Assembly (NCBI GenBank): GCA_018993265.1
Contig: JAGKSW010000068.1
Coordinates: 1 to 47,505, forward strand
DNA: 47,505 nucleotides
Direction of reading: 5' to 3'
DNA from: Nostoc sp. TH1S01
GTDB taxonomy: Bacteria > Cyanobacteriota > Cyanobacteriia > Cyanobacteriales > Nostocaceae
The position numbers and the translations under genes are program-made. Every line of letters starts with the position of its first letter. Positions within the stretch are counted from its first letter, which is position 1. Under the pieces are notes generated by a model that was not told where the DNA came from, searched no databases, and saw only the letters and a program-made list of their open reading frames with translations. Below are positions 1-47,505 of the stretch, in pieces.

Positions 1-159
1 CGCCTAAGCTAAAATTAATGCATATCACCAGATATTTTGGTCTTGTTCTCTACAATAAATATCTCAAACCCTTATTTGCTCATATAGACTAGTTGATTCG
101 CAATGCTTGCCTTTGCACCCTAAAAACTAGCCAGATAAAGGGTTTGATAGTTATTGGAG

Positions 160-660
160 ATGTCTAGTGGTGCTAACTTTCGGGGAGTAGATTTACGCGG
201 TGCTAATTTATCTGGTGCTAAATTGACTGGTGCAGACTTAAGTGAGGCAGATTTAACACAAGTCAATTTGAGCAATGCTGATTTAAGCTATGCCAATTTG
301 TGTGGCTCTTGCTTGTGGCGATCGCAATGTAGTAATAGTAACTTTTGGGGTGCTTCTTTGTGTGGTGCAGATTTCACCGAAGCAGACTTGAGTACCGCAA
401 CATTGATTGAAGCATCTTTAATAGAAGCGAAATTAATTAGAGCTAATCTCAGAGAAGCCAGTTTATGTGGTGCCATATTACTAGAGGCTAATTTAACAGA
501 AGCAAATTTATATAGTGCAGACTTGACATGGACTAATTTAACTAAAGCCAACTTATTAAATGCTAATCTTTGGGAAACAAAAATAATTTATAGCAAACTC
601 CGGCATACTATTATGCCTGAAGGGACAATTTATAAACCTGAAATAATGATTATTCATTAA
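160..660 (+). CDS. Pentapeptide-repeat protein
   Basis: Nearly the whole protein (about 166 residues) is a run of pentapeptide units of the A(D/N)Lxx type, for example GANLSG, GADLSE, EADLTQ and NADLSY. Such tandem repeats fold into a right-handed quadrilateral beta-helix. No other domain, signal peptide or membrane segment is visible, so it is probably a soluble cytoplasmic protein. Two starts are possible: TTG at 154 and ATG at 160; I chose ATG, and neither has a well-spaced ribosome binding site. Heterocystous cyanobacteria have many such genes, HetL being one, but this protein is shorter than HetL (about 237 residues) and nothing ties it to that role. The molecular function is unknown. 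A hairpin follows directly downstream. Confidence 0.9.
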   Translation: MSSGANFRGVDLRGANLSGAKLTGADLSEADLTQVNLSNADLSYANLCGSCLWRSQCSNSNFWGASLCGADFTEADLSTATLIEASLIEAKLIRANLREASLCGAILLEANLTEANLYSADLTWTNLTKANLLNANLWETKIIYSKLRHTIMPEGTIYKPEIMIIH

Positions 661-667
661 AGTATTT

Positions 668-700
668 AGATACTCGACTTCTTAAAGAAATCGGGTATCT
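668..700 (+). terminator. Hairpin after the pentapeptide gene
   Basis: An imperfect 14-bp stem (arms 668-681 and 687-700, with one mismatch and one G-U pair) lies eight bases after the stop at 660 and ten bases before the end of the converging oxidoreductase gene. It has no long T tract. Its sequence resembles the hairpin at 45471-45504 (both arms contain GACTTCTT), so it may be a dispersed palindrome acting as a bidirectional terminator. Confidence 0.5.
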
Positions 701-709
701 GAAGTCTAA

Positions 710-2029
710 TTAAATATCCAACACCAATTTAGAACTTCCAGGTTGAGAAATACAAATCAACACCGAGCATTCATCTGGTGTTGCGCCTGGTTCTTCTTGA
801 TAAACCACTTCACCTTCGCGGAGTTTACACATACAAGTACCGCAAACACCGATGCGACAACTAAAAGGCGGATTAATATCATTAGCTTCGGCAAATTCTA
901 AAATAGTGCCATCGCTCGGTTGCCATGTTAAAGTTTTACCAGATTTTGCAAAGACAATTTCTGCAAATTCCTCACTTTGAGTTGTAGTCTGAGTTGATTT
1001 TGGTGACTCAGTTTTTATCGGGTTCCCAAAAGATTCAAAGAAAACTTGATTATTAGGTATTCCAGCAGCTTTAAGTCCTTCAGTAACAGACTGAATAAAT
1101 GGAGTTGAACCACATAAGAAATATTCCGCGTCTTGTTGACATAATTCCTGTACTAAAGCTGTATCAACATACCCTACACTGTGATATTTCCCTGCATCTT
1201 CTGGTCTAGGACGACTATAGCGAATATGTATATTTAAATTAGAATTTTGTTGAGCAATTTCCATGATTTCATCTTGAAAAGCATGGAATTGTCCATCTCT
1301 TGCACCATGTATAAACCAAACCGGACGCTGAGGATTCAGCCGAGTACAAGCTTTCGCCATACTCATCATCGGTGTAATTCCTACACCATTACTAATTAAG
1401 ACTGCGGGGGTAGATTTATGCACATCCAGCACAAATTTACCGTTTGGTGGTTTGGCGGGAATGACTGCACCTTCATGAATGCGATCGTGCATAAAATTAG
1501 ATGCTATACCAGGCATAACATCTAATCCATTTGGCGCAGGTTCCCGCTTAATTGAAAGACGATAATATTCACCAGTTTCGGGATAATCTGATAGTGAGTA
1601 AGTCCGAATTACAGGCTTATTTTGTCCGGGAATATCAAGTTTGATAGTCAGAAATTGTCCTGGTTGAAAGTTGGGAATTTCACCTTTATCTTCCGGTTGT
1701 AAATAAAAAGATGTGATTTCTTCGCTTTCTTTTACCTTCCGTACAACCACAAAATTTCGCCAGTCTTGCCAAACATTACTATCTGATGTTGTGATATCTA
1801 GAATGGATTTATCTGCACTGTCTTTACCTGTGTAAACTAAACCCAATACGGCACCAGCAGCAGCGCCAAATAGTGAGGAATAAACACCAAACTGATTAGC
1901 AGATTTATCTTTAGGATTGGCGAACCCAATAATAATAGCAGTAGATAAAGTCACTACAGAACCAACGGTAGCTGCTGCGGCAAGGCTTCTGACGAATGGA
2001 TGATTAATTCTTCCCAGACTTTCCAGCAT
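710..2029 (-). CDS. Membrane-anchored FAD / 2Fe-2S oxidoreductase
   Basis: 439 residues. The N terminus has two hydrophobic stretches (about 13-36 and 47-66), suggesting a membrane anchor. A ferredoxin-reductase-like module follows (about 90-330): the FAD motif RTYSLSDYP, the NAD(P)-binding start SNGVGITPM and FIHGARDG, a layout typical of flavohaemoglobin-type and phenol-hydroxylase-type reductases. The C terminus (about 355-439) is a plant-type 2Fe-2S ferredoxin domain with CRIGVCGTC and a distal CSVLIC cysteine, giving the four cluster ligands. The order FNR-like then ferredoxin implies electron transfer from NAD(P)H through FAD and the 2Fe-2S cluster to an unidentified acceptor. No partner oxygenase lies beside it. 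The start at 2029 keeps the hydrophobic N terminus. It is transcribed separately from fraE, with a spacer of about 190 bp. Confidence 0.88.
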   Translation of the reverse strand: MLESLGRINHPFVRSLAAAATVGSVVTLSTAIIIGFANPKDKSANQFGVYSSLFGAAAGAVLGLVYTGKDSADKSILDITTSDSNVWQDWRNFVVVRKVKESEEITSFYLQPEDKGEIPNFQPGQFLTIKLDIPGQNKPVIRTYSLSDYPETGEYYRLSIKREPAPNGLDVMPGIASNFMHDRIHEGAVIPAKPPNGKFVLDVHKSTPAVLISNGVGITPMMSMAKACTRLNPQRPVWFIHGARDGQFHAFQDEIMEIAQQNSNLNIHIRYSRPRPEDAGKYHSVGYVDTALVQELCQQDAEYFLCGSTPFIQSVTEGLKAAGIPNNQVFFESFGNPIKTESPKSTQTTTQSEEFAEIVFAKSGKTLTWQPSDGTILEFAEANDINPPFSCRIGVCGTCMCKLREGEVVYQEEPGATPDECSVLICISQPGSSKLVLDI

Positions 2030-2221
2030 TGTTGTTTTCTACCTTAGACTTTTAGTTATGTTGGTATATACCTGCGAAGATTCTAATTTCAGTCGTTTTA
2101 CCGAAAGATTATCTGCATCCTAACGTTCGTTTTTATTCCTCTTGGTTATCTTTAGATTTCCTTTAGAAATACTTGGGTAATTAATTAAGAATTACAAACA
2201 AGTTCTGACTTTGACTAATAT

Positions 2222-2992
2222 TTAAAACTCCCGCTTTGAGAAGACAAAACTAGCGATCGCCAATAGCATAATGCTGTAAAGTATGCCATAACCTGCATTT
2301 GTGATTAACATAGTTGCATCAGGTAAGGCTTGCATTCCATACACCGCATCATTTTTTAAATCTAGGCGAGATAAATCTGGCAAAATCAGATATAGCCCTT
2401 GCGTGATGCTTTCCATTGCTGAATTGTGGCTCAATCTCCCCAATTTAACTAAATCTTGCGTAATATTCCCCATTAAATACACAGCAAAGGTTAACGTTAC
2501 CGCCAACAAAGAATTGGTAAACACACCCAATGTAATCGCCACAGCATTAATCAAAGATAACTGTAACAGTAAAAAAACTGCGGCAATTACAATACTGAGA
2601 GTGGGATGCGGAATATTCTGGAATTGCAAAAATCCCAAATAAATCGCAGTCATGGCGCTGATTAACACAGCCAACACTGCTGACAAACCCAAGAATTTCC
2701 CAGCAATAATTTCACTACGGCTAACTGGTTTCGCAATTAACACTAAAATAGTGCGTTTATCAATTTCTTTTTTAACCAGTCCCGTACCCAAAAATACAAC
2801 GACAATTAAGCTAATGACATTAATAGCCACTATCCCAAAGTCTAATAACATCTTGTTTTCATTAGTCGCTGCAAATTCCGGTAGTACTCGCCAAGCGATC
2901 GCCAGAATTAAAGTATAAAATCCAATCACATATAAAATGCGATCGCGTACTACTTCCTGAAATACATTTTTCGCAATTACAAAAGTTCTCAT
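2222..2992 (-). CDS. fraE: FraE, ABC-2 type permease of the fra operon
   Basis: 256 residues and about six hydrophobic segments. The permease signature is clear: an N-terminal VFQEVVRDRILYVIGFY-type segment, then KKEIDKRTILVLIAKPVSRSE, characteristic of ABC-2 (NatB/NosY-like) permeases. The assignment as FraE rests on position: third gene after FraC-like and FraD-like genes on the same strand, the order established for fraC-fraD-fraE of Anabaena PCC 7120. In that organism FraE is needed for filament integrity and heterocyst maturation. No ATPase partner is adjacent. A 105-bp spacer with a heptanucleotide repeat separates it from fraD. Confidence 0.85.
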   Translation of the reverse strand: MRTFVIAKNVFQEVVRDRILYVIGFYTLILAIAWRVLPEFAATNENKMLLDFGIVAINVISLIVVVFLGTGLVKKEIDKRTILVLIAKPVSRSEIIAGKFLGLSAVLAVLISAMTAIYLGFLQFQNIPHPTLSIVIAAVFLLLQLSLINAVAITLGVFTNSLLAVTLTFAVYLMGNITQDLVKLGRLSHNSAMESITQGLYLILPDLSRLDLKNDAVYGMQALPDATMLITNAGYGILYSIMLLAIASFVFSKREF

Positions 2993-3002
2993 TGGTTTTT
3001 AA

Positions 3003-3095
3003 AAGTGCTGAGTGCTGAGTGCTGAGTGCTGAGTTAAAGATTCTAATTCTCCCCCTTGTCTCCCTTGTCCCCCTTGTCCCTCCCTACTCCCACAA
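3003..3095. repeat. Heptanucleotide and pyrimidine repeats between fraD and fraE
   Basis: Four tandem copies of the 7-mer AGTGCTG (about 3003-3034) are followed by a C/T-rich run built from CCCTTGT-like units (about 3050-3095). The same 7-mer occurs inside the CheA-like coding region near 36155. Repeats of this type (short tandemly repeated repetitive sequences) are known from heterocystous cyanobacteria. Here they fill the whole fraD-fraE spacer inside an operon and could affect mRNA folding or stability. Confidence 0.85.
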
Positions 3096-3097
3096 AA

Positions 3098-4129
3098 TTA
3101 CTGTTGTGGTGGAGGAGAACCAGCAATAAATTTACTCACGCGATCGCATTCTATTTCTCCGACTGCGATTTTGTCCTCTGGGTTTGTGCTTGTAATTGCT
3201 TTTTTAGTCGAAGTTGCTACTGGGTCAATGCGACAAGTTTTTTTCAGGTAATATCCTTTTTGACTAGAACTAGGGCCGCGCCAAATACTCAATAAATCTA
3301 AAATATATCCACCAGACTTAGTATTAACTACACGCGGTTCAACACGCCATAAAGCTTTTTCTTCATATTGTGCTAGATGTTTATCTATCACTCTATTACC
3401 CAAATTTCCTACCTGTAATTTCGCATCAAGCAGCCATCTTTCTACTTGCGACCAAGGTTTTTCATCGATTTGTTGTTCTACTAGCGGTTGCAGTTTATCT
3501 AAAATTATTACGCCATTTCTGGGTACTTTTTCGATAATATCTGTTCTTCTGACAAAGGTACTCCGCTGAAAATTGTCTGCTAATAAACTGGGATATTCTT
3601 TTAACCATTTATCCATTACAAAGTAAAATTGCAGCCAGCAACTTAAAATCATACAACTTGCAACTAAAACGAGGATTCTTTGCCTCACCTCTGGCTTAGG
3701 AATTTGAGCTTTTGAGTCCGTATCTGTACCTTCAATAAATTCAGGAATTGCTGTAATTAAAGCCGATATAGTAGGCCAGAGTACGATGGTTCTTGGTGTA
3801 ATCACATCCTGCTGATTACCAAAAGCAAAAACACTCACTAAAAACCCTGTAATCACTGCACCCACTGGCATAAAAGTACCAGGAACTCTGAGAGGATCTT
3901 CAGTGGTATACCAAGCTGTGCCAGCAATTAAAAACAGCCAGCCGCAAAACGCAATGATATCTCTGACATAACCTATAGCAAAATATGATATTATTCCAGA
4001 AAAAACACTTAAATAAATCAGTGTTTGCCAAGCATAAGCTTGGGATGGAACCAAGATTTTTCTGATGCGGGCATAGATATCTTCAACAAATTTAAATATG
4101 CCGAATAAATCTTTAAACAAAACATTCAT
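3098..4129 (-). CDS. fraD: FraD, septal junction protein
   Basis: 343 residues, equal to the FraD of Anabaena PCC 7120 as I remember it. The N-terminal half has about five membrane segments between residues 35 and 175. The C-terminal half is soluble and begins with a DKWLKEYPSLLADNF region, ending in a charged, proline-rich tail (GSPPPQQ). In Anabaena FraD sits in the septal membranes, where it forms part of the septal junction and is needed for molecular exchange and nanopore formation. The gene lies 45 bp after fraC and ahead of fraE on one strand, consistent with a single transcript. Family and operon order together give a firm call. The stop is followed at once by the repeat-filled spacer before fraE. 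Confidence 0.9.
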   Translation of the reverse strand: MNVLFKDLFGIFKFVEDIYARIRKILVPSQAYAWQTLIYLSVFSGIISYFAIGYVRDIIAFCGWLFLIAGTAWYTTEDPLRVPGTFMPVGAVITGFLVSVFAFGNQQDVITPRTIVLWPTISALITAIPEFIEGTDTDSKAQIPKPEVRQRILVLVASCMILSCWLQFYFVMDKWLKEYPSLLADNFQRSTFVRRTDIIEKVPRNGVIILDKLQPLVEQQIDEKPWSQVERWLLDAKLQVGNLGNRVIDKHLAQYEEKALWRVEPRVVNTKSGGYILDLLSIWRGPSSSQKGYYLKKTCRIDPVATSTKKAITSTNPEDKIAVGEIECDRVSKFIAGSPPPQQ

Positions 4130-4174
4130 TTTATTACCTCTAAGTTAAGGATGTGGCAAAATAATTAACAGAAA

Positions 4175-4726
4175 TTATCGATTACGAATCAACAAAATAA
4201 TCGTAATAACGGTATAGCTGAGGGAATTAGCTATTAATGTAGTAGTTACTAAATTAGTAGTTTGCAATTTGATGCCTGGAATATCGCGGCGTAACTGTCT
4301 CCGCTGAGATGTTTCGACAATTTCTGGTTTTTTCCAACCATCGTCTCTTAATGTAAATACCAAAAGCTGCAACAGTAAAAATTTCATTAGAAAAGTAGCA
4401 AAGAAAATAATAAAAGTAGTAAAAATTAAAGTCGCTTGGGTATTGGGATATCTAAAGTTATTAAAAAATACAAAATTAATTAATTCTGATTTAATTTCTG
4501 GTGGCAAAATTGGTTCTAATAAAAAAAAGATGACCCAACCAACGGTTCCAGAAAAAAGATTAGTAGCTATGGCATAAAAAATACTAGTTTTTTTGTCAAA
4601 CTTTAACCTGCGATTGAAAATATAAGCTTCAATCGGGATCGCAACCAAGAAAAATAACAAATTAAACAACATCACGCCAATAGGCAAAAGTCGCGGCGGG
4701 GTAGGCAGGGTAAAATTATCTAGCAT
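4175..4726 (-). CDS. fraC: FraC, filament integrity membrane protein
   Basis: 183 residues with four likely membrane segments (about 15-35, 50-72, 98-125 and 155-180) and a basic loop, RRQLRRD, near residue 142. Size, topology and position upstream of fraD and fraE match FraC, which in Anabaena PCC 7120 is required for long filaments, diazotrophic growth and correct placing of septal proteins. It is the first gene of the operon, so its promoter should lie in 4727-5054, shared with the divergent CobA-like gene. Confidence 0.88.
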
Positions 4727-5054
4727 AGTTAGGTAGGTTTTTGGTGAAAGGGTAAAGACACAGTTGGGATAATCAGGCTGAAGTAGGCAATTACATCAGG
4801 TTTCCAGCAGTATGAAGTACAACATTCAGGCATCAAAGCTAAACAGAGAGCTGATTCTGAATTCAGACTCCTGAATTCTGCTGTATGTGATTGCGATCGC
4901 TATTTACCATCTTGGTGTGCCAGTATACCCCTATTTACCCTGTTAATATATCCTGCTAACTCTTGTATGGAAGCACCCAAAAGAGATTTTTTATATCTGG
5001 AAGTGCAAGACGTTAGGTAAGATTAGAGACTGCCACGTTACAGGTTTTTGAGAG
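4727..5054. other. Divergent intergenic region, fraC / CobA-like
   Basis: 328 bp between two divergent genes; it must hold both promoters, but I cannot place -10/-35 elements with confidence. At 4850-4883 lies one copy of the GAATTC-containing palindromic repeat found in several spacers of this window. A HIP1 octamer follows near 4894. I looked for an NtcA site (GTA-N8-TAC) for fraC and for a cobalamin riboswitch before the CobA-like gene and found neither convincingly. Confidence 0.5.
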
Positions 5055-6191
5055 ATGACAAGGAACGGCATTGGAATTCGCACAGCACAAGCACGTTCTG
5101 AGCGACTCACAGGTCAAATTCACGTTTATGATGGTTTGGGTAAAGGTAAATCGCAAGCGGCTTTAGGGGTCGTGCTGCGCTCGATTGGTTTAGGGATCAA
5201 TACTCAAAATAATTACAATCGCGTCTTACTGCTGCGGTTTTTAAAAGGGCCAGAACGTGATTATGATGAAGATGGGGCGATCGCAGCCCTACAGCGTGGA
5301 TTTCCCCATTTAATCGATCAGGTACGGACTGGGAGAGCCGAATTTTTCAGTGCAGAAGAAATTATCCCCTACGACCGTGCGGAAGCAGCGCGGGGTTGGG
5401 ATGTAGCCAAAGGTGCGATCGCCTCTGGGTTATATTCGGTAGTAGTTTTAGATGAACTTAACCCCGTCCTCGATTTGGGTTTGCTACCAGTTGATGAAGT
5501 GGTACGCACATTAAAATCCAAACCCCAAGAATTAGAAATCATCGCCACCGGACGCGGCGCACCCGAAAAATTGCTAGAAATTGCCGATTTACACTCGGAA
5601 ATGAAGCCGCAGCACCACCCCACCGCCCAACAGCTATTAATTGAGGGAATTGAAATTTATACCGGTGCAGGTAAAGGTAAATCGACCAGCGCCTTGGGAA
5701 AAGCCTTACAAGCCATTGGTAGGGGGATTAACCATCCCGGTTCTACCCGCGTGTTAATTATGCAATGGCTCAAAGGTGGAAGCGGTTATACCGAAGATGC
5801 AGCGATCGCTGCCTTGCAACAATCATACCCAGAAGTGGTAGATCATCAACGTTGTGGACGAGATGCGATTGTTTGGCGCAATTCCCGGCAAGAATTAGAT
5901 TATGTCGAAGCTGAACGCGGTTGGGAAATTGCCAAAACTGCGATCGCATCTGGGTTGTATAAAACTATCATCTTAGATGAACTCAACCCCACCGTCGATT
6001 TAGAACTTCTCCCCGTCGAACCAATTGTCCAAGCCTTACTCCGCAAACCCCGCGACACAGAAGTTATTATCACTGGTCGTTGCCAACAACAACCCGCTTA
6101 TTTTGATTTAGCAAGTATCCACTCTGAGGTATACTGCCACAAACACTATGCTAATCACGGCGTAGAACTCAAACGGGGAGTAGATTTTTAA
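5055..6191 (+). CDS. Tandem CobA/CobO-like P-loop protein (corrinoid adenosyltransferase family)
   Basis: 378 residues made of two homologous halves. Each has a Walker A loop, GLGKGKS (residues 27-33) and GAGKGKS (204-210), and each ends with a DELNP box (VVLDELNP; IILDELNP), the signature of the CobA/CobO/BtuR ATP:corrinoid adenosyltransferases. These transfer adenosyl from ATP to cob(I)alamin or cob(I)yrinic acid diamide. The normal enzyme is a single domain of about 180-200 residues acting as a dimer, so this looks like a fused dimer. The stop (6189-6191) directly touches the ATG of the next small gene, indicating translational coupling. Whether both halves are active, or whether it is a cyanobacterial paralogue with another role, cannot be told from sequence. 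Confidence 0.85.
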   Translation: MTRNGIGIRTAQARSERLTGQIHVYDGLGKGKSQAALGVVLRSIGLGINTQNNYNRVLLLRFLKGPERDYDEDGAIAALQRGFPHLIDQVRTGRAEFFSAEEIIPYDRAEAARGWDVAKGAIASGLYSVVVLDELNPVLDLGLLPVDEVVRTLKSKPQELEIIATGRGAPEKLLEIADLHSEMKPQHHPTAQQLLIEGIEIYTGAGKGKSTSALGKALQAIGRGINHPGSTRVLIMQWLKGGSGYTEDAAIAALQQSYPEVVDHQRCGRDAIVWRNSRQELDYVEAERGWEIAKTAIASGLYKTIILDELNPTVDLELLPVEPIVQALLRKPRDTEVIITGRCQQQPAYFDLASIHSEVYCHKHYANHGVELKRGVDF

Positions 6192-6299
6192 ATGGATAAT
6201 ACTAACGTGCTGGATTGGGTAACAGGTGGATTAGCGATCGCTGTTTTGCTTGGTGGTATGTTGATGATGTTCACAACTATCTTGACCACCAAGAAATGA
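6192..6299 (+). CDS. 35-residue single-span membrane peptide
   Basis: An ATG directly after the TAA of the CobA-like gene opens a 35-codon frame: a short polar start (MDNTNVLDW), one hydrophobic helix (about 10-29, rich in G, L, M, A and I) and a basic end (TTKK). The stop TGA overlaps the ATG of the GST-like gene in the sequence AAATGA. Zero spacing upstream and overlap downstream are strong signs of a translated, coupled gene. Size and topology resemble the small subunits of photosynthetic and NDH complexes, but I do not recognise it as PetG, PetN, PsbI, PsbT or PsaM. Function unknown. It is too short for usual gene-calling limits. Confidence 0.7.
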   Translation: MDNTNVLDWVTGGLAIAVLLGGMLMMFTTILTTKK

Positions 6300-7018
6300 T
6301 TACTTTATACAAAACACCGCCGCTTTGGGGGCTACCCAGCTTTAGTCCAGCTTGTATGAAGCTCGAAACGTGGTTTCGTATGGCCAAGTTAAATTATCAA
6401 CCTGATACATCACTTAACTTTGCCATCGCCCCCAAAGGCAAAATTCCCTTTATTGAGTACCAAGGAAAGCTCATCGGTGATTCCACCTTAATTATTGAAA
6501 TGTTTAAGTCAGAAGCGGGGATAGACTTGGATGCAGACTTAACACCGACTGAGCGAGCCATTTCCTTAGCTTTTCGCCGGATGATTAAAGAAAACATCTA
6601 CTGGGGAGAAGCTTATATCCGTTACCAAATCCCAGAAAATTGGCAAGTTTACCACGAAGTTTTAATTAATATATTAAATGCTTTTGTGCCAGCCGCAGAA
6701 TGTGAATTGATTGTTGCAGATGCTTATCAAACTATTTGCACTCAACTCTACAATCAAGGCATGGGTCGTCATAGCGATCAAGAAATTTATCAAATTATTA
6801 CTGCTGATTTCCAAGCCCTTTCAGATTTTTTAGCAGATAAATTATTTTTTATGGGTGAGCAACCCACAACTTTAGATGCAACTGCTTATGCTTACGTCGG
6901 TAATTTAATTAAGCCTCCTTTGAAACATTCAATTGTTGATTATGTAATGAAATTAGAGAATCTCTGCCAGCATTATGAGCGCATGAATCAGCTATTTTTC
7001 AGTGATTTGGAGTTTTAG
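6296..7018 (+). CDS. Glutathione S-transferase-like protein (Fax/metaxin type)
   Basis: 240 residues. The N-terminal thioredoxin-like part begins MITLYKTPPLWGLPSFSP and contains the cis-proline region KGKIPFIEYQG followed by GDSTLIIEMF, matching the glutathione-binding half of GSTs. The C-terminal helical half has the conserved FFMGEQPTTLDATAYAYVGN segment, typical of the failed-axon-connections/metaxin subgroup. I chose ATG at 6296 because it starts exactly at the beta-strand that opens the GST fold and overlaps the stop of the preceding 35-residue gene; a longer reading from 6215 would only be that gene in another frame. Substrate unknown; probably the third gene of the operon. Confidence 0.85.
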   Translation: MITLYKTPPLWGLPSFSPACMKLETWFRMAKLNYQPDTSLNFAIAPKGKIPFIEYQGKLIGDSTLIIEMFKSEAGIDLDADLTPTERAISLAFRRMIKENIYWGEAYIRYQIPENWQVYHEVLINILNAFVPAAECELIVADAYQTICTQLYNQGMGRHSDQEIYQIITADFQALSDFLADKLFFMGEQPTTLDATAYAYVGNLIKPPLKHSIVDYVMKLENLCQHYERMNQLFFSDLEF

Positions 7019-7244
7019 TGATTGGTGAACAAGCGAGGCTTCTGAAGCAACCAAGATAATACTATTTCTTAATTTCATGAGTAAAGCTAGAGAGGCTAAG
7101 GCTTTTGAGAGCTATTACAGCGCAACTTCCTTGCGAAGTATTAGCTGGGGTATACCATTTTACGAATTGAAAAAGAATCCAGAAGTTAGAATACATCCGT
7201 CAGAACAAGAGCGTGGGCGATTCAGATCCGCCACTAATTGTAGA

Positions 7245-7267
7245 CCGCTAAATTTTTAATTTAGCGG
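7245..7267 (+). terminator. Perfect 10-bp hairpin
   Basis: Arms 7245-7254 (CCGCTAAATT) and 7258-7267 pair perfectly round a TTT loop, 227 bp after the GST-like stop. There is no T tail, so it may be a dispersed palindrome rather than a true terminator. Confidence 0.4.
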
Positions 7268-7383
7268 GGATGCAAAAACGCCGTTTATTCATTCGCCACT
7301 CGCACAGAATTCAATTCTGAATTCTGGCTACTGACGCATGTATTCTGCTTTGATAAGTAGTCTGACATAATTAATTACACAAA

Positions 7384-7479
7384 GTCATTGCGAATGGAGC
7401 GAAGCAGAATGAAGCAATCGCAAGGGCTGGGATTGCTTCGCTTCGTACCCTACGGGAAGGCTTACGCCTACGCAATGAC
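7384..7479. repeat. 96-bp MITE-like element with GTCATTGCG ends
   Basis: The element begins GTCATTGCGA and ends with the inverted CGCAATGAC, giving 9-bp perfect terminal inverted repeats. Inside lie further inverted parts, GAAGCAATCGC against GGATTGCTTCGC. It has no coding capacity. Elements with these ends are common in Nostoc-type genomes; only this copy is evident here. Confidence 0.7.
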
Positions 7480-8301
7480 TGTAAATATTTTTATCCAAGT
7501 ACTTAAATGATATAAATAATTTCTCCTCTGCCCCTCTGCTCCCTTGCTCCCCTGCGGCCTATTTGTATAAAACTTAAAGTGAAACGGTATTAGCTAGGGG
7601 AGAAAACCGCGCTCACCCTTGGATGTCGTGATATTGGAATATCAGGGCATTTTCTACTAAGAGGAGAAGCAAGCGATTAGTGATTACACCAGCTTGCCAA
7701 ACTAGCATTAGGCAAAAATTTTAGCTGTTTTTACAACTAGTCAAACCACTAGTTCCTGATGTTTTGATCATAACTATAAATCAAAGTTTAACCTAATTAA
7801 AATAGATTTTTTATTAAAAACTAAATACGAAGCGAACCACATTACCTTTCAAAACCTTGATATTTTTTATACTGTAACAATACGTGGGAAGAAATTAACT
7901 CCTAGAGTTGCTTAGTTTGTGTTTTGTAAATAGTTATATAATCAATATAAGAGCTAATTTGTAAACTAAAGTAAAATACTTACCTTGTAAGGGTTCCAGG
8001 AATTTGAGTTAATACAGTACTTATTCGCTAAAACTTAGACCTAATAATGAGTTGAGTCTCCTTAAGATTTTCTTTACGAATCAGCTCTAAGACATTTAAA
8101 TCATAAAAAGTTATTAATATTACAAAACATTATCTCAGTACATTACATTAGCCAAAATTAACATCAGAACTGTGATTTGTGATTTGAGAAAAAAGCTAAA
8201 TTTTGTCAATTGGTTTGATAATTCAGACTTTTTAAGCTGATTTTGTGCTGTTCAGATTTTTAATATCACTTTCTTATTGCTTTCACGGAAACACTTAACT
8301 A

Positions 8302-11300
8302 ATGCCATCACTTTATCCTGTGGATTTACCTACTTTAGAGCAGGTAATGGAATGTTACCCCTTAACTGTGTTACCGGATACTCTGTTCGTTGATGTAATT
8401 GCTCTCATGAATCCGGTAAGCAGCAGTACAGTAGATTCTGCATCTGATTTTAGTAGTTGTGTTTTAGTAGTTGAGGAAAAAAACTTAGTGGGTATATTCA
8501 CCCTACGTGATGTAGTCAGGCTCACTGGCGCAGGGGTAGATTTATCCAGGTTAAAGATTTCCGAGGTGATGACTCAGCCAGTCATTAGCTTGACGCGGGC
8601 TGCGGCTCAAAATGCTCTCACCGCCTTAGCTTTCATGCGCCAACATCACATTCGCCATTTGCCTGTGGTAGATGAGCAAGGGCAATTGTTAGGCTTGATT
8701 ACTCAAGACAGAATACGTCAGGTAATCCAACCAGCGCATCTGCTGAAACTGCGATGTGTGACAGAGATGATGGTAACGGAAATTATTCATGCACTGCCAA
8801 CTACATCTGTGTTGGAATTATCGCAAATAATGAGCGATCGCCGCATCAGTTGCGTCGTCATTGTCGCCCCACAAGAAACAAAGTTGATTCCGGTGGGGAT
8901 AATCACCGAAAAAGATATTCTCAAAGTCCATTTACAGGGAATAGATATCGCTCAAACCCAGGTGCAAGCCGTAATGAGTACCCCGGTATTAAGTATCAGT
9001 TCTAGTGAATCTTTGTTGACTGTTCATCAGTTAATGCAAGAGCGAGGGGTACGACGGTTAGTCGTGGTGGGTGAACAAGGACAACTGCAAGGACTAGTGA
9101 CACAAACCAATCTCCTGCAAGTGCTTGATCCTGTAGAAATAGTCAACGTCATCCAAGCCTTACAAGCCAAAGTTGCAGAGCAAACAGTTCAACTTCAGCA
9201 AAGCAACCAGCAGTTAGAAGCAGAAATCAAACAACGCCGCCAAGTTGAGGAATCACTACGCCAAACTCAACAAGAATTAGAGTTGCGGGTGGTGGAAAGG
9301 ACAGCCGAACTGGTGCAAGCTAATGCACGTCTACAACAGCGTGAACAGCAGTTGCAAGCCTTGTTTGATCACGCTTTGGATGCGATCCTGATTGCAGATG
9401 ATGAGGGACGTTATGTAGATGTCAATGCAGCAGCTTGCGAATTATTTGGTGTATCTAGAGAAGAACTTTTAGGTTCCACAATAGCGGATTTTGCCGCACC
9501 CGAATTTAATTTTACCAAAGCTTGGCAACAGTTCCGTGAACAAGAACAAATGTCGGGTGAGTTTCTATTGCATCGTCCCAACGGTACAGTACGAGCAACA
9601 GAATTTGCGGCGGTTGCCAATTTTATACCACATCGCCATCTTTCCATCATCCGGGATGTGAGCGAACGGCAACAAGCTGAAGTAAATCTGCAAAACAGCG
9701 AGCAACGGCTACAAATCGCACTCTCAGCCAGCAACACAGGTATTTGGGACTGGAATCTGCAAACTAATGAGGTGGTTTGGTCTGAGAGTATGTGTTCTCT
9801 ATTTGATCTCGATCCCCAGACATTCAACAACAGGTTTGAATCATTTTTAAATTTCATCCACCCTGAAGACCGGGAATTTGTGGAACAATCTCTGATGCAG
9901 TCTATTGATCAGCATACCATCTGTAATATCGAGTTTCGGGTAGTATGGCTGGATGGTACAGTACACTGGGCACATGGCAAAGGAAGCGTCTTCTACGATG
10001 AAACTGGTCAGCCACTCCGGATGATTGGGGTGCATCAGGACATTACAGAACGCCAACAAGCTAAGGCAAATCTGCAAAAAAGTGAGCAACGGCTAAAACT
10101 AGCACTCTGGGCTGGTAATACTGGCACTTGGGACTGGGATTTGCAAACCAATGAAGTTATCTGGTCTGATCATCTGTTTTCTTTATTTGGTTTAACCCCT
10201 GATACGTTTGATGTCAGCTATGAAAATTTTTTAAATCAAATTGTCCATCCTGAAGACCGCGAACGGCTACATCAATCAGTTTTGCGAGCCATTGACCAGC
10301 AAGTACCCCATGATCTTGAATTCCGGTTTCTTTCCCCAGATGGTACAGTTGGTTGGGCATTGTGTAAAGGTCAAGTATTATACAACAAAACCACTGGTGA
10401 GCCACTCCAGATGATTGGGGTGAATATGGATATCACTGAACAAAAGCAACTAGAATTCAACCTCCAACAATCAGAAGCGAAGCTCAGAGATATCCTTAAC
10501 AGTTCAGCAATCTCAATAGCTCGTTTGCGCCTGTTTGCTAATCTTGATTGGGAATATGATTACCAATCAGCAGGATGTGAAGGCATCTTTGGTTACACTC
10601 AACAAGAAATGATGGATCAGTATTGCTGGAGGTCACGGGTGTTTCCAGAAGACCTGGAAAATATTTTCATGCCTGCCTTAGAAAATTTGTTGGCGGAAAC
10701 CACGGTGACAATACAGTATCGTTTTTATCACAAGAATGGTAGTCTACGCTGGATTTCCGGGACTTTTACATCTCGATATGATGAAGTCGCAAATTGCTGG
10801 ATAGTCACAGTTGCGGACACAGACATCACTGAACGCAAACAAGCACAAGAGAAAATTCAAGAACAAGCAGCTTTAATTGATATCGCCACCGATGCTATTT
10901 TTGTCCGTGATTTAGAAAACCGCATTTTGTTCTGGAGTCAAGGGGCTGAATGCTTGTATGGCTGGACAGCAGAGGAAAGCTTGGGTAAAAAAGCCCATGA
11001 AATATTCTACAGAGAATCATTATCGCAACTCGAAGTAGGTTTACAAACTACTATCGAACAAGGTGCTTGGCAAGGTGAGTTAGAACAAGTCACTAAAAGT
11101 GGTAGAGAAATTATTGTTGCTAGTCGGTGGACACTGGTAAACAATCAATTTGGCGAACCCCAATCCATCTTAGTAGTTAACACCGACATCACCGAGAAAA
11201 AACAACTAGAGCAACAATTTTACCGCGCTCAAAGGTTGGAAAGTATAGGAACTCTCGCCAGTGGCATTGCCCACGACCTTAACAACGTCTTTGCTCCCAT

Positions 11301-12354
11301 TATGATGATTGCTCAACTGTTGCCTGCCAGATGCAAAAGTGTGGATGCACGGACTCAAGAACTGTTTAAAACTTTAGCAACTAGCTCAAAGCGTGGAGCT
11401 GATTTAGTGAAGCAAATTCTTACCTTTGCCCGTGGTACAGAAGGTCAACGCATCCTGCTGCAACCTGGACATTTGCTCAAAGAATTGGTCAAAGTCATCA
11501 AACAGACATTTCCGAAATCCATTGACATCCGTGCTGACATTCCCACAAATACACTCTGGATGGTCAAAGCCGATCCCACTCAAATAGAGCAAGTATTCAT
11601 GAATCTGGCAGTCAATGCCCGTGATGCCATGCCCAATGGTGGGATACTCAAAATCACTGCCGAAAATCGTATGATTGACACAACCTATGCCCGAATGCAC
11701 CTGGACGCTCATGCAGGGGACTACATTGTTGTCACTGTCTCAGATACCGGGACGGGAATTCCGCCAGAATTTTTGGAGCGGATATTTGATCCATTTTTTA
11801 CTACAAAAGAAGTTGGTAAAGGTACAGGGCTAGGACTATCAACGGTTTTAGGTATCGTCAAGAATCATGAAGGTTTTATCAACGTATTAAGTGAGGTAGG
11901 TAAAGGCACAGAATTTCAAGTGTTCTTACTCAGAGGAGAAGGCACAGCAACCGAGGCAGAAATGGAGGCAGAACTGCCCAGAGGTAACGGGGAGTTGATT
12001 TTGGTTGTAGATGATGAAGCCGTCGTCCAAAAAACCATACAGGAAACCCTAGAAGATTATAATTACAAAACCCTAGTGGCTAATGATGGTATTGAGGCGA
12101 TCGCTCTCTATGTTGAATATCAACCAGAAATCAGTGCCGTCTTGCTAGATATGCTCATGCCCAACATGGACGGATTAACCGCTATCCGCACTTTACGCAC
12201 CATAAACCCCAACGTCAAGATTATTGCCTCTAGTGGCTTACCCGCCAACGAGCAAAAAGCGATCACTGCTGGTGCAAACAAATTTCTCTTTAAGCCCTAC
12301 ACAACCACAGATTTATTGACTACTCTATCGGATGTAATCGGGATTAAAGAATAG
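8302..12354 (+). CDS. Hybrid sensor kinase: 4 CBS, coiled coil, 5 PAS, HisKA, HATPase, receiver
   Basis: 1350 residues with no membrane segment. Order: four CBS motifs (about 10-275) in two Bateman pairs, which in other proteins bind adenosine nucleotides; a Q/E-rich coiled coil (about 280-350); five PAS/PAC units (about 350-460, 470-590, 597-715, 728-850, 855-970), two of them sharing GNTGTWDW/SNTGIWDW starts; a dimerisation domain with phospho-acceptor H991 in IAHDLNN; an HATPase with N-box NLAVNARD and G-boxes DTGTGIPPEF and GKGTGLGLST (NtrB-like); and a C-terminal receiver with acceptor D1283 (LLDMLMP). The stacked PAS domains make the stimulus unpredictable. It shares its quad-CBS front end with the kinase at 20424-24077. 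No output regulator is adjacent. Confidence 0.93.
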   Translation: MPSLYPVDLPTLEQVMECYPLTVLPDTLFVDVIALMNPVSSSTVDSASDFSSCVLVVEEKNLVGIFTLRDVVRLTGAGVDLSRLKISEVMTQPVISLTRAAAQNALTALAFMRQHHIRHLPVVDEQGQLLGLITQDRIRQVIQPAHLLKLRCVTEMMVTEIIHALPTTSVLELSQIMSDRRISCVVIVAPQETKLIPVGIITEKDILKVHLQGIDIAQTQVQAVMSTPVLSISSSESLLTVHQLMQERGVRRLVVVGEQGQLQGLVTQTNLLQVLDPVEIVNVIQALQAKVAEQTVQLQQSNQQLEAEIKQRRQVEESLRQTQQELELRVVERTAELVQANARLQQREQQLQALFDHALDAILIADDEGRYVDVNAAACELFGVSREELLGSTIADFAAPEFNFTKAWQQFREQEQMSGEFLLHRPNGTVRATEFAAVANFIPHRHLSIIRDVSERQQAEVNLQNSEQRLQIALSASNTGIWDWNLQTNEVVWSESMCSLFDLDPQTFNNRFESFLNFIHPEDREFVEQSLMQSIDQHTICNIEFRVVWLDGTVHWAHGKGSVFYDETGQPLRMIGVHQDITERQQAKANLQKSEQRLKLALWAGNTGTWDWDLQTNEVIWSDHLFSLFGLTPDTFDVSYENFLNQIVHPEDRERLHQSVLRAIDQQVPHDLEFRFLSPDGTVGWALCKGQVLYNKTTGEPLQMIGVNMDITEQKQLEFNLQQSEAKLRDILNSSAISIARLRLFANLDWEYDYQSAGCEGIFGYTQQEMMDQYCWRSRVFPEDLENIFMPALENLLAETTVTIQYRFYHKNGSLRWISGTFTSRYDEVANCWIVTVADTDITERKQAQEKIQEQAALIDIATDAIFVRDLENRILFWSQGAECLYGWTAEESLGKKAHEIFYRESLSQLEVGLQTTIEQGAWQGELEQVTKSGREIIVASRWTLVNNQFGEPQSILVVNTDITEKKQLEQQFYRAQRLESIGTLASGIAHDLNNVFAPIMMIAQLLPARCKSVDARTQELFKTLATSSKRGADLVKQILTFARGTEGQRILLQPGHLLKELVKVIKQTFPKSIDIRADIPTNTLWMVKADPTQIEQVFMNLAVNARDAMPNGGILKITAENRMIDTTYARMHLDAHAGDYIVVTVSDTGTGIPPEFLERIFDPFFTTKEVGKGTGLGLSTVLGIVKNHEGFINVLSEVGKGTEFQVFLLRGEGTATEAEMEAELPRGNGELILVVDDEAVVQKTIQETLEDYNYKTLVANDGIEAIALYVEYQPEISAVLLDMLMPNMDGLTAIRTLRTINPNVKIIASSGLPANEQKAITAGANKFLFKPYTTTDLLTTLSDVIGIKE

Positions 12355-12652
12355 AACATTGCTTACTTGCAAAATGCCTTACATCTAAGGGGCTGATCAA
12401 AAAGCTACAAAGCTTTTACACAAGATACTTGCAATTACGCTATTTTCTCAAAAATGATTAAGAATTCTATTTAAGCCCCGACTGTGAAACTGAGTTGCGA
12501 AAGGATGGCTCTCAAAAGCATTGATTTATCAGGGTGTGACCAGTATTAGTAATAAATTCAGGGTGGAATTTGCTTACTTTTAGGGCATTGTAATTATCGT
12601 TTGCCTTGGGGCGATCGCTTGATTAACTGTTTGTAATAGTAACGCGATCGCC

Positions 12653-13615
12653 TTAACTTACAGGCACTTGTTTCAACTCCAATTCCCGCCGTCGTGGGAC
12701 ATCATAAGTCATAAAATCATAAGCCATATCTGTCTTGGGAAAAATCGCCCGCGCTTCCTGAAGCAAATCTTTCAATTCTATGGGGTTCCCAGGAGCGTAG
12801 CGAGGACTAAAATGAGTCATGATTAACCGATGGGAACCAGCTGCTAAAGCTGTTTGTGCTGCCATTGTAGTTGTCGAATGTAATCTTTGAAAAGCCATCT
12901 CTGCGTCTTGATGGGCAAAGGTAGCTTCGTGAATTAACACATCCGCATCTTTAGCTAATTCTACTGCGCCTTCTGTATAAATTGTATCTGTACAGTAAGC
13001 TATTTTGCGGCCAATTTCTGTAGGGCCGCAAAGTTCAGTACCGTGAATCACTCTCCCATCGTCCAAGGTGACTGTTTCACCCCGTTTGAGTTGACCGTAA
13101 ATCCTACCAGGCGGAATTTGCAGTGCTTTGGCTTTTTCGATATCAAAACGTCCGGCGCGGTCTTTTTCTGCAACCCGAAAACCAAATGCTGTAATGCGAT
13201 GATGCAACTGGCCACAGGTGACAGTAAATTCCTGATCTTCGTAAATTACTCCCGGACGGATAACATGAACTTTAATCGGGTAAGAAAAGTGTGTATGAGA
13301 ATATCTTGATGCCGATTGGATATATTCATTTAATCCCGGCGGCCCGTAAATATCAATTCTGTCAACATTGCCGGCTAAACCACAACTAGCCAACAGACCC
13401 ATCAAGCCAAAAATATGGTCGCCGTGCAAGTGTGTAATAAAAATTCGGGAAAGTTGACTAATTTTTAGGTCACTCCGCAAAATTTGGTGTTGAGTACCTT
13501 CACCACAATCGAATAACCACAGTTCTGCCCTTTGGGGTAATCTTAGGGCGACACTAGAAACATTACGCGATCGCGTCGGTACACCGGAACTTGTCCCTAA
13601 AAATGTTATCTGCAC
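12653..13615 (-). CDS. rnz: Ribonuclease Z (tRNA 3'-processing endonuclease)
   Basis: 320 residues, the usual length of short-form RNase Z. The metallo-beta-lactamase zinc motif HLHGDH is at residues 62-67, preceded by the FDCGEGTQHQ strand. Further ligand regions are visible: YCTDTIYTEGA, DVLIHEATF and the late histidine in MTHFSPRY. RNase Z cleaves pre-tRNA after the discriminator base to remove 3' trailers. It starts with MQITFLGTSSG, the normal N terminus. A pair of inverted HIP1 octamers lies just beyond its stop (about 12611-12652) and may form a terminator stem. It is monocistronic here. Confidence 0.95.
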   Translation of the reverse strand: MQITFLGTSSGVPTRSRNVSSVALRLPQRAELWLFDCGEGTQHQILRSDLKISQLSRIFITHLHGDHIFGLMGLLASCGLAGNVDRIDIYGPPGLNEYIQSASRYSHTHFSYPIKVHVIRPGVIYEDQEFTVTCGQLHHRITAFGFRVAEKDRAGRFDIEKAKALQIPPGRIYGQLKRGETVTLDDGRVIHGTELCGPTEIGRKIAYCTDTIYTEGAVELAKDADVLIHEATFAHQDAEMAFQRLHSTTTMAAQTALAAGSHRLIMTHFSPRYAPGNPIELKDLLQEARAIFPKTDMAYDFMTYDVPRRRELELKQVPVS

Positions 13616-13976
13616 AGCGTTTTTTTTGTTTCCCTATTGCTGATTTTGGCTCTTTATTCTATATGGTGACATAACAGAATACATAATACAGAATCCAGAA
13701 GTCAGAATTGTGAGAGAGATTGATAATGTGTACTCTTATACCAATTTAATCTGAAGCTTTACCTCTAAACCCTGTAGAGACGTTGTATACAACGTCTCTA
13801 CAACAACTGATAAATTGCATCTTCCTCAAGAAATGATATCAGACTATCAAAATTTCTCTCTGAGATCCTGATTAATTCATACTTTTGAATTCTGAATTCT
13901 GACTCCTGAATTCTGATATAAAAATACCGCAGTTTTTATGATAAACCACGGTTACAAGCCTTTTGAAATCAATTGC
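13616..13976. other. Repeat-rich spacer upstream of rnz
   Basis: 360 bp without a gene, containing the rnz promoter region, two copies of GAATTC/CAGAAT palindromic repeats (about 13675-13712 and 13886-13918) and the 30-bp palindrome at 13773-13802. The IS at 13982 begins just after it. Confidence 0.5.
13773..13802. repeat. 30-bp perfect palindrome
   Basis: Each half reads TGTAGAGACGTTGTA or its complement, so the 30 bases are a perfect inverted repeat with no loop. It is a dispersed palindrome of a kind frequent in Nostocales spacers. It could form a cruciform or, if transcribed, a hairpin, but has no T tail. Confidence 0.8.
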
Positions 13977-13981
13977 CTAAC

Positions 13982-15433
13982 CAATACCTTAGCCAATTTA
14001 CGAGGGTTCAACGCCTGTGGAAAGGGGATGAATACGTCCCAGAGAAGTAAGCTTGGCAAAAATTTGCGCTAATAAAATAGGCTCAGGCTTTTGAGGAAGT
14101 ATTTTTAGCATTTCACGGACATATCGAAAACCACGGTAATAAGCTTTCAGGTCAATAATGCCAGAACCAGGATTATGTTTACGGAAATCAGCCAGAAGAT
14201 GATGGGATAAATTAACCATGAAGAATGCAAGATTAGCCGCATTAGTCACAGCAGTTTGGCTCAAATTCATAAAATCCTCTAAACCCCAAAACTGCTTGGC
14301 ATCACGAAAATTAAACTCGATTTGAAAACGTAGCTTGTAGTAGTCAATAATCTTATCAGCCTTCAAATCTAAGTCACTGGAAAATAAAATTACATGGCTA
14401 CGAGCCTGAGTTTTAAGATGAGTTTTGACCAAAATAACTACATTTAAAGCCTGGGCAAATTCTTTGTGAAGAAGAGTGGCTTGATAAATATCAGTTTGAA
14501 TTTCGTCCTCAATATCACTTTTGCACAAGTATTTGTTAGATAGATTACTATAGTCTAGTTTGTCACCGTACTTACGACGAGAACGTTTATTCGAGTCAGG
14601 ATTTTCATAAGGAATATATAATGCTGAATCATGGCGCAACTTGGAAATTATATGCAAGTTAACTTGTCGTGCCATCTGTAAAGCATTGTTGTTACCAAAG
14701 TGACTATCTACTACCAAGTACGTCAAGGGTATAAAGTTAGCCACTAGCTTGAATAGTGAGTTAATCATCTTTTTAATTAGCAATAGTTCAGAGGTTAATA
14801 TCACTTCAGTTTTCTTTTTATTTTTACTGCCTTTTGGTCGTCCCCTTCCACGTTTTTCTTTGGTTTTTACTTTTTTGATTGCCGAGGTACTATTTATTTG
14901 GACATTATTTTTGATTACCTGTTCTATTCCAATCGGAAATGACTCCCTTCTTTCTACGCTTACTAATGACAATACAAAGAAAGATAAACCATTAATTGGT
15001 TTACTAGACAGGCTAGAAAAAAATCTATCTACCCCGTAAGTTTGCTTACCCGATTTACTGACTACAACTTCATCTCCTGCAAGCAAGTACACATCATTTT
15101 CTCGCCACAAATATTTCCGAAAAAACAACCAAAACAATGTTGCCCAAGGTATGACTGTAGAAAAAAATCTCCCCATTGTCCGATAGCTACCGCCATCACC
15201 TGTCCAACGGGCAATTCCCAACATAGTGACTCGCCCGCTCATTGCTAACATCGCAATGATTATTTGGTTCAACTGACGCATCGTCGTAGCGTTTATCTGC
15301 GGCAAGAGGCATTGCAGGAGTGGTAAGATATCGGGCATGGGTTGATTGTGGCTTTTGAGTTGTCGTTTGGGAAGACAATAACTCTACTACATCAGCCCTC
15401 TCTCTTCACCCTCTGATTTTGGCTAAGGTATTG
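13982..15433 (-). mobile_element. Intact insertion sequence (IS4-superfamily), 1452 bp
   Basis: Both ends carry a perfect 15-bp inverted repeat, CAATACCTTAGCCAA (13982-13996), with its complement at 15419-15433. The flanking pentamer CTAAC is present on both sides (13977-13981 and 15434-15438) as a target-site duplication. One transposase gene fills the element and its stop abuts the left repeat. An intact frame, perfect ends and an exact duplication point to a recent, possibly still active, insertion. It landed in the spacer about 10 bp beyond the stop of the hypothetical gene at 15444 and interrupted no gene. Confidence 0.9.
13998..15338 (-). CDS. DDE transposase of the IS
   Basis: 446 residues. 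The DDE residues can be placed: the first D in LLAGDEVVVSK, the second in YLVVDSHFGNN, and E in the C-terminal YKLRFQIEFNFRDAKQ block, which follows the Y-R-E-K pattern of IS4-type transposases. A basic stretch (KTKEKRGRGRPKGSKNKKK) near residue 160 contains an AT-hook-like GRGRPKGS core. The frame is uninterrupted. The exact IS family needs a comparison I cannot run. Confidence 0.88.
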   Translation of the reverse strand: MPDILPLLQCLLPQINATTMRQLNQIIIAMLAMSGRVTMLGIARWTGDGGSYRTMGRFFSTVIPWATLFWLFFRKYLWRENDVYLLAGDEVVVSKSGKQTYGVDRFFSSLSSKPINGLSFFVLSLVSVERRESFPIGIEQVIKNNVQINSTSAIKKVKTKEKRGRGRPKGSKNKKKTEVILTSELLLIKKMINSLFKLVANFIPLTYLVVDSHFGNNNALQMARQVNLHIISKLRHDSALYIPYENPDSNKRSRRKYGDKLDYSNLSNKYLCKSDIEDEIQTDIYQATLLHKEFAQALNVVILVKTHLKTQARSHVILFSSDLDLKADKIIDYYKLRFQIEFNFRDAKQFWGLEDFMNLSQTAVTNAANLAFFMVNLSHHLLADFRKHNPGSGIIDLKAYYRGFRYVREMLKILPQKPEPILLAQIFAKLTSLGRIHPLSTGVEPS

Positions 15434-15443
15434 CTAACGAAGT

Positions 15444-15875
15444 TTATTTACTTTTCGCGGAAAGATTTTCTAAAAGGCGATCGCGGATTCCCAGGAGTCT
15501 GGCTTGATTATCAATTGCCGAGCGTGGTGCTGGTAAATCAGTATTCGGCCAACCAGGTAAATCGCTGCATGGGCAAGCTTCTGCGGGCATTCCTACGTTT
15601 CTCATCGGAACCGGCATATTGCAACGGCTACAAGGCGATACTTCCCATGCAGATGTCAGCAATTCTGCAATGGTTTCGCGAGTGCCTTCTAGATAACAAT
15701 CGCCCGATTCTGGCGAGATAATTTTCTGCCAACACTCTTCAAATTCGTGGCTATAGTGATCGCCTCTATATACAGGTTGAGGCAACAAGCTTGCTACCCC
15801 ATTACCGATCACTATTCTCTTACCCAACTGAAACCAGTAGGCGAGATATTTTTTTACATCTTCTGTGTTTGCCAT
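15444..15875 (-). CDS. Conserved hypothetical protein
   Basis: About 143 residues from ATG at 15875 (an in-frame ATG at 15890 would add five). I do not recognise a named family. Visible: a start with DVKKYLAYWFQLGKRIVI, the phrase GDHYSHEFEECWQKI, and five cysteines including CSRCNMPVP and CPCSD, suggesting a possible metal site. No membrane segment. The base composition and HIP1 use are like the neighbours, so it is probably native. The IS inserted just after its stop, leaving the frame whole but probably changing transcription termination. Confidence 0.7.
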   Translation of the reverse strand: MANTEDVKKYLAYWFQLGKRIVIGNGVASLLPQPVYRGDHYSHEFEECWQKIISPESGDCYLEGTRETIAELLTSAWEVSPCSRCNMPVPMRNVGMPAEACPCSDLPGWPNTDLPAPRSAIDNQARLLGIRDRLLENLSAKSK

Positions 15876-16004
15876 ACCATGATTGTACATTCGGCATGAG
15901 GAGACTTGCTTGGTGTATGGTATTAATTTTCTATTAAAAATTTGACCATCTACAGATAGAAAAAATAATAATCAAGTTCTCTTAATTTTTCTTAAATTTA
16001 TTCG

Positions 16005-16562
16005 TTACAATTCCTCATCTATTGCTTTTGGCAGTGGTGTACCTAACACACTCAAATTCAATACATGACCCGCAGCCACAAGATAAACGGTGTCACAGAC
16101 AGTACCTAATTGACGCACCAAAGAACCCAGGCGATCGCGGAATTGTCTGCCGATAGGGTAAGCTGGAACAACACCCCAACCGACTTCTTCAGCGACAAAT
16201 AGCATATCGGCAGCTACTAGTTGTACTGTGTCTAAAAACTCTGCAACTGTATTTTGCCAACTAACTTCATCCTGGTCTAAAAAATTAGTTACCCAAGTTC
16301 CCAAAGAATCAACTAACAAACAACTATGCGGTTTAGCATCAGCCAAGGTAGCTGATAATTCTATTGGTACTGCCAAAGTTAGCCAATTTTGGGGACGGCG
16401 TTGTTGATGTGCCAAAATACGTTTTTGCCACTCTATATCGGCAGGATTTTCTGTGGCAGTGGCGACATAAACAACTTGTTTACCTGACTGCTTGGCTAAG
16501 TATTCTGCCCATTCGCTTTTTCCCGACCGAGCAGCACCCGTAATTAAAATGACTTTACCCAC
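16005..16562 (-). CDS. cobU: Adenosylcobinamide kinase / adenosylcobinamide-phosphate guanylyltransferase
   Basis: 185 residues, the family's normal size. The Walker A loop GAARSGKS is at residues 9-16 and is followed by EWAEYLAKQSGKQVVYVATA, the typical CobU/CobP start. Later conserved parts are LLVDSLGTWVTN, VAEEVGWGVVPAYPIGRQFRD and VYLVAAG. The enzyme phosphorylates adenosylcobinamide and then transfers GMP to give adenosyl-GDP-cobinamide, a late step in nucleotide-loop assembly of cobalamin. It is a single gene here, divergent from the hypothetical gene at 16741, with no cob neighbours. I see no cobalamin riboswitch in the 178 bp upstream. Confidence 0.94.
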   Translation of the reverse strand: MGKVILITGAARSGKSEWAEYLAKQSGKQVVYVATATENPADIEWQKRILAHQQRRPQNWLTLAVPIELSATLADAKPHSCLLVDSLGTWVTNFLDQDEVSWQNTVAEFLDTVQLVAADMLFVAEEVGWGVVPAYPIGRQFRDRLGSLVRQLGTVCDTVYLVAAGHVLNLSVLGTPLPKAIDEEL

Positions 16563-16740
16563 AGATTTTTCCTAATACCTTAAGACGATAATTTTGAGTT
16601 TGTTTGTTGCAAATATCTTTTAAGAGATAAAATTAGCACCAGCATTAATTTGTGCCAAAATTGGCAAAAGTTAAAACTCCCAACAACCCTTTGTGAATGA
16701 TTAAACACCACAAAAGGCAGCAAACTCACAGGATATGCTT

Positions 16741-17553
16741 ATGAAAACAGGGCTAAAACGGATTGAGGCAACTTTACACGATCTAGGAAATCGAGACAAT
16801 GCAACGGTCGAAGCAGGAGATTCGCCAAAGCAGCCAGTATCTTTTAGAATTAGTGTTTCTGCCAAAGCAGCTACCCCAGATGTAGATACATCTGATGATG
16901 AGACAGTCTCATCAGAATTCACAGACAACCTAGAGATCAATTCTGAAAATGACAGCACTGTTGAACAGCATTTATTTTCGGAACATCCTGCTGTAGATAC
17001 ATTTTCCGCCAAAGATACAGGTAATAAAACTCCCAGCCTACCCAAGTTTAAAACTCCTAGCTTTAGCAACCATCGCCACGGAGCAAACCCGGCCTTAGCC
17101 ATGAATTTGCTGCAAGAAATTCAAATTCATGTAGCTGGTTGGCAGCAAGAACTGCAAAATATCCTGCAACAAATCCAAGACCTTTATTTAGAAGGGCCGA
17201 TAGTTAATGGTTGGTTAGAATCCAATCCCAAAGAACCAGAACAACCAGGAACTGCCACACTGCGCCACGCCGAAGTTGACCGCCTGATTAACTATGTAGA
17301 AGAACTCTGCACAACTGGTGCTAAAGACGCTCATCAATTTTCGCGGACAGGATATCGGCTGTGTGGCTTGGATGGATCTGGTAAAGTTTGGTCACGTCCC
17401 TGTCCACCCGATCAGGTAGCAACAGTTAGTATGGCGATCGCGCGTCATCAAAAGCTACGTCAACTATTAGGACGCAAACAATATCTAGAAACGCGCTTGA
17501 GTCAGCTAGCAGAAACTCTCGTAGTTTTACACAGCCATATTCAACAAGCTTAA
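16741..17553 (+). CDS. Hypothetical protein with acidic linker and helical C terminus
   Basis: 270 residues. I chose ATG at 16741 over the one two codons earlier because AGGA lies seven bases ahead of it. The first 100 residues are low-complexity, acidic and Ser/Thr-rich (for example TSDDETVSSEF), likely disordered. From about residue 115 the protein is helical, with QEIQIHVAGWQQELQNILQQ then GPIVNGWLES, and a later RTGYRLCGLDGSGKVWSRPCP segment with two cysteines. It ends in a coiled-coil-like region (RHQKLRQLLGRKQYLETRLS). I do not recognise the family. No signal peptide or membrane helix. It stands alone between cobU and the glycosyltransferase genes. Confidence 0.75.
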   Translation: MKTGLKRIEATLHDLGNRDNATVEAGDSPKQPVSFRISVSAKAATPDVDTSDDETVSSEFTDNLEINSENDSTVEQHLFSEHPAVDTFSAKDTGNKTPSLPKFKTPSFSNHRHGANPALAMNLLQEIQIHVAGWQQELQNILQQIQDLYLEGPIVNGWLESNPKEPEQPGTATLRHAEVDRLINYVEELCTTGAKDAHQFSRTGYRLCGLDGSGKVWSRPCPPDQVATVSMAIARHQKLRQLLGRKQYLETRLSQLAETLVVLHSHIQQA

Positions 17554-17687
17554 AGAATTAAAGACGATTTCCGAATAAACGCGGTTGGTGGGTTGGAATT
17601 TTTTGTTATAGATTAGCACTGAGCAGGCGACCGTTGGATAGAAGACTGTAATCTAAAATCCAAGGGTAACAACTTAAATTTAATCCT

Positions 17688-18620
17688 ATGCCAGACATCC
17701 AAATCTCTGCCATTATCTGCACTCACAATCGAGATACCTATTTAGGTGCGGCGATTGATAGCCTGTTGGCGCAGGATTTTGCGGCCGACTTTGAGGTGAT
17801 AGTGGTAGATAACAACTCAAGCGATCGCACCCGCGAAGTTGTAGAACAAAGAGCCTGCAATCCCCGTTTAAAGTATATCTTTGAACCCACCACCGGGTTA
17901 TCTGTTGCCCGTAACACTGGTGCTAAAGTTGCTAGTGCAGATATTCTTGCTTATTTAGATGATGATGCTGTAGCTAATAATTGCTGGTTACAAGCATTGT
18001 ATTCTGCCTATCAAAGCAACCCAAAACTAGCGATCGCTGGTGGCAAAGTTACACTTTTATGGCCGCCAACTATTCAACCACCCAAATGGTTATCTTCTGG
18101 GTTAGCCGGTAATTTGGGAGCTTACGACTTAGGCGACAAAATAGTTTATATCGAGCAGCCTGGTTTAACCCCCAGAGGCTTAAATTATTCGATCCGTCGG
18201 AGCTTTCTGGCAGAAATTGGTGGTTTTGACCCCCATCTCGGTCGAGTGGGAAAAAACTTGTTATCTAATGAAGAACTGCAAATGACTGAATTTGCACTTC
18301 AGCATGGCTGGCAAGTTGCCTATCTGCCGGAAGCTTTAGTTGCTCATAACGTTGCACCCGAACGTCTGAATCGCTCTTGGTTTTTGAATCGCGGCTGGTG
18401 GCAAGGTATCAGTGAGTGCTACCGAGAACAACTTGCAGGCAAAACGGGTATTGGTCAGTTACTGCGTGGTAGCGAACGCTTGATTCGGGGTTTATATAAG
18501 TCATTACAGTATTTTTCTGACCCAGCAGAACGTTTCGACAGACTTGTGTATACATATTGTCAAATAGGTTATTTAAATGCTGCTATTCAGGGTCTGCTGT
18601 CTACGCCCAATAAAAAATAA
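17688..18620 (+). CDS. hpsE: Family 2 glycosyltransferase, HpsE-like
   Basis: 310 residues, GT-A fold. The start SAIICTHNRDTYLGAAIDSLL, the nucleotide-sugar region VVDNNSSDRT and the DXD-type motif YLDDDAV (about residue 92-98) define a GT2 enzyme. The later TPRGLNYSIRRSFL and GGFDPHLGRVG stretches match what I recall of HpsE, a hormogonium-polysaccharide glycosyltransferase of Nostoc. It would transfer a sugar to a lipid-linked or growing polysaccharide at the inner membrane face. Fifteen bp separate it from the next glycosyltransferase gene, so they are co-transcribed. The GT2 call is firm; the HpsE name is moderately sure, since other cluster genes (hpsA-D) are not in view. Confidence 0.85.
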   Translation: MPDIQISAIICTHNRDTYLGAAIDSLLAQDFAADFEVIVVDNNSSDRTREVVEQRACNPRLKYIFEPTTGLSVARNTGAKVASADILAYLDDDAVANNCWLQALYSAYQSNPKLAIAGGKVTLLWPPTIQPPKWLSSGLAGNLGAYDLGDKIVYIEQPGLTPRGLNYSIRRSFLAEIGGFDPHLGRVGKNLLSNEELQMTEFALQHGWQVAYLPEALVAHNVAPERLNRSWFLNRGWWQGISECYREQLAGKTGIGQLLRGSERLIRGLYKSLQYFSDPAERFDRLVYTYCQIGYLNAAIQGLLSTPNKK

Positions 18621-18635
18621 CAAATAACAACATAT

Positions 18636-19577
18636 ATGTCGTCTAAAATTCCAGTCTCGGTATTGATTCCCGCCAAAAACGAAGAAGCCAATTTACCAGC
18701 TTGTCTGACTAGTCTCCAAAGAGCAGATGAAATTTTTATTGTAGACTCTCAAAGTACAGATAAAAGCATCGAAATTGCTAACAACTACGGTGCAAATGTT
18801 GTGCAATTTCACTTCAATGGACGCTGGCCGAAAAAGAAAAACTGGTCTTTAGATAATTTACCTTTCCGCAATGAATGGGTACTAATTGTTGATTGCGATG
18901 AACGCATTACTCCCGAATTATGGGAAGAAATTGCTCAAGCAATTAAAAATGAAGAATATAGCGGTTACTATCTCAATCGCCGAGTATTTTTCTTAGGTCA
19001 ATGGATTCGTCACGGTGGTAAATATCCTGATTGGAATTTGCGTTTATTTAAACACAAAATTGGTCGTTACGAAAACCTGAATACTGAAGATATTCCGAAT
19101 ACTGGTGATAACGAAGTTCACGAACATGTGATTTTGCAAGGTAAAGTAGGATATCTGAAAAATGATATGCTGCATGAAGACTTCCGCGATTTGTTCCACT
19201 GGTTAGAAAGACACAATCGCTATTCCAACTGGGAAGCCCGTGTTTATTACAATCTGCTCACTGGTCAGGGTGACAAAGGTACAATTGGCGCTAACTTATT
19301 TGGTGATGCTGTTCAACGTAAACGTTTTCTGAAAAAAGTCTGGGTACATTTGCCTTTTAAACCAATTTTACGCTTTATTTTGTTCTATATTATTCAGCGT
19401 GGTTTTTTAGATGGCAGAGCCGGATATATTTATGGCCGCCTACTAAGTCAATATGAATATCAAATTGGCGTGAAACTTTATGAATTACGCAATTGTGGCG
19501 GTAAATTAAACACTGCCAACACTGCTAAATCCGCTCCCCCATCTCTCACCCAAAAAATTGAGCAAACAGCAGTTTAG
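18636..19577 (+). CDS. Family 2 glycosyltransferase (WaaE/KdtX-like)
   Basis: 313 residues. It opens VSVLIPAKNEEANLPACL and has FIVDSQSTDKS and the DXD-like VDCDERI, the pattern of the WaaE/KdtX-type GT2 enzymes. A C-terminal hydrophobic stretch (PFKPILRFILFYIIQRG) may be a membrane contact. It follows the HpsE-like gene by 15 bp and precedes an acetyltransferase, fitting export-polysaccharide assembly (hormogonium or heterocyst envelope polysaccharide). The acceptor sugar cannot be told. Confidence 0.88.
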   Translation: MSSKIPVSVLIPAKNEEANLPACLTSLQRADEIFIVDSQSTDKSIEIANNYGANVVQFHFNGRWPKKKNWSLDNLPFRNEWVLIVDCDERITPELWEEIAQAIKNEEYSGYYLNRRVFFLGQWIRHGGKYPDWNLRLFKHKIGRYENLNTEDIPNTGDNEVHEHVILQGKVGYLKNDMLHEDFRDLFHWLERHNRYSNWEARVYYNLLTGQGDKGTIGANLFGDAVQRKRFLKKVWVHLPFKPILRFILFYIIQRGFLDGRAGYIYGRLLSQYEYQIGVKLYELRNCGGKLNTANTAKSAPPSLTQKIEQTAV

Positions 19578-19835
19578 GAAGTATGAAGTCTGAAGTATGA
19601 AGTCTGAAATAAAGAAATCCATAGAGTCAGCTTGAGAGCAATCTATTATCCAATACAGTTCAGATAAGCCTTTTTCTTTTGCTGTTCCCCGTTCCCTGCG
19701 ATGCACTGAGCTTGTCGAAGTGTTCCCTTGCCTCCACAGAGAAACTTTCTTAACTGAACCGTATTGATCTATTATCGGTGCTTTATTTAGACGTGAGGGA
19801 CTGGGAAAATCATACTACCCAGTCTCTTTTATTTA
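19578..19835. repeat. Repeat-rich spacer with AGTATGAAGTCTGA tandem
   Basis: Two tandem AGTATGAAGTCTGA units (about 19579-19608) sit just after the glycosyltransferase stop. A C/T-rich run and the dispersed segment TGAGCTTGTCGAAG follow near 19707, its inverted form recurring near 29032. No gene is supported. Confidence 0.55.
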
Positions 19836-19839
19836 TTTA

Positions 19840-19878
19840 CCAATGACAAATGACCAATGACCAATGACAAATAACCAA
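19840..19878. repeat. CAATGAC heptamer tract containing the acetyltransferase start
   Basis: Four to five copies of a 7-mer of the form CAATGAC/AAATGAC run in tandem, and the start codon of the acetyltransferase (19864) is one of the ATGs in this tract. Copies put ATGs every seven bases, in changing frames. Confidence 0.85.
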
Positions 19879-20427
19879 TCCTTTGTAGATTTACGCAAGT
19901 ATGACCAATCTTGGTTTGACCGTGGTCGTCCAGGCTGGTATGTTTTGTTGTGGTGGTTTGTACAGGCGATCTCCTTTCCCTTAACTCCACATCCTTTTAA
20001 TGGTTTGCGTTGTTTTCTGCTGCGACTATTCGGGGCGCGTATTGGTCAAGGCGTATTGGTTCGACCCACAGCCCGCTTCACTTATCCTTGGAAAGTTACC
20101 ATTGGTGACTATAGTTGGATTGGTGATGATGTGGTGTTATACAGCTTGGATAAAATTAATATCGGTGAACACTGCGTGATTTCCCAAAAAACCTACTTGT
20201 GTACAGGTAGCCACGATATTCAAGACCCAGCTTTTAAGTTAAAAACAGCGCCAATTACTATTAATAATGGGGTATGGGTGACAGCCGATTGCTTTGTTGG
20301 CCCTGGCGTAGAAATTGGTGCAAATGCTGTCATTGGCGCTCGCAGTACAGTGTTTGCCAATATACCTCCTGGACAAGTTTGTTGGGGTAGTCCTTGTAAA
20401 CCACAGTATCCCAGGTTGAAAAATTAA
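19864..20427 (+). CDS. WcaF/HpsU-like polysaccharide acetyltransferase
   Basis: 187 residues. After an N-terminal segment with SWFDRGRPGWYVLLWW comes a left-handed beta-helix of hexapeptide repeats (about 60-175): IGQGVLV, IGDYSWIGDDV, INIGEHCVI, VEIGANAVIGA. The histidine in CTGSHDI is the expected catalytic residue of WcaF-type acetyltransferases, which move acetyl from acetyl-CoA to exopolysaccharide sugars. I recall HpsU of the hormogonium polysaccharide system as belonging to this type, but that name is less certain. Its first codons (MTNNQ) are encoded by a heptamer repeat, so the true start could be shifted. Its stop overlaps by four bases the stop of the convergent kinase. Confidence 0.85.
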   Translation: MTNNQSFVDLRKYDQSWFDRGRPGWYVLLWWFVQAISFPLTPHPFNGLRCFLLRLFGARIGQGVLVRPTARFTYPWKVTIGDYSWIGDDVVLYSLDKINIGEHCVISQKTYLCTGSHDIQDPAFKLKTAPITINNGVWVTADCFVGPGVEIGANAVIGARSTVFANIPPGQVCWGSPCKPQYPRLKN

Positions 20428-23400
20428 ATTAACAACTTTTTGATGGTAGTTGCTAGTTCCTTGAGTTTTACAGGTTTACTCAGGTAGTCATTGGCTCCTG
20501 CTGCTAAACAACGTTCGCGATCGCCGCTCATCGCCAGCGCCGTGAGTGCCACAATGGGAACATTGGCAAATTGAGGATCTTGGCGAATTTGTTTGATAGC
20601 TTCTAAACCATCTATTTTTGGCATTTGAATATCCATTAAAATTAAGTTTGGATGGTGTGCTTTTGTAAAGTCAATGGCTTCTTGACCATTCATGGCCAGC
20701 AAAATGCGATAGCCTTTGGCTTCGAGATAGCTAGAAACTGTACTGATATTGGCTTCGTTATCTTCCGCCAACAAGATTAGGGGGTCAAGAGCTAGTTTTT
20801 CATCATTGCTGGAAAAGCCTAGTTCTGAATTACTAATTGCTTGAGTACCTGTGGTGATTGCCGGTGAGATGTCAGAAATAGGATGGCAAGGGAGATCAAT
20901 TGTAAAACAACTACCCATACCAAGTTCGCTAGTAAGTCCTACCCTACCACCGTGGATTTCGACAATTTGTTTCACTAATGTCAGTCCTAAGCCTGTGCCT
21001 GTGTATTGACGATTTAAGTCACTATCGATTTGTACAAAGGGTTGAAATAGTTTCTTGATATTCTCTGGGGAGATGCCAATCCCAGTATCTGTGACTGCAA
21101 AGTGCAAGAAGTTTGGCGGGGATGAAATTTGTGTAACTGCTAAGGTAATGCGTCCGCCATTGGGAGTGAATTTGACGGCATTATTCAGCAAGTTAAGTAA
21201 AACCTGACGAATGCGTCGTTCATCTACAAGTATTTCCGGTAAATTAAGCGGACATTTGAGTTCAACCTGAATCTGTTTTTGCAATGCCTGCTGTTTAATA
21301 AATGCCAAACTAGATTGGCATAGATGAGTCACAGAAATTAAGGTATAGTCGAGTTTTATCTGTCCAGATTCAATTTTGGCCACATCTAGGATGTCGTTGA
21401 TCAACTCCAACAAATGAGAGCCACTACGCTCAATTGTTTGTAATGCTTTGAGTTGCTGCTCATTAATAATTCCAAAAATTTCATCTTGTAGCCCTTCGGT
21501 CATACCTAAAATGGCATTCAGGGGAGTGCGAAGTTCATGGCTCATATTGGCCAAAAATTCATCCTTGAGACGGGTAGCGCGAGCCAGTTCTTGGTTGGAA
21601 ATTGCCAATTTGTGATTAGTCTCAGTGAGTTTTGCTTCTGTTTGCTGTCTTACCAATAATTCCGCCTGAATTTGTTCGTAGAGATTTGCTTGTTGAATGG
21701 CGATCGCCAACTGGTAGGAAAGTTGTTGGGTAAACTCAATCTCCGACTCTTGCCATTGGCGAGGCGCTGCACATTGATGGATACACAACAAACCCCACAA
21801 CTCATGACCACAAAGCAACGGTATGACCAAATTGCTCCGCACCTGAAACTGAGCGAGGATGTGACTGTGGCAAGTGGTCAACCCATTGTTATAAATATCA
21901 TCGACGGCAAAAAATTGGCCTTTAGCATAAAGTGATGAATAATTTTCTCCAAAGCAGTGGTCATGCACCCGAATTGCTACCACTGAAGTCAAACCTTCTT
22001 TAACCGATTCAGCCACAAATTCACCGTCATCAAAGTTAGATTCAGGATAAAACTTAAAAATGCCCACCCGATCAGCTTGAATTACTTGGCGAATTTCCTG
22101 ACAAGCAGTGTGAAAAATTGTTTGTAAGTCTAATGATTCCCGAATCCTTTGAGAAATTTCTCGCAGTAGTTTTTCCCGTTGTATTTGGAGATATATTGTT
22201 TTCTCGGCTTGTTTACGAGCGGTAATATCCCGAAAAATTCCCCGTGTAGCGATCGGCTGTCCATGTTGCAACTGACAATGAACATTCCCCTCGACAATAA
22301 TTTCTCTACCTTCTTTGGTCAGAAATCTGGTTTCGATACCTAAACATAAAGCGCCAGCAAACAAGCTTTGCATCGCTGTTTGGCAATGCACAAGTTCATC
22401 AGGATGAATAACTTGGAAAATAGATAACTGTACTAAGTCTGTATCGTCATATCCCAAAGTTTCTTTCCATGACCTATTGACAAATAAAATTTGACCATCA
22501 GGGGCAATGCTTTGAATTAAATCTGTGGCGTTGTCAAAGAAATCTCGCAGTTCTTCCTGCAATTTTTGGTGAGTAGTAGCTTGCTGAAGGGCGATCGCGA
22601 GATGCACCGATAACGCTTGTAACAGTTCTATTTCCTCTGGTTGCCACTCGCGGGCGTGTTGACTTTCGGTCGCATTGAGCAAACCCCATAGTTGATCACC
22701 ACGCAAAAGTGGCACTAAAATTTTGGCTCTTGTGTGCAGGCTAATCAGCATATTGCGGTGACACTCAGATATTTGGGTTGTGTAGACATCTGACACAACA
22801 CGAATTTGTCCCCAGCGGTCAATATCTGTGTCATATTGCTGAAAGCACGAGTCATGAATCTGTTCACCTACCAGTGATATTGGTGAGTTGCTAGACTCGG
22901 CAACCACAATCATTTGCCCATCGGCATCAAATTGCCAAATATTGACGCGATCGCAGCCTAATAAATGCCGTACCTTTTCAACTGTTGTGTTCAAAATAGT
23001 TTGCAAACTCAAGGATGAGCGAATTTGGGCGGTGATCTCTGCGATTAGTTTCTCTTGCCTGACCTTCGCTTGGAGGGCACTTGTCCGGAGGTCAACTTGT
23101 TGTTCTAATTCAACGGTGCGATTTTCTAGTATTGCTACATGTTCCGCTTCTAATTGCACCACCCTTTGTTCTAACATTGCCGCTAAATTGTATAGTTCCA
23201 AAGGGTTGAGAGCTTGTAGCAGATTTGTCTGGGTGACAATTCCCAATAGCTCACCTTGTTTTCCGGTGACAGCCAACCTTTTAATTAAGCGTTGTTCCAT
23301 GAGTTGCTGCACCACCAACAAAGAATCATCGGGTTTTACCGTAAAAATCGGCGAACTCATCACCATCTGAGCAAGACAATTTTGCAAGTTCAAGCCCAAT

Positions 23401-24077
23401 GCCTGAAACTGCACAATGTCACGCTCGGTGATAATTCCCAAGGGTAGTTGCAGCGGTTGATTTGGGCTACCAGCAGTTTCTACAATCATCACCGAACTAA
23501 TGCGATGTTTAGCCATAAGTTGGGCGATCGCTAGCATGGAACTATCTGGAGCGGCACAAATTACCTCAGTGATCATCACCTCCGAAACCAGACGTAACCG
23601 CAACAAATCCACCGGACGACAGGAATGGCGCAAACTTTCATGAGTTACCAGCCCTACCACCTGCTCCTGTTCGTTCAAAATGGGTATGTGGCGAATGTGG
23701 TACTGCTGGAGCAAATTCACAGCAGACAATATATCTGTAAAGTCAGACTCGTGCAGGGTGACGACTGGATAAATCATCACTTCCCGAATTGCCAAATGCT
23801 GCCAAGCATGATTCTCTGCACTCAGGCGTACCACATCCCTTTCCGTGAAGATACCTAGTAAGCATCCGTTTTCCACTACTAATACACAGCTAGAACGGGC
23901 TTCTAGATAAAGTTCATCCAGTTGCCCACTCAAATAAGTGGTGTCACAAATATTTCGTACACCGCTCATTTGGGTGATCACTTCTGTCACCGTCGTATCT
24001 GGTTCCACTATTAAAGGATGAGGAACGATCGCAGACTTTAGTTCTGCTGGTGTGAGTGCCGTGATGTGGTTCAACAT
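20424..24077 (-). CDS. Hybrid kinase: 4 CBS, GAF, PAS, GAF, HisKA, HATPase, receiver; candidate double DXCF cyanobacteriochrome
   Basis: 1217 residues, soluble. Order: four CBS motifs (about 15-290); coiled coil (300-340); GAF1 (about 345-500); PAS/PAC (507-622); GAF2 (about 635-798); coiled coil; HisKA with H847 in MSHELRTP; HATPase with N-box NLLNNAVKF and G-boxes DTGIGIS and TGTGLGLT; receiver with D1149 (LILMDI) and K1201. Both GAFs hold the two cysteines of DXCF cyanobacteriochromes: DSCF (C411) with CH (C439-H440), and DHCF (C708) with CH (C736-H737). The spacing is 28 residues in both, as in TePixJ. It may therefore bind two bilins and sense blue/green light. Many GAF domains without a bilin share parts of this pattern, so chromophore binding is inference. 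The front end is paralogous to the 8302 kinase. Confidence 0.93.
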   Translation of the reverse strand: MLNHITALTPAELKSAIVPHPLIVEPDTTVTEVITQMSGVRNICDTTYLSGQLDELYLEARSSCVLVVENGCLLGIFTERDVVRLSAENHAWQHLAIREVMIYPVVTLHESDFTDILSAVNLLQQYHIRHIPILNEQEQVVGLVTHESLRHSCRPVDLLRLRLVSEVMITEVICAAPDSSMLAIAQLMAKHRISSVMIVETAGSPNQPLQLPLGIITERDIVQFQALGLNLQNCLAQMVMSSPIFTVKPDDSLLVVQQLMEQRLIKRLAVTGKQGELLGIVTQTNLLQALNPLELYNLAAMLEQRVVQLEAEHVAILENRTVELEQQVDLRTSALQAKVRQEKLIAEITAQIRSSLSLQTILNTTVEKVRHLLGCDRVNIWQFDADGQMIVVAESSNSPISLVGEQIHDSCFQQYDTDIDRWGQIRVVSDVYTTQISECHRNMLISLHTRAKILVPLLRGDQLWGLLNATESQHAREWQPEEIELLQALSVHLAIALQQATTHQKLQEELRDFFDNATDLIQSIAPDGQILFVNRSWKETLGYDDTDLVQLSIFQVIHPDELVHCQTAMQSLFAGALCLGIETRFLTKEGREIIVEGNVHCQLQHGQPIATRGIFRDITARKQAEKTIYLQIQREKLLREISQRIRESLDLQTIFHTACQEIRQVIQADRVGIFKFYPESNFDDGEFVAESVKEGLTSVVAIRVHDHCFGENYSSLYAKGQFFAVDDIYNNGLTTCHSHILAQFQVRSNLVIPLLCGHELWGLLCIHQCAAPRQWQESEIEFTQQLSYQLAIAIQQANLYEQIQAELLVRQQTEAKLTETNHKLAISNQELARATRLKDEFLANMSHELRTPLNAILGMTEGLQDEIFGIINEQQLKALQTIERSGSHLLELINDILDVAKIESGQIKLDYTLISVTHLCQSSLAFIKQQALQKQIQVELKCPLNLPEILVDERRIRQVLLNLLNNAVKFTPNGGRITLAVTQISSPPNFLHFAVTDTGIGISPENIKKLFQPFVQIDSDLNRQYTGTGLGLTLVKQIVEIHGGRVGLTSELGMGSCFTIDLPCHPISDISPAITTGTQAISNSELGFSSNDEKLALDPLILLAEDNEANISTVSSYLEAKGYRILLAMNGQEAIDFTKAHHPNLILMDIQMPKIDGLEAIKQIRQDPQFANVPIVALTALAMSGDRERCLAAGANDYLSKPVKLKELATTIKKLLI

Positions 24078-24138
24078 TCGTGTATGGGCAAAGGAATTGG
24101 TTCTTTTATTGTTCCCATCACCATCGAGTTATATCTAA

Positions 24139-24201
24139 AAAGAATTCAGGAGTCAGGAGCCAGAATTCAAAATGGATTTTGTGCGGCTGGCGGATGAGTA
24201 A
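24139..24201. repeat. GAATTC palindromic repeat, copy also at 28879
   Basis: A unit of about 62 bp begins AGAATTCAGGAGTCAGGAG, contains a second GAATTC, then GTGCGG and CGGATGAGTAAA. A closely similar unit is at 28879-28941. It lies between the divergent kinase genes. Confidence 0.75.
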
Positions 24202-24348
24202 AATTTTGCAAAATCACAGGGAAATTGCGCCTATCTTGTTCGGTTATACGACTGTCTCTTGGACACAAATGACTATACCCTCTTAAGTAGTAGTGAAAGA
24301 TTATGTTTCCACTTAATTAGTCGCTCTTTAACCAAGAGGTGAAAACCT

Positions 24349-25794
24349 GTGTACGAATGGATATTGCCCAGTCTGAGTGAAGTTTTAGCCGACAGTCAAT
24401 CAACTATGGCTGAATGTTCACCAGCCAAGGCAGAGCGACAGTGGCGCATAAGTTTAGCAGCAGTAGAACATTTATTAATTGAGACTTTAGCAATTAGCTC
24501 TGAAGCTGCACCAGCATTAGTATTAGCTGCACCTGCACCTTTATTTAGTCAACCAGCCTTAACTCAAAACATCCAGACGGTTACTTTTACAGCTAAGCCA
24601 TTTAACCCCTTAGCTTTAATGCCGTTTCAAATGCCAACCACAGCCACGGTCGCTGAAGAAAATTCTTTTCAAGAAGCGGTACTGCCTATATTACCGGCTG
24701 ATCCCCTAGTTGCAGAGCAGTTTTGCTTGGTATTTACTGAGAAATTCAGATTAGTGCTGGTTTTGGCAGAATGCAAAAATGGCAACAAAATATTTTCATT
24801 TTCTTTTGAACCCCAGATAGTTCAGCAAGCATGGCGAGCGATCGGGGCGCGGGTAATGCTGACTAATCCCGATTTTTGCGCGGAACTAGATGCTTTAGTG
24901 CAGCAATATTCGCCAGTAGCGCCAGATTATCGGATTGTTATGCAGTTTAGTCAGTTGCTACTTCAAGAATTGCCAGAACCAGAAGTAAGTAAAGACTGGG
25001 AAACAGCAACAAGTATACCTAATCCCGAACCTCCAATCCCCAATCCGCAACATCCAGTCCCCGATGTAGAGTTGCTTCAAGCCTTTGCTCATGAGGTTCG
25101 CACTCCTTTAACCACAATTCGCACTATGACTCGTCTGCTACTGAAGCGGCGTGATTTGCCAGCGGGTGTGATCAATCGCTTGGAAATTATTGATCATGAG
25201 TGTACTGAACAAATTGATCGTATGGAGTTGCTGTTCAAGGCGGCAGAGCTAGAAACCTGTGCTGCCACAAAAGCAGCTAATACTCATCTTACTCCGATGT
25301 CGCTGAATCAAGTTCTGCAACAGAGTATTCCGCGTTGGCAACAAGCCGCTACTCGACGTAACCTCACCTTGGATGTCGTGGTTCCCCAACAATTGCCTAC
25401 AGTAGTAAGTAATCCGACAATGTTGGATCGAGTCCTGACGGGATTAATGGAGAATTTTACTCGTAGCTTACCTGCTGGTAGCCATATTCAAGTACAGGTG
25501 ATTCCCGCTGGCGACCAACTCAAGCTACAGCTATCGCCTCAGCCTCAGTGTCAAGATTCAGACACGGCAGACACATCCGTAACACCACCAATTCGGAAAG
25601 CTCTGGGTCAATTGTTAATGTTTCAACCAGAGACAGGTACGATTAGTTTGAATTTAAATGCCACTAAACATTTGTTCCAAGCAATCGGCGGTAAACTGAT
25701 TGTGCGTCAAAGACCACAATATGGTGAAGTGTTGACGATTTTCTTACCGTTAGAAGTTAGCCATCAGCAACAGTTAGAACTTAGGAAAAATTAG
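24349..25794 (+). CDS. Histidine kinase-like protein with degenerate ATPase domain
   Basis: 481 residues, GTG start with AGAGGTGAA ahead. The first 220 residues match no domain I know (an alpha/beta region including FCLVFTEKFRLVLVLAECKNG). A proline-rich linker, IPNPEPPIPNPQHPVPD, follows at about 223-239. Then comes a HisKA helix with H248 (FAHEVRTPLTTIRTM), a good phospho-acceptor. The expected ATPase domain is eroded: the N-box reads LTGLMENFTRSL, and no DxGxG or GxGxGL glycine boxes can be found before the closing GEVLTIFLPLE. It could be a non-catalytic scaffold phosphorylated by another kinase, or one of the divergent cyanobacterial kinases. It is divergent from the CBS-GAF kinase, with no receiver nearby. 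Confidence 0.85.
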   Translation: MYEWILPSLSEVLADSQSTMAECSPAKAERQWRISLAAVEHLLIETLAISSEAAPALVLAAPAPLFSQPALTQNIQTVTFTAKPFNPLALMPFQMPTTATVAEENSFQEAVLPILPADPLVAEQFCLVFTEKFRLVLVLAECKNGNKIFSFSFEPQIVQQAWRAIGARVMLTNPDFCAELDALVQQYSPVAPDYRIVMQFSQLLLQELPEPEVSKDWETATSIPNPEPPIPNPQHPVPDVELLQAFAHEVRTPLTTIRTMTRLLLKRRDLPAGVINRLEIIDHECTEQIDRMELLFKAAELETCAATKAANTHLTPMSLNQVLQQSIPRWQQAATRRNLTLDVVVPQQLPTVVSNPTMLDRVLTGLMENFTRSLPAGSHIQVQVIPAGDQLKLQLSPQPQCQDSDTADTSVTPPIRKALGQLLMFQPETGTISLNLNATKHLFQAIGGKLIVRQRPQYGEVLTIFLPLEVSHQQQLELRKN

Positions 25795-25841
25795 TGAGCA
25801 AATAGGCAAGCGATCGCAGCGAATTACTGTTCATCAGTGCA

Positions 25842-25933
25842 GTAGGGTGGGCAATATCCAGAATTAAAAAATCAATTTCTGCACAACTTTTCATTTCAGC
25901 ATTGTCCACCTGGCTTTAAATTGCCCACCCTAC
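25842..25933. repeat. Inverted-repeat element with GTAGGGTGGGCAAT ends
   Basis: GTAGGGTGGGCAAT (25842-25855) and its exact complement (25920-25933) flank about 64 bp of AT-rich DNA between the convergent kinase and DUF2993 genes. Half of the same end recurs at about 30557-30569. It is a MITE-like dispersed element of the kind common in Nostocales and could also act as a terminator. Confidence 0.75.
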
Positions 25934-25977
25934 ATATGTTTCTGAAAAATGTTAGTTAGAAAATCTTAATCTTATAC

Positions 25978-26778
25978 TTAACTCCCACCGCTACGAGGAA
26001 TACGTTCAATCTCCGCATATCCACTGAAAATTAATTTTTGCCCTTCAGTTTCTAAACGATTCAGTCGCATTTTGACTCCATCAAGGTCAAAGCGATCTAA
26101 ATCGACCATATTATCTAAAATCTCTGCCAGTGCCACACTGAGGGTTTGGGACGTTTCTCGTTGCGCTTCTGGGACTTGCTCAAGGTTGATTTGTGGATCT
26201 TTGAAAGAAATCCGTCGCCGCCGTTCTACAGCAATAGAAACTGTCATATTTAAGGGGACTAGTTCGCCGTTATCTAAATCGGCTTTTGCGGCAATTTGTA
26301 GGCGATTTTCTGGTAAGAGTTGCACCTGAACTTCAGGAAATGAAACTGGCTTACCACCGGATAATGCGGTTAAGGCAGGTACGTCAAGGTTGACTAGGCG
26401 CTTTTTGACTAATTCCGCCTTAAAGGCTTGGTTAATGCCTGCTTCGGATAATACTACTTGGGCGATCGCCTGAGTAGGTTGCTTGAGATTCAATTTGCCA
26501 CTTAATACCGCGCCAAAATCTATCGCCACCGCATCGGTTTCAAAAGACATCTCCTCTACAGCAAAATCTCTGCGGATGACTAAGCCACGTCCGCTCATTT
26601 TGAAGCTATCAATGCTGCCTTGCAACAACTTGCTGGAGGGATAACAGCGTACCACGACTTCTACTGACTCGCTTTGGGTAAACAGATGGCGAATCGTTTG
26701 GCTGGCCACTGTGTTGAGCATTCGCTCACCCCAGTCAGTGCCTTTAGGATCTTGTAAACCAGTTAGTCCGCCGAACAT
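25978..26778 (-). CDS. DUF2993 (LmeA-like) family protein
   Basis: 266 residues. The features are those of DUF2993 proteins from cyanobacteria: an early GERMLNTVASQTIRHLF amphipathic helix, SIDSFKMSGRGLVIRRDF, then alternating beta segments and a late LDRFDLDGVKMRLNRLE block. No signal peptide is apparent. In actinobacteria LmeA works on mannan maturation in the envelope; cyanobacterial members are undefined, and the beta-rich lipid-binding-like fold is known only by family. It is monocistronic. Confidence 0.85.
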   Translation of the reverse strand: MFGGLTGLQDPKGTDWGERMLNTVASQTIRHLFTQSESVEVVVRCYPSSKLLQGSIDSFKMSGRGLVIRRDFAVEEMSFETDAVAIDFGAVLSGKLNLKQPTQAIAQVVLSEAGINQAFKAELVKKRLVNLDVPALTALSGGKPVSFPEVQVQLLPENRLQIAAKADLDNGELVPLNMTVSIAVERRRRISFKDPQINLEQVPEAQRETSQTLSVALAEILDNMVDLDRFDLDGVKMRLNRLETEGQKLIFSGYAEIERIPRSGGS

Positions 26779-27288
26779 TAGTTAGTGCGTCTCTAGAAGT
26801 TCTTTGTACTTTTGTAACAAAATGTGAAGCATACAGCAACCCTCTAGAGATTCATTGTACTGATAAGCTGACTTGGAATGGCTGATATTTAATAGACAAA
26901 TGTCATATATGTTACATACAATTTGCTTATATGAAATTGCATTTCATATAAAATCGCTACGATCTTTAGAAACAGTATTTGATCAAATTAATAGTGACCA
27001 ACCCTTCGGGGTAGGGAACAGGGAACGGGCAACAGTAAGATTAACAGGTTTAAAAGTTTAGTAGTTGCGTGTTCCCTCCTACCCTGAAACCAAGGGGTCT
27101 GAAGCCCCGTTTTTCAGGAAGAACGTTTTGGGCGAGGTAATAGTCCTCGTCCAAAACCAGCCTGTTCCTTGTTTCCTGTTCCCTGTTGCCTTTAATTTGC
27201 CGCAACGCAGTGGCTTCTCTGTGGTTCGATTTTAATGCTTGTGCTGGGAAACGCTATAGTATCATCCATCAGAGTTAGGTGAGGTTGA
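26779..27288. other. 510-bp spacer between DUF2993 and nuclease genes
   Basis: It contains promoters for the genes on both sides, a 62-codon frame (26873-27061) that I reject, two adjacent hairpins (27083-27157) and GTTCCCTGTT-like repeats at about 27010-27030 and 27163-27190. Nothing else is supported. Confidence 0.5.
27083..27157 (+). terminator. Two adjacent strong hairpins
   Basis: The first hairpin pairs CCTGAAAC with GTTTTTCAGG (27083-27118) round an inner GGGG/CCCC stem. The second pairs 27125-27137 (GTTTTGGGCGAGG) with 27145-27157, 13 bp with one G-U pair. They are in a spacer upstream of the nuclease, so they could be part of a transcribed untranslated RNA, a terminator or dispersed repeats; their role is unknown. 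Confidence 0.4.
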
Positions 27289-27864
27289 ATGCAGAAATTA
27301 ACAAAACAGGTGGTACTTTGGCTCAGTGCAAGCATCATAGTTTTAGGTTTAGCAAGTTGTGATAAATTCTTTGGTACTTCTGGAGACTTGGTAGAACGAG
27401 TGAGTGATGGTGATACTTTGGCTGTTAAAGATGTGAAAGGAAATAAATTCAATGTGCGCTTTGCATGTATGGATGCGCCGGAAGTACCCCATTCGCAAAA
27501 GGAAAGGAACAGTAACCGCGCCAGCGATCGCAATCAATTTAACTGGGGTGCAAAAGCACAAGCACGCTTACAACAATTAGTAAAACAATCAGGCGATCGC
27601 GTTATTTTGAACATCACAGATAGCGATCGCTATGGCAGAAAGGTTGCAGAAGTTCGCTTAAAAGATGGTACTTTTGTCCAAGAAGTCTTATTAAAAGAAG
27701 GTTTGGCTAAGGTTTATCGTCCTTATTTAAACAAATGTCCTAGTAAAGATTTAGTTCAAAAAGCAGAAGCACAAGCACAACAGCAAAAACTAGGTGTTTG
27801 GAGTGATAGCAAATTTACCAATCCTTGGGAGTATCGTAGTTTTGTAAAAGAAGGCAGGAGGTAA
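27289..27864 (+). CDS. Thermonuclease-family lipoprotein
   Basis: 191 residues. The N terminus is a lipoprotein signal: MQKLTKQ, a hydrophobic core, and the lipobox LASC with Cys at about 24. The mature part is a staphylococcal-nuclease (SNase/TNase) OB-fold domain: VSDGDTLAV, RFACMDAPE, a long helix with WGAKAQARLQQL, then DSDRYGRKVAEVRLKDG and LKEGLAKVYRPY. The aspartate and arginine residues expected at the Ca-dependent active site are largely present. It should cut DNA or RNA in the periplasm or outside. It is monocistronic. Confidence 0.9.
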   Translation: MQKLTKQVVLWLSASIIVLGLASCDKFFGTSGDLVERVSDGDTLAVKDVKGNKFNVRFACMDAPEVPHSQKERNSNRASDRNQFNWGAKAQARLQQLVKQSGDRVILNITDSDRYGRKVAEVRLKDGTFVQEVLLKEGLAKVYRPYLNKCPSKDLVQKAEAQAQQQKLGVWSDSKFTNPWEYRSFVKEGRR

Positions 27865-27963
27865 AATCATTACTAATGCCAAAATTTAATGCTGGGATTA
27901 CAAAATTCCGCTCCATCTACTTCGTAGAATGAAAAAAAACTTTCAGACTTCACACTTCACACT

Positions 27964-28518
27964 TCACACTTCCTCTTCCCATCCATGTTTACAGGCTATT
28001 TCTTTGGTGACAAATTCAATCAGCGTTGGCGGTGCGGCTGAGATTAAAATACTCGGATAAACGGCTGTACCCCAAATAGGATGAACTAGCATACAGCATT
28101 TGTTTTTAATTACTGGATAGCCAAGTAAAGCTTTGACTACAGCTGTATCATTATGCGGGATTGCCCCAGGACGAGAAAGTAAAGGATAGCCAGTACGTGG
28201 ATCAATTAAGTCTGTGAGATAGCCGCGATCGCGCAGTTCAAAAGCCACATCACAGCCGAACCGCATAAACTTTTCGCGTAACCGTTGTTTTTCCGACTCA
28301 ATTTCTTGGGTACTTTCCACTAAATAATATTGCGATCGCTGCAAGAAAATCACAACCCAGAAAAAAGGTTCTTGCTTCCAGTCTGGTAATATCTGTTCGC
28401 AGTTGGCACAGATATATTGACTAGGTGCATGAATGGAAATTTGCACTGCTTGTCCCATGTCGCCAACTAAATTTATGGGACTGGTTTGTTCCGAAATGTC
28501 AACGCTGGGGTAGTTCAC
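27964..28518 (-). CDS. MMADHC (CblD)-like protein
   Basis: 184 residues. I recognise it as the cyanobacterial protein annotated 'methylmalonic aciduria and homocystinuria type D': ISIHAPSQYICANCEQ, RFGCDVAFELRDRGY, DPRTGYPLLSRPG, VVKALLGYPVIKNKC, HPIWGTAVYPS. In animals MMADHC delivers cobalamin from MMACHC to its target enzymes through a thiolate-cobalamin complex. A cyanobacterial role in B12 trafficking is inference. No B12 enzyme adjoins it, but cobU and a CobA-like gene are in the same window. The N-terminal 20 residues are variable; an internal start is possible. Confidence 0.75.
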   Translation of the reverse strand: MNYPSVDISEQTSPINLVGDMGQAVQISIHAPSQYICANCEQILPDWKQEPFFWVVIFLQRSQYYLVESTQEIESEKQRLREKFMRFGCDVAFELRDRGYLTDLIDPRTGYPLLSRPGAIPHNDTAVVKALLGYPVIKNKCCMLVHPIWGTAVYPSILISAAPPTLIEFVTKEIACKHGWEEEV

Positions 28519-28878
28519 TACATTGATTCGGTTTTTTACAAGTTGTTAATTTATTCCTTGGGATCGATAATAACTCTTAAAACTTTCTAAAAACCATCAA
28601 TTTTCCCTAAGCAGCAAGATTTTTTTGCAATTTATATATATAGATTATTAATTTTTAATCCAAGTTTTATCATTTATTAACCTAGTTTGAAAATAGAGGC
28701 TAGAGGTTAGGGGCTAGAGAAGAACATTTTTTAGATTTGGTTGTGAGATTTTCTCATGAGCAGCTTACTTGAAGTTCAGTTTTAGGGTTCAGGGAAAAAG
28801 GTTTTCAGGCTGGGTTGTGTACTAAGTTTAGATGTACTACTTTGAATCTCTAGATTCAATCCCTCTTGTTTATCAAAT

Positions 28879-28941
28879 AGAATTCAGGAGTCAAGAGGCA
28901 GAATTCAGCTTGGAAATTCTGTGCGAAGCAGCGGATGAATA
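28879..28941. repeat. GAATTC palindromic repeat, second copy
   Basis: Begins AGAATTCAGGAGTCAAGAGG, then a second GAATTC, GTGCGAAG and CGGATGAATAAA; aligns with 24139-24201 with a handful of differences. Confidence 0.75.
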
Positions 28942-29300
28942 AATGGGTTAAATACCCCTAACAAATTTTTAATGTGGTGCAAAACAATCAATGGCGGGTC
29001 TGTTTTCCCTCAGTGATTGCATTCTGACCCTTCGACAAGCTCAGTCCCTCGCTCCTGAATTCTGACTTCTGAATTCTTCTTCAAGCTTGGTCGTAAAAGT
29101 TTTTGATTGGAAATGTGGACAGTGTTAAAATCTCGTTCCTTATCCCTGTCCCCTACTGTCAGAGTGATCAGTTCATCTCAGATATGATATCGTGTCCGGT
29201 CAAAGACTTATCATTAAGGCGCAGCACCTCGACTTATACCAATTCACGAAATTACTGATACAAATCTCTTCCTCTGCTCCTCTGCTCCCTCTGCTTGTCC

Positions 29301-29335
29301 ATTTGTATCATTCTTAAAGTGAAACGGTATTAGCT
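29301..29335. repeat. 35-bp repeat, copy also at 7561-7595
   Basis: The shared core CTTAAAGTGAAACGGTATTAGCT would exceed the allowed length, so in parts: ATTTGTAT, then CTTAAAGTGAAACGG, then TATTAGCT. In both places a C/T-rich tandem of CTCTGCTC units precedes it. Confidence 0.8.
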
Positions 29336-29632
29336 CGGCGACCGGAAGCAGAGGAGAAGATTTTAAGGTTTCTGCACAGATTTCCGGAATCATAACTCAT
29401 TACCCGGACACAACATGATTTCAAACTTGCGATATTTATTGGAGAAGTTGCCCCAACAATTCAGTCAGGACAACTTCTGGTACACCCCTTGCACAATACA
29501 AACAATATCAGTATTTACAACAATTTGTTTGCCAAATTGGCAAAAATTAAAAATAAACTGGTAGTATGACTAGCGATTAAGGTCATCAAACGTTGATGAT
29601 AAGTGTTAGCAATTTAGGTAAATTCACTAATT

Positions 29633-29805
29633 AGGGACTTCCAGAAATTAAATTATCAAGTTTCACAGCGAAGGCGATGCAAGTCATTCTTCCTCCTCTG
29701 CTTCCTCTGCTCCACAAGCAGTTTGCTCAAGTCGGGAAACCCGCCCACGCAACTGCCCTCCTCTGCTTACACAAAGATAGGGTATTTTTTTATTTGGAAG
29801 TCCCT
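29633..29805. mobile_element. 173-bp MITE with ISAzo13-like ends
   Basis: The left end AGGGACTTCCA (29633-29643) and its complement at 29795-29805 are the same 11 bases that begin the terminal repeats of the IS at 45917-47481. TTA flanks the GGGACTTCC core on both sides (29631-29633 and 29805-29807), a possible target duplication. It has no coding capacity. A 37-bp repeat (29719-29755), also at 43886-43922, is nested inside. Confidence 0.7.
29719..29755. repeat. 37-bp repeat (CAGTTTGCTCAAGTCGGG...CAACTG)
   Basis: Identical but for one base to 43886-43922. The ends CAGTT/AACTG and an inner CGGG/CCCG make it a partial palindrome. Confidence 0.8.
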
Positions 29806-29943
29806 TATGGCTTTTAGCTCCTGAATTCTGTGTTGTGAATTGTCATAATAGAACCAGTTACTTGATTGAATCTAAATAGTTAAATTTTCTTCGTTGCGTA
29901 AGTCCTAGCTCTCAGGAACCAACTAAACTCAGTGAGGCTACTC

Positions 29944-30540
29944 ATGAATACTGATCAGCAACTCAAAGTTAATTTACGCGAAGAACTTGAAGTAGCTAAA
30001 AAGCAGTTGAAATATGACCAAAAAGGTGGAATTGCCGCCTTAAATAAAATTTATCGCCAAGGTAGAGTACCAGAACCAACTTTAAACGGTCGTTATTGGG
30101 GTGAGTTTCTGACCGCTAATTTCAATCCAGTTTTAGATAGTTGGTTAGATATCATCACTAAAATATGGCTACCTTGGGAAGGTAAAACATTTGATGCAGC
30201 AACTAACACTGGCGATAATATTTTCACAAATGATGGTTTATTACTAGGACGTTTAATCTGGCCTTTCTACGATGGTTACGTTGCGGACACAAGAGGGCGA
30301 TCGCTGGCTTTCAAATTTCAGTCATCGCGTGATAAGTGTTTATTAGAGCCAGATATTGAAGTTTTAAGGTTGAACTTTGATTTACCAGATAATCCCCAGT
30401 TTTTCATTCGTGATTTAGTAGACCAATTAGTCCAGATTGATGATGATTTTTACCTAGGGAAAGCTGTACTCAAACATCCAGACGGTGGTCGATTTTGTGC
30501 TGCTTACTTCACCCTGAAATCTGGTTTAGTTGCTCATTAG
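29944..30540 (+). CDS. Conserved hypothetical protein
   Basis: 198 residues. I chose ATG at 29944, with GAGG nine bases ahead, over a GTG four codons earlier. No named family recognised. Visible: a helical, charged start (QQLKVNLREELEVAKKQLK), then NGRYWGEFLTANFNPVLDSW, a W/G-rich segment reminiscent of a GxWxG-type beta start, IWPFYDGYVADTRGR, and a beta-rich end with DDDFYLGKAVLKHPDGGR. No signal peptide or membrane helix. The late part looks like a small beta-barrel, as in lipocalin-like proteins; this is only an impression. Confidence 0.75.
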   Translation: MNTDQQLKVNLREELEVAKKQLKYDQKGGIAALNKIYRQGRVPEPTLNGRYWGEFLTANFNPVLDSWLDIITKIWLPWEGKTFDAATNTGDNIFTNDGLLLGRLIWPFYDGYVADTRGRSLAFKFQSSRDKCLLEPDIEVLRLNFDLPDNPQFFIRDLVDQLVQIDDDFYLGKAVLKHPDGGRFCAAYFTLKSGLVAH

Positions 30541-30658
30541 TTTTACTGAAGTAGAAGTAGGGTGGGCATTTTCAGGAAATCTATTTGAGTTCTCCCCAGA
30601 GAACTTGCGCTGTGAGACTCAAAATTGATTTTGAGGTGGGACAGATGCGCTTCACTTC

Positions 30659-30922
30659 TCAATTCTGCTGAATATCCCACTCTTCATATTCCACAAAATA
30701 AATACATTGATCACACAATTCAGCCGGATTTACAGTGCATTGAATGTAAGGCGATCGCGCATTATATAAGCAATCATTTTTTTCCAAAAATTTTTGGGGT
30801 TTGTGGCTTTGACTTTTTTCTCTTACTTGCATTGGAGGTGTAGCGATCGCTGATATGATTCCGAGCAAATACCAAACCGCACCGCAAAAAGCCAATAAAA
30901 CCAAATCAGAAATGCGTCGCAT
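30659..30922 (-). CDS. Small membrane protein with C-terminal Cys motif (DUF6464-like)
   Basis: 87 residues from ATG at 30922, with AGGTG seven bases ahead; GTG at 30931 is an alternative. One hydrophobic segment (about 8-28, VLLAFCGAVWYLLGIISAIA), a basic middle and a C terminus with SPYIQCTVNPAELCDQCIYF. The pattern C-x(7)-C-x(2)-C and the phrase CTVNPAE recall cyanobacterial DUF6464 proteins; function unknown. The motif and start signal support a real gene. No operon partner. Confidence 0.65.
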   Translation of the reverse strand: MRRISDLVLLAFCGAVWYLLGIISAIATPPMQVREKSQSHKPQKFLEKNDCLYNARSPYIQCTVNPAELCDQCIYFVEYEEWDIQQN

Positions 30923-30931
30923 CTTCAACAC

Positions 30932-31232
30932 CTAGCTAAAATCCTGACTTGCAAATGATTTTAGCGATATTAAAATATTTGTTCATCCGTCATTAGCTAT
31001 TCATCTTTAGTAAATAAAAACGATTGATAATTACTAAAAATTGATAAATATACATAAAATACAAGTGTCTAAAGATATAGATTTACCAACCTCTTCAAAA
31101 CCAGTTACTATGCCAATATAGTTGACTTCAAGCGCATTAATATCTGTTGAATATATTGCCAAAATCTCCAAATGAAGTAGTATAATTTACTAGTTTATTG
31201 TATCGCCTACGCAGGATTTTGGTATTGCTCTA
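30932..31232. other. AT-rich spacer, nothing recognised
   Basis: 301 bp between the divergent small membrane protein and the cNMP-binding gene. It presumably holds two promoters; I see no repeat, hairpin or regulator site that I can defend. Confidence 0.4.
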
Positions 31233-31604
31233 ATGATGTTAAATCCAGTAATTACCATCAATATATTTCAAAAACAAGCTGAGCCTCAAAGATATGCAGC
31301 AGACCAAGTCATATTTCAAGAAGGACAGCCTGGTGATGTTATGTTTGGCATTATCGAAGGAGAAATAGAGATATTAGTCAACGGGAAAGTTGTAGAGACG
31401 ATTACATCTGGTGATGTGTTTGGCACAGGGGTACTTGTAGGAATTAAAAACCGGACTTATACTGCGATCGCTAAAACTGAATGCCAACTTGTTTCTCTAA
31501 ACGAAAAAAGATTTCTGTTTGCAGTTCAAGAAACACCGATGTTTGCACTGCATGTCATCAAAAATTATTCAGAGCGTTTATCTCGCTTGCAACACTTGGT
31601 TTAG
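31233..31604 (+). CDS. Cyclic-nucleotide-binding domain protein
   Basis: 123 residues (start at 31233 or one codon later). It is a single cNMP-binding beta-roll: RYAADQVIFQEGQPGDVMFGIIEGEIEI, then GDVFGTGVLVGIKNRTYTAIA in the phosphate-binding cassette position, then a C-terminal helix. Classic cassettes have FGE followed by an RxA arginine; here they read FGT and NRTYTA, so affinity for cAMP or cGMP is doubtful. No DNA-binding domain, so it is a stand-alone sensor or regulator. It converges on cheR. Confidence 0.85.
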   Translation: MMLNPVITINIFQKQAEPQRYAADQVIFQEGQPGDVMFGIIEGEIEILVNGKVVETITSGDVFGTGVLVGIKNRTYTAIAKTECQLVSLNEKRFLFAVQETPMFALHVIKNYSERLSRLQHLV

Positions 31605-31627
31605 AGTTAAACTGAACACAAATAAAG

Positions 31628-31662
31628 CCGAGAAAGGAAATATGTCATGCTTACTTTCTCGG
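31628..31662. terminator. Shared hairpin between cNMP protein and cheR
   Basis: A 9-bp perfect stem, CCGAGAAAG (31628-31636) with its complement at 31654-31662, lies 24 bp after the plus-strand stop and overlaps the end of cheR on the minus strand. It may serve both convergent genes. Confidence 0.5.
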
Positions 31663-32520
31663 TGCGATCGCAGCATTATCTGAAGCTACTGGACGCAATC
31701 GATAGAAAATACTCTTATCAAATTGCACTCGCTCAAATGATTGATGTAAATTAATTGTTGTTTCGCCACTACCGAGAAATAAATAGCCATCTGAGTTTAA
31801 TTGCTGTTTAACTTTTGTAAGTAAAGCTTTCTTGGTAGCTATATCAAAATAAATTAAAACATTGCGAAGCAAGATAATATCAATTTTAGGTAAATCTGAC
31901 CAAGAATGAATTAGATTTAGCTGGCGAAAGTCTATATTTTTGCGGATTTCATCTTGGATTTGCCATTCATTATCTAATAATTTAAAATACCTATCTCGCA
32001 AATTTTTAGGTAAACCACGCTTAATTTCTAATTGGTTATAACACCCTTTTTTAGCCCGGTCTAATACTTTACTAGAAAAGTCACTAGCAATTATTTGCAC
32101 AGACCAATTAGCCAATAAAGGAAAATATTCCCGAATCAGTATGGCAATACTATAAGGTTCTTGTCCATGAGAACAAGCCGCACACCAAATATTAAGCGAT
32201 CGCTCAATTCGCCGTTTTTTAATCAACTCTGGCAATACCAATTTTTTCAAAGCTTCAAAAGGATATGTATCACGGAAAAATGAAGTTTCATTAGTAACTA
32301 ATGCCTCAATTGCCTGAATATGCAAATCGCTCACAGGATGATGCCGCAAGTAAGCAATTAAATCGGTGATTGTAGCGAATCCAGCCGCTTCAGCAATTGG
32401 CTGCAAATGTAACTCTGCCAAATAGGTTTTATCGCCATCTAACACCACGGCTGAATGCTGATGAACTAATTGCCGTAAATAATCAAAATCCCAAGTATTT
32501 ATACCCTTTGTCTGTTTCAT
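31651..32520 (-). CDS. cheR: CheR, chemoreceptor methyltransferase
   Basis: 289 residues. An N-terminal helical part is followed by the SAM-dependent fold: TNETSFFRDTYPFEALKK, the SAM motif IWCAACSHGQEPYSIAIL, IIASDFSSKVLDRAKKG, then DIILLRNVLIYFD and LFLGSGE. CheR methylates glutamates of chemoreceptors for adaptation. Its ATG overlaps the stop of cheB by one base (TAATG), so the two are translationally coupled. It is the last gene of the operon. Confidence 0.94.
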   Translation of the reverse strand: MKQTKGINTWDFDYLRQLVHQHSAVVLDGDKTYLAELHLQPIAEAAGFATITDLIAYLRHHPVSDLHIQAIEALVTNETSFFRDTYPFEALKKLVLPELIKKRRIERSLNIWCAACSHGQEPYSIAILIREYFPLLANWSVQIIASDFSSKVLDRAKKGCYNQLEIKRGLPKNLRDRYFKLLDNEWQIQDEIRKNIDFRQLNLIHSWSDLPKIDIILLRNVLIYFDIATKKALLTKVKQQLNSDGYLFLGSGETTINLHQSFERVQFDKSIFYRLRPVASDNAAIAPRK

Positions 32521-33584
32521 TACAGACCTGACCTTTGAACAAGATGGATGCGCTGCATAATTTCATCTGCCATTTGCTCAAGGGGAACAACTCGATTTGC
32601 TAGTCCGGCATTAACGACAAAACCAGGCATTCCCCAGACTACACTACTAGCTTCATCTTGTGCTAATACTTGTCCGCCAGCCTCTCGGATACATTGACAG
32701 CCATGCAATCCATCTTGACCCATACCTGTGAGAATAACTGCGATCGCACTTGCACCGTAAACTTGGGCAACAGAACGCAACAGCACATCCACCGAAGGGC
32801 GACAGGAATTTTCTGGGGGCGCTTGATGAACAGCTAGACGTACCTTATTTTCCTCACGTTGCACAATCAGATGAAAATCTCCCGGTGCTAACCACACATG
32901 TCCTGCTGCTAATTCCACACCATCAATCGCTTCCCTGACGGGAATTTGGCACTTAGAAGATAATCTTTCTGCGAGTAGCTTTGTAAACATCGGCGGCATG
33001 TGTTGCACAATCAAAATGGGAACTGAAAAATCTGCGGGGACATCACTAAGCAGTGTAGCGAGAGCGTTCGGCCCTCCAGTAGAAACACCAATGGCAACTA
33101 CCTCCACTGGTGCTGTTTTGCTGGGGATGGGAAGAACAACAGCAGAAACCTTACTAGCAGAGGAAAATATGGGAATTCCTGCGCCAAAGAGCTTAATTTT
33201 GGGAATTAGTTCTTGACGAATATGTTCGTTGGCAGCCTCTACACTTCCCAGATTACTGGGTTTGGTGGCATAATCTGAAGCACCCAAAGAAAGAGCTTCT
33301 AAAGTAGCAGCTGCACCACTATATGTAGAGGTGCTGAACATGATAACTGGTAGATGTGGATAAATTGGTCTAAGGGCAGCCAGAGTTTCTAAACCGTTCA
33401 TATCTGGCATTTCCACATCTAAAAGAACAACATCAGGATTGACTTGCGGAATTTTGCCCAAGGCAATACGACCATTAGCCGCAACTCCCACTACCTCTAG
33501 TTGCGGATCACTGGATAAAATTTTACTGACGCGACTGCGAACCAACACCGCATCATCCACAACTAATACCCGAATTTTTGGCAT
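32520..33584 (-). CDS. cheB: CheB, chemoreceptor methylesterase/deamidase
   Basis: 354 residues. The N-terminal receiver (1-120) has acceptor D56 (VVLLDVEMP). The C-terminal methylesterase has the catalytic triad S168 (IGVSTGGP), H195 (VQHMPP) and D291 (GMGQDG). It removes receptor methyl groups when phosphorylated by CheA. It lies 110 bp after the receptor gene; the spacer has a CCCTACTCCC-type repeat (about 33661-33695). Confidence 0.96.
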   Translation of the reverse strand: MPKIRVLVVDDAVLVRSRVSKILSSDPQLEVVGVAANGRIALGKIPQVNPDVVLLDVEMPDMNGLETLAALRPIYPHLPVIMFSTSTYSGAAATLEALSLGASDYATKPSNLGSVEAANEHIRQELIPKIKLFGAGIPIFSSASKVSAVVLPIPSKTAPVEVVAIGVSTGGPNALATLLSDVPADFSVPILIVQHMPPMFTKLLAERLSSKCQIPVREAIDGVELAAGHVWLAPGDFHLIVQREENKVRLAVHQAPPENSCRPSVDVLLRSVAQVYGASAIAVILTGMGQDGLHGCQCIREAGGQVLAQDEASSVVWGMPGFVVNAGLANRVVPLEQMADEIMQRIHLVQRSGL

Positions 33585-33694
33585 GGTGTAATTTTAATAA
33601 CAAGAGTTTAATGTTTCACGCAGAGTCGCAGAGGCGCGGAGAGTAAACCAAGTTTCCTAAGTCCCTACTCCCTATTCCCCACTCCCCATTCCCT

Positions 33695-35005
33695 TCAATA
33701 CTTAAACTGCGTGACAACCTTTTGCAAATCAACAGCCATCCGGGCTAATTCGGTGGCGGCGGCAGAAGTGTTACTCGCTCCAATGGTGGTGGTTTGAGCA
33801 TTCAGGGCAACAATGCCGATACTTTTGGCAATATCTGCTGTGCCTTGGGCGGCTTCGGCTATGTTGCGGGCAATTTCGTTGGTGGTTGCTGTTTGTTCTT
33901 CTACGGCACTGGCGATGGTGCTTTGCAGGTCGTTAATTTGATTGATAATCTCAGTAATTTGACTGATGGCGGCCATCGCACCTTTGGTATCAGTTTGAAT
34001 CGCTTCGATGCGTTGACTAATATCTTCAGTGGCGTTGGCTGTTTGCTTGGCTAGTTCTTTGACTTCGTTGGCAACAACAGCAAATCCTCTGCCTGCATCC
34101 CCGGCTCTAGCGGCTTCGATGGTGGCGTTGAGTGCGAGTAAGTTGGTTTGTTGAGCAATGGATGTAATAACTTTAATGACTTTGCCAATTTCCACACTAC
34201 TTTGACCGAGTTTATCTATTGTCTCATTGGTGCGATCGGCAGTTAAAACTGCCTCATTTGCGACTTTTGCCCCTTCGGCGACAGTTTTGGCAATTTCTCG
34301 AATGCTGGCATTCATTTCTTCTACTGCTGTCACCACTGTAATGCTATTTTGATTCACTTGTTCTGCTGAAGCAGAGGCGGAAGTTGCCTGTTCGGAAGTT
34401 TGTTTAGCATTTTCTGTCATTTCTTTGCTGACTGCGGTAAGTTCTTCCGCCGAAGATGCAACGGCTGTGGCTACATCTGCCATTTGCTTGATAGAAGACC
34501 TCAGACGGCTAATCATTTGATTGGCATTATCAGTTAGCTGCTTAAATTCTCCGGCATTTTCGGCTACGATGTGCTGAGATAAATTACCTTGAGTAACGAC
34601 AAGGGTAACTTCTTGAATACTTTTAATCTGCTCTGAAATATTGGCAGACATTTGATTAATATTGTTGATTAATTCTTGCCAAGCACCTTTAGCACCTTTA
34701 ACTACAGCTTGAGACCCTAACTTGCCTTCTGTACCAATTTCTGTAGCGATGCGTGCTACTTCGTTGCTGACATTTTGGTTCAAACTCACCCATTCATTAA
34801 ACACTGTGGCAATTTCACCCAAACCATCATCCGTAACTGCTAAACGGACTGTAAAATCTCCATTTTTGGCGGCTTTGAGTACGGCTAATAAAGGTTGTAG
34901 TTGTATATCTGTGGTATTTTGATAGTTTTTACTTGGTTCTGCACTATTTTCTGTGGGAGATTTCGAGTTGGCTGTTTTCCCAGTCCGGTTTGTAGCCATT
35001 GCCAA
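33695..35005 (-). CDS. Soluble methyl-accepting chemotaxis protein with repeated HAMP units
   Basis: 436 residues with no membrane segment or periplasmic domain. The first 180 residues hold at least two HAMP units (around [18 protein letters not shown] and [18 protein letters not shown]), linked by a [19 protein letters not shown] segment of the kind seen in Nik1-type poly-HAMP proteins. The signalling domain follows (about 190-436): methylation helices, and the hairpin tip [19 protein letters not shown], which contacts CheA and CheW. It probably senses an internal signal or one relayed by a partner. It starts seven bases after the cheW stop. Confidence 0.93.
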
Positions 35006-35011
35006 TAGCTC

Positions 35012-35461
35012 CTAAATTACTTTAACGTTGAGAATTTTTTCAGTGTCAATAACGAACAAAAACCCTTCTGCTAGTGGGTAAGCTCCCGCCAGTATCTCAC
35101 GCATTCTACCTTTTAAGCTGGCGGGTGGGGGTTGAAAGGTGTTTTGGGGAAACTCTAAGACATCGCCAACATCATCAACAACTAAACTCACTACTTCCTG
35201 ATCAGAACATACAACGATATTAAACCCCTGCGGTGCTTCTGGTTGAATGTTCCGCATAGCTGATTGACCCATATCTAATCGTTGCTGCAAGTCGATGACG
35301 GTAATTATTTGCCCACGCAAGTTAATTAACCCACAAATATCTGGCGGTGTTAAAGGTACAGGAGTTATGGCTTGGGGACGAATCACTTCTTGAACATGGC
35401 GCACATCAATGCCAAAGTAAGTTTTATTTAACCAAAAAGTGCAGAGTTTTTGTTCAGCCAC
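35012..35461 (-). CDS. cheW: CheW, chemotaxis adaptor
   Basis: 149 residues, a single CheW SH3-like domain: TFWLNKTYFGIDVRHVQEVI, then PDICGLINLRGQIITVIDLQ, the glycine-rich receptor-contact loop, and VVSLVVDDVGDVLEF. It bridges receptor and CheA-like kinase. Its start lies eight bases inside the end of the upstream kinase gene, so the two are translationally coupled. Confidence 0.95.
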   Translation of the reverse strand: MAEQKLCTFWLNKTYFGIDVRHVQEVIRPQAITPVPLTPPDICGLINLRGQIITVIDLQQRLDMGQSAMRNIQPEAPQGFNIVVCSDQEVVSLVVDDVGDVLEFPQNTFQPPPASLKGRMREILAGAYPLAEGFLFVIDTEKILNVKVI

Positions 35462-37685
35462 GATCGCTCACTTGCAACAAGTAGGGGTTAACCATGTTAA
35501 TCACAGTCTCAATATCTAATATTTCTGTGATTTGCCCTTGAATTACAGCACAAAACAAAACTCCCGGTCTACTAGGGATACCTTTAATTGTCACTGGTTC
35601 TTCTACAATATCAAGAATGCGCTCCACAACTAAGCCTACACTCAGTCCGGCTTTGGGAGAAACAATTACTAATTGCAGTGTTTCGGTTTCTCTATTTGGG
35701 GTTGGCTGCTCAGTAGGGAAGATTCTTTGCAGGTCAATTACAGGTAAAATTCTGTCAGCAGTCCGCACTACATCTTGATTACCTACTTTTTCGACAGCAG
35801 TACAGGGAATTTCTTCTAACCGAAAAGCGATCGCCACGGGAATTCCCATCAGTGCGCCTTGCGTCCCTTGAAATAGTAAAATTAACTGGCGTTCCTCTGG
35901 TTCTGTGGGGATGTTTGCACCAGAAATGCCTGACAATAGCTGTTGTTTTTCGTGCAGTCCAGCCTGTTTTGCCAAATTTACCGCATCAATAATTAATGCT
36001 ACTGCGCCATCGCCCATAATTGTCGCACCCATAAACACAGATAAAGCTTGCAACTGTTTACCTAAAGGTTTGACTACAATATCTTGAATGTCTTCCACTG
36101 CGTCTACAACTAGTCCAAATTGGTAGTTGTCGGCTTGGATGACTACTAGGACTAGTGCTGAGTGCTGAGTGCTGAGTGCTGAGTGCTGAGTGGGGAGTGG
36201 GGAGTTGGGAGTTGGGAGTTGGGAGTGGGGAGGGTTTGATGGGTGTAGGACTTGATTGAGGTTAACTAGGGGGATGAGATTACCACGCAGGGGGTATACG
36301 GGTACGTCGTAAAATGTTTCAATTTGGTTGAGTGCTTGCTCTGGTTCTAAGCGCACTAATTCTTGCAGACTGGCTTGGGTGATGGCATAGCGATCGCCAT
36401 GACTGTTGACAATTAATGCTGGAATAATTGTTAATGTCAGGGGAATTTTTAGTTGAAATTTAGTTCCTTTTCCCGGCTGACTCTCTATTTCAATACTGCC
36501 GTTAATTTTATCAATATTACTTTTGACAATATCCATCCCCACGCCTCGTCCAGAAAGGTTTGTTACCTGTTCGGAGGTGGAAAAGCCAGGTAAAAAAATT
36601 AAATTGATGGCTTCTGCATCACTCATTGTCTCTGCTTGTGCGGGGGTAACTAAACCTAATTGCTGCGCCCGCATTTTCAGTTGTGCTGGAGATAAACCAC
36701 GTCCATCATCGCCAATTTCAATGTTGACTTTGCTGTTTTCATAACAAGCTTTCAAAAATATTCTTCCTGTAGGTGATTTACCAGCAGCACTGCGCTCGAT
36801 TGGTGATTCAATGCCATGATCAATACAGTTGCGGACTAAATGAGTTAAGGGGTCTTTAATCGCTTCAATAATACTTTTATCGACTTCTGTATCGGCTCCT
36901 TGAATTTCGACAGTAACTTGTTTACCATGTGCGATCGCTAAATCTCGAATCACCCTGGGGAATTTTTGCCAAATCGTACTTATAGGTTGCAGGCGAGTTT
37001 TCATCACTGCTTCCTGTACCTGGGTGGTAATTAAGTTGAGGCGCTGGCAAGTTGCGCTCAAGTTACTATCTTGATATTTCTGGGACAATCCCATCACTTG
37101 GTTACGGGTTAAAACTAGTTCCCCCACTAAGTTCATCACCTGATCTAGCAAACTCACGTTTATGCGGATATAAGCCGATTCTGATTCTGTGATGGCGATT
37201 TCTCCCAGTTCACTAGACTGCAACGCTGGAGACGATGACAATAAAGCAATTACCTGTTGATTTTCTTGTAATTTTGTTAAAGCACGAAGAAGTGTAGAAT
37301 AATCATCATCGCCTTCATACTTGGTTGTTTTGATTTGAGATAGTAGCTGACGGATGCTGTCTACTGTTTGCAGTAAGGTGCTAATGATTTGTGGTGTGAC
37401 TGTAAAGTTGCGATCGCCATTATTCTCCAGTGATTGCTTGGCACTATCACGCAAACAAGAAATTAAACTTTCTCCTGCATGAGCTAGTGATTCTAACTTG
37501 GGAAATGGTAAAAAGCCGCAGTTTCCTTTCAATGTATGGAGTGAGCGATAAATTCGATCTAACGCTTCTCGATTGACAGATGCTTTCTCTAGCTCAATGA
37601 TGTCACTTTCAATTTGCGACAAACTTTCATTGCTTTCCACTAGAAATGCTTCTATATCATCATTGTCAATTTCTGTTAACTCCAT
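35454..37685 (-). CDS. cheA: CheA-like histidine kinase with two CheW domains
   Basis: 743 residues. HPt domain (1-120) with phospho-acceptor H50 (RSLHTLKGNCGF); a short linker without a clear P2 domain; dimerisation (about 170-240); HATPase with N-box HLVRNCIDHGIE and G-boxes GDDGRGLS and GRGVGMDIV; then two CheW-like regulatory domains (about 410-570 and 598-735) rather than the usual one. No receiver domain. The first CheW domain is interrupted at about residues 484-511 by a P/S/T/Q/H-rich insert (PTPNSPLPTQHSALSTQHSA) encoded by a tandem DNA repeat. It heads the operon cheA-cheW-mcp-cheB-cheR. Confidence 0.93.
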   Translation of the reverse strand: MELTEIDNDDIEAFLVESNESLSQIESDIIELEKASVNREALDRIYRSLHTLKGNCGFLPFPKLESLAHAGESLISCLRDSAKQSLENNGDRNFTVTPQIISTLLQTVDSIRQLLSQIKTTKYEGDDDYSTLLRALTKLQENQQVIALLSSSPALQSSELGEIAITESESAYIRINVSLLDQVMNLVGELVLTRNQVMGLSQKYQDSNLSATCQRLNLITTQVQEAVMKTRLQPISTIWQKFPRVIRDLAIAHGKQVTVEIQGADTEVDKSIIEAIKDPLTHLVRNCIDHGIESPIERSAAGKSPTGRIFLKACYENSKVNIEIGDDGRGLSPAQLKMRAQQLGLVTPAQAETMSDAEAINLIFLPGFSTSEQVTNLSGRGVGMDIVKSNIDKINGSIEIESQPGKGTKFQLKIPLTLTIIPALIVNSHGDRYAITQASLQELVRLEPEQALNQIETFYDVPVYPLRGNLIPLVNLNQVLHPSNPPHSQLPTPNSPLPTQHSALSTQHSALVLVVIQADNYQFGLVVDAVEDIQDIVVKPLGKQLQALSVFMGATIMGDGAVALIIDAVNLAKQAGLHEKQQLLSGISGANIPTEPEERQLILLFQGTQGALMGIPVAIAFRLEEIPCTAVEKVGNQDVVRTADRILPVIDLQRIFPTEQPTPNRETETLQLVIVSPKAGLSVGLVVERILDIVEEPVTIKGIPSRPGVLFCAVIQGQITEILDIETVINMVNPYLLQVSDRG
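36152..36239. repeat. Heptanucleotide repeat inside cheA
   Basis: Four to five copies of AGTGCTG followed by GGGAGTG/GGGAGTT units, about 85 bp. The same heptamer is in the fraD-fraE spacer (3003-3034). Here it is read in frame as part of the CheA-like protein. Confidence 0.9.
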
Positions 37686-37826
37686 TGGTTTTGTCAGCCA
37701 TCAATTTCTATCTTTTGTTTTAATTTTAATATTTTTAAAATCAACAGAGATATTTCTCCAGAGAGATGCTCTTAGTAGATAATGCTGAAAAGATAATGTT
37801 TACCCCTCATAATTCAAGTGCGAGCA

Positions 37827-38099
37827 ATGCAATGTCCTCGTTGCCATTCAACTCAAACAGCTAAGAATGGTCGTCGCAAAAACCGACAATGCTACAAGTG
37901 TAAACAATGTGGTCGCCAGTTTCTCGAAACCTATCATCGTTGGAGCTATTCAAATGATATCAAGCAACTTTGCCTAAAAATGCATTTTAAGGGTATGAGC
38001 CTCCGAGAAATTGAACGCGTCACGGATATTCACCACACAACCGTTTTACACTGGCTACGAGAAGCCCAGTCAACAACAGATAATGTTTCCCAAATCTAA
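37827..38099 (+). CDS. Orphan IS1-type InsA-like protein
   Basis: 90 residues from ATG 37827 (a GTG three codons earlier is possible). The N terminus is a zinc ribbon, CPRCHS then CYKCKQCGRQF; a helix-turn-helix follows (MSLREIERVTDIHHTTVLHWLREA). This is the InsA half of IS1-type elements, which binds the inverted repeats. No InsB/DDE half follows in any frame: after the stop come 215 bp of AT-rich spacer. It is either a truncated IS or a captured DNA-binding protein, placed between divergent signalling operons. Confidence 0.7.
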   Translation: MQCPRCHSTQTAKNGRRKNRQCYKCKQCGRQFLETYHRWSYSNDIKQLCLKMHFKGMSLREIERVTDIHHTTVLHWLREAQSTTDNVSQI

Positions 38100-38314
38100 A
38101 TAGTTTGACAAAAACATCCTCAAAGTAGCATTATAGTTTCAGCACTGTCTGGATTTTAAGAATATGTTGATTTTGGTGAAAAAGTATAAAATTAAATTAT
38201 GTATAAATTAAAAATAATTTCAAAAATTTGAATTTTATTTAACAAAATAACTAGGCAAAATCACAAATCTACAATAAAAAAATATAGGGCAATAAATTTT
38301 TTAGGGTTAAGCTG

Positions 38315-38680
38315 ATGAGCTTAGTATTAATTATTGATGATGCTGCATTTTCTCGAAGAATGATTCGTAAATTTCTGCAAGCAGATGGTTATGAAATTTT
38401 GGAAGCCAGCAATGGGCGGGAAGGATTAGAAATAGTTCATAAGTATCAGCCTAATTGCGTGTTAGCAGACTTATTAATGCCAGAAATGAATGGCTTTGAA
38501 TTTCTCCAGGCGTTACAAGATGAGGGGTTAAAAATTCCCACAATTATCATTTCCGCAGATATTCAAGAAGGCGCACGTAATCAAAGCTATAACTTAGGCG
38601 CAATTAACTTTATTAATAAACCACCAAAAGAGCAAGAATTGCGTGCAGTAGTTCAGCAAGCTATTAATACTAAGGACTAA
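38315..38680 (+). CDS. CheY-like single-domain response regulator
   Basis: 121 residues, a complete receiver: acidic pair D8-D9, acceptor D52 (VLADLLMP), and K102 (NKPP) with the usual spacing. No output domain, so it acts by protein contact, as CheY does. It is followed after seven bases by the CheC-like gene, so the pair should be co-translated, and it lies divergent from the cheA operon. Confidence 0.93.
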   Translation: MSLVLIIDDAAFSRRMIRKFLQADGYEILEASNGREGLEIVHKYQPNCVLADLLMPEMNGFEFLQALQDEGLKIPTIIISADIQEGARNQSYNLGAINFINKPPKEQELRAVVQQAINTKD

Positions 38681-38687
38681 ACATCCC

Positions 38688-39296
38688 ATGAATGTGACTG
38701 TAGATCAACTAGATGCTTTACAAGAATTAATTAATATTGGAGTTGGTCGAGCCGCCAGTCTACTTAATGAAATGGTAGATTCTCACATTCGATTGGAAAT
38801 TCCTTTTGTCAAAATCTTGACGGCTACAGAAGCTTATCAAGAATTAAATAACCGATTTCATGATGCTAGTCTAGCATCTGTTAAACTGAATTTTACTGGT
38901 TCTTTTTATGGAACTGCTGGGTTAATTTTTCCTACAGAAAGTGCATCTACATTAGTGGCGGTTCTGACTGGAGAAGAGCCAGGTTCAGATGATTTGGATG
39001 CAGTAAAAATTGGAACTCTGAGTGAAATTGGCAATATTGTAATTAATGGAGTTATGGGTTCAATTAGTAATGTGTTAAAGCAACACATGAATTATACATT
39101 ACCTGTTTATTTAGAAGATAAAATCGATAATTTATTACTACCTGAAAATGCCAGTGATGCTACTAAAATTTTACTAGCACAAGCACGTTTTGCGATTGAA
39201 CAATTAGAACTAATCGGGGATATTATTTTAATTTTTGAGGTAGGGACATTTGATGCGTTAATCAAGGCAATTAACGAAGAAATGTCCATGTTATGA
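38688..39296 (+). CDS. CheC-like phosphatase
   Basis: 202 residues of the CheC/CheX/FliY family. Both active-site copies are intact: E13/N16 in LQELINIGVGRA and E113/N116 in LSEIGNIVINGVMG. In Bacillus and Thermotoga CheC dephosphorylates CheY-P. Position directly after a CheY-like gene argues that this is its substrate. CheD, the usual CheC partner, is not in view. It lies 49 bp before the hybrid kinase gene. Confidence 0.92.
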   Translation: MNVTVDQLDALQELINIGVGRAASLLNEMVDSHIRLEIPFVKILTATEAYQELNNRFHDASLASVKLNFTGSFYGTAGLIFPTESASTLVAVLTGEEPGSDDLDAVKIGTLSEIGNIVINGVMGSISNVLKQHMNYTLPVYLEDKIDNLLLPENASDATKILLAQARFAIEQLELIGDIILIFEVGTFDALIKAINEEMSML

Positions 39297-39345
39297 GAAA
39301 ATTTCAATTAGGTTGAGCAGCACCAAGTAAAAACAGTGTGAGAAG

Positions 39346-40962
39346 ATGGACAGAATTGAGCAAGCCCAGGAAAAATTTAGCTTGTTAGACCAAATTCCGT
39401 TGGGAGCTTTTGTTTTAGATTCGGAACACACCGTTTTATTTTGGAACTGTGCTTTAGAAGAATGGACAAAAATTCCCAGACATAAGATTATAGGCAACTC
39501 TATTGATGAGTATTTTCCCCATTTAAATCAACCACGCTATGGTATTCGGTTAAAGCAAATTTTTGAAGGGGGCCCACCCACAATTTTTTCTTCGCAGTTA
39601 CATAAATATGTAATTCCTGTAGCCTTACCCCAAGATAAATACCGTATTCAACACACAACAGTAACGTCCGTACCGGCATTAGATGGAAATGGGTTTTATG
39701 CACTGTTTTCCATTCAAGATGTCACTGATTTAACCTTTAGAGTGCAAGAGTACAAGCACGTACGAGATCAAGCCTTAGCCTTAGCCGAAGAACGCCAACA
39801 AGCCAAAGAAGCCGCAGAAACCGCTAACCGGATTAAAGATGAATTTCTCGCTATAGTTTCTCATGAACTGCGATCGCCTCTAAATCCGATTTTAGGATGG
39901 GCAAAGCTACTACGAAAACGCACTCTCAACGAAACCGCTAGTCTGCGAGCTTTAGAGACGATTGAACGCAATGCCGAATTACAAGTGCAATTAATTGATG
40001 ATTTATTAGATATTTCTCGCATTCTGCGCGGTAAATTATCACTGAATTTAGAAAACGTAAATCTTGCATCTACCATTGAATCTGCCTTAGAAACAGTACA
40101 ATTAGCAGCAGAAGCTAAGTCAATTCAAATTCAATTGCATCTCGATGCCACCATTGGCAAGGTAAAAGGTGATAGCGGTCGCTTGCAACAAGTTATTTGG
40201 AATTTGTTATCTAACGCCGTCAAATTTACCTCAGAAGGCGGACAGGTTAATGTTTACTTAAAACAGATTAATTCACAAGTCCAAATCCAAGTTCAAGATA
40301 CAGGTAAAGGTATTAGTCCAGAATTTTTACCGTATGTTTTTGAGTATTTTCGTCAAGCAGATAGTAGCATCACCCGCAGATCAGGTGGATTAGGGCTGGG
40401 TTTAGCAATTGTTCGCCAATTAGTTGAATTACATGGTGGGAGAGTTTGGGCGGAAAGTCCTGGCGAAGGACAAGGCGCAACATTTACAGTTTGTTTACCA
40501 GCCCAGGCACCCAGTCAAGAGTTAGTTACAGTCGAAAAAAAATTTGTTGGCAATTCTTATCCCTTCTCGATGATTTCTCAGCCGCTAGAAGGTATGAAGC
40601 TGTTAATCGTCGATGACGATATGGATACACGGGAATTTATGGCATTTTTTTTGGAACAGCAAGGAGCCATCGTCACCACAGCGTCATCTGCTGATACAGC
40701 CTTGGAAGCCATAGCACAGTCTCCGCCAGATTTACTCTTAAGTGATTTAGGTATGCCAGATGTGGATGGCTACGCATTGATTCGCAAAGTCCGATCGCTC
40801 CCACCTGAGCAAGGTGGTACAATTCCAGCGATCGCTCTGACTGCTTACGCTGCTGAGACAACACAACAACTAGTATTTGCCGCCGGATTTCAACTGCATA
40901 TCGCCAAACCAGCCGATCCTGCCAAATTAATCGCCGCAATTGCTGGACTTGTTCACAAGTAA
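39346..40962 (+). CDS. PAS hybrid histidine kinase with C-terminal receiver
   Basis: 538 residues, soluble. PAS (about 10-125, DQIPLGAFVLDSEHTVLFWN), a short coiled coil (AEERQQAKEAAETANR), HisKA with H173 (VSHELRSPLNPILGW), HATPase with N-box NLLSNAVKF and G-boxes DTGKGIS and GGLGLGLAIV, then a receiver (about 417-535) with acceptor D467 (LLSDLGMPDVDG). Third gene of the CheY-CheC-kinase group; the receiver could exchange phosphate with an HPt, such as the one in the CheA-like protein, but this is inference. Confidence 0.93.
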   Translation: MDRIEQAQEKFSLLDQIPLGAFVLDSEHTVLFWNCALEEWTKIPRHKIIGNSIDEYFPHLNQPRYGIRLKQIFEGGPPTIFSSQLHKYVIPVALPQDKYRIQHTTVTSVPALDGNGFYALFSIQDVTDLTFRVQEYKHVRDQALALAEERQQAKEAAETANRIKDEFLAIVSHELRSPLNPILGWAKLLRKRTLNETASLRALETIERNAELQVQLIDDLLDISRILRGKLSLNLENVNLASTIESALETVQLAAEAKSIQIQLHLDATIGKVKGDSGRLQQVIWNLLSNAVKFTSEGGQVNVYLKQINSQVQIQVQDTGKGISPEFLPYVFEYFRQADSSITRRSGGLGLGLAIVRQLVELHGGRVWAESPGEGQGATFTVCLPAQAPSQELVTVEKKFVGNSYPFSMISQPLEGMKLLIVDDDMDTREFMAFFLEQQGAIVTTASSADTALEAIAQSPPDLLLSDLGMPDVDGYALIRKVRSLPPEQGGTIPAIALTAYAAETTQQLVFAAGFQLHIAKPADPAKLIAAIAGLVHK

Positions 40963-40999
40963 AAAATTAAACTGTGGCTCATCTCAATGCCCAAAATAA

Positions 41000-41033
41000 A
41001 AAGCGATCGCAGTTCCGTGGTGGCGATCGCTTT
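41000..41033 (+). terminator. HIP1-based terminator hairpin
   Basis: An 11-bp perfect stem, AAAGCGATCGC (41000-41010) with its complement at 41023-41033, built from two HIP1 octamers 38 bp after the hybrid kinase stop, and ending in TTTAATTTAT. A second weaker stem (GGGTC 41111-41115 with GACCC 41133-41137) lies before the convergent DOMON gene. Confidence 0.6.
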
Positions 41034-41211
41034 AATTTATAGCCTATAAAACCCTGAACAAAGTAATCGATTAATAAAATTGTATTTTTGCAGCTTGCAT
41101 TATGACTGCTGGGTCATACCCCTGAAGGGTTAGACCCCTCATACTGTTTTAGGGTAGGTAATCGCCTTCTGTGTCTGGATTTCGTCAATCCATCTGCCGC
41201 TTTTTGTTAGT

Positions 41212-41751
41212 TCATAAACAAATTAAAAAACTATTTCGCAAGTGAAAATCAGCTTTATCACCTTTATGAGCTAATGCCCAATAAGACACTTGATGATTTT
41301 TTTGTTTCACCACAGTCGTGATTGCGACATCAATATCTTGGTTAGATGCCACGATTTTAGCCAAATCTACATCTAAATTCAGGGCTAAAATATCAGCCTG
41401 ATGCTCAACGTAGAATGGCAGAGTTGTAAAAGCCGTTTCCGCTTGCATTCCTTGACGATAGCCATCAAAGCGATAGACATTCCAGTGTCCAGCGGGGGAA
41501 AGGTTAAACTCCCAATAGCGTTCTAACTCTTTCATCCCAACAAAAAACTCAAAGCAGGTATCTTCCCACAGTCCGTCTTTTCGGGTTGGCGTATCTGATG
41601 GAGAATCAATGATAATGTCTGTTAAATCGCCAATTAACTTGTAACTAATAGTCAGTTTATGATCATTTCGGGCAATATTACCGATAATTTGCACATTTGG
41701 TAGCAAATTGTCGGAGGTAAAAGGTTGCAAAGTGAATTTTTGCTCGTTCAT
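41212..41751 (-). CDS. DOMON-like domain protein
   Basis: 179 residues. Beta-sandwich pattern: LTISYKLIGDL, RKDGLWEDTCFEFFVG, RYWEFNLSPAGHWNVYRFDGYR, IDVAITTVVKQKNHQVSYWALAH. I recognise this as the DOMON-like family, in other contexts a sugar- or haem-binding fold. No signal peptide, so probably cytoplasmic. Its ATG overlaps the stop of the kinase-like gene upstream by four bases (ATGA), implying a two-gene operon with a shared, perhaps sugar-related, task. Confidence 0.8.
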   Translation of the reverse strand: MNEQKFTLQPFTSDNLLPNVQIIGNIARNDHKLTISYKLIGDLTDIIIDSPSDTPTRKDGLWEDTCFEFFVGMKELERYWEFNLSPAGHWNVYRFDGYRQGMQAETAFTTLPFYVEHQADILALNLDVDLAKIVASNQDIDVAITTVVKQKNHQVSYWALAHKGDKADFHLRNSFLICL

Positions 41752-42866
41752 TTCATATCCTGAATAATCTTGCGAATCTGGCTTTCTTGGGATTCGATAC
41801 TTTCGGTGAGCTTAAACTGAACGATCGCCCTTGCTAAGTTATGTTCTGGATGCTTGACTTTAAAATAAACGTTCCCAGCTAAGTAATCGGTAAAAAACCT
41901 TAATCCTAATTCAAAGGCAATCAAGCGAATGCCATCGTACATGTAGGCGTAATCATTTTCCGTCAAAAACGCCTTAGCTACCGCCAGATAACCTTGTAAA
42001 ATTCCAGCACATAAATCTGTGTCAAAATAAACACTATCCCATTGCTCAGTTTCTTCCCCAACCAGATTGCAGCCAGAGCGCAAACAGTCACCAATGTCGT
42101 AATGTACTAATCCTGGCTTCACAGTATCAAGGTCAATCACGCTGACAGCTTTTTGAGTTGGCGTATCAAACATGACATTGTTAATTTTAGGATCGCCGTG
42201 CATCAAGCGTAATGGCAGTAGACCTTGAGCTTTAGCATTTTCTAGGATATTTGCAAAAGTGGTGCGATCGCGCACAAACTGCAAGCAATAATTGACTTCT
42301 GGAGATGATTTTGGATTGGTGTTGGCTAAAACTTCTTGATAATGACGTAGGTAAAGCGGTGTAATGTGGAAACCTGCAAGGGTATCGGCAAATTTTTCTG
42401 GTGGTAAATCGCTGATCAAATTATGAAACATCCCCAGAGCATAGCCAATTTCTTTGGCATATCCGATATTTGGCATCGTGTCAAAAGACTGCGAGTCTGG
42501 AATAAAGCTAATTGCTCGCCAAAAAGAGCCATCAGTTTCAATGCAATAGTCTTGAGCATTCTGAGTTGACAAAACTCGTGGTACTTCCCAACGACGATTG
42601 AGGGGTGTGCATTGCAAACGCTGATAAACGTGATCACTAAAAATCCGCATATTCTGCATAATCAGTTGCGGCTGACGAAATACTTGGGTATTGATGCGTT
42701 GCAAGACAAAATGCTGTGTTGTTCCAGAATCGAGAGTCACTAAAAAGGTGTCATTGATATTGCCACTGCCAAATGCTGTCACACTCTTAACATTACCCTG
42801 AAGTACAAATTGCTCGGCAATTCCAACTAACTTCTCGATGCTCTGCTTACTGATAACTGTTGCCAT
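41748..42866 (-). CDS. APH-family phosphotransferase (sugar-kinase-like)
   Basis: 372 residues. The aminoglycoside-phosphotransferase fold shows the catalytic loop LMHGDPKINNVMFD (H223, D225, N230 region) and the metal-binding SVIDLDTVKPG. The N-terminal nucleotide part has FGSGNINDTFLV. Enzymes like N-acetylhexosamine 1-kinase (NahK) and homoserine/choline-type kinases share this. Sugar phosphorylation is more likely than antibiotic resistance, given the DOMON-like partner; the substrate is unknown. Confidence 0.85.
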   Translation of the reverse strand: MATVISKQSIEKLVGIAEQFVLQGNVKSVTAFGSGNINDTFLVTLDSGTTQHFVLQRINTQVFRQPQLIMQNMRIFSDHVYQRLQCTPLNRRWEVPRVLSTQNAQDYCIETDGSFWRAISFIPDSQSFDTMPNIGYAKEIGYALGMFHNLISDLPPEKFADTLAGFHITPLYLRHYQEVLANTNPKSSPEVNYCLQFVRDRTTFANILENAKAQGLLPLRLMHGDPKINNVMFDTPTQKAVSVIDLDTVKPGLVHYDIGDCLRSGCNLVGEETEQWDSVYFDTDLCAGILQGYLAVAKAFLTENDYAYMYDGIRLIAFELGLRFFTDYLAGNVYFKVKHPEHNLARAIVQFKLTESIESQESQIRKIIQDMK

Positions 42867-43261
42867 ATTAATTTTTGACTACTCCCCACGCAAATGCATA
42901 AAAGCAATAGCAGACATAGTAACTCAAGTGTTGGTTTCAGGATATATAAATGTGTTGCGACAATAAACAGAACTTAGAATCTCCCTGAAAAACAGCCACC
43001 TATCTGAGCAACGAACTCAGTACAACCGCCAGCGATTACCGTTACAACAACGTAGTCTTAAGCTTTAGGAACTTTGAGCATCATTTAGAGTCCAACGAAC
43101 TGGACAGAAAACTTTACGTAAAATTCCGCAATTGTCACCAGGACAACTGAATACTTATCATGTCATCTTTAACTAGAAAATCAGTAAGTGGCAGTTTATA
43201 GTAAAAATTTCCACTACTGTGGATAACGCGATCGCTTATATATATTTCATTTGTTCCTCTT
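42867..43261. other. Spacer upstream of the phosphotransferase
   Basis: 395 bp between divergent genes. Nothing coding. One imperfect inverted repeat (CAGTAAGTGG against CCACTACTG, about 43182-43220) and a HIP1 octamer near 43230 are all I can note. Confidence 0.4.
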
Positions 43262-43441
43262 ATGGCAGAAAAACACACCAAGATTAAATTTCCTCTTTGG
43301 CAGTATCTTAACCAACCTTTATTTAGCCGTGATTATCCATTAGAATTAAATCCCCAACGATTTGCCCATAGCTGGCGGATTGGATTGCTCAAACGCTGTT
43401 GGCATAAAGAATGCGATGCCAAGGGACATCAACAATCATAA
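43262..43441 (+). CDS. 59-residue conserved-looking small protein
   Basis: A 59-codon frame: MAEKHTKIKFPLWQYLNQP, then FSRDYPLELNPQRFAHSWRI and GLLKRCWHKEC. Basic, W-rich, no membrane helix, no obvious ribosome binding site. The balanced amino-acid use, the absence of repeat-derived sequence (unlike the spacers around it) and my recollection of similar small cyanobacterial proteins support a real gene. Function unknown. Confidence 0.65.
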   Translation: MAEKHTKIKFPLWQYLNQPLFSRDYPLELNPQRFAHSWRIGLLKRCWHKECDAKGHQQS

Positions 43442-43592
43442 ATTTAGATAATAAGTAAATATTTGGTTAAAGATTCACAGCGTGTCTATTTCCTCAAAAA
43501 AGTAACGCTTGCGAAGTTATCAATATTTCGGAGATTTGCATCTGTAGGTTTGATTTAGATGTATCTACTTTTGTAAAAAATCTATTAAATTT

Positions 43593-43627
43593 TGTAGGGT
43601 GCGTTAACACTGTTAGCGCACCCTACA
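43593..43627 (+). repeat. Hairpin repeat TGTAGGGTGCG...CGCACCCTACA
   Basis: A 16-bp stem with one T-G pair and a 3-base loop. Dispersed palindromes with this core are common in Nostocales. It may terminate transcription from the 59-residue gene. Confidence 0.7.
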
Positions 43628-43885
43628 TACTTGATAAGAGTTATTTGAATTGAAGAAAGCGATCGCTTGATCAGCGAGTTATTGAAATAGACTTCAAAAA
43701 TCAAAATTTAGCTTTAATTAGTGGTGGGTATGAATCCCTACTAATTGATTCTGGATGTTCCGTTACGATTAACGGCTCCAGCACATTATTGCTGCGGCCA
43801 AAGTTTCCATCTCATACCAAGTTGCTTTCAGAAATAGTATTCCTACTCCCCAACGCCACTTGCTACAACGGAGGAAACCTCACGC

Positions 43886-43922
43886 CAGTTTGCTCAAGTC
43901 GGGGAACCCGCCCACGCAACTG
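43886..43922. repeat. 37-bp repeat, second copy
   Basis: Matches 29719-29755 except for one base. Followed by CTCCGCAACGCAGTGGCTCC, a further inverted GC-rich segment. Confidence 0.8.
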
Positions 43923-44070
43923 GCTCCGCAACGCAGTGGCTCCTTCTTACTCCCACCCCAGATTACTATGTTTGACTGCAACTTGGTATCAATAATGAGA
44001 AGTATGGCTTTGATATTGTCATCATTAAATAAGTACTCTTGCAAATTCACAGAGTTTCGTAGACAACATC

Positions 44071-45459
44071 ATGACCAAAACAGCAGTTAATCCATATCTT
44101 GATGGCAACTTTGCACCAGTTAGGGAAGAAATTACTGCGGAGAACCTGCAAGTAATTGGTAAACTACCACCGGAACTATCAGGGATGTTTTTGCGGAATG
44201 GCCCTAATCCTCAGTACTCACCCATTGGTCAATATCACTGGTTTGATGGAGATGGGATGCTGCACGGTGTCAGAATTAGCGAAGGTAAAGCTGTTTATCG
44301 CAACCGTTATGTGCAGACGCAAAAATGGCAAGCAGAACATGAAGCGGGTAAAGCGATATTAACTGGGTTGCTCGAACCACCACAGACAGATTATCCTCAT
44401 ATATCAGGGAATACTGCCAATACTGCCTTAGTTTGGCATGGTGGCCAGTTGTTAGCCGTCTGGGAAGCTGGTGCGCCTCATGCAATTCAAGTGCCTGAGT
44501 TAAAGACAATTGGCGAACACACTTATAATGGCAAACTTATTTCTCCTTTTACGGCACACCCAAAAGTAGATCCAATTACGGGTGAAATGGTGTTTTTTGG
44601 CTATTCGTTTACGCCCCCATATTTGCAATATGGCATAGTTTCCGCCGCTGGAGAGTTGTTATCAACTGTACCCATTGAAATTCCCGAACCTGTAATGATG
44701 CATGATTTTGCCATTACAGAAAACTATACAATTTTCATGGATTTACCCTTGAGCTTCAATCCAGCACGGATACAGCAGGGAAAACCAATGATCATGTTTG
44801 AGTGCGATCGCCCAAGTCGCTTTGGCATTCTCCCACGTCACGGCGATAACAGCAATATTCGCTGGTTTGAGAGTCCATCTTGCTACGTGTTTCATACCCT
44901 CAACGCCTATGAACAAGGTGATGAAGTAGTACTAATAGCCTGTCGGATGAGTTCTACTTCTGTGTTGGGTTTTAATGGCGTTGATGATCCCGATGCTAAT
45001 ATTCCCCGACTACATCAATGGCGGTTTAACCTGAAGACTGGGGCTGTATCTGAGTCCAGGTTAGATGACATTGCTGGAGAATTTCCCCGCATCAACGAAA
45101 ACTTGTTGGGACGACAAACTCGCTATGGCTACGTTAATAAAAGCGCACCTACTCCTGTGCCTTTGTTTGAAGGTGTAATAAAATACGACTTTCATCATGG
45201 TACCGCCCAAATCAATGTATTTGGGCAAGGGCGTTATGGCGGTGAGTCTGTATTTGTAGCGCGTCCCAATGGAACAACTGAAGATGATGGTTGGTTAATG
45301 ACTTTTGTCCACGATGAGACAGCCAATACTTCTGAATTGTTGGTGATGAATGCTCAAGATATTACTGGTGAGCCTGTAGCACGAGTGTTAATTCCCCAAC
45401 GTGTACCTTATGGGTTTCATGCTGCTTGGGTGACTGAGAAACAGTTGCAAGGGTTTTAG
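44071..45459 (+). CDS. Carotenoid cleavage oxygenase
   Basis: 462 residues, seven-bladed propeller family. It opens with NPYLDGNFAPVREE and LPPELSGMFLRNGPNP, then WFDGDGMLHGV. Four histidine ligands of the catalytic iron can be placed: H163 (FTAHPKVD), H211 (MMHDFA), H275 (VFHTLNA) and H450 (GFHAAW). These enzymes cleave carotenoid or apocarotenoid double bonds with O2 to give apocarotenals; the sequence style is that of the Nostoc CCD/NSC enzymes, soluble and without a signal peptide. Exact bond specificity is not readable. Confidence 0.94.
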   Translation: MTKTAVNPYLDGNFAPVREEITAENLQVIGKLPPELSGMFLRNGPNPQYSPIGQYHWFDGDGMLHGVRISEGKAVYRNRYVQTQKWQAEHEAGKAILTGLLEPPQTDYPHISGNTANTALVWHGGQLLAVWEAGAPHAIQVPELKTIGEHTYNGKLISPFTAHPKVDPITGEMVFFGYSFTPPYLQYGIVSAAGELLSTVPIEIPEPVMMHDFAITENYTIFMDLPLSFNPARIQQGKPMIMFECDRPSRFGILPRHGDNSNIRWFESPSCYVFHTLNAYEQGDEVVLIACRMSSTSVLGFNGVDDPDANIPRLHQWRFNLKTGAVSESRLDDIAGEFPRINENLLGRQTRYGYVNKSAPTPVPLFEGVIKYDFHHGTAQINVFGQGRYGGESVFVARPNGTTEDDGWLMTFVHDETANTSELLVMNAQDITGEPVARVLIPQRVPYGFHAAWVTEKQLQGF

Positions 45460-45470
45460 CTAACTGGGTG

Positions 45471-45504
45471 AGATCCCTGACTTCTTTGAAGAAGTCAGGG
45501 ATCT
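45471..45504 (+). terminator. 16-bp perfect hairpin after the carotenoid oxygenase gene
   Basis: AGATCCCTGACTTCTT (45471-45486) pairs fully with 45489-45504, 12 bp after the stop. It is of the same family as the hairpin at 668-700. No T tail, so termination is inferred. Confidence 0.6.
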
Positions 45505-45581
45505 ACTATCCGTACTTATTAAATTAAAGTGATATTGTCTACAGATAAAAATATAGTATGTAGTGAGCTTACCTTTGATGT

Positions 45582-45935
45582 ATGAATAATTGTTCTTTAA
45601 CAATCAAAGAACTAACGGAAGCAGTTGGAGGTGGCATTACACCGCGGATGGTGAGACATTACCATAAATTAGGTTTGTTGCCGCAACCAGTACGATCGCC
45701 TAGTAACTATCGTCTCTACACAGAACAAGATGTCATCCGGTTGCAAAGAATTGTGGCGCTGAAGCAACAAGGGTTCCAACTCAACCACATCCGTAATATT
45801 TTGGAGATGGAACCAGAAACCGAAACCCTGACAGGGCAATTACAACAACAGTATTGGGCGATTATGCAACAAATTGCTCAATTGCGACAAACCGCCGCAG
45901 CCTTAGAAGGATTATTAGGGACTTCCAGAGAATAA
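45582..45935 (+). CDS. MerR-family regulator, 3' end supplied by an IS
   Basis: 117 residues. Winged helix: LTIKELTEAVGGGITPRMVRHY, then LLPQPVRSPSNYRLYTEQDV, followed by a dimerisation coiled coil (about 85-112). MerR proteins twist promoters with long spacers in response to a ligand bound at the C terminus. The last five residues (GTSRE) and the stop lie inside the terminal repeat of the IS that begins at 45917, so the native C terminus has probably been lost. The ligand is unknown; no cysteine metal site remains beyond C4. Confidence 0.88.
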   Translation: MNNCSLTIKELTEAVGGGITPRMVRHYHKLGLLPQPVRSPSNYRLYTEQDVIRLQRIVALKQQGFQLNHIRNILEMEPETETLTGQLQQQYWAIMQQIAQLRQTAAALEGLLGTSRE

Positions 45936-45952
45936 AATATACAAGCAATAAA

Positions 45953-45965
45953 AATGATAATCATT
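45953..45965. promoter_or_regulatory. Fur-box-like palindrome in left IS end
   Basis: AATGATAATCATT equals the 13-bp core of the Fur consensus; with flanks it matches 15 of 19 positions. It lies 18 bp beyond the merR stop. Confidence 0.4.
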
Positions 45966-45970
45966 CTGAA

Positions 45971-46011
45971 GGGGGAGAGAGCAGTTGCCGTCGGCAACTG
46001 CTCTCTCCCCC
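45971..46011 (+). repeat. Subterminal hairpin, left IS end
   Basis: Stem GGGGGAGAGAGCAGTTGCC (45971-45989) with its perfect complement at 45993-46011. Could shield the transposase from outside transcription or stop merR transcripts. Confidence 0.8.
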
Positions 46012-46110
46012 CAAAATATATGCAAGATAAATATCTGCACTCAAGAATACGCATAGCGCAGTGAGCAGAATGGCTATTGCTGTGAAAAACCGTTATTTAA
46101 CTTTTGACAA

Positions 46111-47340
46111 TTACGTTGCTCCGTAACAAATATCAACAAACCACTTGCCTAAGTTTGGTAAATTCTCTTGACCAAAATTAGTCAACCGTGAAATTTTATT
46201 TTCAATTTCTTGCATGGCTTCTTTAGTTAAACGCACTCCAGTAGCATAAGTTTGAGTAACTAACTTAACAACTGGATGTTTGCCATTCCAAGCCATAGTT
46301 TTAGCAAAATTTAATGCGGTTTCTACTTCATCTAAGATGCTGCCATTCCAATGATTTTCTAATATAGCCCAAGTTCTTTCAATTGGGTTATATTTGCTGT
46401 GATACGGAGGATAATATGCTAAACGTATATTTAGTTGATGTGTTTGAGAAAATTCAACTATACGTTTCATAAACTGAGTACGCCGAGAGTTATTCTGTCC
46501 TCCATTGTCTTGATTAATAAGTAAAGTTTTAATTTCCGGAAATCGCCAACTTTGGAACTTCCAAAAATCCTCTAAAATATCAACTATAAAATCGCTAGTA
46601 ACTTTTGATTCAGTAAAATACAAGAATAGTTCATCTAACTCTGGAAGAAATATACCGTAAGGAGTCACAGTTGTTTTTGGATGAAAATCATGGTCATCAA
46701 TTGCCGTCGGCACTCGATTTCTACCACCACGGTCAAATGAGCCAATCTTAACACGAGCCTTTGCATCCAAACTTAAGCGTAAAATGCTTGAATCCTCTGA
46801 AGCTTCTTGATGAACTCTAGCTAATTGGTCGAAGATTGCGTCAGTTTCAGGAATTTTTTTTGAGGTTGAATTTTGGCAACTCGTTTAAGGCGATATCCCA
46901 AATCATTTAACTTTACACGAATTGTTTCTTCAGTCGGTAATTCTTCCTCACTATAACCAAACTTATATATTAATTGATTTCTCACTTGGGCAGCCGACAG
47001 GCGTGTGTAAAGTCTCTGGCTTTTAAAAGTTGGGTCTATTTGGCGAAAGAGAATCAACCAATTTTTTGATATCCTCTAAAAGGTTCGGCAAAATTTCTTC
47101 TGCTTTTTTGCGTCCTCTACCTCGATAATTATCAAAACAAGTAATCCCAGTATTTAATTCTTTAATTCCTTTACCAATAGTTACGCGATTCCATCCTAAC
47201 TCTCGCTCTGCCGCATACTGACCTCCATATCCTAACGCCACAACTGTTTGTGCGATGAATCTGCGTTTGGCTGCCCCTTTTAATTGCTGTGCAGTTTCCT
47301 TCAACAAGTGTTTTAGTGAATCCGTTAATTCCATTGACAC
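46111..47340 (-). pseudogene. Frameshifted ISAzo13-like transposase
   Basis: About 410 codons in three pieces: 47340-47023 (helix-turn-helix start with AERELGWNRVTIGKGI), about 47057-46821 (LSAAQVRNQLIYKFGYSEEE) and up to 46111 (catalytic part). DDE residues: D in LSLDAKARVKIG, D in LINQDNGGQNN and E in KYNPIERTWAILE. The first frame change is +1 near 47040-47050; the second is -1 at a run of eight A (minus strand) at 46854-46861. The first and third pieces are in the same frame. Probably inactive unless recoding restores it. Confidence 0.85.
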
Positions 47341-47387
47341 CTATGCACATCCAAAAATCGAATCATCTTTGAATTTACTACAAAAAC

Positions 47388-47424
47388 GGAAGGGAGGGGT
47401 TGCCAACTGCAACCCCTCCCTTCC
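47388..47424 (-). repeat. Subterminal hairpin, right IS end
   Basis: Stem GGAAGGGAGGGGTTGC (47388-47403) with its perfect complement at 47409-47424, loop CAACT. It lies between the IS end and the transposase start, in the leader of any inward transcript. Confidence 0.8.
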
Positions 47425-47432
47425 TCCACCAG

Positions 47433-47445
47433 AATGATTATCATT
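47433..47445. promoter_or_regulatory. Fur-box-like palindrome upstream of the transposase
   Basis: AATGATTATCATT, with flanks matching about 15 of 19 Fur-box positions (counting the central A/T as free, 16). It lies about 93 bp upstream of the transposase start. Confidence 0.45.
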
Positions 47446-47505
47446 ATTATAGATTGTATATTTTATTCTCTGGAAGTCCCTTTATAAATCAAAAAAGCCC
47501 CTTTC

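Follow-up and report, generated by a model that had tools for sequence, protein, structure and literature searches.

A gene in the window, the whole 47,505-nucleotide stretch of Nostoc sp. TH1S01 DNA that was analyzed, is best read, with a probability of about 0.62, as encoding a soluble hybrid histidine kinase akin to Anacy_2551, which would have lost in frame a far-red GAF domain (GAF3) and another GAF, and whose tetrad of CBS motifs (CBS4) and two DXCF-type GAF domains would work as proposed below. From the domains and residues described here we infer light sensing, bilin binding, the colors of the photocycles, nucleotide binding, their coupling and the phosphorelay.

Domain Organization

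The gene, strand and domains of the original prediction were confirmed as a single 1217-aa open reading frame (ORF), in which Pfam detected four CBS, two GAF, one PAS, HisKA, HATPase_c, and Response_reg domains, all above cut-off. The HisKA histidine, the HATPase and the receiver aspartate of a hybrid histidine kinase are all present, judging from Pfam and the sequence. The features are as follows, in window coordinates:

20424 to 24077, minus strand: hybrid histidine kinase ORF, 1217 aa, CBS4-GAF1-PAS-GAF2-HisKA-HATPase-REC
23178 to 24077, minus strand: four CBS motifs, residues 1-300 (Pfam CBS, four stretches)
22569 to 23045, minus strand: GAF1, probably DXCF type, residues 345-503 (Pfam, PDB matches, TePixJ alignment, predicted fold)
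22845 to 22847, minus strand: codon of C411, second Cys, in DSCF
22761 to 22763, minus strand: codon of C439, canonical Cys, in CH
22212 to 22556, minus strand: PAS, residues 508-622 (Pfam)
21684 to 22181, minus strand: GAF2, apparently DXCF type, residues 633-798 (Pfam, PDB matches, TePixJ alignment)
21954 to 21956, minus strand: codon of C708, second Cys, in DHCF
21870 to 21872, minus strand: codon of C736, canonical Cys, in CH
21363 to 21566, minus strand: HisKA, residues 838-905 (Pfam), phospho-acceptor H847 from the motif SHELRTPLN
20886 to 21224, minus strand: HATPase_c, residues 952-1064 (Pfam)
20442 to 20777, minus strand: receiver domain, residues 1101-1212 (Pfam), phospho-acceptor D1149 from the sequence

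The neighboring genes encode glycosyltransferases, a hexapeptide transferase and a second kinase, in an order that is syntenic in the ortholog genomes; examination of the genes adjoining the kinase ORF pointed to no particular function.

Relation to Anacy_2551 and the Long Orthologs

The original prediction knew of no described receptor with this exact domain order, which holds only narrowly: Anacy_2551 of Anabaena cylindrica PCC 7122 has the CBS4-GAF1-PAS-GAF2 front in common with the TH1S01 protein, followed by GAF3 and a kinase, and we have dropped the idea of a unique order. Anacy_2551 differs in its far-red GAF3, its different kinase end and the lack of a receiver, whereas the TH1S01 protein has a receiver and no GAF3. 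The cysteine motifs of Anacy_2551 are DPCI/CY in GAF1 and NKCF/CH in GAF2, in contrast to DSCF/CH and DHCF/CH in TH1S01. Anacy_2551g3 is PDB 6UV8, a far-red domain (728 nm; PMC11480761). The 6UV8 sequence aligns at 100% identity with part of the L134 ORF in genome G118 (175 of 176 residues covered), and G118 is therefore presumably A. cylindrica PCC 7122 or very near to it.

Ten other genomes of the genus were compared, and the syntenic orthologs present in three of them (G098, G195, and G198) share with TH1S01 the neighboring genes, CBS4, GAF1 (DPCF/CH), PAS, GAF2 (DHCF/CH), the histidine kinase and the receiver, but their open frames are 1609-1621 codons long and carry a far-red-type GAF3 and one further GAF (GAFx). 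The third GAF of these long orthologs is 67-68% identical to 6UV8, a proven far-red bilin GAF. The TH1S01 copy is without GAF3 and GAFx, and both cuts lie in linkers, in frame and at domain boundaries; the mark of the Anacy_2551 type, a far-red GAF3 that carries Cys-Leu and precedes the kinase, is absent from the ORF. We take the direction of this change to be loss. The two junctions are:

22542 to 22553, minus strand: junction 1, GAF1 exit helix fused to PAS, about 190 aa including GAFx missing
21630 to 21728, minus strand: junction 2, GAF2 exit linker fused to what was the exit linker of GAF3, with loss of the far-red-type GAF3 in between

The near-repeat at junction 1 is weak: in G098, 9 of 12 bases agree and no exact run exceeds 4 bases. 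At junction 2, where the switch point is likely at about 21634-21650, the two G098 linkers agree at 67 of 99 bases, with a longest exact run of 11 bases. No GAF3 was found elsewhere in the TH1S01 genome at 1e-50, and the best other GAF is only 38% identical, which rules out relocation of GAF3 within the genome; the best GAFx match there (53%) lies inside another protein. A form without GAF3 is also present in G049, with a different junction.

A protein with two domains fewer than its three syntenic orthologs, and with changed pocket residues (see below), might be taken for a decaying remnant or an assembly artifact. We consider this very improbable, because the two cuts preserve the reading frame and fall at domain boundaries, the kinase and receiver residues are intact, dN/dS is below 0.5 in every module against the three orthologs (range 0.05-0.49), and the exact runs in the G098 linker near-repeats are too short for easy assembly collapse; the lack of a close GAF3 elsewhere in the genome and the GAF3-less form of G049 speak against it as well.

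Cysteine Pairs and Bilin Pockets of GAF1 and GAF2

Both DXCF cysteine pairs, predicted originally at a spacing of 28 residues, do align on C494 and C522/H523 of TePixJ. GAF1 carries DSCF at residues 409-412 (C411) and CH at 439-440, and GAF2 carries DHCF at 706-709 (C708) and CH at 736-737, with the cysteines 28 residues apart in each. With D409, C411, C439, and H440, GAF1 has both cysteines as well as the Asp and His of the DXCF type; in GAF2, D706-H-C708-F709 corresponds to Asp-Xaa-Cys-Phe, and C736-H737 is aligned with TePixJ C522-H523. The top PDB matches of both domains were bilin-binding GAFs (6OAP at E values of 1.5e-34 and 9.3e-43), and TePixJ was found among the matches. The predicted structure of GAF1 had a mean pLDDT of 86.6, and the Foldseek matches listed for it (50 of 382, E up to 0.001) were cyanobacteriochromes, cyanobacteriochrome-derived fluorescent proteins or phytochromes, including TePixJ 4FOF at 5.9e-14.

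In TePixJ numbering, Tyr503, Arg507, and His553 are changed to Asp, Gln, and Thr in GAF1. Among 59 first GAFs of relatives, position 503 is Tyr in 54, position 507 is Arg in 33 and Gln in 12, and position 553 is His in 9 and Ser, Thr or Val, as is usual for the clade, in 44. GAF2 keeps the Tyr503 and His553 positions and has Gln for Arg507, compared with Arg or Lys in all 20 rows examined. The pocket residues, on which the prediction of two DXCF-type photosensors had been made to depend, thus agree in GAF2 except for Arg507 and in GAF1 only in part: the right Cys, Asp and His are borne out by the sequence, the predicted GAF1 fold and conservation, and the claim is weakened for part of the remaining GAF1 pocket. 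Judging from its sequence, GAF2 makes a good candidate for a DXCF cyanobacteriochrome, and GAF1 is probably a DXCF cyanobacteriochrome with a partly changed pocket.

Of 60 distinct CBS4 proteins whose CBS motifs are directly followed by a GAF, TH1S01 included, 49 passed a strict pair test (spacing and motif) in that first GAF and 11 failed; the set is biased towards GAF1 because GAF1 was part of the search queries. Among CBS4 kinases the count was 27 of 29. At the pocket columns, C494, C522, H523, and D492 were found in 55, 57, 53, and 54 of the 59 first GAFs of relatives, and in 19, 18, 17, and 19 of 20 GAF2 rows (those above 45% identity among 23). Among the distinct CBS4 kinases having both GAFs (19, TH1S01 included), all four cysteines were kept in 14, and in 14 of 16 when the second GAF scored at least 180 bits against TH1S01 GAF2; the second GAFs of L031, L103, L112, L142, and L039 have no such pair, and Anacy_2551, with its CY in GAF1 and NKCF in GAF2, is a further exception. 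Because the pairs fall on bilin columns of the alignment and are found again in relatives, we rule out a chance motif. The DXCF-type pair is not rare among GAFs of the TH1S01 genome, where 18 of 40 rows (those of at least 150 aa among 52 gathered) had the second-position Cys together with Cys-His at the first position (Fisher test of the two cysteines, p = 0.024, descriptive only as the rows are related).

It is possible, though we doubt it, that only GAF2 is a working photoreceptor and that GAF1, with weak bilin binding or none, serves dimerization or the passing of signals between CBS and PAS. The three changed pocket positions would fit, as would the absence of one cysteine from some related first GAFs and the dN/dS against G098, G195, and G198, which among CBS, GAF1, PAS, and GAF2 is highest in GAF1. 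The values for the TH1S01 copy (GAF1, 0.18-0.49; GAF2, 0.12-0.17) are somewhat above those of two long-ortholog pairs (0.14 and 0.19; 0.09 and 0.09). On the other hand, C411, C439, H440, and D409 are intact, nearly all CBS4 kinases have the strict pair in the first GAF, and the predicted fold of GAF1 resembles that of cyanobacteriochromes.

A few relatives have only one cysteine of the pair, and CBS and PAS partners would fit a metabolic sensor, as expected if the pairs were redox or metal sensors in GAFs without any use of light. This we regard as most unlikely, since the pair sits at the bilin-holding site of TePixJ, the attachment-site Cys-His, the DXCF Asp and the fold are conserved jointly, and GAF3 of the long orthologs is so similar to 6UV8.

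CBS Tetrad

G-h-h-T-x-x-D is the ribose motif of adenosine-nucleotide-binding CBS pairs, where one or both of the paired motifs must carry it. The TH1S01 tetrad has it in CBS1 and CBS3, as G-x-x-T-E-R-D at residues 75-81 (GIFTERD) and 214-220 (GIITERD). Among 65 proteins, TH1S01 included, the Thr of T-x-x-D is present in 65 (CBS1) and 63 (CBS3), and the Asp in 64 and 65. Sensing of adenosine nucleotides by the tetrad is plausible on these motifs. The CBS model (pTM 0.64) gave AMPK-gamma-like matches in Foldseek with a poor global fit to four-CBS structures (TM 0.33-0.41 by query among the matches listed), and because of this poor fit we make no claim about how the tetrad packs.

Comparison with other Known Systems

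Both TH1S01 GAFs resemble TePixJ in the two cysteines 28 residues apart, Asp492 and His523, but TePixJ, a DXCF blue/green cyanobacteriochrome, is named a chemotaxis protein, and the TH1S01 output is a kinase. TePixJ is not supported as their nearest lineage: in a quick tree, whose deep order is unsure (SH-aLRT only, 58 of 146 branches open, several long branches), it clusters with three tandem DXCF GAFs of TH1S01 contig C234, apart from GAF1 and GAF2.

All2699 of Nostoc 7120 has three GAFs and a histidine kinase, with red/far-red and red/orange GAFs (PMC6696110); it is likewise a multi-GAF bilin kinase, but its GAF colors differ, and the word CBS is absent from the main text of that paper. SPLC1_S082010 of Arthrospira, a multi-sensor histidine kinase with a CBS domain, reportedly phosphorylated there at S210, is similar by description and is not called a photoreceptor in the part of the source available (PMC7291507). 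Among the passages covered in a literature search combining CBS with cyanobacteriochromes or bilins, none treated both in one protein.

Within the TH1S01 genome, a paralog on contig C133 (CBS4-GAF(DXCF)-PAS-GGDEF-EAL) shares the CBS4-DXCF front, with 50% identity over residues 2-629 and DHCF/CH, but has a c-di-GMP-type output instead of a kinase. The genome also encodes PcyA (380.9 bits vs. the NCBIfam cut-off of 206) and three heme oxygenases, and the presence of these enzyme genes suggests that the host makes phycocyanobilin.

Proposed Mechanism

Phycocyanobilin would be attached at C736 in GAF2 and C439 in GAF1, and might be isomerized to phycoviolobilin, as in TePixJ. C708 and C411 would bond reversibly with C10 of the bilin, each GAF thereby toggling between a violet/blue-absorbing dark state and a photoproduct of longer wavelength. 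The light-driven change would be carried through helical linkers to HisKA, altering autophosphorylation of H847 and phosphoryl transfer from H847 to D1149 of the receiver, and the tetrad, by binding adenosine nucleotides in CBS1 and CBS3, may set the gain.

Implications

The TH1S01 gene very probably encodes a light-sensing kinase with two blue-type sensors and a front end resembling an energy sensor, a shortened relative of the known Anacy_2551-type photoreceptor without its far-red sensor. More tentatively, CBS4, a 41-50-residue linker and a dual-cysteine GAF may form a conserved cyanobacterial module for the coincidence of light and energy, fronting both two-component kinases and GGDEF-EAL enzymes, and the kinases might shift their color range by gaining or losing entire GAFs in frame between linkers, with TH1S01 as a change from blue/far-red to blue-only. 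This family joins blue-type GAFs, far-red-type GAFs and a CBS tetrad on one kinase, and a natural change would have removed the far-red eye and spared the rest, with intact syntenic orthologs available beside it. The short and long orthologs would be a ready pair for testing how bilin domains and a nucleotide sensor combine in one output.

Domain organization of the kinase

20424-24077, minus strand: open reading frame of a hybrid histidine kinase, 1217 residues

Four CBS motifs (CBS4), the GAF1 domain, one PAS domain, the GAF2 domain, HisKA, HATPase_c and a receiver were identified in this frame by Pfam, all above the cut-off. Both GAF domains carry a cysteine pair with a spacing of 28, DSCF (C411) and CH (C439-H440) in GAF1 and DHCF (C708) and CH (C736-H737) in GAF2, and both pairs align with C494 and C522-H523 of TePixJ, a DXCF cyanobacteriochrome. 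On inspection, the kinase residues H847 and D1149 are intact. The original prediction had described the frame, its domains, both cysteine pairs with their spacing and the match to TePixJ, and this description was confirmed as accurate by Pfam and alignment.

Probable bilin binding by GAF1 and GAF2

The top PDB sequence matches of GAF1 and GAF2 are bilin-binding GAF domains (6OAP at 1.5e-34 and 9.3e-43, respectively), and TePixJ, RcaE, and NpR6012g4 are among the matches. A predicted model of GAF1 (mean pLDDT 86.6, built with 43 sequences) retrieved bilin proteins as 50 of the 50 matches listed in a structure search, including TePixJ (4FOF) at 5.9e-14. Of 59 first GAFs from relatives, 55 have the second Cys, 57 the canonical Cys, 53 the next His, and 54 the DXCF Asp. 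The corresponding counts for GAF2 are 19, 18, 17, and 19 in 20 rows, which are those of 23 with >45% identity to the window GAF2.

We also applied a strict test (Asp/Glu/Asn-x-Cys plus a Cys exactly 28 further) to 65 distinct CBS4 proteins, a set that includes the window protein and is biased, since the queries held GAF1 or the whole front. A GAF lies 41-50 residues after the CBS part in 60 of these 65; 49 of the 60 first GAFs pass and 11 fail. The strict pair occurs in the first GAF of 27 of the 29 CBS4 kinases with a GAF directly after CBS, and in both GAFs of 14 of the 19 with a GAF2-like second GAF (14/16 if second GAFs are limited to at least 180 bits), the window kinase being included.

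Pocket changes were found at Tyr503, Arg507, and His553 (TePixJ numbering), which we take to be propionate and D-ring contacts. In GAF1, two changes that most relatives do not share are Asp in place of Tyr503 (Tyr in 54/59 relatives) and Gln in place of Arg507 (Arg in 33/59 and Gln in 12/59); the third is Thr at His553, where Ser, Thr, or Val occurs in 44/59 of its clade. GAF2 has Gln at Arg507, where all 20 rows compared have Arg or Lys. Because of these changes and the strict-test failures, we consider GAF2 a probable bilin-binding domain (probability about 0.8), and GAF1 a likely one, with less confidence.

The genome encodes one ferredoxin-dependent bilin reductase, which is PcyA by NCBIfam, and three heme oxygenases, and therefore phycocyanobilin should be available in this host. 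Three tandem DPCF/CH GAFs on another contig of the genome (C234, locus L070) are nearest to TePixJ in our tree. A DDE transposase (13998-15338, minus strand) and an RPE65-family protein of 462 aa (44071-45459, plus strand) are also encoded in the window.

Syntenic orthologues and probable domain loss

Across the genus (11 genomes, counting the window's own), 6 genomes have any match at 1e-140. Three of them (G098, G195, and G198) have an orthologue with flanks collinear across the region compared (window positions ~17.5-25.8 kb). In these long orthologues (open frames of 1609-1621 codons) a further domain, GAFx, separates GAF1 from PAS, and GAF3 separates GAF2 from HisKA, whereas the window copy has neither.

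22542-22553, minus-strand gene: junction 1, where the two G098 stretches match each other at 9/12 bases
within 21630-21728, minus-strand gene: junction 2, where the two G098 linkers match each other at 67/99 bases, 11 of them in one exact run

The switch point of junction 2 is likely at 21634-21650. Loss of GAF3 in the window lineage is the simpler reading because GAF3 also occurs in distant members; a GAF3-type domain is found in 22 of the 33 kinases among the 65 CBS4 proteins. No close GAF3 was found elsewhere in the window's genome (best 38% identity). Another genome, G049, has two copies, one that lacks GAF3 and has a different junction and one that has GAF3 but no GAF2, so such GAF changes recur.

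The dN/dS values of all window modules against the three orthologues are 0.05-0.49, those of the window GAFs being slightly higher than in two long-form pairs. The kinase/receiver DNA (20428-21728) shares 92% identity with G098 and ~79% with G195 and G198; for the front of the gene the values are ~83-86% against all three, a contrast that is a sign of intragenic recombination.

The CBS part

The G-x-x-T-E-R-D motif occurs in CBS1 and CBS3. Of the 65 proteins, 64 retain its D in CBS1 and 65 in CBS3, and the T is retained by 65 and 63, respectively; in CBS2 and CBS4 the D position is mostly taken by Ser, Thr, or Asn. The PDB sequence matches are CBS proteins, including MJ1225 and CBS-CP12. The first matches of the predicted model are four-CBS proteins, AMPK-gamma-type adenylate sensors among them, with good superposition for single CBS pairs only (2EF7, TM 0.80 and 0.83 by target). 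Taken together, nucleotide binding by the CBS part is plausible.

The literature covered returned reviews, domain tables, or unrelated matches for CBS with cyanobacteriochromes or bilins. CBS is listed among kinase sensing domains of thermophilic cyanobacteria in a table of PMC9953108, and phosphorylation in the CBS domain of an Arthrospira multi-sensor kinase is reported in PMC7291507.

Distribution and outputs of the CBS4 family

Of 118 genomes sampled from the taxonomic family, 23 have a match to residues 1-804 (E up to 1e-100). At the level of the phylum, CBS4-GAF1 is matched (E up to 1e-70) by 57 of the 339 genomes sampled, some by the CBS part only; both counts include its own genome. 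The G003 relative (L104) is split between two open frames, one of 618 codons and one of 1154.

GAF3 of the relative at locus L032 has 6UV8 as its nearest match (E 3.5e-77), which PMC11480761 gives as the far-red GAF of Anacy_2551 from Anabaena cylindrica PCC 7122. The 6UV8 sequence was found in genome G118 with 100% identity over 175/176 residues, within a 1277-codon open frame reading CBS4-GAF1 (DPCI/CY)-PAS-GAF2 (NKCF/CH)-GAF3-HK, without a receiver. The domain order of the window kinase through GAF2 is thus that of a protein already known from the literature for its third GAF.

A second CBS4 kinase lies ~8 kb away (8302-12354, plus strand; CBS4-PAS repeats-HK-REC, 1350 aa), with no GAF family among its Pfam matches. 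The outputs of the 65 CBS4 proteins are a kinase in 33 and GGDEF/EAL in 12, the other 20 being cut by the locus or having neither found. The window's genome itself encodes a CBS4-GAF(DHCF/CH)-PAS-GGDEF-EAL paralogue (L098:2400-5705, plus strand, contig C133) with a c-di-GMP-type output, which shows that a front of the CBS4-DXCF type also serves another kind of output in the same organism.
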